NCBI GenBank assembly: GCA_013151915.1
Contig: JAADHJ010000024.1
Location: 1 to 46,534, forward strand
Direction of reading: 5' to 3'
Source: Deltaproteobacteria bacterium
Lineage (GTDB): Bacteria; BMS3Abin14
Length of the DNA stretch: 46,534 nt
The position numbers and the translations under genes were made by a program. Numbering within the stretch: the first letter of the stretch is position 1; every line of letters starts with the position of its first letter. Below the pieces are notes generated by a model that was given only the letters and a program-made list of their open reading frames with translations, did no database searches and was not told the DNA's origin. Shown in pieces: positions 1 through 46,534 of this stretch.

Positions 1-2
1 GG

Positions 3-374
3 GACGAGTTTTCCAGGGGTCTGGAGGAAAAACGCTATCCCTTCTTCCGGTATGCCTGGTACGCCGACGTCCCGGACCCCGATGACTTCCTTTCCCCCCT
101 TTTCGAGACCGGGGGGAAGGCGAACTTCACCGGGTTCAGCGATCCGGAGGTTGACCGCCTGCTGGATGGGGCTAGAAGCGAGACCGATCCGACAAGCCGC
201 TCGAGGATGTACCGAAAGGCCGAAAGGATCATCCTTGAAAAGGCGCCCGTCATCCCCGTCCTCGATATCGCCACCCAGGTCGCCTTTCAGGGCTACGTGA
301 GCGGTATCGATCTGCCCGCCATCGGGACACCCTATCTACCCCTCCGCCAGGTCAGGGTTTCGCCCGGTTCCTGA
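3..374 (+). CDS. ABC transporter peptide-binding protein, C-terminal fragment
   Basis: The frame is open from the window edge to a TGA at 372-374, giving about 123 residues of a protein whose beginning lies outside the window. The stretch WYADVPDPDDFLSPLF is typical of the C-terminal lobe of family 5 extracellular solute-binding proteins (OppA/DppA type), which capture peptides or related ligands in the periplasm for an ABC importer. The end of the fragment (PYLPLRQVRV) also fits that family. The sensor kinase starts 12 bases downstream, so the two may share a transcript. The ligand cannot be told from this fragment. Confidence 0.72.
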   Translation, partial: DEFSRGLEEKRYPFFRYAWYADVPDPDDFLSPLFETGGKANFTGFSDPEVDRLLDGARSETDPTSRSRMYRKAERIILEKAPVIPVLDIATQVAFQGYVSGIDLPAIGTPYLPLRQVRVSPGS

Positions 375-386
375 GGGTCATCCGCG

Positions 387-2237
387 ATGCGGCGCACCAC
401 CCTCCGGAGAAGGCTGACCCTTCTTTTCGGGCTGACCATAGCCGGGATCGTGTTCATCATCGGGTGGTTCGTAGCCCACCAGGGACGAAAGATACTGATC
501 GAACAGTCCCGCCGAACGGCCGTCGAGCTGGCACACAGCATTTCCGCCTCCTCTTCCAATGATTTCGTCAACTATAACTACGTGGCCCTGGAGCAGAAGG
601 CCGAAGCGGCCTCCCGCAACCCGGACATCGCCTATGTCATCCTCTACGACAAGGAGGGCAAGGTGGCCGCCTTTACCGGGCAGGGTGAGCCCGGGGCGCA
701 TGAGAGGGCTGCTCCTTTGAGCAAGGAACTTCGCTCCGCCGAGGGCCCGGTCGTGGGGGGGACCCTTATCAAGGGGTACGAGGGACCGGGGTTGGACATC
801 ATCATGCCCGTGACGCTCCCCGGGGCAGCGCAGATATGGGGTACTGTCCGGCTGGGGTTCAGATTGGACAACGTCTTCAACCAGATTCGCCAGGCTAACA
901 TGGTGATCTTTTTTCTGGGGCTGTCCGGGATTCTCGCCGGCTGGTTCATCTCGGCCATGTTCACCCGCAGGATCACCGTCCCCCTCGGAAGCCTGGTGGA
1001 GGCCACCGTCCAGGTGTCTGAAGGAAACTTCGACACGCGCATCGAGACCAGGACAGGGGATGAGATTCAAAACCTGGCCGATAATTTCAACTGGATGGTG
1101 GAAAGGCTCCTGGAGCAGCGCGAAGGCCTGGAGAGGAACCTGAAGGAAATCCGAAGCCTCAAAGACTTCAGCGACCTTGTCCTTCTTTCCATAACCAACG
1201 GGCTGATTACCCTGGACGCCGGTGGGAAGATCACATCTTTCAACCGGGAAAGCGAGGAACTCCTTGGAACGAAGGATTCGCAGGTCATCGGCAGAAGCCC
1301 AATGGAAGTCTGGGGCCCGGATAACCCGCTCACCGGAATGCTGCGCGGCGGCACGGTGGACCAGAACACAGTTCAGGGAAGGGAAATCCGATGGGAGGCG
1401 GAGGACGGCACATTCAGGATCCTGGAGGTTTCCACAGCGCACATACAGGAACCCGACGGGCCATCCGTCGGGCTGTTGGCCCTCATGCAGGACCTTACGG
1501 AGAAAAAATCCCTGGAAGAAAAGGTACGGAGGGCCGACAGGCTCGCCGCGCTGGGAACCTTTGCAGCCGGACTGGCCCACGAGATCAGGAACCCCTTGAC
1601 GGCGGTCCGGGCATTTGTCCAGATGTTTCCGGCGAAATACCAGAGCGCGGTTTTTCGCGGCAAGTTCAACCGCATCGTTCCGAGGGAGCTTGACCGTGTA
1701 AACGAACTCCTTGAAAATCTGCTGGACCTTGTCCGAAGGCCAAGGATGCAGCTCGTGCCCATGGATATCTTTCCCTGTGTGGAACAGGTCCTGGAGACCC
1801 TCGAACCGGAGATTCAGGCCGCGGGCATCGATGTTCGGCCCCTCGGCGGGGCCGCGTCCCTGATGGTGATTGCCGATGAATCCTACCTTACCCGCGCCAT
1901 TTATAATGTGATCCTCAACGCCGTACAGGCTATGCCCCATGGCGGAAGGTTGACGATAGAGGTCATCAGGGAAGAGGAGGACGGGAAGACTCCAATCATC
2001 GCACTGCGGATATCGGATACCGGGATCGGGATACCCATGAATGATGTCCAGGAGGTCTTCAACCCGTTCTTCACCAGCAAGGAAAAGGGGACGGGGCTCG
2101 GCCTTGCGGTTACCAACAAGATCATTGAGGATCAAAACGGATCCATTGAGGTTGCCAGTGAACGCGGAGTCGGAACCACCTTCACCATTTCACTTCCTGA
2201 AGCCAAGGTTGATCAGGTCAGCCGTTTCCGGCCCTGA
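387..2237 (+). CDS. Membrane sensor histidine kinase, NtrB/AtoS-like (HAMP-PAS-HisKA-HATPase)
   Basis: This 616-residue protein has a first membrane helix at about 11-31, a periplasmic sensor region to about 170, and a second helix at about 171-192. A HAMP-like linker (about 193-245), a PAS domain (about 258-375) and a kinase core follow. The H box is AGLAHEIRNPL with the phospho-accepting H398. The ATP-binding domain shows the N box NVILNAVQAM (N511), DTGIGI (D544) and GTGLGL. The class usually phosphorylates NtrC-type regulators. No such regulator lies in the window; the nearest receiver gene, at 2431, has no output domain and sits behind a sigma-54 type site. Its stimulus is unknown, but the peptide-binding protein just upstream could be related to it. 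Confidence 0.9.
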   Translation: MRRTTLRRRLTLLFGLTIAGIVFIIGWFVAHQGRKILIEQSRRTAVELAHSISASSSNDFVNYNYVALEQKAEAASRNPDIAYVILYDKEGKVAAFTGQGEPGAHERAAPLSKELRSAEGPVVGGTLIKGYEGPGLDIIMPVTLPGAAQIWGTVRLGFRLDNVFNQIRQANMVIFFLGLSGILAGWFISAMFTRRITVPLGSLVEATVQVSEGNFDTRIETRTGDEIQNLADNFNWMVERLLEQREGLERNLKEIRSLKDFSDLVLLSITNGLITLDAGGKITSFNRESEELLGTKDSQVIGRSPMEVWGPDNPLTGMLRGGTVDQNTVQGREIRWEAEDGTFRILEVSTAHIQEPDGPSVGLLALMQDLTEKKSLEEKVRRADRLAALGTFAAGLAHEIRNPLTAVRAFVQMFPAKYQSAVFRGKFNRIVPRELDRVNELLENLLDLVRRPRMQLVPMDIFPCVEQVLETLEPEIQAAGIDVRPLGGAASLMVIADESYLTRAIYNVILNAVQAMPHGGRLTIEVIREEEDGKTPIIALRISDTGIGIPMNDVQEVFNPFFTSKEKGTGLGLAVTNKIIEDQNGSIEVASERGVGTTFTISLPEAKVDQVSRFRP

Positions 2238-2341
2238 TGCAGGCCTGAAACTGCCCACGTTCGTAGGCAGTCGTTTCGCCCGATTCGACTGTATCAATCC
2301 TAACACATTGAATTTAAAGAAGTTTTAGTAATTCCCCGGAC

Positions 2342-2357
2342 TGGCGCGGAATTTGCT
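2342..2357 (+). promoter_or_regulatory. Sigma-54 (RpoN) promoter
   Basis: The sequence TGGCGCG-N4-TTGCT matches the sigma-54 consensus TGGCACG-N4-TTGCW at all but one position. GG (2343-2344) and GC (2355-2356) are separated by the required 10 bases. It lies about 75 bases before the receiver gene at 2431, in a noncoding gap. Transcription would start near 2368. No upstream activator site was identified. Confidence 0.68.
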
Positions 2358-2430
2358 GAATTCAGGCAGACAACGGTTTGTCCGCTCTTTGTAATAACAA
2401 CCTAACCTTAAGGATGAATTCCGGGAGGAA

Positions 2431-2808
2431 ATGATGCGGGGAAAAAACCAGGCTGTACTAGTTGTAGACGATTGCCAGGGCATTTTAGATACGCTCGAAA
2501 CGATACTTGGCGACGATTTCCAGGTCATGGTGGCTCTGAATGCCACCCGGGCGATGAAAATCCTCAGCCATGTTACACCGGCCATGATCTTTCTGGACTG
2601 TATGATGCCGGGATTCAACGGATTCCAGCTCCTTCGAGAGATCAAACAGATGTCCATAGAGTCAAAGATCGTGGTGATTACAGCCTCCATTTTCGATGAG
2701 ATCCTCGAGGAGATCGACTGGCTTGGTGTCGATGGGTTGGTGCAAAAGCCATTTGATGTTTCCCAGATAATAGATGTCACCGAAAAACTTATGCTTCGTG
2801 CCTCGTAG
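2431..2808 (+). CDS. Stand-alone response regulator receiver protein
   Basis: A single CheY-like receiver domain fills this 125-residue protein. The acidic pair D13-D14, the phospho-acceptor D56 in FLDCMMPG, T84 in VVITAS and K106 in LVQKPF are all present, so it should be phosphorylatable. No DNA-binding or enzymatic output domain follows, so it would act by protein contact or in a phosphorelay. GGGAGG at 2423-2428 precedes two adjacent ATG codons (2431 and 2434); the second has the better spacing. It follows a probable sigma-54 promoter and precedes the PilZ gene. The kinase encoded upstream is a candidate partner by position only. Confidence 0.88.
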   Translation: MMRGKNQAVLVVDDCQGILDTLETILGDDFQVMVALNATRAMKILSHVTPAMIFLDCMMPGFNGFQLLREIKQMSIESKIVVITASIFDEILEEIDWLGVDGLVQKPFDVSQIIDVTEKLMLRAS

Positions 2809-2953
2809 GTTATTCAAGATGCAACATGATAGACATCCTACAGTATGGAAACCTCGGCCGGAAAGATGGCCCTGGCCGAATGCCCACAGACCGGTGCAAA
2901 CTGCACATCCTGATGTGCATCCACAACCCCGGTGTTTTTCAGGAGATTCTACC

Positions 2954-3667
2954 TTGAAGAGAGTGCTTGTAATTGAGGGTGACGGCTATAATCGAAGGTA
3001 TATGGGACAGGTTATCGAACGGCTGGGATATCTAAGCCTGCTCCGCGGCGATGTTGAATCGGGGCTCCGCCTTCTTCGGCTGGACATGCAGGACGCCGTT
3101 ATCTGCGGCGACCATCTGGGCGAAAAGGATTCCATCCAACTGTGCCGAACCATAAAAGACGATCCCAAGTTCAGAAAATTACCGGTCCATATAGTCTCAA
3201 GTCAAACCGACGAGTTTTTCCGGAGCGCCGCCATCGCGGCCGGCGCCTACTCGGTAATGATGTGGCCCCTTTCAATCAGATCCTTTTTCAAAAACCTGGA
3301 AGGTTCCCTCTTTAAAAACCGCCGCCAGCATCTGCGATCGATTATGAATTTCCCGGTCCTGGTAACACCCGAATATCACACAGTCAGACAAGCGCCCCAA
3401 CGCCTGGAAACCCACGATTTCGGTGTCGGGGGCATGTACATCAAAACCCCCGACCCCTTTCCAAACGGAGGCCCCGTTAACATGAGGTTCTCCTTGCCCT
3501 CATCCGGGTCAAAACTAATTATGAACGGCGTTGTGGCACGCGCCAACATCCAACGGGAAAACAATATCCCCCCAGGCATGGGGATCATGTTCCAGGGGAT
3601 CAATGACGATCATCGCTCCCTGTTTTCCGTTTTCGTGGAGAGATATCTCGCCAGGGGAACCTTTTGA
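2954..3667 (+). CDS. Degenerate receiver-PilZ domain protein
   Basis: A TTG at 2954 behind AGGAG (2941-2945) is the likely start, giving 237 residues; an upstream ATG at 2774 would overlap the preceding gene and add unconserved sequence. Residues 1-118 resemble a receiver domain, but the usual KP pair appears as WP (W104-P105), so phosphorylation is doubtful. Residues about 122-235 are a PilZ domain with an RxxxR motif (R124, R128) and DFGVGG (D155-G160) in place of the standard (D/N)xSxxG. PilZ domains bind cyclic di-GMP and act on motility, adhesion or secretion. The Ser-to-Gly change leaves binding plausible but unproven. It probably shares the sigma-54 transcript with the receiver gene. 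Confidence 0.75.
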   Translation: MKRVLVIEGDGYNRRYMGQVIERLGYLSLLRGDVESGLRLLRLDMQDAVICGDHLGEKDSIQLCRTIKDDPKFRKLPVHIVSSQTDEFFRSAAIAAGAYSVMMWPLSIRSFFKNLEGSLFKNRRQHLRSIMNFPVLVTPEYHTVRQAPQRLETHDFGVGGMYIKTPDPFPNGGPVNMRFSLPSSGSKLIMNGVVARANIQRENNIPPGMGIMFQGINDDHRSLFSVFVERYLARGTF

Positions 3668-3668
3668 C

Positions 3669-3693
3669 GAAACAGAAAGCTGCTTTCCGTTTC
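3669..3693. terminator. Possible bidirectional hairpin between convergent genes
   Basis: GAAACAGAAA and TTTCCGTTTC form an inverted repeat with one mismatch around a short loop, exactly in the 25-base gap between the convergent PilZ and lipoprotein genes. It lacks a long T run, so its role as a terminator is an inference from position. Confidence 0.4.
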
Positions 3694-4523
3694 TACCTCT
3701 TCCTCGCCTTCAGCCTGTCCCTCACCCTTTCGATCCGCCAGGAGATTGCTTCCTTGTTGTCGTATTTATCGAAAATCTCCTGGTAAAGGGCCAGGGCCTC
3801 CTTCAGCTTTTCCTCCTCCTCCAGGGTCGAGGCCAGCCCGAACTCGGCATCCGTGATGTGTTTTCCCGCGGGGTAGCGGGCCATGTATGTACGCCATGCC
3901 CGCTCGGCCTCCTTAGCCTTTCCCTGCGTCTGAAGAACGGCGGCAATCTGGAAATAGGCGTCATCAACGAGGGGGCTCGCCGGATATTGGTCTATGAGGA
4001 TCCTGTATTCCAGGAGCGATTGGTCAAAGTTGAGAAGCTCAAAATAGCATGCCGCTATTTGAAACTGATATTTGTCGTCATCCACTACCGTATCGAAATC
4101 GGAGATAAGTTTCTGATATTGGACAATGGCCAGTTGACAATTATCCAGCTTCTGCTTGAAAATCTCGGCAAGCGCCAGCCTGCTTTCCAAGGATCTTTTT
4201 CCATCCGGAAACCGGTCCAGCAGTTCACGGTAGTCGCTGACGGCATCCTGGTAGCGGCTCTGGTACACCTGATAGATAGTACCCCTCTGATAAAGGGCCT
4301 CCTCGACAAGCTCGCTTTTGGGGTATCGAACCAGGAACTGGGTAAGGTATTCCACCGCGGCACCGTCCAGCCCTTGATCCAGCGCCGCCATGGCTTCTTT
4401 GAAGAGAGCCTCTTCCCTGGACCGGGAGGAACACGATGAAAACCCGAACAGCAGGATTATCGCCAGAACAAGGAAAACCAGTAATGTTGTTTTCGACCCG
4501 GTATCCCATGGGATGCTTTTCAT
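3693..4523 (-). CDS. TPR-repeat outer-membrane lipoprotein (BamD/YfiO-like)
   Basis: With the start at 4523 the product has 276 residues and begins with a lipoprotein signal: a hydrophobic stretch (about 12-27) ending in GFSSC, a plausible lipobox. The rest is a series of TPR-like repeats with the YP/FP pattern (FLVRYPKS, LLDRFPDG, LIDQYPAS, YMARYPAG) of BamD and related outer-membrane lipoproteins. It may act in outer-membrane assembly or envelope maintenance, but TPR similarity alone does not separate BamD from CpoB or other scaffolds. An in-frame start at 4595 would overlap gyrA and place the signal internally. It lies 25 bases after gyrA on the same strand and may be cotranscribed. Confidence 0.75.
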   Translation of the reverse strand: MKSIPWDTGSKTTLLVFLVLAIILLFGFSSCSSRSREEALFKEAMAALDQGLDGAAVEYLTQFLVRYPKSELVEEALYQRGTIYQVYQSRYQDAVSDYRELLDRFPDGKRSLESRLALAEIFKQKLDNCQLAIVQYQKLISDFDTVVDDDKYQFQIAACYFELLNFDQSLLEYRILIDQYPASPLVDDAYFQIAAVLQTQGKAKEAERAWRTYMARYPAGKHITDAEFGLASTLEEEEKLKEALALYQEIFDKYDNKEAISWRIERVRDRLKARKR

Positions 4524-4548
4524 GTCCCGCACCGGCCCTTCTTTCAAA

Positions 4549-6993
4549 CTACTCCTCGCCCTCCTGAACCAGCGCGATCGACACCACCTTTTCACCCGTG
4601 TCGGACATATCCATAAGCTTCACTCCCTGGGAGTTTCGGCCGTAAATGGAAATTCCTTTCACGGGGATCCTGATGAGACGCCCGGCATCCGTGATAGCCA
4701 TGATCTCCTCCTCGGACCCAACCTGCAAAATCCCCACAAGGCCGCCGCCCTTTTCGGTTACTTTCACCGCACGCACCCCTTTGCCTCCCCTATGGATGGC
4801 GTTGAAATCCTTCATAGGCGTACGCTTACCATAACCTGTCTCGGTAACCGTGAGAAGGAATGCGGCGTCGTTGACCAGTTCCATGCCTACAACGCGGTCG
4901 CCCGGCTCCAGGTTGATTCCTCTCATGCCCCGTGCGGTGCGTCCCATCGCCCGGACATCATTCTCGTGGAACCGGATTCCCCTCCCTTTCCTGGTGGCCA
5001 TCAGGATGTGGCGTACGCCATCGGTGATAACGGTGGAGATGAGCCGATCTCCCTGGTCCAGAGCAAGGGCGATTATGCCCGGAGCCCGGGGGTTTGAAAA
5101 GGCGGAAAGAGCGGTCTTTTTCACGACCCCTTTTTCGGTAACCATAAGAACATAGTGGTCTTCCGAAAATTCCCTGACCGAAAGATATGCGGTGACGACC
5201 TCTCCTTTTTCCAGGTTCAGCAGGTTCACCATGGCCTTTCCCCTCGCGGCCCTGCCCAGCTGGGGCACCTGGTGAACCTTGCGCCAGTGGAGTCTTCCAC
5301 GGTCTGTGAAGAAAAGGATATAGCTGTGGGTCGATGCCACGAAGATATTCTCGGCAAAATCCTGATCCCTCATGGACAACCCCGTTAATCCCTTCCCCCC
5401 GCGATGCTGGCTCCTGTAAAGACCGATGGAGCTCCTCTTGATGTATCCGGCGTGGGAAACGGTGACAAGCATTTCCTCATCCAGGATAAGATCCTCTAAC
5501 GACAGATCTTCAGTGTCGGCTACGATTTCGGTGCGTCGTTCATCACCGAAGCGGTCCCGTATTTCCTCGAGTTCCTCGATGATAACCGCGAGCAGTATGC
5601 TTTCATCGGCCAGGATGCCGCGGAGGCGGGCGATCTCGACGTTTATGTCGCGCAGCTCATGGTCGATCTTTTCCCTCTCCAGACCGGTGAGACGGGACAG
5701 GCGCATTTCCAGGATGGCGTTGGACTGACGCTCGCTGAGACCGAACCGGGTAATAAGGCCGGTACGGGCCGCGGGAACATCAGCGGACTTTTTAATAAGG
5801 TCCACCACCTCGTCTATGTTGTCCAGGGCGATCTTGAGCCCTTCAAGGATATGGGCCCTCTCCTCGGCCCTGGTAAGGAGGAACTGTGTGCGTCGGGTGA
5901 CGACCTCTACCCTGAAATCGATGAAATAACCCAGCATCTGTGGGAGACTGCACAGGACCGGCCGGTTACGATGGATGGCCAGCATTTGAACGGCGAAGGT
6001 GGTTTTCATCTGGGTCATGGAGTACAATTGGTTGAGTATTACCTCGGCGATCTCGTCACGCTTAAGCTCCAGAACAATTCTCATCCCTTCCCGGTCCGAT
6101 TCGTCCCTCAGATCCGAGATCCCTTCGATTTTCCTATCCTTGACCAGTTCGGCGATCTTCTCCACCAGCCTGGCCTTGTTGACCTGGTAGGGCAGCTCGG
6201 TGATGACGATCCTGGTCTTGCCTTTTTCCCGATACTCAACAAGGGAGCGGGCCCTCATCTGGATGTGCCCCCGGCCCGTGGTGTACGTATTTCGGATGCC
6301 ACTGGTTCCGTAGATGAACCCCGCGGTGGGGAAATCCGGACCAGGAAGAATCTCCATGAGTTCCTCAACCGGGGCATCCGGATTCTTAATGAGGTGGATG
6401 CATGCAGTGGTGACTTCCGCCAGGTTGTGCGGCGGGATATTGGTGGCCATTCCAACCGCGATGCCCGACGAACCGTTTACCAGAAGGCCCGGGAAGCGGG
6501 CCGGGAAAACCAGGGGTTCGGCAAGTGTCTCGTCGTAGTTTGGTCCGAAATCCACGGTGTCCTTGTCGATGTCAGCAATTAGTTCGCCGGCCAGCCGTGT
6601 CATGCGCACCTCTGTATACCGCATGGCGGCGGCAGCATCGCCGTCAATGGATCCGAAGTTCCCCTGTCCATCCACCATGGGGTATCTCAAAGAGAATACC
6701 TGGGCCATGCGAACGATGGTGTCGTAAACGGCCGTGTCGCCGTGGGGATGGAACTTGCCGATAACATCACCGACAATACGGGCCGACTTCTTGTAGGACT
6801 TGTTGTAGTTGTTGCCCAGCTCGTGCATGGCGAACAGGGTTCGTCGATGAACCGGCTTGAGACCGTCACGGATATCCGGAAGCGCTCGACCCACGATCAC
6901 GCTCATGGCGTAGTCGAGATACGAGGTTTTCATCTCCTCCTCGATATTCACATTTTTAATCGGCGCGTCTACCTGTTGGATTAGCTCGCTCAT
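4549..6993 (-). CDS. gyrA: DNA gyrase subunit A
   Basis: GyrA cuts and rejoins DNA in the A2B2 gyrase that introduces negative supercoils. The start at 6993 ([20 protein letters not shown]) follows GGGAG and gives 814 residues; a start 10 codons upstream is less likely. The quinolone-determining stretch reads [18 protein letters not shown], with Thr87 where E. coli has Ser83 and Asp91 where it has Asp87. The catalytic tyrosine is Y127 in MRYTEVRMT. The C-terminal DNA-wrapping domain contains QHRGGKG, a variant of the GyrA box QRRGGKG, and a later HRGGKG blade motif. It is separated from gyrB by 74 bases holding a dispersed repeat copy. Confidence 0.98.
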
Positions 6994-7020
6994 TTCACTC
7001 CCGGTAATGGTCCAGTTTGA

Positions 7021-7063
7021 CAACCTCGTAAAAAGTCTTTTCGAGCTATTTCACGAGTCCATC
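7021..7063. repeat. Dispersed repeat copy, gyrB-gyrA gap
   Basis: CCTCGTAAAAAGTC followed by a CACGAGTCCATC end resembles the family whose best copies are at 9596 and 25919. It occupies much of the short gyrB-gyrA gap. Confidence 0.5.
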
Positions 7064-7067
7064 CTGC

Positions 7068-9563
<2,496 letters not shown>

Positions 9564-9595
9564 TTATACTTTCGAACATCGAAGAACGCTCAAGT

Positions 9596-9689
9596 GTTGA
9601 TGACTTCGCAAAAAGTCATCAATGCGTTCACTTACGGGGCGCCCAAATCAATGACTTGCAGCGCAAGCTGTTTACATCAGTTGCGTCAC
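9596..9689. repeat. Dispersed repeat element between recF and gyrB
   Basis: The element has a GATGACTTCGCAAAAAGTC end and an inner CAAATCAATGACTTGC module that recurs at about 21911. It covers the 3' end and stop codon of recF. Related copies are at 7021, 21903, 23315, 25919 and 34256. No coding capacity is visible. Confidence 0.6.
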
Positions 9690-10799
9690 ACTCCCATTGT
9701 CCACGCTAAACACGGACCCCTCCTCCCTGTTTAAAAACCTGGATTCCTCAGATGTCGTGGTAATGATAAACTGCGCACCCGTCTCCCTGATCAGCTTCCC
9801 GAGGTCTTCCCTTCGCGCCGGGTCGAGTTCGGATGCCACATCATCAAGAAGAATAAGCGGCCAGACACCCCTTGTCCGCTTGATCACCTTGGCCAGGGCC
9901 AGTTTGAACGCCAGGACCGCAACCCTTTTCTGGCCCTGGGATCCGTAGCGTCCAAGATCAAAACCGCTCCCTTCCTTTTTTCCCCGTTGGGCAACAAACA
10001 GGATGTTGTCCCTGTGGGGGCCCACGATGGTATGGCCCGTTTCCCGTTCGCGCCGGTTCACTTCTTCCAGTTTATGAAGTATCGACAGGACGATTTCCTG
10101 CTTCTTCGCGTCCGGTTCCGTAATATCAATCGACGGAATATACCTGAGGGATAACTCGCCATCAAATCCAAAAGCCCGCCCCAGCTTTTCCATCACCGGA
10201 TTAATGTCCGAGAGAAGATCCAGCCTGCCTTTAACGAGGGCGGCGCCGGCCTTTGCGAAAGAACTGTTCCAGCTCTCCAGCTCTTCATCCGACACGCTCC
10301 GTCTGCGCAGGAGTGCGTTCCGATGCCGGAGGACTTTAAGGTATTGTCTGTACTCCCTGACATAGGTCGGCCGGGTTTCGAAAACAGCCCGGTCGATAAC
10401 CTTCCTTCTTCTGGATGGGGATCCGCTCACGATCCCCACATCTTCCGGGATGAAACTTACGACGGCCACCTCCCTGAGATACTCCTCCGGGGAGGGGATT
10501 TTCCTGTCATCGAGGAACTGTACCCGTCCTTGCGGGGTCAACGCGAAGGAGACTGTGGCGGTAACTTCACCGTATCGTATCCCTCCGGCCACCCTGCATG
10601 TTGTGCTTCCATATCGAATCATCTCGGACCGGGTGGCGGATCGGAAGGATTTAAGCGTTCCAAGGTAAGCGATGGCCTCGAGAATGTTCGTCTTGCCCTG
10701 TCCGTTCTTTCCAATGAGCAGGTTGTATCGTGAATCAAGATCAATCCGCTGCCCATCTAAGTTCCGAAATGATTTCAGATCCGTCCAGAGTAGCCTCAT
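9672..10799 (-). CDS. recF: DNA replication and repair protein RecF
   Basis: RecF binds gapped DNA and, with RecO and RecR, helps load RecA at stalled forks. The 375-residue product opens with the family's MRLLWTDLKSFRNL and has a Walker A motif GKNGQGKTN starting at G30. The ABC-type signature region is near GSQGQKRVAVLAFKLA, and the Walker B/D-loop is LILLDDVASELDPARR. The length is normal for RecF. It starts 3 bases after dnaN ends, so the two are likely cotranscribed and translationally coupled. The last few codons and the TAA stop fall inside a dispersed repeat, so the extreme C-terminus is probably repeat-derived. Confidence 0.96.
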   Translation of the reverse strand: MRLLWTDLKSFRNLDGQRIDLDSRYNLLIGKNGQGKTNILEAIAYLGTLKSFRSATRSEMIRYGSTTCRVAGGIRYGEVTATVSFALTPQGRVQFLDDRKIPSPEEYLREVAVVSFIPEDVGIVSGSPSRRRKVIDRAVFETRPTYVREYRQYLKVLRHRNALLRRRSVSDEELESWNSSFAKAGAALVKGRLDLLSDINPVMEKLGRAFGFDGELSLRYIPSIDITEPDAKKQEIVLSILHKLEEVNRRERETGHTIVGPHRDNILFVAQRGKKEGSGFDLGRYGSQGQKRVAVLAFKLALAKVIKRTRGVWPLILLDDVASELDPARREDLGKLIRETGAQFIITTTSEESRFLNREEGSVFSVDNGSVTQLM

Positions 10800-10802
10800 A
10801 TT

Positions 10803-11921
10803 TCAGAGGCGCATGGGCATTATGACCGCTACGTAGCTTATATCGTCTTTCTGTAATATCCTGCAGGGGCTCAGATTGTCCTTGAGATCGATCTGGATCT
10901 CGTCCTCGCTCATGGAGGAAAGGGTATCCAACATGTAACGCGCGTTAAAAGTAGCCTCGATGTCATTTCCGTCATAGGCAATGGGGACGGATTCCGTTGC
11001 GGCGCCCAGGTCCGGATTATTGGTGTGAACCGTAAGGCTTTGGCCGGAGAAGGAGAATCCAACGGCTCGAGATCTTTCGGACGAGAGAATGGAGACCCTC
11101 TTTATGGCTGACATGAGAATCTCCCGCTCTATGATTGCTGTCCCCGTTTTATCGGTTGGGATAACCTGCTGATAGTTGGGGAAGGACATGTCGATAAGTC
11201 TGGTTGTCAGAACAATGGAGTCCTTTCTGAAAACACCGTGCTGCTTTTGAAAATCCAGCTCGATGGATTCATCCCCTTCATCGAGGAGCCGGCGGACTTC
11301 AATGAGGGATTTGCGCGGAATGACAACGCTCTCACCGGGTCGAATATCCCCCTTCGCCGTTTTTTCGATCAAGGCCAGCCGGTGCCCGTCGGTGGCCACC
11401 ATGCGAACAATGTTGTTCCCCTCCGTTTCCTCCATTTCAAACAACACCCCGGTGAGATTGTACCGTGTTTCGTCGGTGGACGCGGCGTAGATGGTCCTTT
11501 TTATCATCTCCTTGAGTTCCGACGCATCAAGAGTGAGAAATGTGCTCTCATCATAGGACGGAAGATTGGGAAAATCCTGGGCTGACAGGCCTTTAAGCTC
11601 GAAAGATGAGTTTCCGCAGGTGATCTCCGACACATTTTCTTCATTAACACGGAAATTGATATTCGCCTCGGCCGGCAATTCCTTGATAATCTCGAAGAGC
11701 TTCCTGGCGGAGATGGTTATTGCCCCCTCGCTTTTAATGGAAGCGTCAAGATGGCCGCTGATGCCGACTTCCATGTCGGTGGCCAGCAGCTTCAACCTTT
11801 CTCCGGTTCCATCCAGCAGCACGTTGCTGAGGATAGGCACGGTATTTTTCCTCTCCACGATGCTTTGAACACGGGATAATCCCAGCAGAAAAGATTCCCT
11901 GTTAATAGAGAATGCAAGCAC
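10803..11921 (-). CDS. dnaN: DNA polymerase III beta subunit (sliding clamp)
   Basis: The beta clamp encircles DNA as a dimer and tethers DNA polymerase III. The likely start is GTG at 11919-11921, six bases after GAGGAGG, giving 372 residues beginning VLAFSINRESFLLGL; a longer frame from 11999 would add 26 arginine-rich residues not found in clamps. Family features include NTVPILSNVLLDG, MVATDGHRLA and the C-terminal YVAVIMPMRL. It lies between dnaA and recF as usual, but the gap to dnaA is unusually long, about 1 kb, and filled with repeats and DnaA-box-like sites. Confidence 0.97.
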   Translation of the reverse strand: MLAFSINRESFLLGLSRVQSIVERKNTVPILSNVLLDGTGERLKLLATDMEVGISGHLDASIKSEGAITISARKLFEIIKELPAEANINFRVNEENVSEITCGNSSFELKGLSAQDFPNLPSYDESTFLTLDASELKEMIKRTIYAASTDETRYNLTGVLFEMEETEGNNIVRMVATDGHRLALIEKTAKGDIRPGESVVIPRKSLIEVRRLLDEGDESIELDFQKQHGVFRKDSIVLTTRLIDMSFPNYQQVIPTDKTGTAIIEREILMSAIKRVSILSSERSRAVGFSFSGQSLTVHTNNPDLGAATESVPIAYDGNDIEATFNARYMLDTLSSMSEDEIQIDLKDNLSPCRILQKDDISYVAVIMPMRL

Positions 11922-12101
11922 CTGAAACCTCCTCTTCCTGATAGGCTGCCTTTCCCCCTTGCCGCGCGGCTGAACATTTCTGCGTGAACAGCCCGCCATT
12001 CAAGGATAATAAGGGAAATCTCGACAGCCGGTGTTTATACAAACCGGCTAAGGACAATGCCCTGTCCGGTTTTCCGAAAAAACATAAAAAACTACCCAAC
12101 A

Positions 12102-12110
12102 TTTTACACA
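12102..12110 (+). promoter_or_regulatory. DnaA box (TTTTACACA)
   Basis: The nonamer fits TTWTNCACA exactly and lies in the most AT-rich part of the dnaN-dnaA gap. A single nonamer can occur by chance; the surrounding context raises its credibility. Confidence 0.4.
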
Positions 12111-12249
12111 CAAAAAGCTTTAGCGTAAAGCAACACTTAACACTTGTTTTATATAAAACGAGGAAAAAACGTTCAATGTTCAAAGTTCAACGGAATGAAG
12201 AAAGTTCAAGGTTCAACGTTCAACGTTCAAAGCCCATTTACCACAGCGG

Positions 12250-12325
12250 TGTCCTGAGCCTGTCGAAGGGCATGACCGCTCGAAGGTCACACCACCCTTC
12301 GACGCACTCCGCTTGCTCAGGACAG
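12250..12325. repeat. Long inverted repeat of the CCTGAGCCTGTCGAAGG type
   Basis: TGTCCTGAGC (12250-12259) pairs with GCTCAGGACA (12315-12324), and GTCGAAGGG (12262-12270) pairs with CCCTTCGAC (12295-12303). The transcript could fold into a long interrupted hairpin. A decayed relative, CATGAGCCTGCCGAAG, is at about 19269. It resembles dispersed palindromic repeats common in environmental bacterial genomes. Confidence 0.6.
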
Positions 12326-12617
12326 GTAGGGTTACACAGGGTAAAATCAAAGATCAGTAGTTTTAAACCTTATCCTAATCTCACCTCTTTTAAACCCTGT
12401 TTTTAAACCCATCTGTGGAGCAGCCTTTAAGCGGCTGCACTGTGGTGAAATAACGCGCCCTGTCGCGGCAAGCTGCTCCTTAAACTCGAAAGATTTCTGA
12501 TTTTTTCCGTGTCCTCCAGCAACGCGCTTTCTCGCGGCGAGCTGCTCTTTAACCCAAAGTTTTAAGGTTTTATCCGCTTCCGGTGTTTGCCTTATCCCTT
12601 CCATCCCCTTCATCCCT

Positions 12618-12699
12618 GTTAAATCAGAATTTTCGCTGCGGCTCCCCATGGTCGCCACACGGGCTATGGCGGACAGGTCGTATAAGTTTCAGCTTCCGC
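12618..12699 (+). repeat. 82-bp inverted repeat, left arm
   Basis: This stretch matches the reverse complement of 19131-19212 at 81 of 82 positions by direct comparison. Similarity resumes after a gap in the CCCCTCTGGACTCTGGACT tail just downstream (about 12700-12721 against about 19026-19057). It has no open frame with protein-like features. The pair encloses dnaA, rpmH, rnpA, yidD, yidC and mnmE. Confidence 0.9.
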
Positions 12700-12902
12700 T
12701 CTTCCCCTCTGGACTCTGGACTGATTTTACCCCCGTTGAACGTTGAACGTGCTTTGCCCCACAACCTGTAACGTATTACTATAATGTTTCTTTAAAGATA
12801 TAATTCAGTAGAAGCATAAGAAGGACCTGTGATTTTGTGGAATGTTCCCATAACCTCTTACACCTGCAAGGTAATCCATGGGGAATGATTGGGGGAAGGA
12901 TC

Positions 12903-12967
12903 TGTGGAAAACTGTCTTCGGTCCACAGGTGAATGAGCGGGAGGAAGTAAAAAGCTCTTTATCAACA
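12903..12967. promoter_or_regulatory. DnaA box group downstream of dnaA
   Basis: TGTGGAAAA at 12903-12911 is a perfect TTTTCCACA box on the minus strand. TTATCAACA at 12959-12967 differs from TTATCCACA by one base. Both lie within 90 bases of the dnaA stop codon. The cluster suggests DnaA binding in the dnaN-dnaA gap, either for initiation or for dnaN control. Confidence 0.5.
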
Positions 12968-12992
12968 GAGCTGTCAACAGGAAATACGGCCT

Positions 12993-14399
12993 TTATGTGT
13001 TTCCCTCGATGTCTCTTGTGAGGTTCTCGATGGTCTGTACGTAATCGGAGTCCGTTTCCATAATATTGTGTATTTTGTGAATGGCGTGCAGGACAGTGGT
13101 GTGGTCCCGCCCACCGAAGTACCGCCCGATTTCAGGCAATGAAAGATCGGTCAATTTTCGAATGAGATACATAGCGGTATGTCTGGGGAGAATAAGGGTT
13201 TTATTCTTTTTCTTGGCTTTCAGGTCGCTGATCTTGACGTTGTAGAAAACGCTCACCTTTTTCTGTATGTCCTCCACAGTGATAACCTTGTTCTTCTGAT
13301 CAAGAAAGTTTTTCAGGGCTTCCCTGGTAAGTTCCATTGAAATGTTTTTTGTTTTCCTGATGGTGGCAAAGGCGATTACCCTCAGGAGATACCCCTCTAG
13401 TTCCCTTATGTTGGAGGTCGTATTCTCGGCCAGGAAAAGGGCAACCTCCTGGGGGATGGAGACCTGAAACTGCTCGCCCTTCTTCTCAAGGATAGCCACT
13501 TTTGTCTCAAGATCAGGAGGCTGGATATCCGCCACAAGGCCCCACTCGAACCGTGAACGCAGGCGTTCCTCGAGATCGGGGATTTCCCGCGGATATTTGT
13601 CGGAGGACACTACAATCTGCTTGTGAGAGTCGAAAAGGGTATTAAATGTGTGGAAAAACTCCTCCTGTGTGCGCTCCTTACCGGCAATAAACTGAATATC
13701 GTCAACCAGGAGGATGTCCATGGTACGGTATGTTTCCCTGAACTGGGGCATTCTATCGAAGCGAAGGGAGTTGATAAGCTCGTTCATGAACCTTTCGGAG
13801 GACATGTAACACAAACGAAGCTCGGGATTGCGTTCCTGAGCCAGGTGCCCGATGGCATGCATGAGATGGGTCTTTCCAAGGCCCACACCACCATAAATAA
13901 AAAGCGGATTGTATGATCGTGCCGGGTTTTCCGCCACCGCAAGAGCCGCGGCACGGGCAAACTGGTTGGAGGATCCCACCACAAAGGAATCGAAATTGTA
14001 TTTTGGATTAAGGCCGCCATTGGGCATGGATCCCGACCTTAAACTTGCATCCACCTCCTTTTTATGAGCCCCTCTCGCGGATGTCGGCGCGCTCGCGGCG
14101 GAAGCCTTATTTTTTGAAACGGGGTGCTTCTTCCCGGGAGGTTTCGGGGCAGGCGCCTCATTAACGAGAATCCGCACGGACATCTTTTTGTCTGTAAGGC
14201 CCCGGATGGTCGCATTAAGGGTGTCAATATAATGGTCTTCAATCCAGTCCCGGATGAAAGAATGAGGGGTCTCTAAGAAGAGATGTTCATCATCCAGACT
14301 AACAGGCGAAAGAGGCTCAAACCAGGTGTTAAAGATCTGCGTGTTGACCTCGTCACGAAGGGAGATAAGAATTTTTTTCCAGAGCTCGGTTGCCTGCAT
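12993..14399 (-). CDS. dnaA: Chromosomal replication initiator DnaA
   Basis: DnaA binds boxes in oriC, forms an ATP-dependent filament and opens the duplex. The 468-residue product has an N-terminal domain I (about 1-80) and a Lys/Ala/Pro-rich linker (about 81-130). The AAA+ core has Walker A GGVGLGKT (170-177) and Walker B LLVDD (230-234). The C-terminal DNA-binding domain carries the signature [11 protein letters not shown] (429-439). The ATG at 14397-14399 is the start; only a weak AAGGT lies upstream, which suits low, controlled expression. It diverges from rpmH across the DnaA-box region at 14400-14909. Confidence 0.98.
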
Positions 14400-14469
14400 T
14401 TTTCGTTACTTTACCTTGGGTTATGTACAGTCCAAACTATGTTTGAAATTTTTTTGTTTACACACAGGC

Positions 14470-14489
14470 TTATCCACACCTGTGGAAAA
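14470..14489. promoter_or_regulatory. Inverted pair of consensus DnaA boxes
   Basis: TTATCCACA at 14470-14478 is the textbook DnaA box. TGTGGAAAA at 14481-14489 reads TTTTCCACA on the other strand. Two bases separate them. They lie about 70-90 bases upstream of dnaA, so they could serve origin function and dnaA autoregulation. Confidence 0.75.
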
Positions 14490-14808
14490 CCGGAATAATC
14501 ACGTAAAAACAATACGTTAGGTACCAAACAGCACATAATTGAAACCGTTTTTTGCGGGACCTGTTGAATTGTGGAATGGAAAGATAATAATCCGTTTTCC
14601 CGGTAACTTACCCCATGAAAGCTCCGGTGGAAAAGGAATAAAATTTCGAAACGAAACCGACGCCCGACATCCAAGGAAAAACGGGCCGACCCCCATCCGG
14701 CGATCCGTCCTACAGGGCAATGTTTCATATATCAGAAGGTTACTGTTTTATTCAAGGGAAATTGTCCATCGAGGTAGGCTGCCGAATGTCAAAAAGACGG
14801 AAAACGGC

Positions 14809-14837
14809 TTGAATGTAGGATGGTTCTTTGTTATATA
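14809..14837 (+). promoter_or_regulatory. Sigma-70 type promoter of the rpmH operon
   Basis: TTGAAT (14809-14814) and TATATA (14832-14837) are separated by exactly 17 bases. The predicted start near 14844 leaves a leader of about 65 bases before rpmH. Confidence 0.65.
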
Positions 14838-14909
14838 GTCACGTTCCGTAAGAAAAGATCAACGCAATTATCAGCCTGAGCCGGCTCGTAGGCTGAAGGA
14901 GGGTATACC

Positions 14910-15044
14910 TTGAAGAGAACCTATCAGCCCAGCAATCTTTCAAGGAAGCGAACCCACGGGTTTCGGGTTCGCATGAGTACAAAGGGCGGCCGCCTGATCC
15001 TTAAAAGAAGACGGGCCAGGGGAAGAAAACGCCTGACCGTCTGA
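14910..15044 (+). CDS. rpmH: Ribosomal protein bL34
   Basis: This 44-residue, strongly basic protein of the large ribosomal subunit reads [20 protein letters not shown] and continues through [20 protein letters not shown], matching bL34 throughout. The start is a TTG at 14910-14912 with GGAGGG (14898-14903) upstream. It is the first gene of the rpmH-rnpA-yidD-yidC cluster found beside many bacterial origins, and its stop overlaps the apparent start of rnpA. Confidence 0.97.
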
Positions 15045-15415
15045 AAAATTATCCGTCGGTTCTCAGGTTTCCCCGGTCCATACGCGTCCGTTCCCGAGCA
15101 GATTATTTAAGGATTCAAAGGAAGGGCCGCGGATGTAGAGGGCGATATCTGATTCTACTGAACAGCACCAATAACCTGCCAATCTCACGTTTCGGGGTAA
15201 CCGTATCAAGAAAGATCGGAAATGCCGTTGCGAGAAACCGTTTAAAGAGGAGGATCCGGGAAATCCAGAGGTTGAACAGGCACCGCATACTTCCCGGGCA
15301 CGATATTATCGTAATCGCCAGGATCCCCGCCGGACAGGCCGAATATGTTGAGATAGAAGACGAGTTTATGAAACTGGCTTTGAAATCGGGCCTTCTCGTT
15401 AAGGCCGAACCATGA
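15041..15415 (+). CDS. rnpA: Ribonuclease P protein component
   Basis: RnpA is the protein cofactor of RNase P, which matures the 5' ends of tRNAs. The frame encodes [40 protein letters not shown] and [11 protein letters not shown], the family's hallmarks, with the RNA-binding RNR motif at about residues 65-74. No ATG, GTG or TTG exists in frame between the upstream stop at 15002 and the conserved region. The best start is CTG at 15041, overlapping the rpmH stop and giving 124 residues of normal length. The end overlaps yidD as ATGA. The identity is firm; the start is inferred. Confidence 0.92.
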
Positions 15416-15669
15416 AGCGCTTTCTCCTGACCCTCCTCCTTTTCTACAGGCGCTGGATTTCACCCGGCATCCCGTCCTCATGCCGCTTTGTGCCTACCTG
15501 TTCCACCTATGCAATGGAGGCGATAGAGAAACGCGGGATTATGCGGGGGTGTATTCTGATCCTTTGGCGGCTTGTCCGTTGCCATCCCCTGTGCCGGGGA
15601 GGATATGACCCCGTTCCACCCGGGAAAAACAGGGAAACCGAGCGGGTTTTTATCCCTGAAGGCCAATAA
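15412..15669 (+). CDS. yidD: Membrane protein insertion efficiency factor YidD
   Basis: This 85-residue product carries the YidD pattern SCRFVPTCSTYAMEAIEKRG, then LWRLVRCHPLCRGGYDPVP. YidD is a small membrane-associated protein thought to help YidC insert membrane proteins. It sits between rnpA and yidC, as in most bacteria, and overlaps rnpA by four bases (ATGA), which suggests translational coupling. Confidence 0.95.
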   Translation: MKRFLLTLLLFYRRWISPGIPSSCRFVPTCSTYAMEAIEKRGIMRGCILILWRLVRCHPLCRGGYDPVPPGKNRETERVFIPEGQ

Positions 15670-15692
15670 CTGATCGGAGATTAGATAATTTC

Positions 15693-17474
15693 ATGGAAGA
15701 TGATCACGGAAAACGGCTGATAATAGCCCTCGTAATTTCGATGGCTTTTTTATTGGTCTACCAGAAGTACTTCGCTCCCACGCCTCAATTGATTGAGCAG
15801 GGGACGAAGAAGGCGGCAAATGGGACCGTGGAACCCCATAATACCCCCCCCATCGAGGCTTTTGCCAACTCTTCAGCAAGGGCCGCATCAACGGTCCCAT
15901 CCTTCGCGACAACAGAAAAAGTACCGGTACTGGCCGCCCGGAAGGAAACCGTCCTCACGGTCAGGACCCCTCTTTACACCGTAAGGCTTACCAACAGGGG
16001 CGGGGTTTTTAAGAGTTTTACCCTCGCAAAATTCCTGGAGGTACAAAAGGACCCCAAATCCAACGTTGAGATAATTCATGCGCCTGCCAAGGGCGATCTT
16101 CCTCTGGGCGCTGAATTTACGGGTGCGGGAGGCCCCCTGGGATTCGGGACGGCCCTGTTCGTGGTTGAGGGAGAAGACATGGTGCTCCCCGAAGGCGGCA
16201 CGGGGGATATTACGTTCCGATACAGGACGCCGGAGGGGCTGGAGATGATCAAGACCTTCTCCTTCTCCGGGGATTCATACGCGGTGAAGGTGAATATAAA
16301 GGTTCTTAATCAGAGCCATGGACCCCTGGGGGGCCGATTGTCCCTTTCCTGGGCTCCCGGACTGGGCCCTGTTCCGGTTCAGGCCACCACCGGCAGCAAG
16401 CTTAAAAAACTGAGTTCCAGACGCTACGGCTACCAAGGGGCAATGGCCCTCGTCGGCGGCAAGACCCGCAAGTTCCCTGGGAAGAAGATTGAGGGCACCG
16501 AACGCTTCGATTTTCTGCCCCAGTGGATAGCCAGCATGGATATGTACTTTACGGCCGCAATCCTTCCCAACGATGGGGAAGATGGGGCTTTCGTAAAAAA
16601 GCATGAAGACGGCCGTGTAGAAATTGGGCTCTGGGCCCAGGTCCGCCTTGACCCGGGCAAGGGGCAGGAAACGGATGCCACCGTCTACATCGGACCCAAG
16701 GAAATGGCGACCCTCAAGGCCGTCGATCCATCACTTACCAAAACCATCGGTCTTGGAATATTCGGGATTATCGCCAAGCCTCTTCTGGACATGCTCAATT
16801 TCTTTAATAAATATGTCCATAATTACGGGGTATCCATTATATTCCTGACCATTCTGATTAAGATTTTCTTCATTCCCTTTTCCACTGCCAGCCACAGATC
16901 CATGAGCAAGATGTCAAAGCTTCAGCCCAAGATCAACGCCTTGAGGAGCAAGCATAAGAAGGACAAGGAGAGACTTAACCAGGAAATCATGGCCCTTTAC
17001 CGTGAAAACAAGGTCAATCCTGCCGGCGGGTGCCTCCCCATCCTGGTTCAGATCCCCGTTTTCTTCGCCCTCTACAGGGCACTTCTCGGTGCCATCGAAC
17101 TCAGGCATGCCCCCTTCATCTTTTGGATAACCGATCTGTCGGCAAAGGATCCCTACTACGTCACACCGATTTTGATGGGTGTGACGATGTTCCTGCAGCA
17201 GAAGATGACGCCCACCACCGGTGATCCCAGACAGGCAAAGATAATGATGTTTATGCCCGTTGCCTTCACCGCCCTTTTTGTCAATCTCCCCTCCGGGCTG
17301 GTTCTTTACTGGACGGTCAACAACATCCTGACCATCGGGCACCAATATTTCCTGAACAAAAGTTCCAAGGAAACGGAAACCGAAGCCGAAGCGATCCAGG
17401 CCAAGGAAAAAGGCAAGAAGGAAAAAGGCAAGAAGGGGAAAGGCAGGAAGGGAAAAGGGGTAGAAAAGGAATAG
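15693..17474 (+). CDS. yidC: Membrane protein insertase YidC
   Basis: YidC inserts and folds inner-membrane proteins, including the c subunit of ATP synthase, alone or with SecYEG. The 593-residue protein has the Gram-negative form: a first membrane helix (about 7-22), a variable linker, a large periplasmic domain to about 340, and a conserved core starting with LLDMLNFFNKYVHNYGVSII. The core includes the basic loop SKMSKLQPKINALRSKHKKD and NPAGGCLPILVQIPVFFALY. The last 30 or so residues are a repetitive Lys/Gly/Glu tail (KKEKGKKGKGRKGKG), which could contact ribosomes. It follows yidD by 23 bases. Confidence 0.97.
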   Translation: MEDDHGKRLIIALVISMAFLLVYQKYFAPTPQLIEQGTKKAANGTVEPHNTPPIEAFANSSARAASTVPSFATTEKVPVLAARKETVLTVRTPLYTVRLTNRGGVFKSFTLAKFLEVQKDPKSNVEIIHAPAKGDLPLGAEFTGAGGPLGFGTALFVVEGEDMVLPEGGTGDITFRYRTPEGLEMIKTFSFSGDSYAVKVNIKVLNQSHGPLGGRLSLSWAPGLGPVPVQATTGSKLKKLSSRRYGYQGAMALVGGKTRKFPGKKIEGTERFDFLPQWIASMDMYFTAAILPNDGEDGAFVKKHEDGRVEIGLWAQVRLDPGKGQETDATVYIGPKEMATLKAVDPSLTKTIGLGIFGIIAKPLLDMLNFFNKYVHNYGVSIIFLTILIKIFFIPFSTASHRSMSKMSKLQPKINALRSKHKKDKERLNQEIMALYRENKVNPAGGCLPILVQIPVFFALYRALLGAIELRHAPFIFWITDLSAKDPYYVTPILMGVTMFLQQKMTPTTGDPRQAKIMMFMPVAFTALFVNLPSGLVLYWTVNNILTIGHQYFLNKSSKETETEAEAIQAKEKGKKEKGKKGKGRKGKGVEKE

Positions 17475-17608
17475 GGATAAGCTCCTGGTACCTTGTGCTT
17501 AGTGCCTGGGAATCAGTGTTTTTTACCAGGAAACAGAAACTGGTTAGTTAAAGGAATTAAGGGGTAAGGGCAAAGGGATAATTTGAAAGCCCTGAGCCGT
17601 TGTAACCG

Positions 17609-18976
17609 GTGCAAAATTCAGAGACAATAGCCGCCATATCCACCCCGCCCGGCCTGGGGGGGGTGGGAATGGTCCGCATTTCAGGTCCACAGTCCCTTGA
17701 AACCGCAAGACGTATCTTTTTGCCTGCTGCAACCTGGCGCCATTTTCCACCGACCCCCGGGAAAGCCGTTGTCGGCCGTGTCCACCCCCCGGACCGCCCC
17801 AGTGAACCTATCGATCAGGCTGTATTTCTTTTCTTTCAGGCACCCCGTTCCTATACCGGAGAGGACACGGTGGAGCTGACGACCCACGGAAGCCCTCTTG
17901 TCATGAGGGCCCTGCTGGAGGCATGTCTCGCGGCGGGCGCCAGGCTGGCCGAAGCCGGTGAATTTACACGAAGGGCATTTCTCAATGGCCGGATGGACCT
18001 TTCGCAGGCCGAAGCAGTAGCCTCCCTGATTCATGCGCGGACTGACGAAGCCCGCATGGTCATGTATAATCAGGTCGCAGGATCCATGGGGAAGGCCTTG
18101 GGAAGCCTCCGTGAGATCCTCCTGCAGGTCAAGGTTGTCTTGGAGTCGGCACTGGATTTTTCGGAGGATATCGAGGAACCGGAACTGGTCAGGATACCGG
18201 AACTCCTGGATTCCGGAGTCCGGATGACAACTGCTCTGTTGACGACCGCAAGCAGAGGGATCGCCATGGAGGCCGGTGTCTCGGTGGTAATTGCGGGCAC
18301 ACCGAATGTCGGAAAATCCAGCCTGCTCAACAGCCTCCTGAAAGAGGACCGGGCCATTGTTCACGAGGCGGCCGGGACCACACGGGACTTCATTGAAGGA
18401 CATATGGACATCAAAGGGGTTCCTGTTGTGATAGTGGATACGGCTGGTGTTCGTATGGATGCGGATGGCGCCGAGGTTGAGGGAGTCCTCCGGGCGAGAA
18501 GGATGATTGAACGTGCCGACCTGCTGTTGTTGGTGGTGGATTCCTCCAGGGGGCTTGGTCGGGGGGACCTGTCCCTGCTCCAAGAGACCGGAGCCGCCAC
18601 CCGGATCGTAGTTGCCAACAAGCTGGATCTCCCCCCCGTTGCTGAGGGTCTGCCGGAAGAAACGGTTCGTGTTTCCGCATTGACGGGGGAAGGGCTGGAT
18701 CTCCTTAAGGGGGCCATTTATGAAACCTGTTTCGGGGACAAGACCGCTCCACAAATGGACGGGGCCGTCGTCATCTCCGTCCGGCAGGCCGAAGCGCTCA
18801 GGGGAACTCAGCGAAGCTGCCGCAGGGCCCTTGAGGCTTTGGCTGATGATGTTGGTCTCGAATGTGTGGCGGTGGATGTGGATGAGGCCCTTATGCACCT
18901 GGGCTATCTCACCGGTACCGTGACCACGGAAGATGTTCTCGATGAGATTTTCTCCAGGTTCTGTGTCGGGAAATGA
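17609..18976 (+). CDS. mnmE: tRNA modification GTPase MnmE (TrmE)
   Basis: With MnmG, MnmE installs the carboxymethylaminomethyl group on U34 of certain tRNAs, using GTP and a folate. The 455-residue product has the folate-binding N-domain with SYTGEDTVEL (81-90). An inserted G domain carries GTPNVGKSS (230-238), GTTRD (256-260), DTAG (277-280) and NKLD (337-340). The C-terminal FCVGK carries the catalytic cysteine (usually FCIGK). The start is GTG at 17609 with no clear Shine-Dalgarno. A 134-base gap of low-complexity sequence separates it from yidC. Confidence 0.97.
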   Translation: MQNSETIAAISTPPGLGGVGMVRISGPQSLETARRIFLPAATWRHFPPTPGKAVVGRVHPPDRPSEPIDQAVFLFFQAPRSYTGEDTVELTTHGSPLVMRALLEACLAAGARLAEAGEFTRRAFLNGRMDLSQAEAVASLIHARTDEARMVMYNQVAGSMGKALGSLREILLQVKVVLESALDFSEDIEEPELVRIPELLDSGVRMTTALLTTASRGIAMEAGVSVVIAGTPNVGKSSLLNSLLKEDRAIVHEAAGTTRDFIEGHMDIKGVPVVIVDTAGVRMDADGAEVEGVLRARRMIERADLLLLVVDSSRGLGRGDLSLLQETGAATRIVVANKLDLPPVAEGLPEETVRVSALTGEGLDLLKGAIYETCFGDKTAPQMDGAVVISVRQAEALRGTQRSCRRALEALADDVGLECVAVDVDEALMHLGYLTGTVTTEDVLDEIFSRFCVGK

Positions 18977-19291
18977 TTAAAGAACGTTCAATGCCCAACG
19001 TCCAAAAGCAGGCGATAGGCAACAAGTCCAGAGTCCAGGGTCCAGAGGGGAAAAGCGGAGGCGGGGACACGGGGAGGATAAGCACAAGGCCTGTCATCGC
19101 GCCTGTCCCGCCATAGCTCGAAGAGCGCCGGCGGAAGCTGAAACTTATACGACCTGTCCGCCATAGCCCGTGTGGCGACCATGGGGAGCCGCAGCGAAAA
19201 TGCTGATTTAACCTAGACCCTGCTTCCAGGACTCTGGACTTTCAGCTCTGAGTTCTGGGCTTCCCTGTCATGAGCCTGCCGAAGAAAGCGA
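18977..19291. other. mnmE-mnmG gap: repeat-rich, no gene
   Basis: The gap begins with a GTTCAATGCCCAACGTCC-type run and GTCCAGAGTCCAGGGTCCAG units. It then holds the right arm of the 82-bp inverted repeat and a decayed CATGAGCCTGCCGAAG repeat, and ends at parS. No protein-like frame was found. Confidence 0.6.
19131..19212 (-). repeat. 82-bp inverted repeat, right arm
   Basis: The reverse complement matches 12618-12699 with one mismatch in 82 bases. A related CTATGGCGGGACAGG unit lies just before it, in inverted form at about 19103-19117. The near identity of the two arms implies recent spread or ongoing gene conversion. Confidence 0.9.
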
Positions 19292-21205
19292 GTGTTTCAC
19301 GTGAAACAATCCGTGCAACAGATTTCAAGACACCGAGACCCTACGCACTTTGATGTCATTGTGGTAGGGGGCGGACATGCGGGATGCGAGGCGGCAATGG
19401 CCTCCGCCCGCATGGGTATGACCACCCTCCTGTTTACCATCTCCATCGATCAGCTTGCCCATATGTCCTGCAATCCAGCCATAGGGGGCCTTGCCAAAGG
19501 TCATCTGGTCCGGGAGATCGACGCGCTGGGGGGGATCATGGCCCAGGCAATAGACGCGACCGGGATCCAGTTTCGGCTGCTCAACACCAGAAAAGGGCCT
19601 GCCGTCCGGTCGTCCAGGGCTCAGGCCGACATGTACCTTTACAAGGGCTGGGTCAGACAGGTCCTGGAATCACAGGATGGACTCCATATCAAGCAGGGAA
19701 TGATGGAGGGGTTCCTGACGGAAGAATCGTCCGGCATGCCTCAAATCATCGGTGTGTACACCCAGGCCGGCCAGGAATTCACCTCCGGCGCAGTGGTTGT
19801 GGCGTCAGGCACCTTCCTGAACGGGCTGATTCACATCGGGCAAACCCGCTACCCGGCAGGACGGGCAGGGGAATTCCCCTCAGTCTCTCTCTCCGCGGCA
19901 CTAAGTGCCCTCGGGCTGACAATGGGAAGGCTTAAAACGGGCACTACCCCCCGTCTCGATGCCAAGACCATCGATTTTTCCCGGACCAAACCCCAATATG
20001 GCGACCCGGAACCGAAACCGTTTTCCTTTAAAACCCTGTCCGTCGACCGGGAACAGGTCCCCTGCTGGATCACCCGTACTACCGAAAGGACCCACGAGGC
20101 TATCAGGGCAGGCCTGGACAGGTCCCCTCTTTATTCGGGCGTCATCAAGGGGATCGGGCCACGGTACTGCCCAAGTATCGAGGATAAGGTGGTCCGCTTT
20201 TCCGATCGGTCAGGCCACCTTGTCTTTCTGGAACCTGAAGGGTTGGCAACCAGGGAATATTATCCCAACGGGGTATCAACCAGCCTCCCGGTTGACATCC
20301 AGATACGCATGCTTCGGACGATTCCCGGGCTCGATGAGGTTCAGATCATGCGGCCGGGATATGCCATTGAATATGATTTTGTCTATCCTACGCAACTGGG
20401 GCCGGATCTCCAGGTCAAGTCGGTTCGGGGACTGTTCCTCGCCGGACAGATCAACGGTACATCCGGATATGAAGAGGCAGCCGGGCAGGGGATGCTTGCC
20501 GGCATAAACGCAGCCCTGATGGTGAGGAAAGAGCCGCCGCTGATCATTGGAAGGGATGAAGCCTACCTTGGGGTTCTCGTGGACGATCTTGTGACGAAAG
20601 GGGTGACGGAGCCCTATCGGCTTTTTACCTCCAGGGCTGAACACCGTCTGCTCCTCCGGGAGGATAACGCTGATCTTCGCCTCATGGAAAAGGGACACCG
20701 GATCGGTCTCATCACGGAGGAGGCAATAGACCTGGTCCGCGAGAAGGCCGAAATGGTCTCCGAAGGACTCAAAGACCTGGAAAGACACAGAGTCACGGTT
20801 GATATGGGAAAATCCCACCCCCGAGGAACACCCCTCTTGAAGGTGCTCCGTCAAACCGGTGTTGCATACGACGACCTGCAGATGTACGATCCGACATTCA
20901 TCCCTATCACCAACAAAGGTGCGGCTCAGCAGATTGAGATACAGGTTAAATATGCAGGTTATATCCATCGCCAGGAGGCCATTGTCGAGAAGGTCAGGCG
21001 GCTTGAGGCCATGGCCATACCTCAGGACCTTGACTATGAAACCCTCGTCGCCCTTTCCAGGGAAGTCCGGGATCGGTTGAAGGCGGTGCTGCCCCACAAT
21101 CTCGGCCAGGCCTCAAGGATCCCCGGGGTTACACCGGCGGCCGTTTCGGCCCTAATGATGTATATCGAGGGGAAGGGGCGAAGGGAAAAGGTAGGGCGGG
21201 AGTGA
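19292..21205 (+). CDS. mnmG: tRNA uridine-5-carboxymethylaminomethyl modification enzyme MnmG (GidA)
   Basis: MnmG is the FAD- and NADH-dependent partner of MnmE. The 637-residue product has the dinucleotide motif GGGHAGCE (26-33), the GidA signatures MSCNPAIGGLAKGHLVREID and LNTRKGPAVRSSRAQAD, and the C-terminal helical domain. The start is GTG at 19292. The first codons read MFHVKQ because the start overlaps the parS palindrome at 19293-19308, a known arrangement at gidA in other bacteria. There are about 20 residues before the FDVIVVGGG core, slightly longer than usual. It follows mnmE and precedes rsmG as in many origin regions. Confidence 0.97.
   Translation: MFHVKQSVQQISRHRDPTHFDVIVVGGGHAGCEAAMASARMGMTTLLFTISIDQLAHMSCNPAIGGLAKGHLVREIDALGGIMAQAIDATGIQFRLLNTRKGPAVRSSRAQADMYLYKGWVRQVLESQDGLHIKQGMMEGFLTEESSGMPQIIGVYTQAGQEFTSGAVVVASGTFLNGLIHIGQTRYPAGRAGEFPSVSLSAALSALGLTMGRLKTGTTPRLDAKTIDFSRTKPQYGDPEPKPFSFKTLSVDREQVPCWITRTTERTHEAIRAGLDRSPLYSGVIKGIGPRYCPSIEDKVVRFSDRSGHLVFLEPEGLATREYYPNGVSTSLPVDIQIRMLRTIPGLDEVQIMRPGYAIEYDFVYPTQLGPDLQVKSVRGLFLAGQINGTSGYEEAAGQGMLAGINAALMVRKEPPLIIGRDEAYLGVLVDDLVTKGVTEPYRLFTSRAEHRLLLREDNADLRLMEKGHRIGLITEEAIDLVREKAEMVSEGLKDLERHRVTVDMGKSHPRGTPLLKVLRQTGVAYDDLQMYDPTFIPITNKGAAQQIEIQVKYAGYIHRQEAIVEKVRRLEAMAIPQDLDYETLVALSREVRDRLKAVLPHNLGQASRIPGVTPAAVSALMMYIEGKGRREKVGRE
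19293..19308. promoter_or_regulatory. parS centromere site
   Basis: TGTTTCACGTGAAACA is a perfect 16-base palindrome identical to the broadly conserved chromosomal parS. ParB binds it and spreads to load the partition complex. It overlaps the mnmG start codon and lies 3.2 kb from parA and 4.9 kb from the putative oriC. Confidence 0.93.
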
Positions 21206-21256
21206 AGGAAAATCACCGAAAAAACTGAAAAAAGTGTCCTCAAAGGCACCATTCCA

Positions 21257-21901
21257 TTGGACCATGACCAATTTCTTGAGGCGTTTGTCACGGGCGCAGC
21301 TCTTATCCCGATTGATCTGAACCTATCGGCATTGGACCTTTTCTACCGTTATTATACAGAGCTCGTTCGTTGGAACAGGCGCGTTAACCTCGTTTCCCGC
21401 AGGCAGCACGACTGGATAGGGACCCACTTTCTCGATTCCCTCGCCCCACTTGGGATGGGTCTGATATCCGGGCAGGAAAAAGCTCTTGACCTGGGTTCGG
21501 GGGCCGGGTTTCCGGGGCTTCCTCTCAGGATTGCAAGCCCGGGTCTTCAGGTTTTTCTGGCCGAGGCCTCGGCCAGAAAGTGTGCTTTTCTCCGCCATAT
21601 CGTCCATCTGCTTGAGCTCGATGACGTGAAAATCCTGGAGGGCCGATCGGAGGCCTTCCAGGAACAGGCCGCCGGGGAGAGGCAGATGGACCTGGTTCTC
21701 ACGAGAGCGGCGGCCAGGCCGAAAAAGGTTCTTGCCTGGGCGCTCCCGTTCCTGGGGACGGAGGGCAGGGTCCTGGTCTACACCAGTAAAGACCTGGTCG
21801 AGGATGGTGTCGGCAATGTTTACCCGTACCATGGATCCGATGGCCGCGGGGATCGTGTAATCTGGGAGGTGCATGGCGAGGAGATAGAATGCGCCCATTG
21901 A
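21257..21901 (+). CDS. rsmG: 16S rRNA (guanine-527-N7)-methyltransferase RsmG (GidB)
   Basis: RsmG methylates N7 of G527 in 16S rRNA using S-adenosylmethionine. The 214-residue product has the conserved WNRRVNLVSRR, the SAM-binding motif LDLGSGAGFPGLPLRI, and VLTRAAARPKKVLAWALPFL. The best start is TTG at 21257; no ATG lies in frame upstream, and its Shine-Dalgarno is weak. It follows mnmG by 51 bases. A dispersed repeat begins immediately after its stop. Confidence 0.93.
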   Translation: MDHDQFLEAFVTGAALIPIDLNLSALDLFYRYYTELVRWNRRVNLVSRRQHDWIGTHFLDSLAPLGMGLISGQEKALDLGSGAGFPGLPLRIASPGLQVFLAEASARKCAFLRHIVHLLELDDVKILEGRSEAFQEQAAGERQMDLVLTRAAARPKKVLAWALPFLGTEGRVLVYTSKDLVEDGVGNVYPYHGSDGRGDRVIWEVHGEEIECAH

Positions 21902-22540
21902 AGGGTGCTCAAATCAATGACTTGCGTTGCAAGTTGTTGATTTGTGAGGAAAGAGAAAATGACACTTTTCGCTTTCCGTGGAGTAAAAAGCCATTAAGGG
22001 ACTTTTTACGACCCTATCATAGATTGATAACAGGGAAATTTCCTTGGACATTTTTCTTCCCGTATACTAGTTTTCAAATTTCCCTGATCAGGGATCGAAG
22101 TCCCGGATACACAGAAGGCAAAACGATGAATGAGGCGCACCGTGCGGGACGGATCGTTCCCTGGGGAGACAAAGTTTTTTTGGATCATCCTGAAAATGAG
22201 TACCTGAAGGATGACCGGATTTTGTGAAAAGCTAATTTAACACAGGGTGCACAGAGTTTCATCAGCCGTCGCTGAAACTATAGCCGGCAGGCTGTGGTAA
22301 ATCAGCTTTTGATCTTTTCAGCTTCGCCCGGGATTGCCGCGTCACTCTCATCTCCCTCGATGTTCCTCGCAATGACGGCAAAATAATAAAGGTACGCATT
22401 ATTGTGATGAACCGTTTTTTAAAGTTAAGCATTTGAAATCAAACAGGATTTTGCTGTGACTAACGTGTTGTCCATACCCGCACCCTCAAAAACGCCGCTT
22501 CCGGGTTCTGCCGTGTGGAGAAGGAATATGGATTGAATCC
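21902..22540. other. rsmG-parA gap: repeats, no confident gene
   Basis: The gap holds a dispersed repeat at 21903-22018, a GCTGTGGTAAAT-containing stretch (about 22290) shared with 23389, and a CTCGCAATGACGG-type tail near 22360 that resembles another dispersed family. A 33-codon frame at 22126-22227 with AGAAGG upstream is the only possible small gene; its product is unrecognised. No strong promoter was picked out for parA. Confidence 0.55.
21903..22018. repeat. Dispersed repeat copy downstream of rsmG
   Basis: It shares CAAATCAATGACTTGC and GCAAG with the element at 9651-9674 and ends with GGGACTTTTTACGACCCTATC, the opposite end type of the family. It looks like a fuller copy of the element. 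Confidence 0.55.
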
Positions 22541-23299
22541 ATGGGGAAGATAATAACCATCGCCAACCAGAAGGGTGGAGTGGGAAAAACCACCACGGCC
22601 ATTAATCTTGCGGCCTCGCTGGCTGCCGCCGAGCGGCGCACGCTTCTGGTGGACATGGATCCCCAGGCCAATGCTACCAGCGGTCTGGGCGTAGACGCGT
22701 CCGGTTTTTCCGGTTCGGTATACCAGGTGCTTGTTGAGAACCAGGCGATCGAAGGAACCGTCATGGATACGGCCCTTGATTTTTTAAAGCTCGTCCCCTC
22801 CCACGTGGACCTCATCGGTGCAGAGCTGGAACTGGTCAGCGTTCTTTCCAGGGAAACCCTTCTCTCCCGGGCCTTGCAGGGGGTAAAAGAACAATACCGC
22901 TACATTATCATTGACAGCCCACCGTCCCTTGGTCTGCTGACCTTAAATGCCCTGACTGCGTCCAATACCGTACTGGTGCCGCTTCAGTGTGAGTATTATG
23001 CCATGGAGGGCCTGGGAAACCTCCTTAATACCATCAGGCTTGTCAGGTCCGCCCTGAACCCCGACCTGGGGCTTGAGGGGATACTCCTGACAATGTTCGA
23101 TCCAAGGAACAACCTGTCCCACCAGGTTGCCACGGAAGCGAGAGCTTTTTTTGACGACAAGGTATTCCGGACGGTGATACCCAGGAACGTGCGGCTCAGT
23201 GAGGCTCCAAGCCACGGAAAACCGGTTATTCTTTACGACATCCGATCCGCCGGGTGCAGGGCCTATCTGGATCTCGCAAAGGAGATCCTTAAACGTTGA
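22541..23299 (+). CDS. parA: Chromosome partition ATPase ParA (Soj)
   Basis: ParA binds DNA nonspecifically as an ATP dimer and positions ParB-parS complexes, helping origin segregation. The 252-residue product has the deviant Walker A KGGVGKTT (11-18), the [10 protein letters not shown] motif with D40, and [16 protein letters not shown]. It is the short chromosomal type without an N-terminal DNA-binding domain. The ATG at 22541 has a purine-rich GGAGAAGGA 15 bases upstream, which is rather far. parB follows after a 156-base repeat-containing gap. Confidence 0.96.
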
Positions 23300-23314
23300 C
23301 GATGGTAGAACCTG

Positions 23315-23360
23315 GATGACCTCGCAAAAAGCCATCCCCCGGTTTTACCCTGTGTAACCC
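23315..23360. repeat. Repeat remnants in the parA-parB gap
   Basis: GATGACCTCGCAAAAAGCC (23315-23333) belongs to the dispersed family of the window. It is followed by TTTTACCCTGTGTAACCC (23343-23360), whose reverse complement occurs exactly at 12329-12346. Confidence 0.55.
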
Positions 23361-23455
23361 TGTGGTGTGACCTGTAAATGGTCACGCTGTGGTAAATTAG
23401 CTTTGGAAATTGGACATTAGACACTGTCGGTTTTTAACCCTGGGGACGAAAGGCT

Positions 23456-24313
23456 ATGACGACTGAACGGAAGAGACAGGCCCTTGGCAAGGGATTGGGC
23501 GCCCTGATTCCAGGCATCGAGACCACCGCGGAGCAGGGGGAGTTTCTCGTTGTTTCCGTTGAGGAGGTCTTTCCAAACTCCGACCAGCCGAGGAGGGCCT
23601 TTAACCGGGGAGCAATGGCCGAATTGGCCGCCTCGATCCGGGAAAAGGGAATTCTGCAGCCCCTGTTGGTCCACAGGGTGCCGGGGGGGTATGAGCTGCT
23701 TGCGGGTGAGCGGCGCCTGAGGGCCGCGAAGCTCGCCGGCCTGAAAACGGTACCCGTTATTCTAAAGAGGTATCCGGAGGACCAGAAGCTGGAGTTGGCG
23801 CTCATCGAGAATATTCAGCGCGAGGACCTGAATCCGCTTGAAGAAGCGGGAGCCTATGGAGATCTGCAGGGGCGTTTCAAATATACTCAGGAACAGTTGG
23901 CCGCCCGTCTTGGCAAGGATCGCGCAACGGTGGCAAATGCTCTAAGATTGCTCAAGCTTCCGGAATTCGTAAAGGAAAAGCTGGCCGAAGGTTCCATATC
24001 AGCGGGTCATGCCCGTGCCCTGCTGGGGGTTGCGGACACGGGCGAAATGCGGGCCATGCTAAACAGGATACTTAAAAGAGGATTGTCGGTTCGGGAGGTG
24101 GAACGGGCCGTAAGAAGAGGGCGATCCTCCCCGGGGAAAGTGTCCGGGAGTCCTGATGTTTCTCACGAAACAAGGGCTCTCGAACGGCGGATGGAAAAAA
24201 GCCTGGGCTCGAAGGTTCGCCTCAGGATCGGTAAAAATGGTGGCCGAATCGAGATCATCTGCACCAGCGCCGAGGAACTCGATGGTGTGATCGACAGAAT
24301 TCTGAAGGGATGA
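23456..24313 (+). CDS. parB: Chromosome partition protein ParB (Spo0J)
   Basis: ParB is the parS-binding CTPase that spreads along DNA and recruits condensin. The 285-residue product begins with the ParB-type KRQALGKGLGALIPG. It has the nucleotide-binding motif GERRLRA (84-90), then ENIQREDLNPLEEA (118-131) and a helix-turn-helix around 143-165. The linker before the C-terminal dimer domain reads DVSHETR at about residue 234; many ParB genes carry a parS there encoding VSRET, and here that site is decayed. The ATG at 23456 is preceded by GGGACGAAAGG. It lies 57 bases before the chosen bactofilin start. Confidence 0.96.
   Translation: MTTERKRQALGKGLGALIPGIETTAEQGEFLVVSVEEVFPNSDQPRRAFNRGAMAELAASIREKGILQPLLVHRVPGGYELLAGERRLRAAKLAGLKTVPVILKRYPEDQKLELALIENIQREDLNPLEEAGAYGDLQGRFKYTQEQLAARLGKDRATVANALRLLKLPEFVKEKLAEGSISAGHARALLGVADTGEMRAMLNRILKRGLSVREVERAVRRGRSSPGKVSGSPDVSHETRALERRMEKSLGSKVRLRIGKNGGRIEIICTSAEELDGVIDRILKG
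24157..24172. promoter_or_regulatory. Decayed parS-like site inside parB
   Basis: TGTTTCTCACGAAACA keeps both outer half-sites of parS (TGTTTC and GAAACA), but three of the four central bases differ from TGTTTCACGTGAAACA. It encodes VSHET in the linker where many ParB proteins have VSRET from an intact embedded parS. Confidence 0.35.
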
Positions 24314-24369
24314 TCGATAAACCCGCCGAAAGTACTTTTTACGAGGGTATCTGGAATGGAGGAAAAAAG

Positions 24370-24807
24370 ATGAACGGAAAGAAGGAAAAGCCCAACAGCG
24401 CGACAAGGGGTGAGATCAAAGCCTTCCTGGGGGAAGGAACTGATTTCAAAGGCATCCTCACTTTCGAGGGGACCGTCCGGGTGGACGGGAAGATGGAGGG
24501 GGAGATCTTTACGAAAGACACCCTGATCGTGGGCGAAAGCGCCGCCATTAACGCCGAGATCCAAGTGCATACCATCGTAATAAGCGGCGTGGTTAGGGGG
24601 AACATCAACGCAACCGGAAAGGTGGAGGTACATAGCCCGGGAAAGGTCTTCGGCAACATCAAGACCCCCAGACTCTTCATTGAAGAAGGGGTAATCTTTG
24701 ACGGAAGCTGTGTCATGACCCAAGGGGAGGCCAACATTTCTTCCATCGGTCCCCTGAAGGAAAACAGCGCCAAAAGTGAAAAATCGGCAGCGCTAAAAAC
24801 CGATTGA
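24370..24807 (+). CDS. Bactofilin (polymer-forming cytoskeletal protein)
   Basis: Bactofilins are small beta-helical proteins that self-assemble into filaments used for cell shape, appendage placement or, in Myxococcus, ParABS positioning. The 145-residue product has a repetitive beta core (about 20-125) with alternating hydrophobic and glycine residues: FEGTVRVDGKMEGEIFTKDT, VISGVVRGNINATGKVEV. Flexible ends flank it. The chosen ATG at 24370 has GGAGG at good spacing; an upstream ATG at 24310 overlapping the parB stop is possible. Its place just behind parAB fits a role in chromosome or cell-pole organisation. Confidence 0.88.
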   Translation: MNGKKEKPNSATRGEIKAFLGEGTDFKGILTFEGTVRVDGKMEGEIFTKDTLIVGESAAINAEIQVHTIVISGVVRGNINATGKVEVHSPGKVFGNIKTPRLFIEEGVIFDGSCVMTQGEANISSIGPLKENSAKSEKSAALKTD

Positions 24808-24844
24808 TGAAAACTGTGGGATACAGTATATTGCATACCGATTT

Positions 24845-25246
24845 GTGAGCAGCGTGGTACGGATGTTCGCTAAATTTGTCAGGAAAATTTTTTTCAGGAC
24901 CCTTGTCATCATACTCCTGTTAAGTGGTGTTTTTGTCCTGATGGGTCACAGGTCCTGGGCCAGAGGGGTTGCCCTGGGTGGGGCCGCGAGCCTGGTAAAT
25001 TTCCTGGCAATGGCCGGTCATATACCTCGGCACGCCGTGAAGGTGGGACCCGGGGGTCAGCGATCCGCTGCGGGGCGTTACGCTTTGAGGATGGTAATCG
25101 CCGGTGCGGTCCTTTTTGCAGCTGCTTCGATGGACAGGATCGCTCTTTGGGCGGCTATACCGGCGTTGTTCATCGCCCAGGCGGTCCTTATCGTCGGGGA
25201 GTTGACCGGGGGAACAGACCGGAAGAACGAAATGGAAACCAGGTGA
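24845..25246 (+). CDS. atpI: ATP synthase accessory protein AtpI-like
   Basis: The 133-residue product is very hydrophobic with four likely membrane helices (about 18-33, 43-58, 81-95 and 101-118), the architecture of the AtpI/ATP synthase I family. These proteins are thought to help assemble the c ring and may carry Mg2+. Sequence conservation is low, so the call rests on topology and its position directly before atpB. The start may be GTG at 24845 or 24854, or ATG at 24863. The stop is one base before atpB. Confidence 0.72.
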   Translation: MSSVVRMFAKFVRKIFFRTLVIILLLSGVFVLMGHRSWARGVALGGAASLVNFLAMAGHIPRHAVKVGPGGQRSAAGRYALRMVIAGAVLFAAASMDRIALWAAIPALFIAQAVLIVGELTGGTDRKNEMETR

Positions 25247-25247
25247 C

Positions 25248-25919
25248 ATGGAAGACATGACCTACATCCCCACATATTCATTTGATCTGTTCGGTCTCCA
25301 CCTGACGGTTAACACGGCCACACTGTTCAATACGTGGGTCGTCATGGCTTTTCTTATAATCGTTGCTTTTCTGGCAACAAGGAGGCTGAAACAGATCCCG
25401 GGTCCCCTCCAACGGATGATGGAGGTTTATGTTTCCAGTATGGACAAGCTTGTCAGGGACACTCTTGAGACCACCAGCCGGGGCTACCTTCCGTTGATCG
25501 CGACCATGTTTCTCTTCCTGGTTTTGTGCAACTGGCTTGGGATCATACCGGGCCTTGAAGAACCCACAAGAGACCTGAACACACCGCTGAGCCTTGGAAT
25601 CATGGGTTTTGTCCTCACCCATTTCGCGGCTGTCAGGGAAAAAGGAATAGGGACCTACCTCAAAGAGTACGCCGAGCCTTTCTTTGTAATGGCCCCGCTG
25701 AACATCATCGGAGAACTGGCCAAGGTTATATCCATCTCTTTCCGACTGTTCGGCAATATCATGGGGGGAGCGATCATTATCATCGTGGTTTCCCACATGG
25801 TTTACAACCTGGTTTTGCCGCCGTTTCTAAACGCCTTCTTCGGGCTTTTTGTCGGTACCATCCAGGCCTTCGTTTTTACCATGCTTACGATTACGTATAT
25901 AGCTGTGGCGACTAAATAG
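25248..25919 (+). CDS. atpB: F-type ATP synthase subunit a
   Basis: Subunit a is the stator channel that passes ions to and from the c ring. The 223-residue protein has five or six membrane helices. The essential arginine is R166 in ISISFRLFGNIMGG, and the last helix contains GTIQAFVFTMLTITYI. AGGTG lies just before the ATG at 25248. It is followed by a dispersed repeat and then by two c-subunit genes, one a triple hairpin, so this single a subunit must serve whatever ring they make. Confidence 0.96.
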   Translation: MEDMTYIPTYSFDLFGLHLTVNTATLFNTWVVMAFLIIVAFLATRRLKQIPGPLQRMMEVYVSSMDKLVRDTLETTSRGYLPLIATMFLFLVLCNWLGIIPGLEEPTRDLNTPLSLGIMGFVLTHFAAVREKGIGTYLKEYAEPFFVMAPLNIIGELAKVISISFRLFGNIMGGAIIIIVVSHMVYNLVLPPFLNAFFGLFVGTIQAFVFTMLTITYIAVATK

Positions 25920-25985
25920 GATGGACTCGCAAAAAATCCATCAAGCAGGATGTACGCGAAGCGAAAAGACTTCTTGCGAGTTTGT
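25919..25985. repeat. MITE-like dispersed repeat before the triple c gene
   Basis: ACTCGCAAAAAATC (25924-25937) and GACTTCTTGCGAGT (25968-25981) are imperfect inverted ends around a short core. The core includes CAGGATGTACGCGAAGCG, repeated after the triple c gene. The element lies between atpB and the triple c gene inside the operon. Confidence 0.65.
25946..25963 (+). repeat. 18-bp direct repeat, upstream copy
   Basis: CAGGATGTACGCGAAGCG matches 26764-26781 at 17 of 18 positions. The two copies bracket the triple c-subunit gene. Confidence 0.7.
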
Positions 25986-26012
25986 CAAACAGGGGTTGTA
26001 AAGAGGGGGTTT

Positions 26013-26756
26013 ATGGATCCAATCGCAACCGCAGCGATCGTCAAGGCCCTGGCCCTCGCAGGGGCCGGGCTGGCTATCGGTCTCGGCGCCATCGGTCCGG
26101 GAATCGGCGAGGGTCTATCGGCCGGCAGCGCCTCGTTGGGAATCGCCAGGCAGTCCGCGACATCCTTCGACCTGTTTCGCATCATGCTTGTCGGCCAGGC
26201 GGTGACGGAAACCTCGGGTATCTTCGCGTTGGTGGTGGCCATCCTGCTCCTTTTCGGAAACTATCAGGGTGTTCCCCTTATTGACGGTTTCAGCGCGCTG
26301 GGTGCCGGCCTCTCCATTGGAGCGGCATCCCTGGCCTCCGGTGTGGGAGCGGGGTTCCCCGCTGCGCGGGCCTGCGAGGCTATTGCACGGCAGCCATACC
26401 TCAGAAGCAGCTTCACCACCATGATGCTCATAGGCCAGGCAGTAAGCCAGACCCCGGTCATTTTCGCCCTGCTTATTTCGTTTCTGCTTATCTTTCTCCC
26501 GGCAAGACCCAATGCCGGCATCGTCGATTTTGTGGCCATGCTTTCAGCGGGGCTCTGTATGGGGTTCGGGGCCGTGGGACCATCCATCGGTTCCGGAATT
26601 GCGGCCGAGTCGGCCATCATCGGAGTCAGGAATCACAGGGACCCGCCCAGTTCGGTAGGCCTGCTGACCAGGGTCATGCTCCTGGGCCAGGCGGTGGCTC
26701 AGTCCACAAGCATCTACGCCATGGTTGTGGCGTTTGTACTGATAATGTTGAGGTAA
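26013..26756 (+). CDS. atpE: ATP synthase c subunit, fused triple hairpin with one intact ion site
   Basis: The ATG at 26013 (GAGG upstream) gives 247 residues made of three consecutive c-subunit hairpins, about 1-81, 90-161 and 172-246. Each has the glycine-rich first helix and a GQAV-containing second helix. Hairpin 1 keeps the ion-binding carboxylate (E66 in VTETSGIF) and a second one, E33, in helix 1. Hairpin 2 has Q146 (VSQTPVIF) and A113; hairpin 3 has Q230 (VAQSTSIY) and S194. So two of three hairpins lack the essential glutamate, as in V-type or Acetobacterium woodii c1 proteins. The hairpins differ much from one another, ruling out a recent duplication. A single-hairpin c gene follows 116 bases later. 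Confidence 0.93.
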   Translation: MDPIATAAIVKALALAGAGLAIGLGAIGPGIGEGLSAGSASLGIARQSATSFDLFRIMLVGQAVTETSGIFALVVAILLLFGNYQGVPLIDGFSALGAGLSIGAASLASGVGAGFPAARACEAIARQPYLRSSFTTMMLIGQAVSQTPVIFALLISFLLIFLPARPNAGIVDFVAMLSAGLCMGFGAVGPSIGSGIAAESAIIGVRNHRDPPSSVGLLTRVMLLGQAVAQSTSIYAMVVAFVLIMLR

Positions 26757-26763
26757 TTGCGAA

Positions 26764-26781
26764 CAGGATGTACGAGAAGCG
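26764..26781 (+). repeat. 18-bp direct repeat, downstream copy
   Basis: CAGGATGTACGAGAAGCG repeats 25946-25963 with one mismatch, eight bases after the triple c gene's stop. Confidence 0.7.
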
Positions 26782-26872
26782 CGCATCCTGGGGTGGGGGT
26801 GGAGCCATGCGGATTCACTCCGACCGACGAGACGGTCAATGTTTAAACTGAATTACTTCAGGAGGAACAAAA

Positions 26873-27130
26873 ATGGATGGAATAAGCGGAGCGGAATTGA
26901 TCAGAGCGGCAGCCTTACTCGGCGCGGGCATCTCCATGGGGTTCGGCGCCATAGGCCCGGGCGTCGGTGAGGGTTTTGCGGCCGGCAAGGCCTGCGAGGC
27001 TATCGGTAAAAACCCGGATGAGGCCGGACTCCTTACGCGAACCATGCTGGTGGGACAGGCTGTTTCCGAGTCCACCGGGATCTACGCCCTCGTGGTAGCC
27101 CTTCTCCTCATCTTCGTAGTCAAGGGATAG
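26873..27130 (+). CDS. atpE: ATP synthase c subunit, single hairpin with two-carboxylate Na+-like motif
   Basis: This 85-residue protein is a normal two-helix c subunit. Helix 1 has [18 protein letters not shown] with E33 where the Na+-type Ilyobacter c subunit has Q32. Helix 2 has [11 protein letters not shown] with E66, S67, T68 and Y71, matching the Na+-coordinating E-S-T...Y set. E33 plus E66 resembles the two-carboxylate Na+ site of Fusobacterium nucleatum. The polar loop is KNP, not RQP. AGGAGG seven bases before the ATG at 26873 is a stronger ribosome site than that of the triple gene, fitting higher copy number. Na+ coupling is inferred from residues only. Confidence 0.96.
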
Positions 27131-27246
27131 GATGCCGCAGCGGGCTTCGAGGGGAAAAACTGTTGACAGGCAAAGGCCGTTTTATTACTTTTATGCACTC
27201 TTTGATCCCCATTACGTATTTTGTGCCCGGATAAGCGGAGGCGCGC

Positions 27247-27684
27247 TTGGTTAGCATCAACTTCACCTTATTTGTCCAGCTGGCTAACTTCCTGATTCTG
27301 CTGGTTGTTCTCAACTTCCTGCTATTCAAGCCGATTCTCCGGGTGCTTGATGAACGTGAGAAGCTCGTGAAGGACGCGGCGGAGATCAAGGAACGGTTAA
27401 GCGGGCTGGCGGATGAAAACATTGCCAGATACGAATCACAACTCCTGTCCGCCAAGCAGGAATCCATGTCCATAAGGACGGCTTCCCGGAGCGAGGCGCT
27501 TGGTGAATTCCGCAAGATTCTTCAGGACACCAAGGAGGAAAATGCAAAGGAGCTTGATATCGCCCGAAAAACATTGGCTGCCCAGGCCGAGGAATCCAGA
27601 ACAGTGCTCAAGACGGAGGCAGAGAACCTGGCCGACAAGGTCGCCGCAAAGCTGTTGGGCCATAACATGGGAGGAAGGGCGTGA
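27247..27684 (+). CDS. atpF': ATP synthase subunit b' (peripheral stalk)
   Basis: The 145-residue product has one N-terminal membrane helix (about 5-28, QLANFLILLVVLNFLLFKPI) and a long charged coiled coil to the C-terminus, the form of b/b' stalk proteins. It starts with TTG at 27247 behind GGAGG (27237-27241). Having both b' and b implies a heterodimeric stalk, as in deltaproteobacteria, alphaproteobacteria and cyanobacteria. Its stop overlaps the b subunit ATG by one base. A 116-base gap separates it from the c gene. Confidence 0.9.
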   Translation: MVSINFTLFVQLANFLILLVVLNFLLFKPILRVLDEREKLVKDAAEIKERLSGLADENIARYESQLLSAKQESMSIRTASRSEALGEFRKILQDTKEENAKELDIARKTLAAQAEESRTVLKTEAENLADKVAAKLLGHNMGGRA

Positions 27685-28274
27685 TGTCAAAAAGAACAGT
27701 CCGGACCCTCCTGCTGGTAGCCTGCTGTCTTATGATCCCCGCCGTCTCCATGGCTGCGGGAGGTGAAGGTGCCGATGGGGGTGGAGGCGGGCGGGCGATT
27801 TACGATCTTGTCATGCGGTTCGTGAACTTTGCCATCCTGCTCGGGGTCCTTATATATTTTACACGTAAACCTATTGTGGAGGGCATCAAGGGGAGCATAG
27901 AATCGATCCGCAAGCTTCTCAATGAGGCCGAGGTGTCCAGAAAAGAGGCCGAGATCAAGATGAAAGAGGCCGAGGAGCGCCTGGCGCGGGTGGATCAGGA
28001 GACGGAGGCGCTTATCCAGGCCGCCAAGAAGGAAAGTGAAATCGAAAAGGAAAGGATCCTGCGCGAAGCGGAGATGGCGGTGGAAAGGCTCAAGAAAGAG
28101 GCCAAGCTGTCCATCCGGCAGGAACTGAAGAAATCGCAGGAGATTCTGAGGAAAGAGGTCGCCGACACAGCCGTGACTATCGCAGAGGAGATCATACGGA
28201 AAAAGATAACCCCGGAGGATCACCATAGGTTTGTTGACGAATATCTGAATGATCTGGAGGCAGTCAAGCAGTGA
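27684..28274 (+). CDS. atpF: ATP synthase subunit b (peripheral stalk)
   Basis: The 196-residue product has an N-terminal signal-like hydrophobic stretch ending in AVSMAAGGE, a Gly-rich spacer, then the membrane helix (about 42-59, FVNFAILLGVLIYFTRKP) and a long coiled coil. An extra N-terminal hydrophobic segment is common in deltaproteobacterial b subunits; whether it is cleaved is unknown. The ATG at 27684 (TGATG with the b' stop) follows GGAGGAAGGG; a GTG one codon earlier is possible. It overlaps atpH by four bases. Confidence 0.93.
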   Translation: MSKRTVRTLLLVACCLMIPAVSMAAGGEGADGGGGGRAIYDLVMRFVNFAILLGVLIYFTRKPIVEGIKGSIESIRKLLNEAEVSRKEAEIKMKEAEERLARVDQETEALIQAAKKESEIEKERILREAEMAVERLKKEAKLSIRQELKKSQEILRKEVADTAVTIAEEIIRKKITPEDHHRFVDEYLNDLEAVKQ

Positions 28275-28816
28275 TCGGTCAAGTTCTCGCAAGGCGTTAT
28301 GCCCGGGCAATAATGGATCTGGCGACGGAAAAGGGTCTTGTCGGCGAGATCGGGGAGGACCTGAAAAACATCGCGAGTCTCTTTACCACCAGCCCCGATC
28401 TGGAAAATGTCTTCTCCGATCCAACCGTTCCCCATGCCGCAAAGGAGAAAGTCCTCAACAGTATCTTCGAAAAGATCAACGTCAGGGAGTTGGCCGGAAG
28501 GTTCGTGTCGGTACTGCTTGAAAAGAACAGGATCGACGGGATCGGCGAAATTGCGGAAGCATACCAGCATCTTTACGATCTGGAAGAAAACCGTATCAGA
28601 GCGAGGGTGGTCGTTGCCGCGCCTCTTGGCGATCGTGATACGAAAAGGGTCCATGACGCGCTTTCTAAACTTTCGGGCAAGGAAATCGTCCTGCAGGTTG
28701 AGGTTGACGAGAGCATTGTGGGAGGAATGGTGGCCTACGTTGGGGGCCGGGTTTACGACGGAAGCATAAGCAATCAGCTGCAGCAGATAAAAGATACCCT
28801 AAGCACGGGGAGATAG
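28271..28816 (+). CDS. atpH: ATP synthase subunit delta
   Basis: Delta joins the peripheral stalk to the top of the alpha3beta3 head. The 181-residue product has the N-terminal helical domain ([17 protein letters not shown]) and the C-terminal signature [20 protein letters not shown]. It starts with GTG at 28271, overlapping the atpF stop as GTGA, so the two are probably translationally coupled. Its stop is five bases before atpA. Confidence 0.95.
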
Positions 28817-28821
28817 ACCGA

Positions 28822-30339
28822 ATGCGAATCAGAGCGGAAGAGATCACCGAGATAATCAAGAAGCAGATCGAAGGGTTCGAGAAATCCATCGATGTAAAGG
28901 AAACCGGAATCGTCCTGTCTACCGGCGATGGCATCGCCCGGGTGCATGGCCTTGAAAACGCCATGGCCGGAGAGCTCGTGGAGCTGCCCGGCGAAGTCTT
29001 CGGAATGATTCTGAACCTGGAGGAGGATAACGTCGGCATCGTTCTTTTTGGTGAGTACCAACTCATCAAAGAGGGCGACATCGTCAAACGTACCGGCCGG
29101 ATCGTAGAAGTGCCGGTCGGCGAGGGGCTGTTGGGCAGGGTTGTCAATCCTCTGGGGCAGCCAATAGACGGGAAGGGGCCCATCGAGACCGATGCCACCC
29201 GCCTGGTCGAGGTTATCGCGCCAGGTATTGTCAAGAGGCAGCCGGTCAAGGAACCGCTCCAGACAGGTTTGAAATCGGTTGACTCCATGATTCCCATCGG
29301 CCGCGGTCAGAGGGAGCTGATCATCGGTGACCGTCAGACGGGCAAGACCGCTATCGCCATCGATACCATTATCAACCAGAAAACCGCCGCAGACCCCGTG
29401 ATCTGTATCTATGTTGCCATCGGGCAGAAAGAATCCACAGTAGCGCGGGTTGTCGCCGACCTGGAGGAGCGCGGTGCCATGGATTACACCATCGTGGTTT
29501 CCGCCTCCGCGAGCGAGCCGGCGCCTCTTCTGTTTATCTCGCCATTTGCAGGATGCGCCATGGGAGAGTATTTCCGAGACAAAGGGGAGCACGCTCTCCT
29601 TATATATGACGATCTTTCCAAACACGCTGTTGCCTATCGGCAGATGTCCCTTCTCCTAAGACGGCCTCCGGGGCGCGAGGCATATCCCGGAGATGTTTTT
29701 TACCTGCACTCCAGGCTGCTGGAGCGAGCTGCCAAGTTAAACGATGAGATGGGTGGAGGTTCACTGACGGCGCTCCCGATAATCGAGACCCAGGCCGGAG
29801 ATGTTTCGGCATATATCCCCACAAACGTCATCTCCATTACCGATGGACAGATTTTCCTGGAGTCGGATCTGTTCTACTCAGGGGTCCGCCCCGCCATCAA
29901 TGTTGGTATTTCGGTCTCCCGGGTAGGTGGGGCGGCGCAGGTCAGAGCAATGCGGCAGGTCGCAGGTCGACTGCGCCTGGAATTGGCCCAGTACAGGGAA
30001 ATGGCGGCTTTCGCCCAGTTCGGATCCGACCTTGACAAGACGACCCAGAGGCAGCTCGCACGCGGTGAACGACTGGTGGAGGTGCTCAAACAGGACCAAT
30101 ATGTTCCCATGCCGGTGGAAAAGCAGGTTCTGACCATCTTCTCAGCGACAAACGGGTATCTTGACGACTATCCTGTGGAGGTTATCGGCAAGTATGCTGA
30201 GGAGATGGTGCGTTTTATGGAAAACCGCCACCCTCGCATTCTCAAGGATATCAAAGAAAAAGGAAAGCTCGACGATGACCTTCAGGCCACGATGAAAAAC
30301 GCCCTCGATGAGTTCAAAAACGAGTTCGTCTACGAATAG
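28822..30339 (+). CDS. atpA: ATP synthase subunit alpha
   Basis: Alpha forms the noncatalytic nucleotide sites of the F1 head. The 505-residue product has the Walker A motif GDRQTGKTA (169-177) and the family run [17 protein letters not shown] near residue 360. Length and domain order are standard. It follows atpH by five bases and precedes atpG by 15, as in classical F1 operons. Confidence 0.99.
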
Positions 30340-30354
30340 GGAGAGAGTTTTACC

Positions 30355-31212
30355 ATGGCGAACTTAAGGGACATACGCCGGCGCATTGACTCGGTAAAGA
30401 GCACACAGCAGATCACCAAGGCCATGAAGATGGTTGCGGCATCCCGGCTTCGCCGGGCGCAGGATTCTATTCTTGCCTCCAGGCCCTATGCCCTCAAGAT
30501 GCTGGAGGTCCTGTCAAGCCTGGCCCTGAGGACCAATCCCAATGCCCATCCTCTTCTCGTGACGCGCGATCCCAAAAAGGTCGAACTGCTGGTCATCACC
30601 TCTGATCGCGGGCTATGCGGAGCTTTTAATTCCAGCATCCTGCGGTCGGCCGAACGTTTCATGGCGGAACATCCCGAGTGGGAATTCTCCTTGAACATCG
30701 TGGGCCGAAAAGGGATGGACTTCTTTAAAAGGCGCAACATAAAGACACGAAAGGTGTCCGTGAACATCCTGGCGGACGTTTCCGTTCCCATAGCGGCGGC
30801 TATCGGCGAAAGTCTGGTGGAAGGATACCTGACCGAGGAGTTCGATCAGGTCTATATGGTGTATAATGAATTCAAGTCGGCCATTCAGCAGCGGGTCGTC
30901 GTCGAACAGCTGTTGCCCATAAAGCCCATGGACATTTCCGAAGATACCTTCATAGTGGAGTACACTTACGAGCCCTCTGAAGATGCCATTCTCGAGGAAC
31001 TCCTCCCCAGGCACGTCAATATCCAGGTTTTCCGTTCGCTCCTGGAGTCGGCGGCCAGCGAGCATGGGGCCCGGATGACGGCTATGGATGCGGCATCCAA
31101 GAACGCAAGCGATATGATAGATAAACTCACTCTCCTGTATAATCGCCAGAGACAGGCCGCCATCACCAAGGAACTTATGGAGGTAGTCAGCGGTGCGGAG
31201 GCCCTAACTTAG
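30355..31212 (+). CDS. atpG: ATP synthase subunit gamma
   Basis: Gamma is the central rotor shaft that turns inside alpha3beta3 and sits on the c ring. The 285-residue product begins MANLRDIRRRIDSVKSTQQI and ends with the conserved helix NASDMIDKLTLLYNRQRQAA followed by ITKELMEVVSGAEAL. SDRGLCGAFN is present. GGGAGAG precedes the ATG at 30355. Nothing unusual was seen, which matters because its foot must fit the odd c ring encoded upstream. Confidence 0.98.
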   Translation: MANLRDIRRRIDSVKSTQQITKAMKMVAASRLRRAQDSILASRPYALKMLEVLSSLALRTNPNAHPLLVTRDPKKVELLVITSDRGLCGAFNSSILRSAERFMAEHPEWEFSLNIVGRKGMDFFKRRNIKTRKVSVNILADVSVPIAAAIGESLVEGYLTEEFDQVYMVYNEFKSAIQQRVVVEQLLPIKPMDISEDTFIVEYTYEPSEDAILEELLPRHVNIQVFRSLLESAASEHGARMTAMDAASKNASDMIDKLTLLYNRQRQAAITKELMEVVSGAEALT

Positions 31213-31253
31213 GACCCGGGAGAAAACCGAAAAACCCGAACCTGTTCAGGTAG

Positions 31254-32699
<1,446 letters not shown>

Positions 32700-32708
32700 T
32701 CCAACGCC

Positions 32709-33125
32709 ATGGCCGAGCCGAGCAAAAACAAACTGTTTCTCGAGGTGGTCACACCGGACCGGGTTGTTGTATCCTCCGAGGTGGATGAGGTGGTTCTTCC
32801 CGGAATTGAGGGCGAGTTCGGGGTTCTGCCGGGGCACGTTCCCTTCCTTACCGCACTGAAGGTTGGGGAGATGAACTATCGGACCGCAGACCAGACGGAA
32901 CATCTGGCCGTCTCCTGGGGATACGTGGAGGTGGCTTCCAACAGGGTTATGGTCCTGGCCGAGACCGCCGAGAGGGCCACGGATATCGATCTTAATAGAG
33001 CCCAACTGGACAAAGAGCAGGCCGAGCAGATTATCACTGCCGGTGGGGAGGATCCCATGTACGAGAAGGCCAAGGCTCGTCTGGAAAAAGCGGTAACCAG
33101 GGTTCAGGTAGCGGGCAGAAGATGA
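32709..33125 (+). CDS. atpC: ATP synthase subunit epsilon
   Basis: Epsilon links gamma to the c ring and can inhibit ATP hydrolysis. The 138-residue product has the N-terminal beta sandwich (FLEVVTPDRVVVSSEVDEVV, GEFGVLPGHVPFLTAL) and a C-terminal two-helix region rich in Glu, Ala and Lys. It starts nine bases after atpD and is the last gene before the operon terminator. Confidence 0.96.
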   Translation: MAEPSKNKLFLEVVTPDRVVVSSEVDEVVLPGIEGEFGVLPGHVPFLTALKVGEMNYRTADQTEHLAVSWGYVEVASNRVMVLAETAERATDIDLNRAQLDKEQAEQIITAGGEDPMYEKAKARLEKAVTRVQVAGRR

Positions 33126-33148
33126 CCCGGCAGGGCGCATATCGTTTT

Positions 33149-33179
33149 TAAAAACACCCCTTGTTCAGGGGTGTTTTTT
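33149..33179 (+). terminator. Rho-independent terminator of the atp operon
   Basis: AACACCCC and GGGGTGTT form a perfect stem with a seven-base loop (TTGTTCA), followed by a T run. It lies 24 bases after atpC. The A run on the 5' side may let it work in both directions. Confidence 0.9.
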
Positions 33180-33194
33180 AACGCCCGTTCTCTT

Positions 33195-33222
33195 TTGACT
33201 TTTCAAGCCTTCCGGTTATAAT
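33195..33222 (+). promoter_or_regulatory. Sigma-70 type promoter of tRNA-Pro
   Basis: TTGACT (33195-33200) and a perfect TATAAT (33217-33222) are 16 bases apart. The predicted start is about 45 bases before the mature tRNA end, which fits a short 5' leader removed by RNase P. Confidence 0.78.
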
Positions 33223-33274
33223 AATCTGTCTTCTTCGAGGGGAGCCGCCTCCCTGAAAGCGCGGAATTCAGAAT

Positions 33275-33351
33275 CGGGATGTGGCGCAGCTTGGTAGCGC
33301 GCATGGTTCGGGACCATGAGGCCGCGGGTTCAAATCCCGCCATCCCGACCA
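33275..33351 (+). tRNA. tRNA-Pro (anticodon CGG)
   Basis: The acceptor arms CGGGATG and CATCCCG pair fully over seven bases. The anticodon stem CATGG/CCATG closes the loop TTCGGGA, with CGG at 33309-33311 and the G37 expected for proline tRNAs. The T arm is GCGGG TTCAAAT CCCGC. The CCA end is encoded (33349-33351). The molecule is 77 bases long with no intron or anomaly. Confidence 0.97.
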
Positions 33352-33392
33352 TTTCTTTCGGCCTGGTGTAACCAGGCTGTATTTTCCGGCCC

Positions 33393-33635
33393 ATGCTCTA
33401 TTTTCTGACCTTCGGTTTCTTCATAGGATACCTTGTCTTCCTGTCGAGTCTGCTCTGGATATTCGTCCATCGTTTTCTCGCCCCCAGGATCGGCGCCGGC
33501 CGTGGTGAGGCGCTCATCATTTTTTACTGTTCACTGATGGTTGGCCTGGTCTTCCTGATCCTTGTGAACTACTACACCGGGTTTCTCGCCGAGATCTACC
33601 GGTTCTTCAGCAATGAGTTCTTCGGAGGGCGGTAA
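33393..33635 (+). CDS. Small two-helix membrane protein, unknown function
   Basis: The 80-residue frame begins at ATG 33393 and encodes two clear membrane segments (about 3-24 and 41-62) joined by a basic loop (HRFLAPRIGAGRGE). No known family was recognised. It lies 41 bases after tRNA-Pro and might be read from the tRNA promoter; it converges with bioY, whose stop lies 21 bases beyond. No strong Shine-Dalgarno is visible (CCGGCCC precedes the ATG). The hydrophobic pattern and lack of better frames make it likely but not certain to be a gene. Confidence 0.6.
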   Translation: MLYFLTFGFFIGYLVFLSSLLWIFVHRFLAPRIGAGRGEALIIFYCSLMVGLVFLILVNYYTGFLAEIYRFFSNEFFGGR

Positions 33636-33656
33636 ACGGGAATAGTCCCCGACATA

Positions 33657-34211
33657 TCAGGGGCGCAGGTCCTTTATAACCCTCAGGATTGGTGGAACCA
33701 CCCAAGTCCCAAAGAGGATCTTGAGAAGGTCCCCGGGGAGAAACGGGATCATACCCATCATTATAACGGCCCTGGTGCCCACCTCCTTATGTTGGATCCA
33801 CTTCAGGTTAAGGCCCAGATAAGGCACCCCCACGAGGTAGATCAAAAAGGTCCCGAGAAACATGGCCGCTCCAATCCTGCGCCGATGGACTTTTGGACCT
33901 TCGCCCCTGAGAACGAGCCCCACGACGGCCGATGCCAATGGAAACGACAGGAGGAATCCGAAGGTGGGCGAGAGAATGTATTGGGGGCCTCCCCCTGAGG
34001 TGAAGACGGGAAGGCCGGCCAGCCCGAGAACTAAATAGGCGAACATGGCCGTTGCCCCCAGCAAAGGGCCGAGGACCGCGCCTGAAAGAAGGACGAAAAA
34101 GGTCTGAAGAGTAATGGGCACCGGACCTATGGGGATGCGAAGGTACGCCCCGGCCGAGGTCAGTGCCACCGTCAGGGCTACAAGGACGATATCTTTCGTT
34201 CTCGACTTCAA
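33657..34211 (-). CDS. bioY: Biotin transporter substrate-binding protein BioY
   Basis: BioY is the membrane S-component that binds biotin, working with an ECF module or alone. The 184-residue product has about six membrane helices and the family pattern RIPIGPVPITLQTFFVLLSG, followed by GAVLGPLLGATAM and the motif LPVFTSGGGPQYILSPTFGF. The chosen start is a TTG at 34211 behind a G-rich AAAGGGGG; a frame extended to 34268 runs into a dispersed repeat. No ecfA, ecfT, bioM or bioN gene is adjacent, so partners would be elsewhere. No BirA operator was identified. Confidence 0.88.
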   Translation of the reverse strand: MKSRTKDIVLVALTVALTSAGAYLRIPIGPVPITLQTFFVLLSGAVLGPLLGATAMFAYLVLGLAGLPVFTSGGGPQYILSPTFGFLLSFPLASAVVGLVLRGEGPKVHRRRIGAAMFLGTFLIYLVGVPYLGLNLKWIQHKEVGTRAVIMMGMIPFLPGDLLKILFGTWVVPPILRVIKDLRP

Positions 34212-34255
34212 TTCCAGACCCCCTTTGTGTAGGATATAGGATAAGGACGTTAATT

Positions 34256-34290
34256 GATGGACTCGCAAAGACTTTTTACGAGGTCATCTT
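34256..34290. repeat. Dispersed repeat copy upstream of bioY
   Basis: GATGGACTCGCAAAGAC joins directly to GACTTTTTACGAGGTCATC, as if the core of the element had been deleted and both ends remained. Confidence 0.55.
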
Positions 34291-34354
34291 AATGGCACTG
34301 GTGGAACTGGATTGATAGTAAAATCGGGTATAAATGTCCAGTAGGAAAGGCGGC

Positions 34355-34969
34355 ATGATCGTTATTGCAATTACCGGCGGACTCGGGTCAGGCAAGTCCA
34401 CTGTGCGGCGGCTTTTTGAGGAGATGGGCGCCGTAGGGGTTGACGCAGATGAAATCGCCCGCCGGGCCGTCGAACCCGGAACGGAAGGGGCGAAAAGAAT
34501 CAGAGCCGCCTTCGGCCCCTCTTTTTTTGACGGGGAAGAACACCTGAAACGCGAAACAATGGCCTCCCTTGTCTTCTCCGATCAGACTGCAAGGAAAAAG
34601 CTGGAAAGCATCCTCCATCCCCTTATCCGGGCGGAGGAGGCCCGTATTATCCAGGATCTCTTCCGGAAGTGTCCGGACGCCGTCGTTGCCATGGAAATCC
34701 CCCTTCTCGCGGAAGGGAAAGGCCGGGCCGGCTACAGGGCTATCCTCGCAGTCACCGCCCCGGAAGAGCTAAAACTAGACAGGCTTGTTTCCTCAGGAAG
34801 GTATTCAAGGGCCGATGCCCTGGCCAGGATGCGTAATCAGGCGACGGATGATGAGCGGATCCGGCTGGCGGACTTCATCGTGGACAATGGCGGGAGTATC
34901 GAGGAAACAAGAAAGCAGGTCGCCGTCATTATGGATGCCCTTCTGCCGCAGGATAAAGCCCGGCAATAG
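34355..34969 (+). CDS. coaE: Dephospho-CoA kinase
   Basis: CoaE phosphorylates dephospho-CoA in the last step of coenzyme A synthesis. The 204-residue product begins MIVIAITGGLGSGKSTVRRL with the P-loop at 8-16. It has DADEIARRAV near residue 31, LESILHPLIRAEE, and the lid region with RLVSSGRYSRADALARMRNQ. The ATG at 34355 follows AGGAAAGG; an ATG at 34334 would add seven residues. It stands between bioY (opposite strand) and the GAF protein gene. Confidence 0.95.
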   Translation: MIVIAITGGLGSGKSTVRRLFEEMGAVGVDADEIARRAVEPGTEGAKRIRAAFGPSFFDGEEHLKRETMASLVFSDQTARKKLESILHPLIRAEEARIIQDLFRKCPDAVVAMEIPLLAEGKGRAGYRAILAVTAPEELKLDRLVSSGRYSRADALARMRNQATDDERIRLADFIVDNGGSIEETRKQVAVIMDALLPQDKARQ

Positions 34970-35119
34970 CAATAGCCTTTTGAAAACCAGAGTTTTTTGA
35001 TATAATTTTCAGTGCCGGGTTTCTGTCTGCCAGGTATTCTGGAAACTGTTTTTGATCGCGGGTCAACCCGCAGCCATGGGAAGAAAAAGCCCCGGTTTGT
35101 CCGACGGGAGGAGGGAAAA

Positions 35120-36100
35120 TTGAGCCCACAGAATGAGCTGAATCTGATTCGCAGCATCCTGAAAAAGCTCAACACGTCTTTGACCAGCGAGGAGGTTCTG
35201 AGTTTTGCCCTTCAGCGGGTCAAGGATTCCTTCGAATGCCTGGCCTGTGCCATTATCCTGCTGGACCCTGCCAGGGGCCGGCACAAGGTGCTTATCTCCA
35301 AGGGGTGGAGCAATGCCTTCATAAAGGAATTTCACCGGAGACCCTTTGAGGGTTTCCTGACTGAGGCCGCATACCTTAAACAGCCCCTTCTCGTTATCTC
35401 CGGCGAAAAGAAAGACGAGGCAAAGACCCATACCTTCGAGCATCCCTACGGATCATTTCTGGCGGTTCCCATGGGCATACGAGGGAAAAACATCGGTATC
35501 CTTTACCTGTCCTGTTCGGGCACCGACACCTTTTCGGAGAAGACGCAAAACGTCATGGTTGACCTGGCGGCCCTGTTCGCGTTGATTATGGATGACGGCC
35601 AGATGAGTGACAGGTTGGTGACACTCTCCGGGGTCGATCCCCTGACGAACCTGTGCAGCTTCAAATATTGGCATGAACAGCTTGACCGAGAGATAAACCA
35701 TGCCGAAAAGGTCGATTACGACATTTCTCTCATGGAGGTTCGCCTCAACCGGTTCAGGGAATACAATTCGATGTACGGCCACGTCAAAAGCGACCAGTTG
35801 CTGATGGAGATTTCCGAAATCATACTGGATAGACTCTGCAATCTGGATGTGCCCTGTCGCATAGGACCCAAATGGCACATACTCCTCGTTGGGGAGGATG
35901 AGGATGCCGCCAAAAAGATCGCCAAACTGATACTTGCCGATATGGACGCCCTGCCGAAGAGAGGAGATCCTCCGGTGAGTTTAAGCATCGGGATCTCGAC
36001 ATACATCCATGGAGAGGGTGAAAAGGCCATAATACAGAGGACTGAAAATGCGCTCAGAGAGGCCAGGCGACTGGGGGGGAACTCTTTCAGGGCGGAGTGA
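35120..36100 (+). CDS. GAF domain protein with degenerate GGDEF domain
   Basis: The start is best placed at TTG 35120, behind GGGAGGAGGG (35106-35115), giving 326 residues; a longer frame from 35012 lacks such a site. Residues about 20-160 resemble a GAF sensor domain, and about 170-326 a diguanylate-cyclase fold with the DPLTNLCSFKYW motif. The active-site GGDEF is replaced by GPKWH (249-253), and the metal-binding aspartate region upstream reads MEVRLNRF. It should therefore not make cyclic di-GMP, but may bind a nucleotide or act as a regulator. The ligand is unknown. Confidence 0.82.
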   Translation: MSPQNELNLIRSILKKLNTSLTSEEVLSFALQRVKDSFECLACAIILLDPARGRHKVLISKGWSNAFIKEFHRRPFEGFLTEAAYLKQPLLVISGEKKDEAKTHTFEHPYGSFLAVPMGIRGKNIGILYLSCSGTDTFSEKTQNVMVDLAALFALIMDDGQMSDRLVTLSGVDPLTNLCSFKYWHEQLDREINHAEKVDYDISLMEVRLNRFREYNSMYGHVKSDQLLMEISEIILDRLCNLDVPCRIGPKWHILLVGEDEDAAKKIAKLILADMDALPKRGDPPVSLSIGISTYIHGEGEKAIIQRTENALREARRLGGNSFRAE

Positions 36101-36418
36101 GGCTTCCGATAGATTGTCTGTTGGGGGTTGACATCTCGTTTCCTTACAGTTAAGTTTCCTGAGTCCAATCCTGAATTCAGGAGCCTTATCCAAAAAACAA
36201 GCCTTTCATGTGTATCCCGGTGACGAAGCCCGCTGACCCCGGCATTTAAGATTGAATTTCAATTGCCCAACTGATGGGCGTTTCAAAACTGTTTACCTGA
36301 GGACTTATCGAACAACTCAATCCCACAAATACCGGCGATACCACCTGCCATATCTGAAGAGCCACCTGCCATGCCTAAAAAAGCACAAAAAAATGATGAC
36401 CCAAGGAGTAGTAAATCT
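36101..36418 (+). other. Leader region before rho, nothing identified
   Basis: About 320 bases separate the GAF/GGDEF gene from the chosen rho start. No tRNA, terminator or repeat family member was recognised. The ATG at 36371 offers an in-frame longer rho. Such a long leader could allow the autoregulation known for rho in other bacteria, but the sequence does not show it. Confidence 0.35.
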
Positions 36419-37672
36419 ATGGACTTGACGGAACTGAAGGAAAAATCCATCAGTGAGCTGACCAAGATGGCAGCTAAAGAATTCAAAATCGAAGGCGCCG
36501 GCAGTATGAGGAAACAGGACCTCATCTTTGCAATCCTGCAATCCCAGGCCCATCAGAAAAAATCCATTTACGGAAGCGGGGTGCTGGAGATACTGCCGGA
36601 TGGTTTCGGATTTCTTCGCTCACCCGACTCAAACTACCTACCCGGTCCGGACGATATATACGTTTCCCCTTCCCAGATCAGGCGTTTCAACATGAGGACC
36701 GGGGATACCGTTACCGGCGAGATCAGACCCCCAAAGGAAGGGGAGCGATATTTCGCCCTCCTGAAGGTCGAGAGCCTCAACTTTGAGCCGCCCGAGGCCT
36801 CCCGCGGGAAGATCCTCTTCGACAATCTCACGCCCCTTTACCCCGAGGAGAGGATCACGCTTGAGACCGACGATATCAAGAACTATTCCAGCAGGGTGAT
36901 GGATATTATCACCCCCATAGGCAAAGGTCAGCGGGGGCTTATTGTGGCGCCCCCCCGTACCGGTAAGACGATGCTTCTGCAGAACATCGCCAACAGCATC
37001 AGCATCAACCACCCTGAAATTTTTCTGATCGTTCTCCTCATTGATGAAAGACCCGAGGAAGTGACGGACATGCAGCGATCCGTCAAGGGAGAGGTCATCT
37101 CCTCAACTTTCGATGAGCCGCCCACCCGGCATATCCAGGTAGCCGAAATGGTCATCGAAAAAGCCAGAAGGCTGGTTGAACACCAGAAGGACGTTGTGAT
37201 TCTGTTAGACAGTATTACCCGCCTTGCCAGGGCCTACAACACGGTGTCGCCCCCAAGCGGAAAGGTGTTGTCCGGCGGTGTTGATTCCAATGCTCTGCAC
37301 CGGCCCAAAAGGTTCTTCGGTGCCGCCAGGAATATCGAGCAGGGAGGCAGCCTGACCATAATCGCCACCGCGCTTGTGGATACCGGGAGCAGAATGGACG
37401 AGGTCATTTTCGAGGAGTTCAAGGGAACCGGAAACATGGAACTTCATCTTGACAGGCGGCTTGTCGAGAAGAGGATCTTTCCGGCTATCGATGCCAGCCG
37501 ATCCGGAACCAGAAAAGAGGAACTCATCGTTGCCCCGGATATTCTCAACAGAATCTGGGTGCTGCATAAGGTTCTGGCCCCGATGAACACCATCGACAGC
37601 ATGGAATTCCTGCTGGACAAGCTTCAGGGAACGAAGGATAATCAGGAATTCTACGACATGATGGACAAATAG
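36419..37672 (+). CDS. rho: Transcription termination factor Rho
   Basis: Rho is a hexameric RNA helicase that ends transcription and enforces polarity. The chosen ATG at 36419 (AAGGAG upstream) gives 417 residues beginning [20 protein letters not shown], which aligns with the usual Rho start; an ATG at 36371 would add 16 polar residues. The primary RNA site has [20 protein letters not shown]. The Walker A is APPRTGKT (177-184), followed by [12 protein letters not shown] and [14 protein letters not shown]. The sequence looks fully functional. rpmE follows, a common pairing. Confidence 0.98.
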
Positions 37673-37767
37673 AGGACCCCATAACATATTTGCCCTGATG
37701 GGTAAATTATGGTAAAAAGATCCGCTTGCCAGGGGTGTTTTCCCTGGAATTGGGAGGAAAAAAAGTC

Positions 37768-37968
37768 ATGAAAAAAGACATCCATCCGGAATATAAGGAG
37801 ATGACATTTTCCTGCGCCTGTGGAGCGGAGTACAGGACGAGATCAGTCATCGACAGCAGGAACATAGATATCTGCTCCAACTGTCACCCCTTCTACACTG
37901 GAAAGCAGAAGCTCGTGGACGCCGCCGGCCGCGTCGAGAAGTTCAAGAGGCGCTACGGTCAGAAATAG
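37768..37968 (+). CDS. rpmE: Ribosomal protein bL31, zinc-binding form
   Basis: The 66-residue protein starts [20 protein letters not shown] and keeps the four cysteines C16, C18, C36 and C39 of the zinc-containing (C+) form of bL31, ending [26 protein letters not shown] at 37752-37757 precedes the ATG; an in-frame start at 37726 lacks a ribosome site. It lies seven bases before thyX. Confidence 0.97.
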
Positions 37969-37974
37969 CGCGCC

Positions 37975-38706
37975 GTGACCATACAGGTTTGTCTGCTTTC
38001 CCACACCCCCGACCCTGAAAAGGCTGTCGCGCGGGCCATCAGGCTCTGCTATTCGCCACGGAGCATCCTGGAGCTTGACAGTTCTCTGGCGGGAAAGGAC
38101 CTGTCGGTCCTTCTGCGCAAAGTCATATCCCTCGGACACCACTCCGTTCTGGAACATGCGTCCTTCACCTTCGGAATAGAGGGTGTTTCCCGGGTCATGA
38201 CCCACCAACTGGTTCGCCACCGGCTGGCATCCTATTCCCAGCAGAGCCAGCGATACGTTGAGTTCAAGGACTCCCTTGAGGTTGTAGTGCCTGAATCCAT
38301 CAGACGGGACAGGGGATTTTACCGGCGGTATCTTGAACACTGCAGGGAGGCTTTCTCCATTTACAGGGACATGTGTGAGGGTGGTATCCCTGCGGAAGAT
38401 GCCAGATATCTTTTTCCATCGGCTGCCCAGACGAAGATTATTGTAACCATGAACGCGAGGGAGCTGCGGCATTTTTTCCGCATTCGCTGCTGTGAAAGGG
38501 CCCAATGGGAAATCCGTGGTGTGGCCGAGAGGATGGTCGGCCTGGTCCGGGATGTGGCCCCGTCGCTTTTCGCCGATTCGGGCCCATCGTGCATCGGGGG
38601 GCCATGCCCGGAGGGGGACATGACATGCGGAAGGATCAAGGAGGTCAAGGCCAGATACAGGGCCCTGAAAACAGCCCCGAGCCCCAAGGCTCAAGACCCC
38701 GTTTAA
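37975..38706 (+). CDS. thyX: Flavin-dependent thymidylate synthase ThyX
   Basis: ThyX makes dTMP from dUMP using FAD, NADPH and methylene-tetrahydrofolate. The 243-residue product carries the ThyX motif RHRLASYSQQSQR (81-93; RHRxxSxxxxSxR) and the dUMP-binding region NARELRHFFRIRCCERAQWE. The start is GTG at 37975, six bases after rpmE. The C-terminal tail, after GPCPEGDMTCGR, contains several cysteines (about 207-222) that might bind a metal. Its presence suggests thyA may be absent from the genome. Confidence 0.96.
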   Translation: MTIQVCLLSHTPDPEKAVARAIRLCYSPRSILELDSSLAGKDLSVLLRKVISLGHHSVLEHASFTFGIEGVSRVMTHQLVRHRLASYSQQSQRYVEFKDSLEVVVPESIRRDRGFYRRYLEHCREAFSIYRDMCEGGIPAEDARYLFPSAAQTKIIVTMNARELRHFFRIRCCERAQWEIRGVAERMVGLVRDVAPSLFADSGPSCIGGPCPEGDMTCGRIKEVKARYRALKTAPSPKAQDPV

Positions 38707-38763
38707 TAACCATTGCAACCCATGTGTCCGGATGTGGGGCATGGGTCGACAGTCCGGTGAAAA

Positions 38764-39660
38764 ATGCTGCATCAAAAAGATCATAAAATAGGTGGTCAGG
38801 CCGTTATCGAAGGGGTGATGATGCGTGCCCCCAAGGTCATGACGGTGGCGGTTCGCCGCCCATCGGGGGAGATTGTCGTCAAGGCCCAGAGGTTGCACCT
38901 CCTGTCGGATCGATTCCCTTCCCTGAAGCTCCCCTTTGTCCGCGGCACGGTATCACTCTTTGGGACGGTCGTCCTGGGTATAAAGGCGCTTAACTTCAGT
39001 GCGCAACAGGCCCTTGATGAGGATGAAGGAGAAATCGGACCGTGGGCCATGGCGGGGACCATGGCCGGGGCCTTAGGGCTGGCTATCGTGCTTTTTATCC
39101 TGTTGCCCCTTTGGATGACCCGTCTTTTGCAGGGACATGTCGACTGGATAGAGGGACGATGGGGATTCAACCTTATGGACGGCATCCTCAGACTGGGGGT
39201 GTTTCTCCTCTATCTCGCATCCATAACCCTGATCAAAGACGTAAAAAGAATCTTTCAGTACCACGGCGCTGAACACAAGAGCATATATGCCATGGAGGCG
39301 GGGGATGATCTGACGGTCGACAATGCCAGAAAGTACAGCCCGATGCACCCTCGCTGCGGGACCAGTTTTCTGCTCATCGTTATGGTGTTATCCATACTGG
39401 TCTTTGCCCAGATACCACATGCCTGGCCATTCTGGGGGAAGGGGTTTGCGCGGATCGGGCTGCTGCCGATCATTGCGGGGCTTTCCTACGAGTTGTTGAG
39501 GGTTGGGGATCGGTACAGGAATCGGGCGGCCTTCCGGGTGTTTCTTCTCCCCGGTCTCATGCTGCAGAGACTTACAACCAGAGAGCCCACCGACGATCAG
39601 CTTGAGGTTGCCCTGACTGCCCTTAAAGAGGCTATAATTGAAGAAGGAGCTGATGGCTGA
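38764..39660 (+). CDS. DUF1385 family membrane protein
   Basis: The 298-residue protein has the DUF1385 (YqhQ-like) signatures GGQAVIEGVMMRAP near the start, YHGAEHKSIYAMEAG and HPRCGTSFLLIVMVLS in the middle, and LQRLTTREPTDDQLEVA at the end. Four membrane helices are likely (about 98-116, 143-158, 199-215 and 223-240). The function is unknown. It is encoded between thyX and prfA in many deltaproteobacteria and Firmicutes. Its TGA overlaps the prfA ATG by one base. The ATG at 38764 lacks a strong ribosome site. Confidence 0.92.
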   Translation: MLHQKDHKIGGQAVIEGVMMRAPKVMTVAVRRPSGEIVVKAQRLHLLSDRFPSLKLPFVRGTVSLFGTVVLGIKALNFSAQQALDEDEGEIGPWAMAGTMAGALGLAIVLFILLPLWMTRLLQGHVDWIEGRWGFNLMDGILRLGVFLLYLASITLIKDVKRIFQYHGAEHKSIYAMEAGDDLTVDNARKYSPMHPRCGTSFLLIVMVLSILVFAQIPHAWPFWGKGFARIGLLPIIAGLSYELLRVGDRYRNRAAFRVFLLPGLMLQRLTTREPTDDQLEVALTALKEAIIEEGADG

Positions 39661-40742
39661 TGGACCGGTTGATGAGTCGCCTTGCGGAAATAGAGAAAAA
39701 ATACGAGGAACTGGGCAGAATGCTCAGCGATCCCGGGATTGTCGCCAGTCTGGACAATCTGAGGGTTTATTCCAAGGAGCACTCCGACCTCACACCCATC
39801 GTGGAGGCATACAGGAGATACAGGTCCCTCCATGAGCAGCTTGCCGAGGTTGAGGGGATGATCAGGGAGGAAAAGGACTCGGACATGGTCGCCCTGGCCA
39901 GAGAGGAGAAGAATGGTCTGGCCGGAGAGATGGCTGACCTCCAGGGTCGGCTTAAACGCCTCCTGATTCCAAAGGATCCTCTCGATGAGAAGAACATCCT
40001 TCTGGAGATCCGGGCCGGCACCGGCGGGGACGAGGCATCCCTCTTCGTGGCCGATCTGATGCGCATGTACATCCGATATGCGGAACAAAAAGGCTGGTCC
40101 GTGGAAACATTAAGCTCCAGTCCCACGGAACTGGGCGGTTTTCGGGAGATTATCCTCCTTTTCAAGGGCAGCAGAGTCTACAGTGTTCTTAAATTCGAGG
40201 GCGGCGTCCACCGGGTCCAAAGGGTTCCGGAGACGGAATCCAGCGGCCGGATCCACACCTCCGCCGTCAGTGTGGCCATTATGCCTGAAGCCGAGGATGT
40301 GGAGGTCCAGATCAACCCTGAGGATGTCAGAGTGGACGTTTTTCGGGCCACCGGATGCGGCGGGCAGTGCGTAAATACCACCGATTCAGCGGTTCGCCTG
40401 ACCCACCTTCCCACAGGAATCGTGGTCTCCTGCCAGGATGAGAAGTCTCAGCATAAGAACAAGGCCAAGGCCATGAAGATTCTCAAGGCCAGGATCTTCA
40501 AGGTCAAACAGGACGAACAGCGGGCGGAGCAGGACGGGGTTCGGCGGAGCATGGTGGGATCCGGGGACCGCAGCGAACGCATCAGGACCTACAACTTTCC
40601 CCAAGGCCGTGTCACGGATCACCGCATCAATCTGACACTTTATCGATTGGAGGCGATCATGGATGGAGACCTTGACGAGGTCACCCAGGCACTGGTTGCT
40701 TCCGATCAGGCTGAACACCTTAAATCCATGGAAGTGGCCTGA
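39660..40742 (+). CDS. prfA: Peptide chain release factor 1
   Basis: RF1 recognises UAA and UAG stop codons and triggers peptide release. The 360-residue product has the codon-recognition tripeptide PET (190-192) in the PxT position and the catalytic GGQ (234-236). The context is TGCGGQCVNTTDSAVR, with cysteines on both sides of GGQ. Its PxT motif rather than SPF separates it from RF2. It begins at ATG 39660 overlapping the DUF1385 stop and is followed without a gap by prmC, the methyltransferase that modifies its GGQ glutamine. Confidence 0.98.
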   Translation: MDRLMSRLAEIEKKYEELGRMLSDPGIVASLDNLRVYSKEHSDLTPIVEAYRRYRSLHEQLAEVEGMIREEKDSDMVALAREEKNGLAGEMADLQGRLKRLLIPKDPLDEKNILLEIRAGTGGDEASLFVADLMRMYIRYAEQKGWSVETLSSSPTELGGFREIILLFKGSRVYSVLKFEGGVHRVQRVPETESSGRIHTSAVSVAIMPEAEDVEVQINPEDVRVDVFRATGCGGQCVNTTDSAVRLTHLPTGIVVSCQDEKSQHKNKAKAMKILKARIFKVKQDEQRAEQDGVRRSMVGSGDRSERIRTYNFPQGRVTDHRINLTLYRLEAIMDGDLDEVTQALVASDQAEHLKSMEVA

Positions 40743-41645
40743 ATGACCGTGGACAACGCTGAACTTATCAAGACAGGTGTACAGGGCTGCTCCCGCCGGG
40801 AAGCCTTCCGATCGGGGGCAAAGGCCTTGTCCGAAGCCGGCGTATCCAATCCGACCCTTGATGCTGCAGTACTCCTCGGTTTTGCGGCCGGCATGGAACC
40901 GGACCGCGTTATTATGGAAGGGGATGAACCCATCGGGGCGGAGGAGCTCCATCTGTATGGAAATTTTATTTCGCAGCGGTGCGGGAGGATGCCTGTAAGC
41001 CGCATTGTCGGGTACCGTGAATTCTATTCCCTCCCCTTCAAAGTCAGCCGGGATGTACTTACCCCGCGGCCGGAAACGGAAACCCTCGTCAGCATGGCGG
41101 CAGACTATCTCCAGGCGCTGGGTGGGAACAGCCGTGTCCTTGATATCGGCACCGGTTCAGGGGCCATCGCCGTGGCACTGGCATCACTTGTGCCTGCCAG
41201 CAGAACCATAGCCCTGGACATCAGCCCCGGGGCCCTGGCTGTAGCCTCACAAAACGCCCGTAACAATGGGGTCGGTGGCCGCGTGTATCTGTGCTGCTCG
41301 GATCTGGGGGACGCTATATCCGCTCCTCAAAGGTTTGACCTGGTTGTTTCCAACCCTCCATATATCCCTGAATCTGAATTTGAGTCCCTGCCTGCCGAGG
41401 TGCAGAACGGCGACCCCGCAATTGCCCTGATCGCCGGACCGAAGGGAACGGATTTCTACGGGCCCATTGCCCGGATTGCCATGGAAACCCTCAGGCCCAA
41501 CGGATCTATTATGGTGGAAGTCGGCTGGGGAATGGATGGGGAGGTTTCGGAAATATTTGATCGAGCCGGCTTTTACACCATCCGGACGGTTCCCGACCTC
41601 GGAGGTACATCGCGGGTTGTCATTGGGAGGAAAGCCGTTGCCTGA
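40743..41645 (+). CDS. prmC: Release factor glutamine methyltransferase PrmC (HemK)
   Basis: PrmC methylates the glutamine of the GGQ motif in release factors. The 300-residue product has an N-terminal helical domain and a Rossmann methyltransferase domain with DIGTGSGAI (134-142) for SAM and NPPYIPE (204-210), the active-site loop for amide methylation. It starts directly after the prfA stop, so enzyme and substrate are co-expressed. The last eight bases overlap murA. Confidence 0.97.
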
Positions 41646-42894
41646 AAGAATGATTGTCGAGGGCGGAGCCACCCTCCGGGGGGAAGTGCCTGTCAGCGGA
41701 GCGAAGAACGCGGCGCTCCCGCTCATGGCGGCATGTCTTCTTGTCCCAGGGGAGATGATCCTTGAAAACATCCCTGGTTTAAGGGACGTTCATACCATGA
41801 TCCGGCTCCTTGAGCATCTCGGCGTCACCTGCGAGGGTAATGGGACCCTGTCCCTGGATTCATCCCGTGCGTCACGGTGGGAGGCCCCCTACGATCTGGT
41901 TAAGACAATGCGGGCCTCTGTCCTGGTTCTTGGCCCTCTCCTCGCCCGCTTCGGGAAGGCCAGAGTTTCTCAACCGGGTGGGTGCGCCATAGGTGCCCGC
42001 CCAATCAACCGCCACCTGGCCGGACTCGAGGCCTTGGGCGCCACCATCAGCCTGGAGCACGGATACGTAGTGGCCGAGGCTGATAAGCTCGTGGGGGCCA
42101 AGGTGGTCTTCGAAGCGCCCACCGTTACCGGAACTGAAAACCTCGTCATGGCTGCCGTGCTGGCGGAGGGAAAGACCACTCTGGTTAATGCCGCACGAGA
42201 GCCGGAGGTGGTGGATCTGGTCAACGCCCTGAACGCCATGGGCGCAAGGATCAGCGGAGCGGGAACCGGTGTCATCGAAATTCAGGGGGTCGCGGCCCTG
42301 TCGCCGGTCCGATACCGGGTGCTGCCTGATCGCATTGAGGCCGGGACCTATCTCGTTGCAGCCGGGGTGACTCATGGTAATATCACCATCAAAGGGTGTG
42401 TTCCGGATCATCTCAGAGCACTGATTGACAGGCTCGGGAAGGCGGGCCTGGAGATACAGGAGGGGAAGGACTGGATACGCGCGAGCTGTGCGAGGGATAT
42501 AAGGGCGGTGGATATCAGGACAGACCCCTACCCCGGGTTTCCCACGGACATGCAGGCGCAGTTCATGGTCCTCATGTCGGTGGCCAGGGGCCTTTCCACC
42601 ATCACCGAGGCGATTTTCGAACAACGGTTCATGCATGTGCCTGAACTTTGCCGCATGGGTGCCGACATTACCCTCTCTGAGAGAAGGGCCGTCATTAAAG
42701 GGGTGCCCCGTCTTTCCGGTGCCCCGGTAATGGCAACGGACCTTCGGGCCAGCGCCTCCCTGGTGCTCGCGGGCCTGGCGAGCCGCAAGGGGGTGACGGA
42801 GATATCCCGTGTCTATCATCTGGACCGGGGATATGAGAATCTGGACAGGAAATTGTCCGCCATAGGCGCCAGGATCTGGAGAACCCGTGGATAA
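41638..42894 (+). CDS. murA: UDP-N-acetylglucosamine 1-carboxyvinyltransferase MurA
   Basis: MurA adds enolpyruvate to UDP-GlcNAc in the first committed step of peptidoglycan synthesis. The TTG at 41638, seven bases after GGGAGG, gives 418 residues starting [23 protein letters not shown] 41650 is an alternative. The catalytic lysine is K23 in [10 protein letters not shown]. The active-site cysteine is C116 in [16 protein letters not shown], so the enzyme should be of the fosfomycin-sensitive type. It overlaps prmC by eight bases and hisG by eight bases. Confidence 0.97.
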
Positions 42895-43528
42895 GAATGC
42901 CATTACCATCGCCATTCCCAAAGGACGGCTACTGCCCGAATGCATGGAGCTCTTTTCGGGCATCGGCTTGACCGTTAAGGAGTCTCTGGACGGGTCCCGG
43001 AAGCTTCTTTTCCCGTCGGCAGATGGATCGGTGAGGTTTCTTATCGTTAGGGATAAGGACCTGCCGACCTACGTTGAGTATGGGGCCGCAGACATGGGAA
43101 TTGTGGGAAAGGACGTACTTATGGAGGTCGGAAAGGATCTCCTGGAACCCATCGACCTCGGATTCGGCTTCTGCAGGATCGTGTTGGCCAAACCGGCCGC
43201 CGCCGTGATGGACCCAACAGGGTGGGGCCACATCCGGGTTGCCACGGGTTTTCCAAAGATCACCATGGATCATTTTGCAAGGAAAGGCGAGCAGGTGGAG
43301 ATTATTCCGCTTTACGGTTCAATAGAATTGGCCCCAATGGTGAACCTTGCCGACCGGATCGTGGACCTCGTCTCCACCGGGGAGACGCTTCGGCAGAACA
43401 ACCTGGTGGAGGTTGAGGAGGTGATGCAGGTTACAGCCCGGCTTGTGGTCAACAGGGCCAGCTTCAAGACGCGCTCGGATCGTATTGTGCCGTTGATCGA
43501 GGCGATGAGAAAAGTGGTGTCGAAATGA
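42887..43528 (+). CDS. hisG: ATP phosphoribosyltransferase, short form HisG
   Basis: HisG condenses ATP and PRPP in the first step of histidine synthesis. The 213-residue product has [20 protein letters not shown], the [13 protein letters not shown] stretch, and [20 protein letters not shown] as the PRPP-binding region. It lacks the C-terminal regulatory domain of long HisG, so it is the short form that normally needs HisZ for activity and feedback control. No hisZ is in the window. It starts with GTG at 42887 inside the murA end and overlaps hisD by four bases. Confidence 0.96.
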
Positions 43529-44838
43529 GAATTGTTCATTATGGGAAGCCGGGCTATGAGGCAGCCATCCAATCCCTGGAGCGTCGGGGTCAGGACATCC
43601 CCGAAGGAATCATGGCCCGGGTCAACGATATTGTGGAGGATGTCCGGATTCACGGTGACGCGGCCCTCATCAAGTACACGGAGAGGTTCGACAAGGTGGA
43701 TCTCGGGACTTCCGGCATGGAGATCGGGCGGGACGAACTGGCCCGTGCCCTGGACGCATTGTCCGCTGAGGAACACGGACTTCTGGAGACAGCCGCATCC
43801 GCCATCAGAGATTTTCACTCCCGCCAGAAGGAAAGCACCTGGACCTATGAGCCAAAACCCGGGGTCACCCTCGGCCAGAAGGTCACCCCCATAGGAAAAG
43901 TAGGTCTTTACGTGCCTGGAGGGACGGCGGCATATCCCTCCTCTGTCCTGATGAATGCAATCCCCGCTAAGGTAGCGGGTGTTGAGGAGCTCGTTATGGT
44001 CGTCCCTACGCCCATGGGAAAAACCAACGGGGTTGTCCTGGCTGCTGCTGCAATCGTTGGGGTGGACAGGGTGTTTCGGGTGGGCGGAGCCCAGGCGGTG
44101 GCGGCCCTGGCCTTCGGGACGAAAACAATTCCGAAGGTGGACAAGATTGTCGGGCCGGGGAACATATACGTAGCCATGGCCAAGAAAGTTGTTTTCGGGG
44201 TGGTTGATATCGATATGATAGCAGGCCCAAGCGAAATCATCGTGCTGGCCGACGGGAAGGCGAATCCGGTGCTGGTGGCGGCGGATCTCCTGTCCCAGGC
44301 GGAACACGACCCGCTGACCTACCCCATTCTCGTAACGGATGACCGGGCGGTGATTGAAGCTGTGGTCGGCGAGATCTCCAGTCAGATGGCCTGTCTCCCC
44401 AGAAAAGAGATCGCCGCGCAGGCCATTGAGAACAATGGGTGCCTGATCCTTGTGCCGAATCTTCAAGAGGGTGTAAGCGTGGTCAACCGGTTGGCCCCGG
44501 AACACCTGGAACTGGTTGTTGAAGACCCCGATTCGGTCCTGGAAAAGGTCACATGCGCCGGGGCCATTTTCATGGGTCAATATACCCCCGAGGCGCTTGG
44601 GGACTACATGGCCGGGCCCAACCACGTACTTCCCACCGGCGGGACGGCGCGCTTCTTCTCTCCACTGGGAACCTACGACTTCATCAAAAAGAGCAGCATT
44701 ATCCGTTTTTCCCGTGAGGCCCTGAAGGAGATGGCATCACAGGTAGCAGATTTGGCGCGCCTCGAGGGCCTGGAGGCCCACGCAAGGGCTGTTGACCTGC
44801 GCATCGATCCCGGGGCGATGAGAAAATGGGAAAGATGA
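43525..44838 (+). CDS. hisD: Histidinol dehydrogenase
   Basis: HisD oxidises histidinol to histidine in two NAD-dependent steps with a zinc ion. The 437-residue product has [20 protein letters not shown], the family signature region [20 protein letters not shown] then DMIAGPSEI, and the catalytic RLAPEHLEL and [14 protein letters not shown]. The start overlaps hisG as ATGA. Its end overlaps hisC by 13 bases. All key residues appear intact. Confidence 0.98.
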
Positions 44839-45920
44839 TCAAAGACCTTGTCCCCCGGGAAATACGGGACCTGTCGGCCTATCGTCCACCCGAAGGTGGT
44901 TTCGGGATCAGGCTTGACGCCAACGAAAGTCCGTTTCCCCTTCCCCCCGATGTGCAGACGAAAGTTGATTCTGCATTCAGGCAGGTCTTATCGAACCGAT
45001 ATCCCGACCCCTCGTCCCGTCGCCCGAGGGAAGCCTTTTCATGCCTTTTCGGGTGCGGCCCGGAGGAGGTCCTGGCCGGCAACGGTTCCGACGAGCTTAT
45101 CTCTCTTATCCTGTGGACCTTCAGAAATACACGGGACACGTCGCGCCCCAGGATACTCATACCTGTCCCCACCTTCTCCATGTACTCAATCGCCGCAAGG
45201 GCCGCAGGGTACGATGTGGCGGGTGTTCCCCTTCAACGTGACCTTACCCTCGACCGGGCCGCGTTCCTGTCGGAAATCGCCGGGACCGATCCGGGCATCA
45301 TCTTTTTGAGCAACCCCAACAACCCTACAGGGTCATTTTTCGGCAAAGAGGACATAGATGCCATCCTGGGAGCCAGCCGGGGGCTGGTGGTGGTTGACGA
45401 GGCCTACGGGGATTTTTCCGAGGAAAATTCGTGGGCATCGAGGATTGGGGATTACGGGAATCTCGCCGTCCTCCGGACTCTTTCCAAGGTGGGGGCCGCC
45501 GCCCTGCGATGCGGATTCCTGGTGGCGAATCCATCCCTCATCGGGGAGATTAACAAGGTCCGGTCCCCCTTCAACGTCAACGCCTTCACTCAGGCGGCCG
45601 CAGAGGTCATCCTGGAAGAATTTACCGGCATCAGGGAGCAGATCTCCACCGTGGTCAAGGAAAGGGTTCGAGTGGCCGGAATCCTGAAGGAGTGTGGACT
45701 CGAGGTCTTTCCATCCCGGGCCAATTTCCTTTTTGTCCGGGCAGGCGACAGGGAGGAAGCCCTGTGGACCTTTTTGAAACTGCATGACATTGTGGTAAAG
45801 TTTATTGCCGGAAACCAGGTGACCGGCGACGCATTGAGGGTGACCATTGGGACCAGGGCCCAGAACGATATGTTGGCTGAAAAGGTGAAGGACTTTTTTC
45901 GGGAAGGAGACCGGGGATGA
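44826..45920 (+). CDS. hisC: Histidinol-phosphate aminotransferase
   Basis: HisC is the PLP enzyme that transaminates imidazole-acetol phosphate. The 364-residue product has LDANESPFPLP near the start, NPNNPTG (163-169), DEAYGDF (191-197), and the PLP lysine K221 in TLSKVGAAALRCGF. Related aminotransferases such as CobD share the fold, but placement between hisD and hisB settles the role. ATG 44826 or ATG 44835 could be the start; the former overlaps hisD by 13 bases. Confidence 0.95.
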   Translation: MGKMIKDLVPREIRDLSAYRPPEGGFGIRLDANESPFPLPPDVQTKVDSAFRQVLSNRYPDPSSRRPREAFSCLFGCGPEEVLAGNGSDELISLILWTFRNTRDTSRPRILIPVPTFSMYSIAARAAGYDVAGVPLQRDLTLDRAAFLSEIAGTDPGIIFLSNPNNPTGSFFGKEDIDAILGASRGLVVVDEAYGDFSEENSWASRIGDYGNLAVLRTLSKVGAAALRCGFLVANPSLIGEINKVRSPFNVNAFTQAAAEVILEEFTGIREQISTVVKERVRVAGILKECGLEVFPSRANFLFVRAGDREEALWTFLKLHDIVVKFIAGNQVTGDALRVTIGTRAQNDMLAEKVKDFFREGDRG

Positions 45921-46510
45921 GACGCGGTGAGGTCCAGAGGGAAACAAAGGAGACCAGGGTCGAACTGTCTATATCGCTGGACGGAAGCGGCCTGTCCGAG
46001 GTGAGCACCGGGGTGCCGTTTTTAGACCACATGCTGGAGCTGGTCGCCCGTCACGGGCTGTTTGATCTCAGGGTTCGGGCCGACGGGGACCTTGACGTGG
46101 ACGCCCATCACACCGTCGAGGATGTGGGGATATGCCTGGGGCAGGCGGTCCGACAGGCGCTGGGCTCTGGTGAGGGCATACGGCGTTACGGGTGGGCTAT
46201 CCTCCCCATGGACGAGACCCTCGCCACCGTCGCCCTGGACCTTGGGGGGCGCCCCTACCTCTCCTTTTCAATCCCGACTCTCGACGGGGGGATGGGGGAT
46301 TTCTCCATGGAGCTTCTTCCTGAGTTCTTTCAGGCGTTCTGCAATAACGCCGGGGCCAACATGCACATCAGGGTCGATTCGGGACGCAACCGCCACCATG
46401 TGGCCGAGGCGATATACAAGGCTTTCTCCAAAACCCTGGACCAGGCGGTCAGTGTTGACCCGAGGGTTAAAGGGGTTCCGTCCACCAAGGGGATGTTGAT
46501 TGAAACGTGA
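45917..46510 (+). CDS. hisB: Imidazoleglycerol-phosphate dehydratase
   Basis: HisB dehydrates imidazole-glycerol phosphate. The 197-residue product is the monofunctional form without a phosphatase domain. It has the two metal-binding motifs HHTVED (64-69) and HHVAEA (160-165), with GVPFLDHML near the N-terminus. It overlaps hisC by four bases (ATGA) and ends 24 bases before the window edge; further his genes probably follow outside. Confidence 0.97.
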   Translation: MRRGEVQRETKETRVELSISLDGSGLSEVSTGVPFLDHMLELVARHGLFDLRVRADGDLDVDAHHTVEDVGICLGQAVRQALGSGEGIRRYGWAILPMDETLATVALDLGGRPYLSFSIPTLDGGMGDFSMELLPEFFQAFCNNAGANMHIRVDSGRNRHHVAEAIYKAFSKTLDQAVSVDPRVKGVPSTKGMLIET

Positions 46511-46534
46511 GGGCGGAACCTGGAACCCGGGAAA

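What the first reader, a model, noticed from the sequence alone, without database searches (positions are those of the whole stretch)
26013..26756. Triple-hairpin F-type c subunit with Glu-to-Gln in two of three ion sites
Directly seen: one 247-residue reading frame holds three c hairpins. The ion-binding position is E66 in hairpin 1 but Q146 and Q230 in hairpins 2 and 3. The helix-1 position that is E33 in hairpin 1 is A113 and S194 in the others. The remaining GQAV frameworks are well conserved, so this looks like selected loss of charge, not decay. Established: the V-type-like c1 subunit of Acetobacterium woodii also has a hairpin without the carboxylate. Inference: this protein lowers the number of ions per rotation, or acts as a gating or pumping element in the ring.
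Basis: partly seen in the sequence, partly recalled or inferred. Interest (0 to 1): 0.88.

Follow-up and report, generated by a model that had tools for sequence, protein, structure and literature searches.

The report
Rotor subunit with mostly silenced ion sites
This bacterium's ATP synthase has an extra rotor protein made of three fused copies of the normal rotor subunit, two of them with the ion-binding acid replaced by glutamine; dozens of related bacteria carry 2- to 6-fold versions, often beside a second ordinary set of rotor genes that must share one catalytic head, which suggests a natural way to change the gear ratio of the enzyme.

Summary
Window 26013-26756 encodes three c-subunit hairpins (247 aa). 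The ion-site residues are E66, Q146 and Q230; the helix-1 partners are E33, A113 and S194. It lies between subunit a and an ordinary single-hairpin c (E...EST, the Na+ two-carboxylate type) in a complete F1Fo operon. It is under strong purifying selection. Its best match by sequence and fold is Acetobacterium woodii c1, where one of two hairpins shows the same E-to-Q change.

Relatives make it more unusual. About 90 proteins with 2-6 hairpins, from several phyla, have Gln at 94% of internal hairpins. In most of the window's own family all three hairpins lack a carboxylate. A Glu-bearing single-hairpin c is almost always adjacent.

The genome has one F1 but two a/c sets. In the complete Desulfonema magnum genome the multi-hairpin set is a free-standing a/c/c/b'/b operon without F1.

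Most likely this is a rotor-ring subunit that lowers ions per ATP, in an alternative Na+-type Fo sharing the only F1. Ring incorporation, the ion ratio and F1 sharing are inferred, not shown. It is a new variant of the known hybrid rotor.

The parts
26013..26756 (+). c3: triple-hairpin c subunit, ion-site residues E66, Q146, Q230; helix-1 partners E33, A113, S194
26873..27130 (+). c1: single-hairpin c subunit with two-carboxylate Na+-type site (E...EST); presumed ring partner
25248..25919 (+). atpB, subunit a of the same Fo; keeps the conserved Arg (SFRLFGN); of the class that goes with multi-hairpin c
24845..25246 (+). atpI-type protein (PF03899), probable ring assembly factor
27247..27684 (+). 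b' subunit (peripheral stalk)
27681..28274 (+). b subunit (peripheral stalk); only one b'/b pair in the genome
28271..28816 (+). delta subunit
28822..30339 (+). alpha subunit; the only F1 alpha in the genome
30355..31212 (+). gamma subunit
31260..32699 (+). beta subunit; the only F1 beta in the genome
32709..33125 (+). epsilon subunit

Best explanation
The protein is a rotor subunit of an Na+-type Fo. With the single-hairpin c next door it forms a mixed c ring. Each copy fills three hairpin places but brings one ion site (none in most of the family). The neutral Gln keeps helix packing and a hydrogen-bonding side chain while removing the mobile charge. The ring therefore carries fewer ions per turn: in an 11-hairpin ring one copy gives 9 ions per 3 ATP (3.0 per ATP) and two copies give 7 (2.33), against 3.67 with single-hairpin c alone. 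This favours ATP-driven pumping against a steep gradient, or synthesis when ions are few but the gradient is high. In this genome and in many Thermodesulfobacteriota the module is a second Fo beside an ordinary a/c set, and both must use the only F1. SHOWN: sequence, conservation, operon partnership, predicted fold, one F1 with two a subunits. INFERRED: assembly into the ring, changed ion/ATP ratio, Na+ as the ion, sharing of F1.
For: Closest solved relative by sequence and fold is a proven ring subunit, A. woodii c1, with the same E-to-Q change in one hairpin. Strong purifying selection, as strong as on c1 and a. Single-hairpin Glu c adjacent in almost all loci not cut by contig ends, Glu at the site in 89 of 89. 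In Cloacimonadota with one a and one F1 the multi-hairpin c lies in that sole synthase operon. Gln, not random residues, at 198 of about 340 hairpins, and joint loss of the helix-1 carboxylate. Hairpins are homologous by position across phyla. The single-hairpin partner is nearest to Na+ rings. One F1, two a subunits in G000.
Against: No biochemical evidence that the protein enters the ring; copies per ring unknown. Runs of up to five silent hairpins (L085, L089) would leave a long arc without an ion site at subunit a, which known rotors do not show. Gene neighbourhood could also fit an assembly role.
Confidence: 0.7

Rival explanations
1. Assembly template: the multi-hairpin protein seeds the c ring or sets its size, once per ring or transiently, and its ion sites are lost because they play no part.
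For: Genes lie next to AtpI, a known ring-assembly factor, and before the single-hairpin c. Hairpin number varies from 2 to 6.
Against: Loss is not random: Gln is fixed at internal sites. The first hairpin keeps Glu in 70 of 92 proteins, which a pure template would not need. A. woodii c1 is in the mature ring (4BEM).
Confidence: 0.13
2. Gate or ratchet: the silent arc lets the ring turn readily in one direction or stalls it at low ion-motive force, so it controls direction or prevents wasteful ATP hydrolysis, rather than setting the stoichiometry.
For: Silent hairpins are consecutive and grouped in one chain, which makes a single asymmetric arc. It is compatible with ring membership.
Against: No independent evidence. 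Any such ring also has fewer ion sites, so this can only come in addition.
Confidence: 0.1
3. The module is an F1-independent Na+ channel or pump part in organisms where it lacks F1, unrelated to ATP synthesis.
For: 34 of 68 sufficiently long loci have no F1 in the fetched flanks, mostly with b' and b; their neighbours are unrelated genes.
Against: Retention of b and b' points to F1 binding. In the window and in Cloacimonadota the same module is in one operon with F1.
Confidence: 0.04
4. Decaying duplicate or sequencing artefact.
For: Loss of catalytic carboxylates alone could suggest decay.
Against: dN/dS about 0.09, Q146 and Q230 invariant in 11 proteins, open frames in dozens of independent assemblies.
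Confidence: 0.01

Closest known systems
Hybrid F/V rotor of Acetobacterium woodii (c1 with c2/c3, PDB 4BEM) and Clostridium aceticum
   Same: F-type operon with a multi-hairpin c and single-hairpin c side by side; E-to-Q at the ion site of one hairpin; best sequence match (E 1.3e-24) and best fold match (rmsd 1.7 A); motifs Q..ET then Q..QT described in PMC7911925.
   Different: A. woodii c1 has two hairpins with one silent. Here three (2-6 in relatives) with two silent, or all silent in most of the family. A. woodii keeps the helix-1 Gln in the silent hairpin; here it is replaced by A/S/G/N/C. The window genome also has a second a/c set; I did not test this for A. woodii.
Na+ c rings of Ilyobacter tartaricus and Fusobacterium nucleatum (1YCE, 3ZK1)
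   Same: Single-hairpin partner has Na+-type ligands; E33/E66 recalls the two-carboxylate motif of F. nucleatum (PMC3692424).
   Different: Those rings are homomeric c11 with every site active.
V/A-type c (K) subunits: Enterococcus hirae, eukaryotic V-ATPase, methanogen triplicated proteolipids
   Same: Fused hairpins with loss of ligands in some of them; fold similarity. Triplication in Methanocaldococcus jannaschii and 13 hairpins in Methanopyrus are described in PMC2359735.
   Different: Sequence scores fall well below the NCBIfam cut-offs for V-type K; the operon is F-type, and a separate single-hairpin F-type c is present.

Membership tests
F-type c subunit family (PF00137 / TIGR01260) | Hairpin domain above curated cut-off | tested here: met
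   PF00137 131.2 bits against 24, three stretches; TIGR01260 72.1 bits against 43.95
F-type c subunit family (PF00137 / TIGR01260) | Essential carboxylate in helix 2 | tested here: inconclusive
   Present in hairpin 1 (E66), absent in hairpins 2 and 3 (Q146, Q230); absent in all three in most of the family
Hybrid rotor of the A. woodii kind | F1Fo operon holding both a multi-hairpin c with fewer sites than hairpins and a single-hairpin c | tested here: met
Hybrid rotor of the A. woodii kind | Multi-hairpin c has two hairpins (V-type-like) | tested here: not met
   Three hairpins here, 2-6 in relatives
Hybrid rotor of the A. woodii kind | Both kinds of c present in the same ring | not testable with these tools
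   Needs purified ring
Na+-coupled c ring | Q/E in helix 1 and E-S/T in helix 2 of the active sites | tested here: met
   c1 E...EST, c3 hairpin 1 E...ETS; c1 nearest to Na+ rings
Na+-coupled c ring | Na+ dependence of activity | not tested
   Experiment needed; Rnf-type gene (PF03116) present in all 12 genomes searched, which fits but does not prove an Na+ cycle
V/A-type K subunit | Score above NCBIfam cut-off for V-type subunit K | tested here: not met
   NF004913 69.9 against 211; NF011483 64.4 against 188

The most novel reading that the evidence does not exclude
These bacteria run one F1 head on two interchangeable Fo motors: an ordinary, probably H+-type motor, and an Na+-type motor whose gear ratio is lowered by multi-hairpin c subunits with most ion sites silenced. 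They could thus switch ion and gear without a second F1.
Probability: 0.42. Interest if true: 0.92.

Novelty: new variant of a known kind. Interest (0 to 1): 0.74.

Why it matters
Ions per ATP are usually thought to be set by ring size. A broad natural series with 2 to 6 fused hairpins and zero to three active sites allows a direct test of how a rotor works with long silent arcs, and of how anaerobes near the energetic limit tune the ratio. If one F1 really serves two Fo motors, energy budgets of many sulfate reducers that assume one Fo per F1 would need revision. No paper I could search describes three or more hairpins in an F-type rotor or the one-F1/two-Fo arrangement; many subscription papers, including the 2015 hybrid-rotor survey by Brandt and Müller, could not be read here.

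Tried and rejected
Decay or sequencing error: rejected. A second F1 in the genome to pair with the other a/c set: none in G000, Desulfonema magnum and others; G133 is an exception with two complete F-type sets. A conserved F1-like partner next to F1-less modules: neighbours differ (DHH protein, solute-binding protein, DNA polymerase I, ClpB-like, integrase, kinase). Known RNA elements in the operon: only a tRNA at 33275-33348. The 18-base repeat before c3 and c1 as a conserved regulatory element: absent from the sister locus L039.

Full report
OBSERVATION. The frame 26013-26756 (+) gives 247 residues with three PF00137 domains. Residue numbering agrees with the finding: E33/E66, A113/Q146, S194/Q230. 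The operon in the window is parA, parB, bactofilin, atpI, a, c3, c1, b', b, delta, alpha, gamma, beta, epsilon.

SELECTION. Between the window and its sister genome G001, c3 has dN 0.043 and dS 0.497; c1 has 0.047/0.484 and a has 0.034/0.563. Hairpin 2, which has no carboxylate, is the most constrained of the three (dN 0.018).

RELATIVES. All eleven other genomes of the family that were searched have the gene, whole or in part. G000 and G001 have E/Q/Q. Where the gene is complete, the other family members have S/Q/Q, so no carboxylate in any hairpin. G108 and G133, from other families, have E/Q/Q, so E/Q/Q looks ancestral and loss of the last Glu derived (inference). Over about 340 hairpins of some 90 proteins with 2-6 hairpins, the site residue is Q 198, E 120, S 14, G 4, D 2; internal hairpins are Q in 138 of 147; no complete triple protein keeps a carboxylate in all three hairpins. 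A few of these loci are near-copies of each other, so the counts are not independent. Among 198 Gln hairpins the helix-1 residue is S, A, G, N or C in 194 and never E or Q, while 93 of 120 Glu hairpins have E there. The two carboxylates therefore go together, which argues against simple decay. Hairpins match by position between organisms: first with first in 71 of 82, internal with internal in 134 of 137, last with last in 75 of 90.

PARTNER. A single-hairpin c with Glu at the site (89 of 89; helix-1 residue E in 85, Q in 4) lies next to the multi-hairpin gene in almost all loci not cut by a contig end. Its nearest solved structures are Na+ rings: A. woodii, I. tartaricus, F. nucleatum.

STRUCTURE. 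AlphaFold2 on 20 sequences gives pLDDT 94.1, pTM 0.88 and three helical hairpins. The best PDB match is A. woodii c1 (rmsd 1.7 A), then V-type K/c subunits. By sequence A. woodii c1 is also best, and its second hairpin reads GQAVAQTTGIY, the same E-to-Q change.

TWO Fo SETS, ONE F1. G000 has one F1 alpha and one beta (the third PF00006 match lies at the ORF 36371-37672, probably Rho) and one b'/b pair, but two a subunits. The second set, at contig C33, is AtpI-like, AtpI, a, c, with no F1 beside it. Its c has Q...ESL and is closest to chloroplast H+ rings, so it is probably H+-type; this is not proven. Among the 27 genomes compared, most genomes of the window's family and all the Thermodesulfobacteriota looked at have two a subunits and one F1 alpha/beta pair. 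In the complete Desulfonema magnum genome the three loci are: AtpI-like-AtpI-a-c; AtpI-a-multi c-c-b'-b without F1; and bactofilin-b'-b-delta-alpha-gamma-beta-epsilon, with four b-type genes in all. Of 68 loci long enough to judge, 34 have F1 downstream and 34 do not. The a subunits that go with multi-hairpin c are separated from the ordinary ones by a 100/100 branch; several long branches make the deeper order unsure. The two Cloacimonadota genomes checked have one a and one F1, with the multi-hairpin c in that sole synthase. G133 has two complete F-type alpha/beta pairs, so one F1 is not universal.

MECHANISM. With n hairpins in the ring, each window c3 removes two sites. For n = 11, the number in all Na+ F-type rings known in 2013 (PMC3692424), ions per ATP fall from 3.67 to 3.0 (one copy) or 2.33 (two copies); one six-hairpin, one-site relative gives 2.0. 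A. woodii, with one silent hairpin, has 3.3 (PMC5662883). Fewer ions per ATP let hydrolysis pump against a steeper gradient and make synthesis need a larger one. [quoted passage not shown] aceticum and A. woodii (PMC7911925). All 12 genomes searched carry an Rnf/Nqr-type gene, which fits an Na+ cycle.

KNOWN AND NEW. Hybrid rotors with one silent hairpin, and fused proteolipids of archaea, are known. New here, as far as the open literature searched shows: three to six hairpins in an F-type setting, proteins with no site at all, the spread over several phyla, and free-standing Fo modules sharing one F1.

LIMITS. Ring incorporation, the ion/ATP ratio, Na+ use and F1 sharing are inferences. The literature search covered only open-licence papers; the hybrid-rotor survey of 2015 is cited by others but could not be read.

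Noticed in passing
25946-25963 and 26764-26781: An 18-base sequence (CAGGATGTACGMGAAGCG) stands in both spacers, before c3 and before c1; a third copy with one mismatch is elsewhere in the genome (C4), none in the sister locus. Probably a short dispersed repeat.
   Followed up: partly
26740-26890: The spacer between c3 and c1 folds strongly as RNA (-48.1 kcal/mol, z -3.84, no shuffle as good), without a run of U. It could set the c3:c1 ratio by processing or partial attenuation; conservation not shown.
   Followed up: partly
L060 (Desulfonema magnum), L064, L067, L101 and others: Free-standing Fo operon AtpI-a-multi c-c-b'-b with no F1 nearby, in genomes with a single F1 elsewhere.
   Followed up: partly
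L085, L089: Six-hairpin c proteins with Glu only in the first hairpin and five consecutive Gln hairpins.
   Followed up: partly
L053 (G013): A very divergent four-hairpin protein (site residues E, Q, E, D) without an adjacent single c found, in a genome whose alpha and beta lie apart.
   Followed up: no
G002, G004, G005 (same family): Two extra PF00006 proteins side by side (frames of about 500 and 610 aa), probably V/A-type B and A subunits, absent from the window's genome.
   Followed up: no
L038:4956-8771: Multihaem cytochrome genes follow directly after the second a/c set on contig C33.
   Followed up: no
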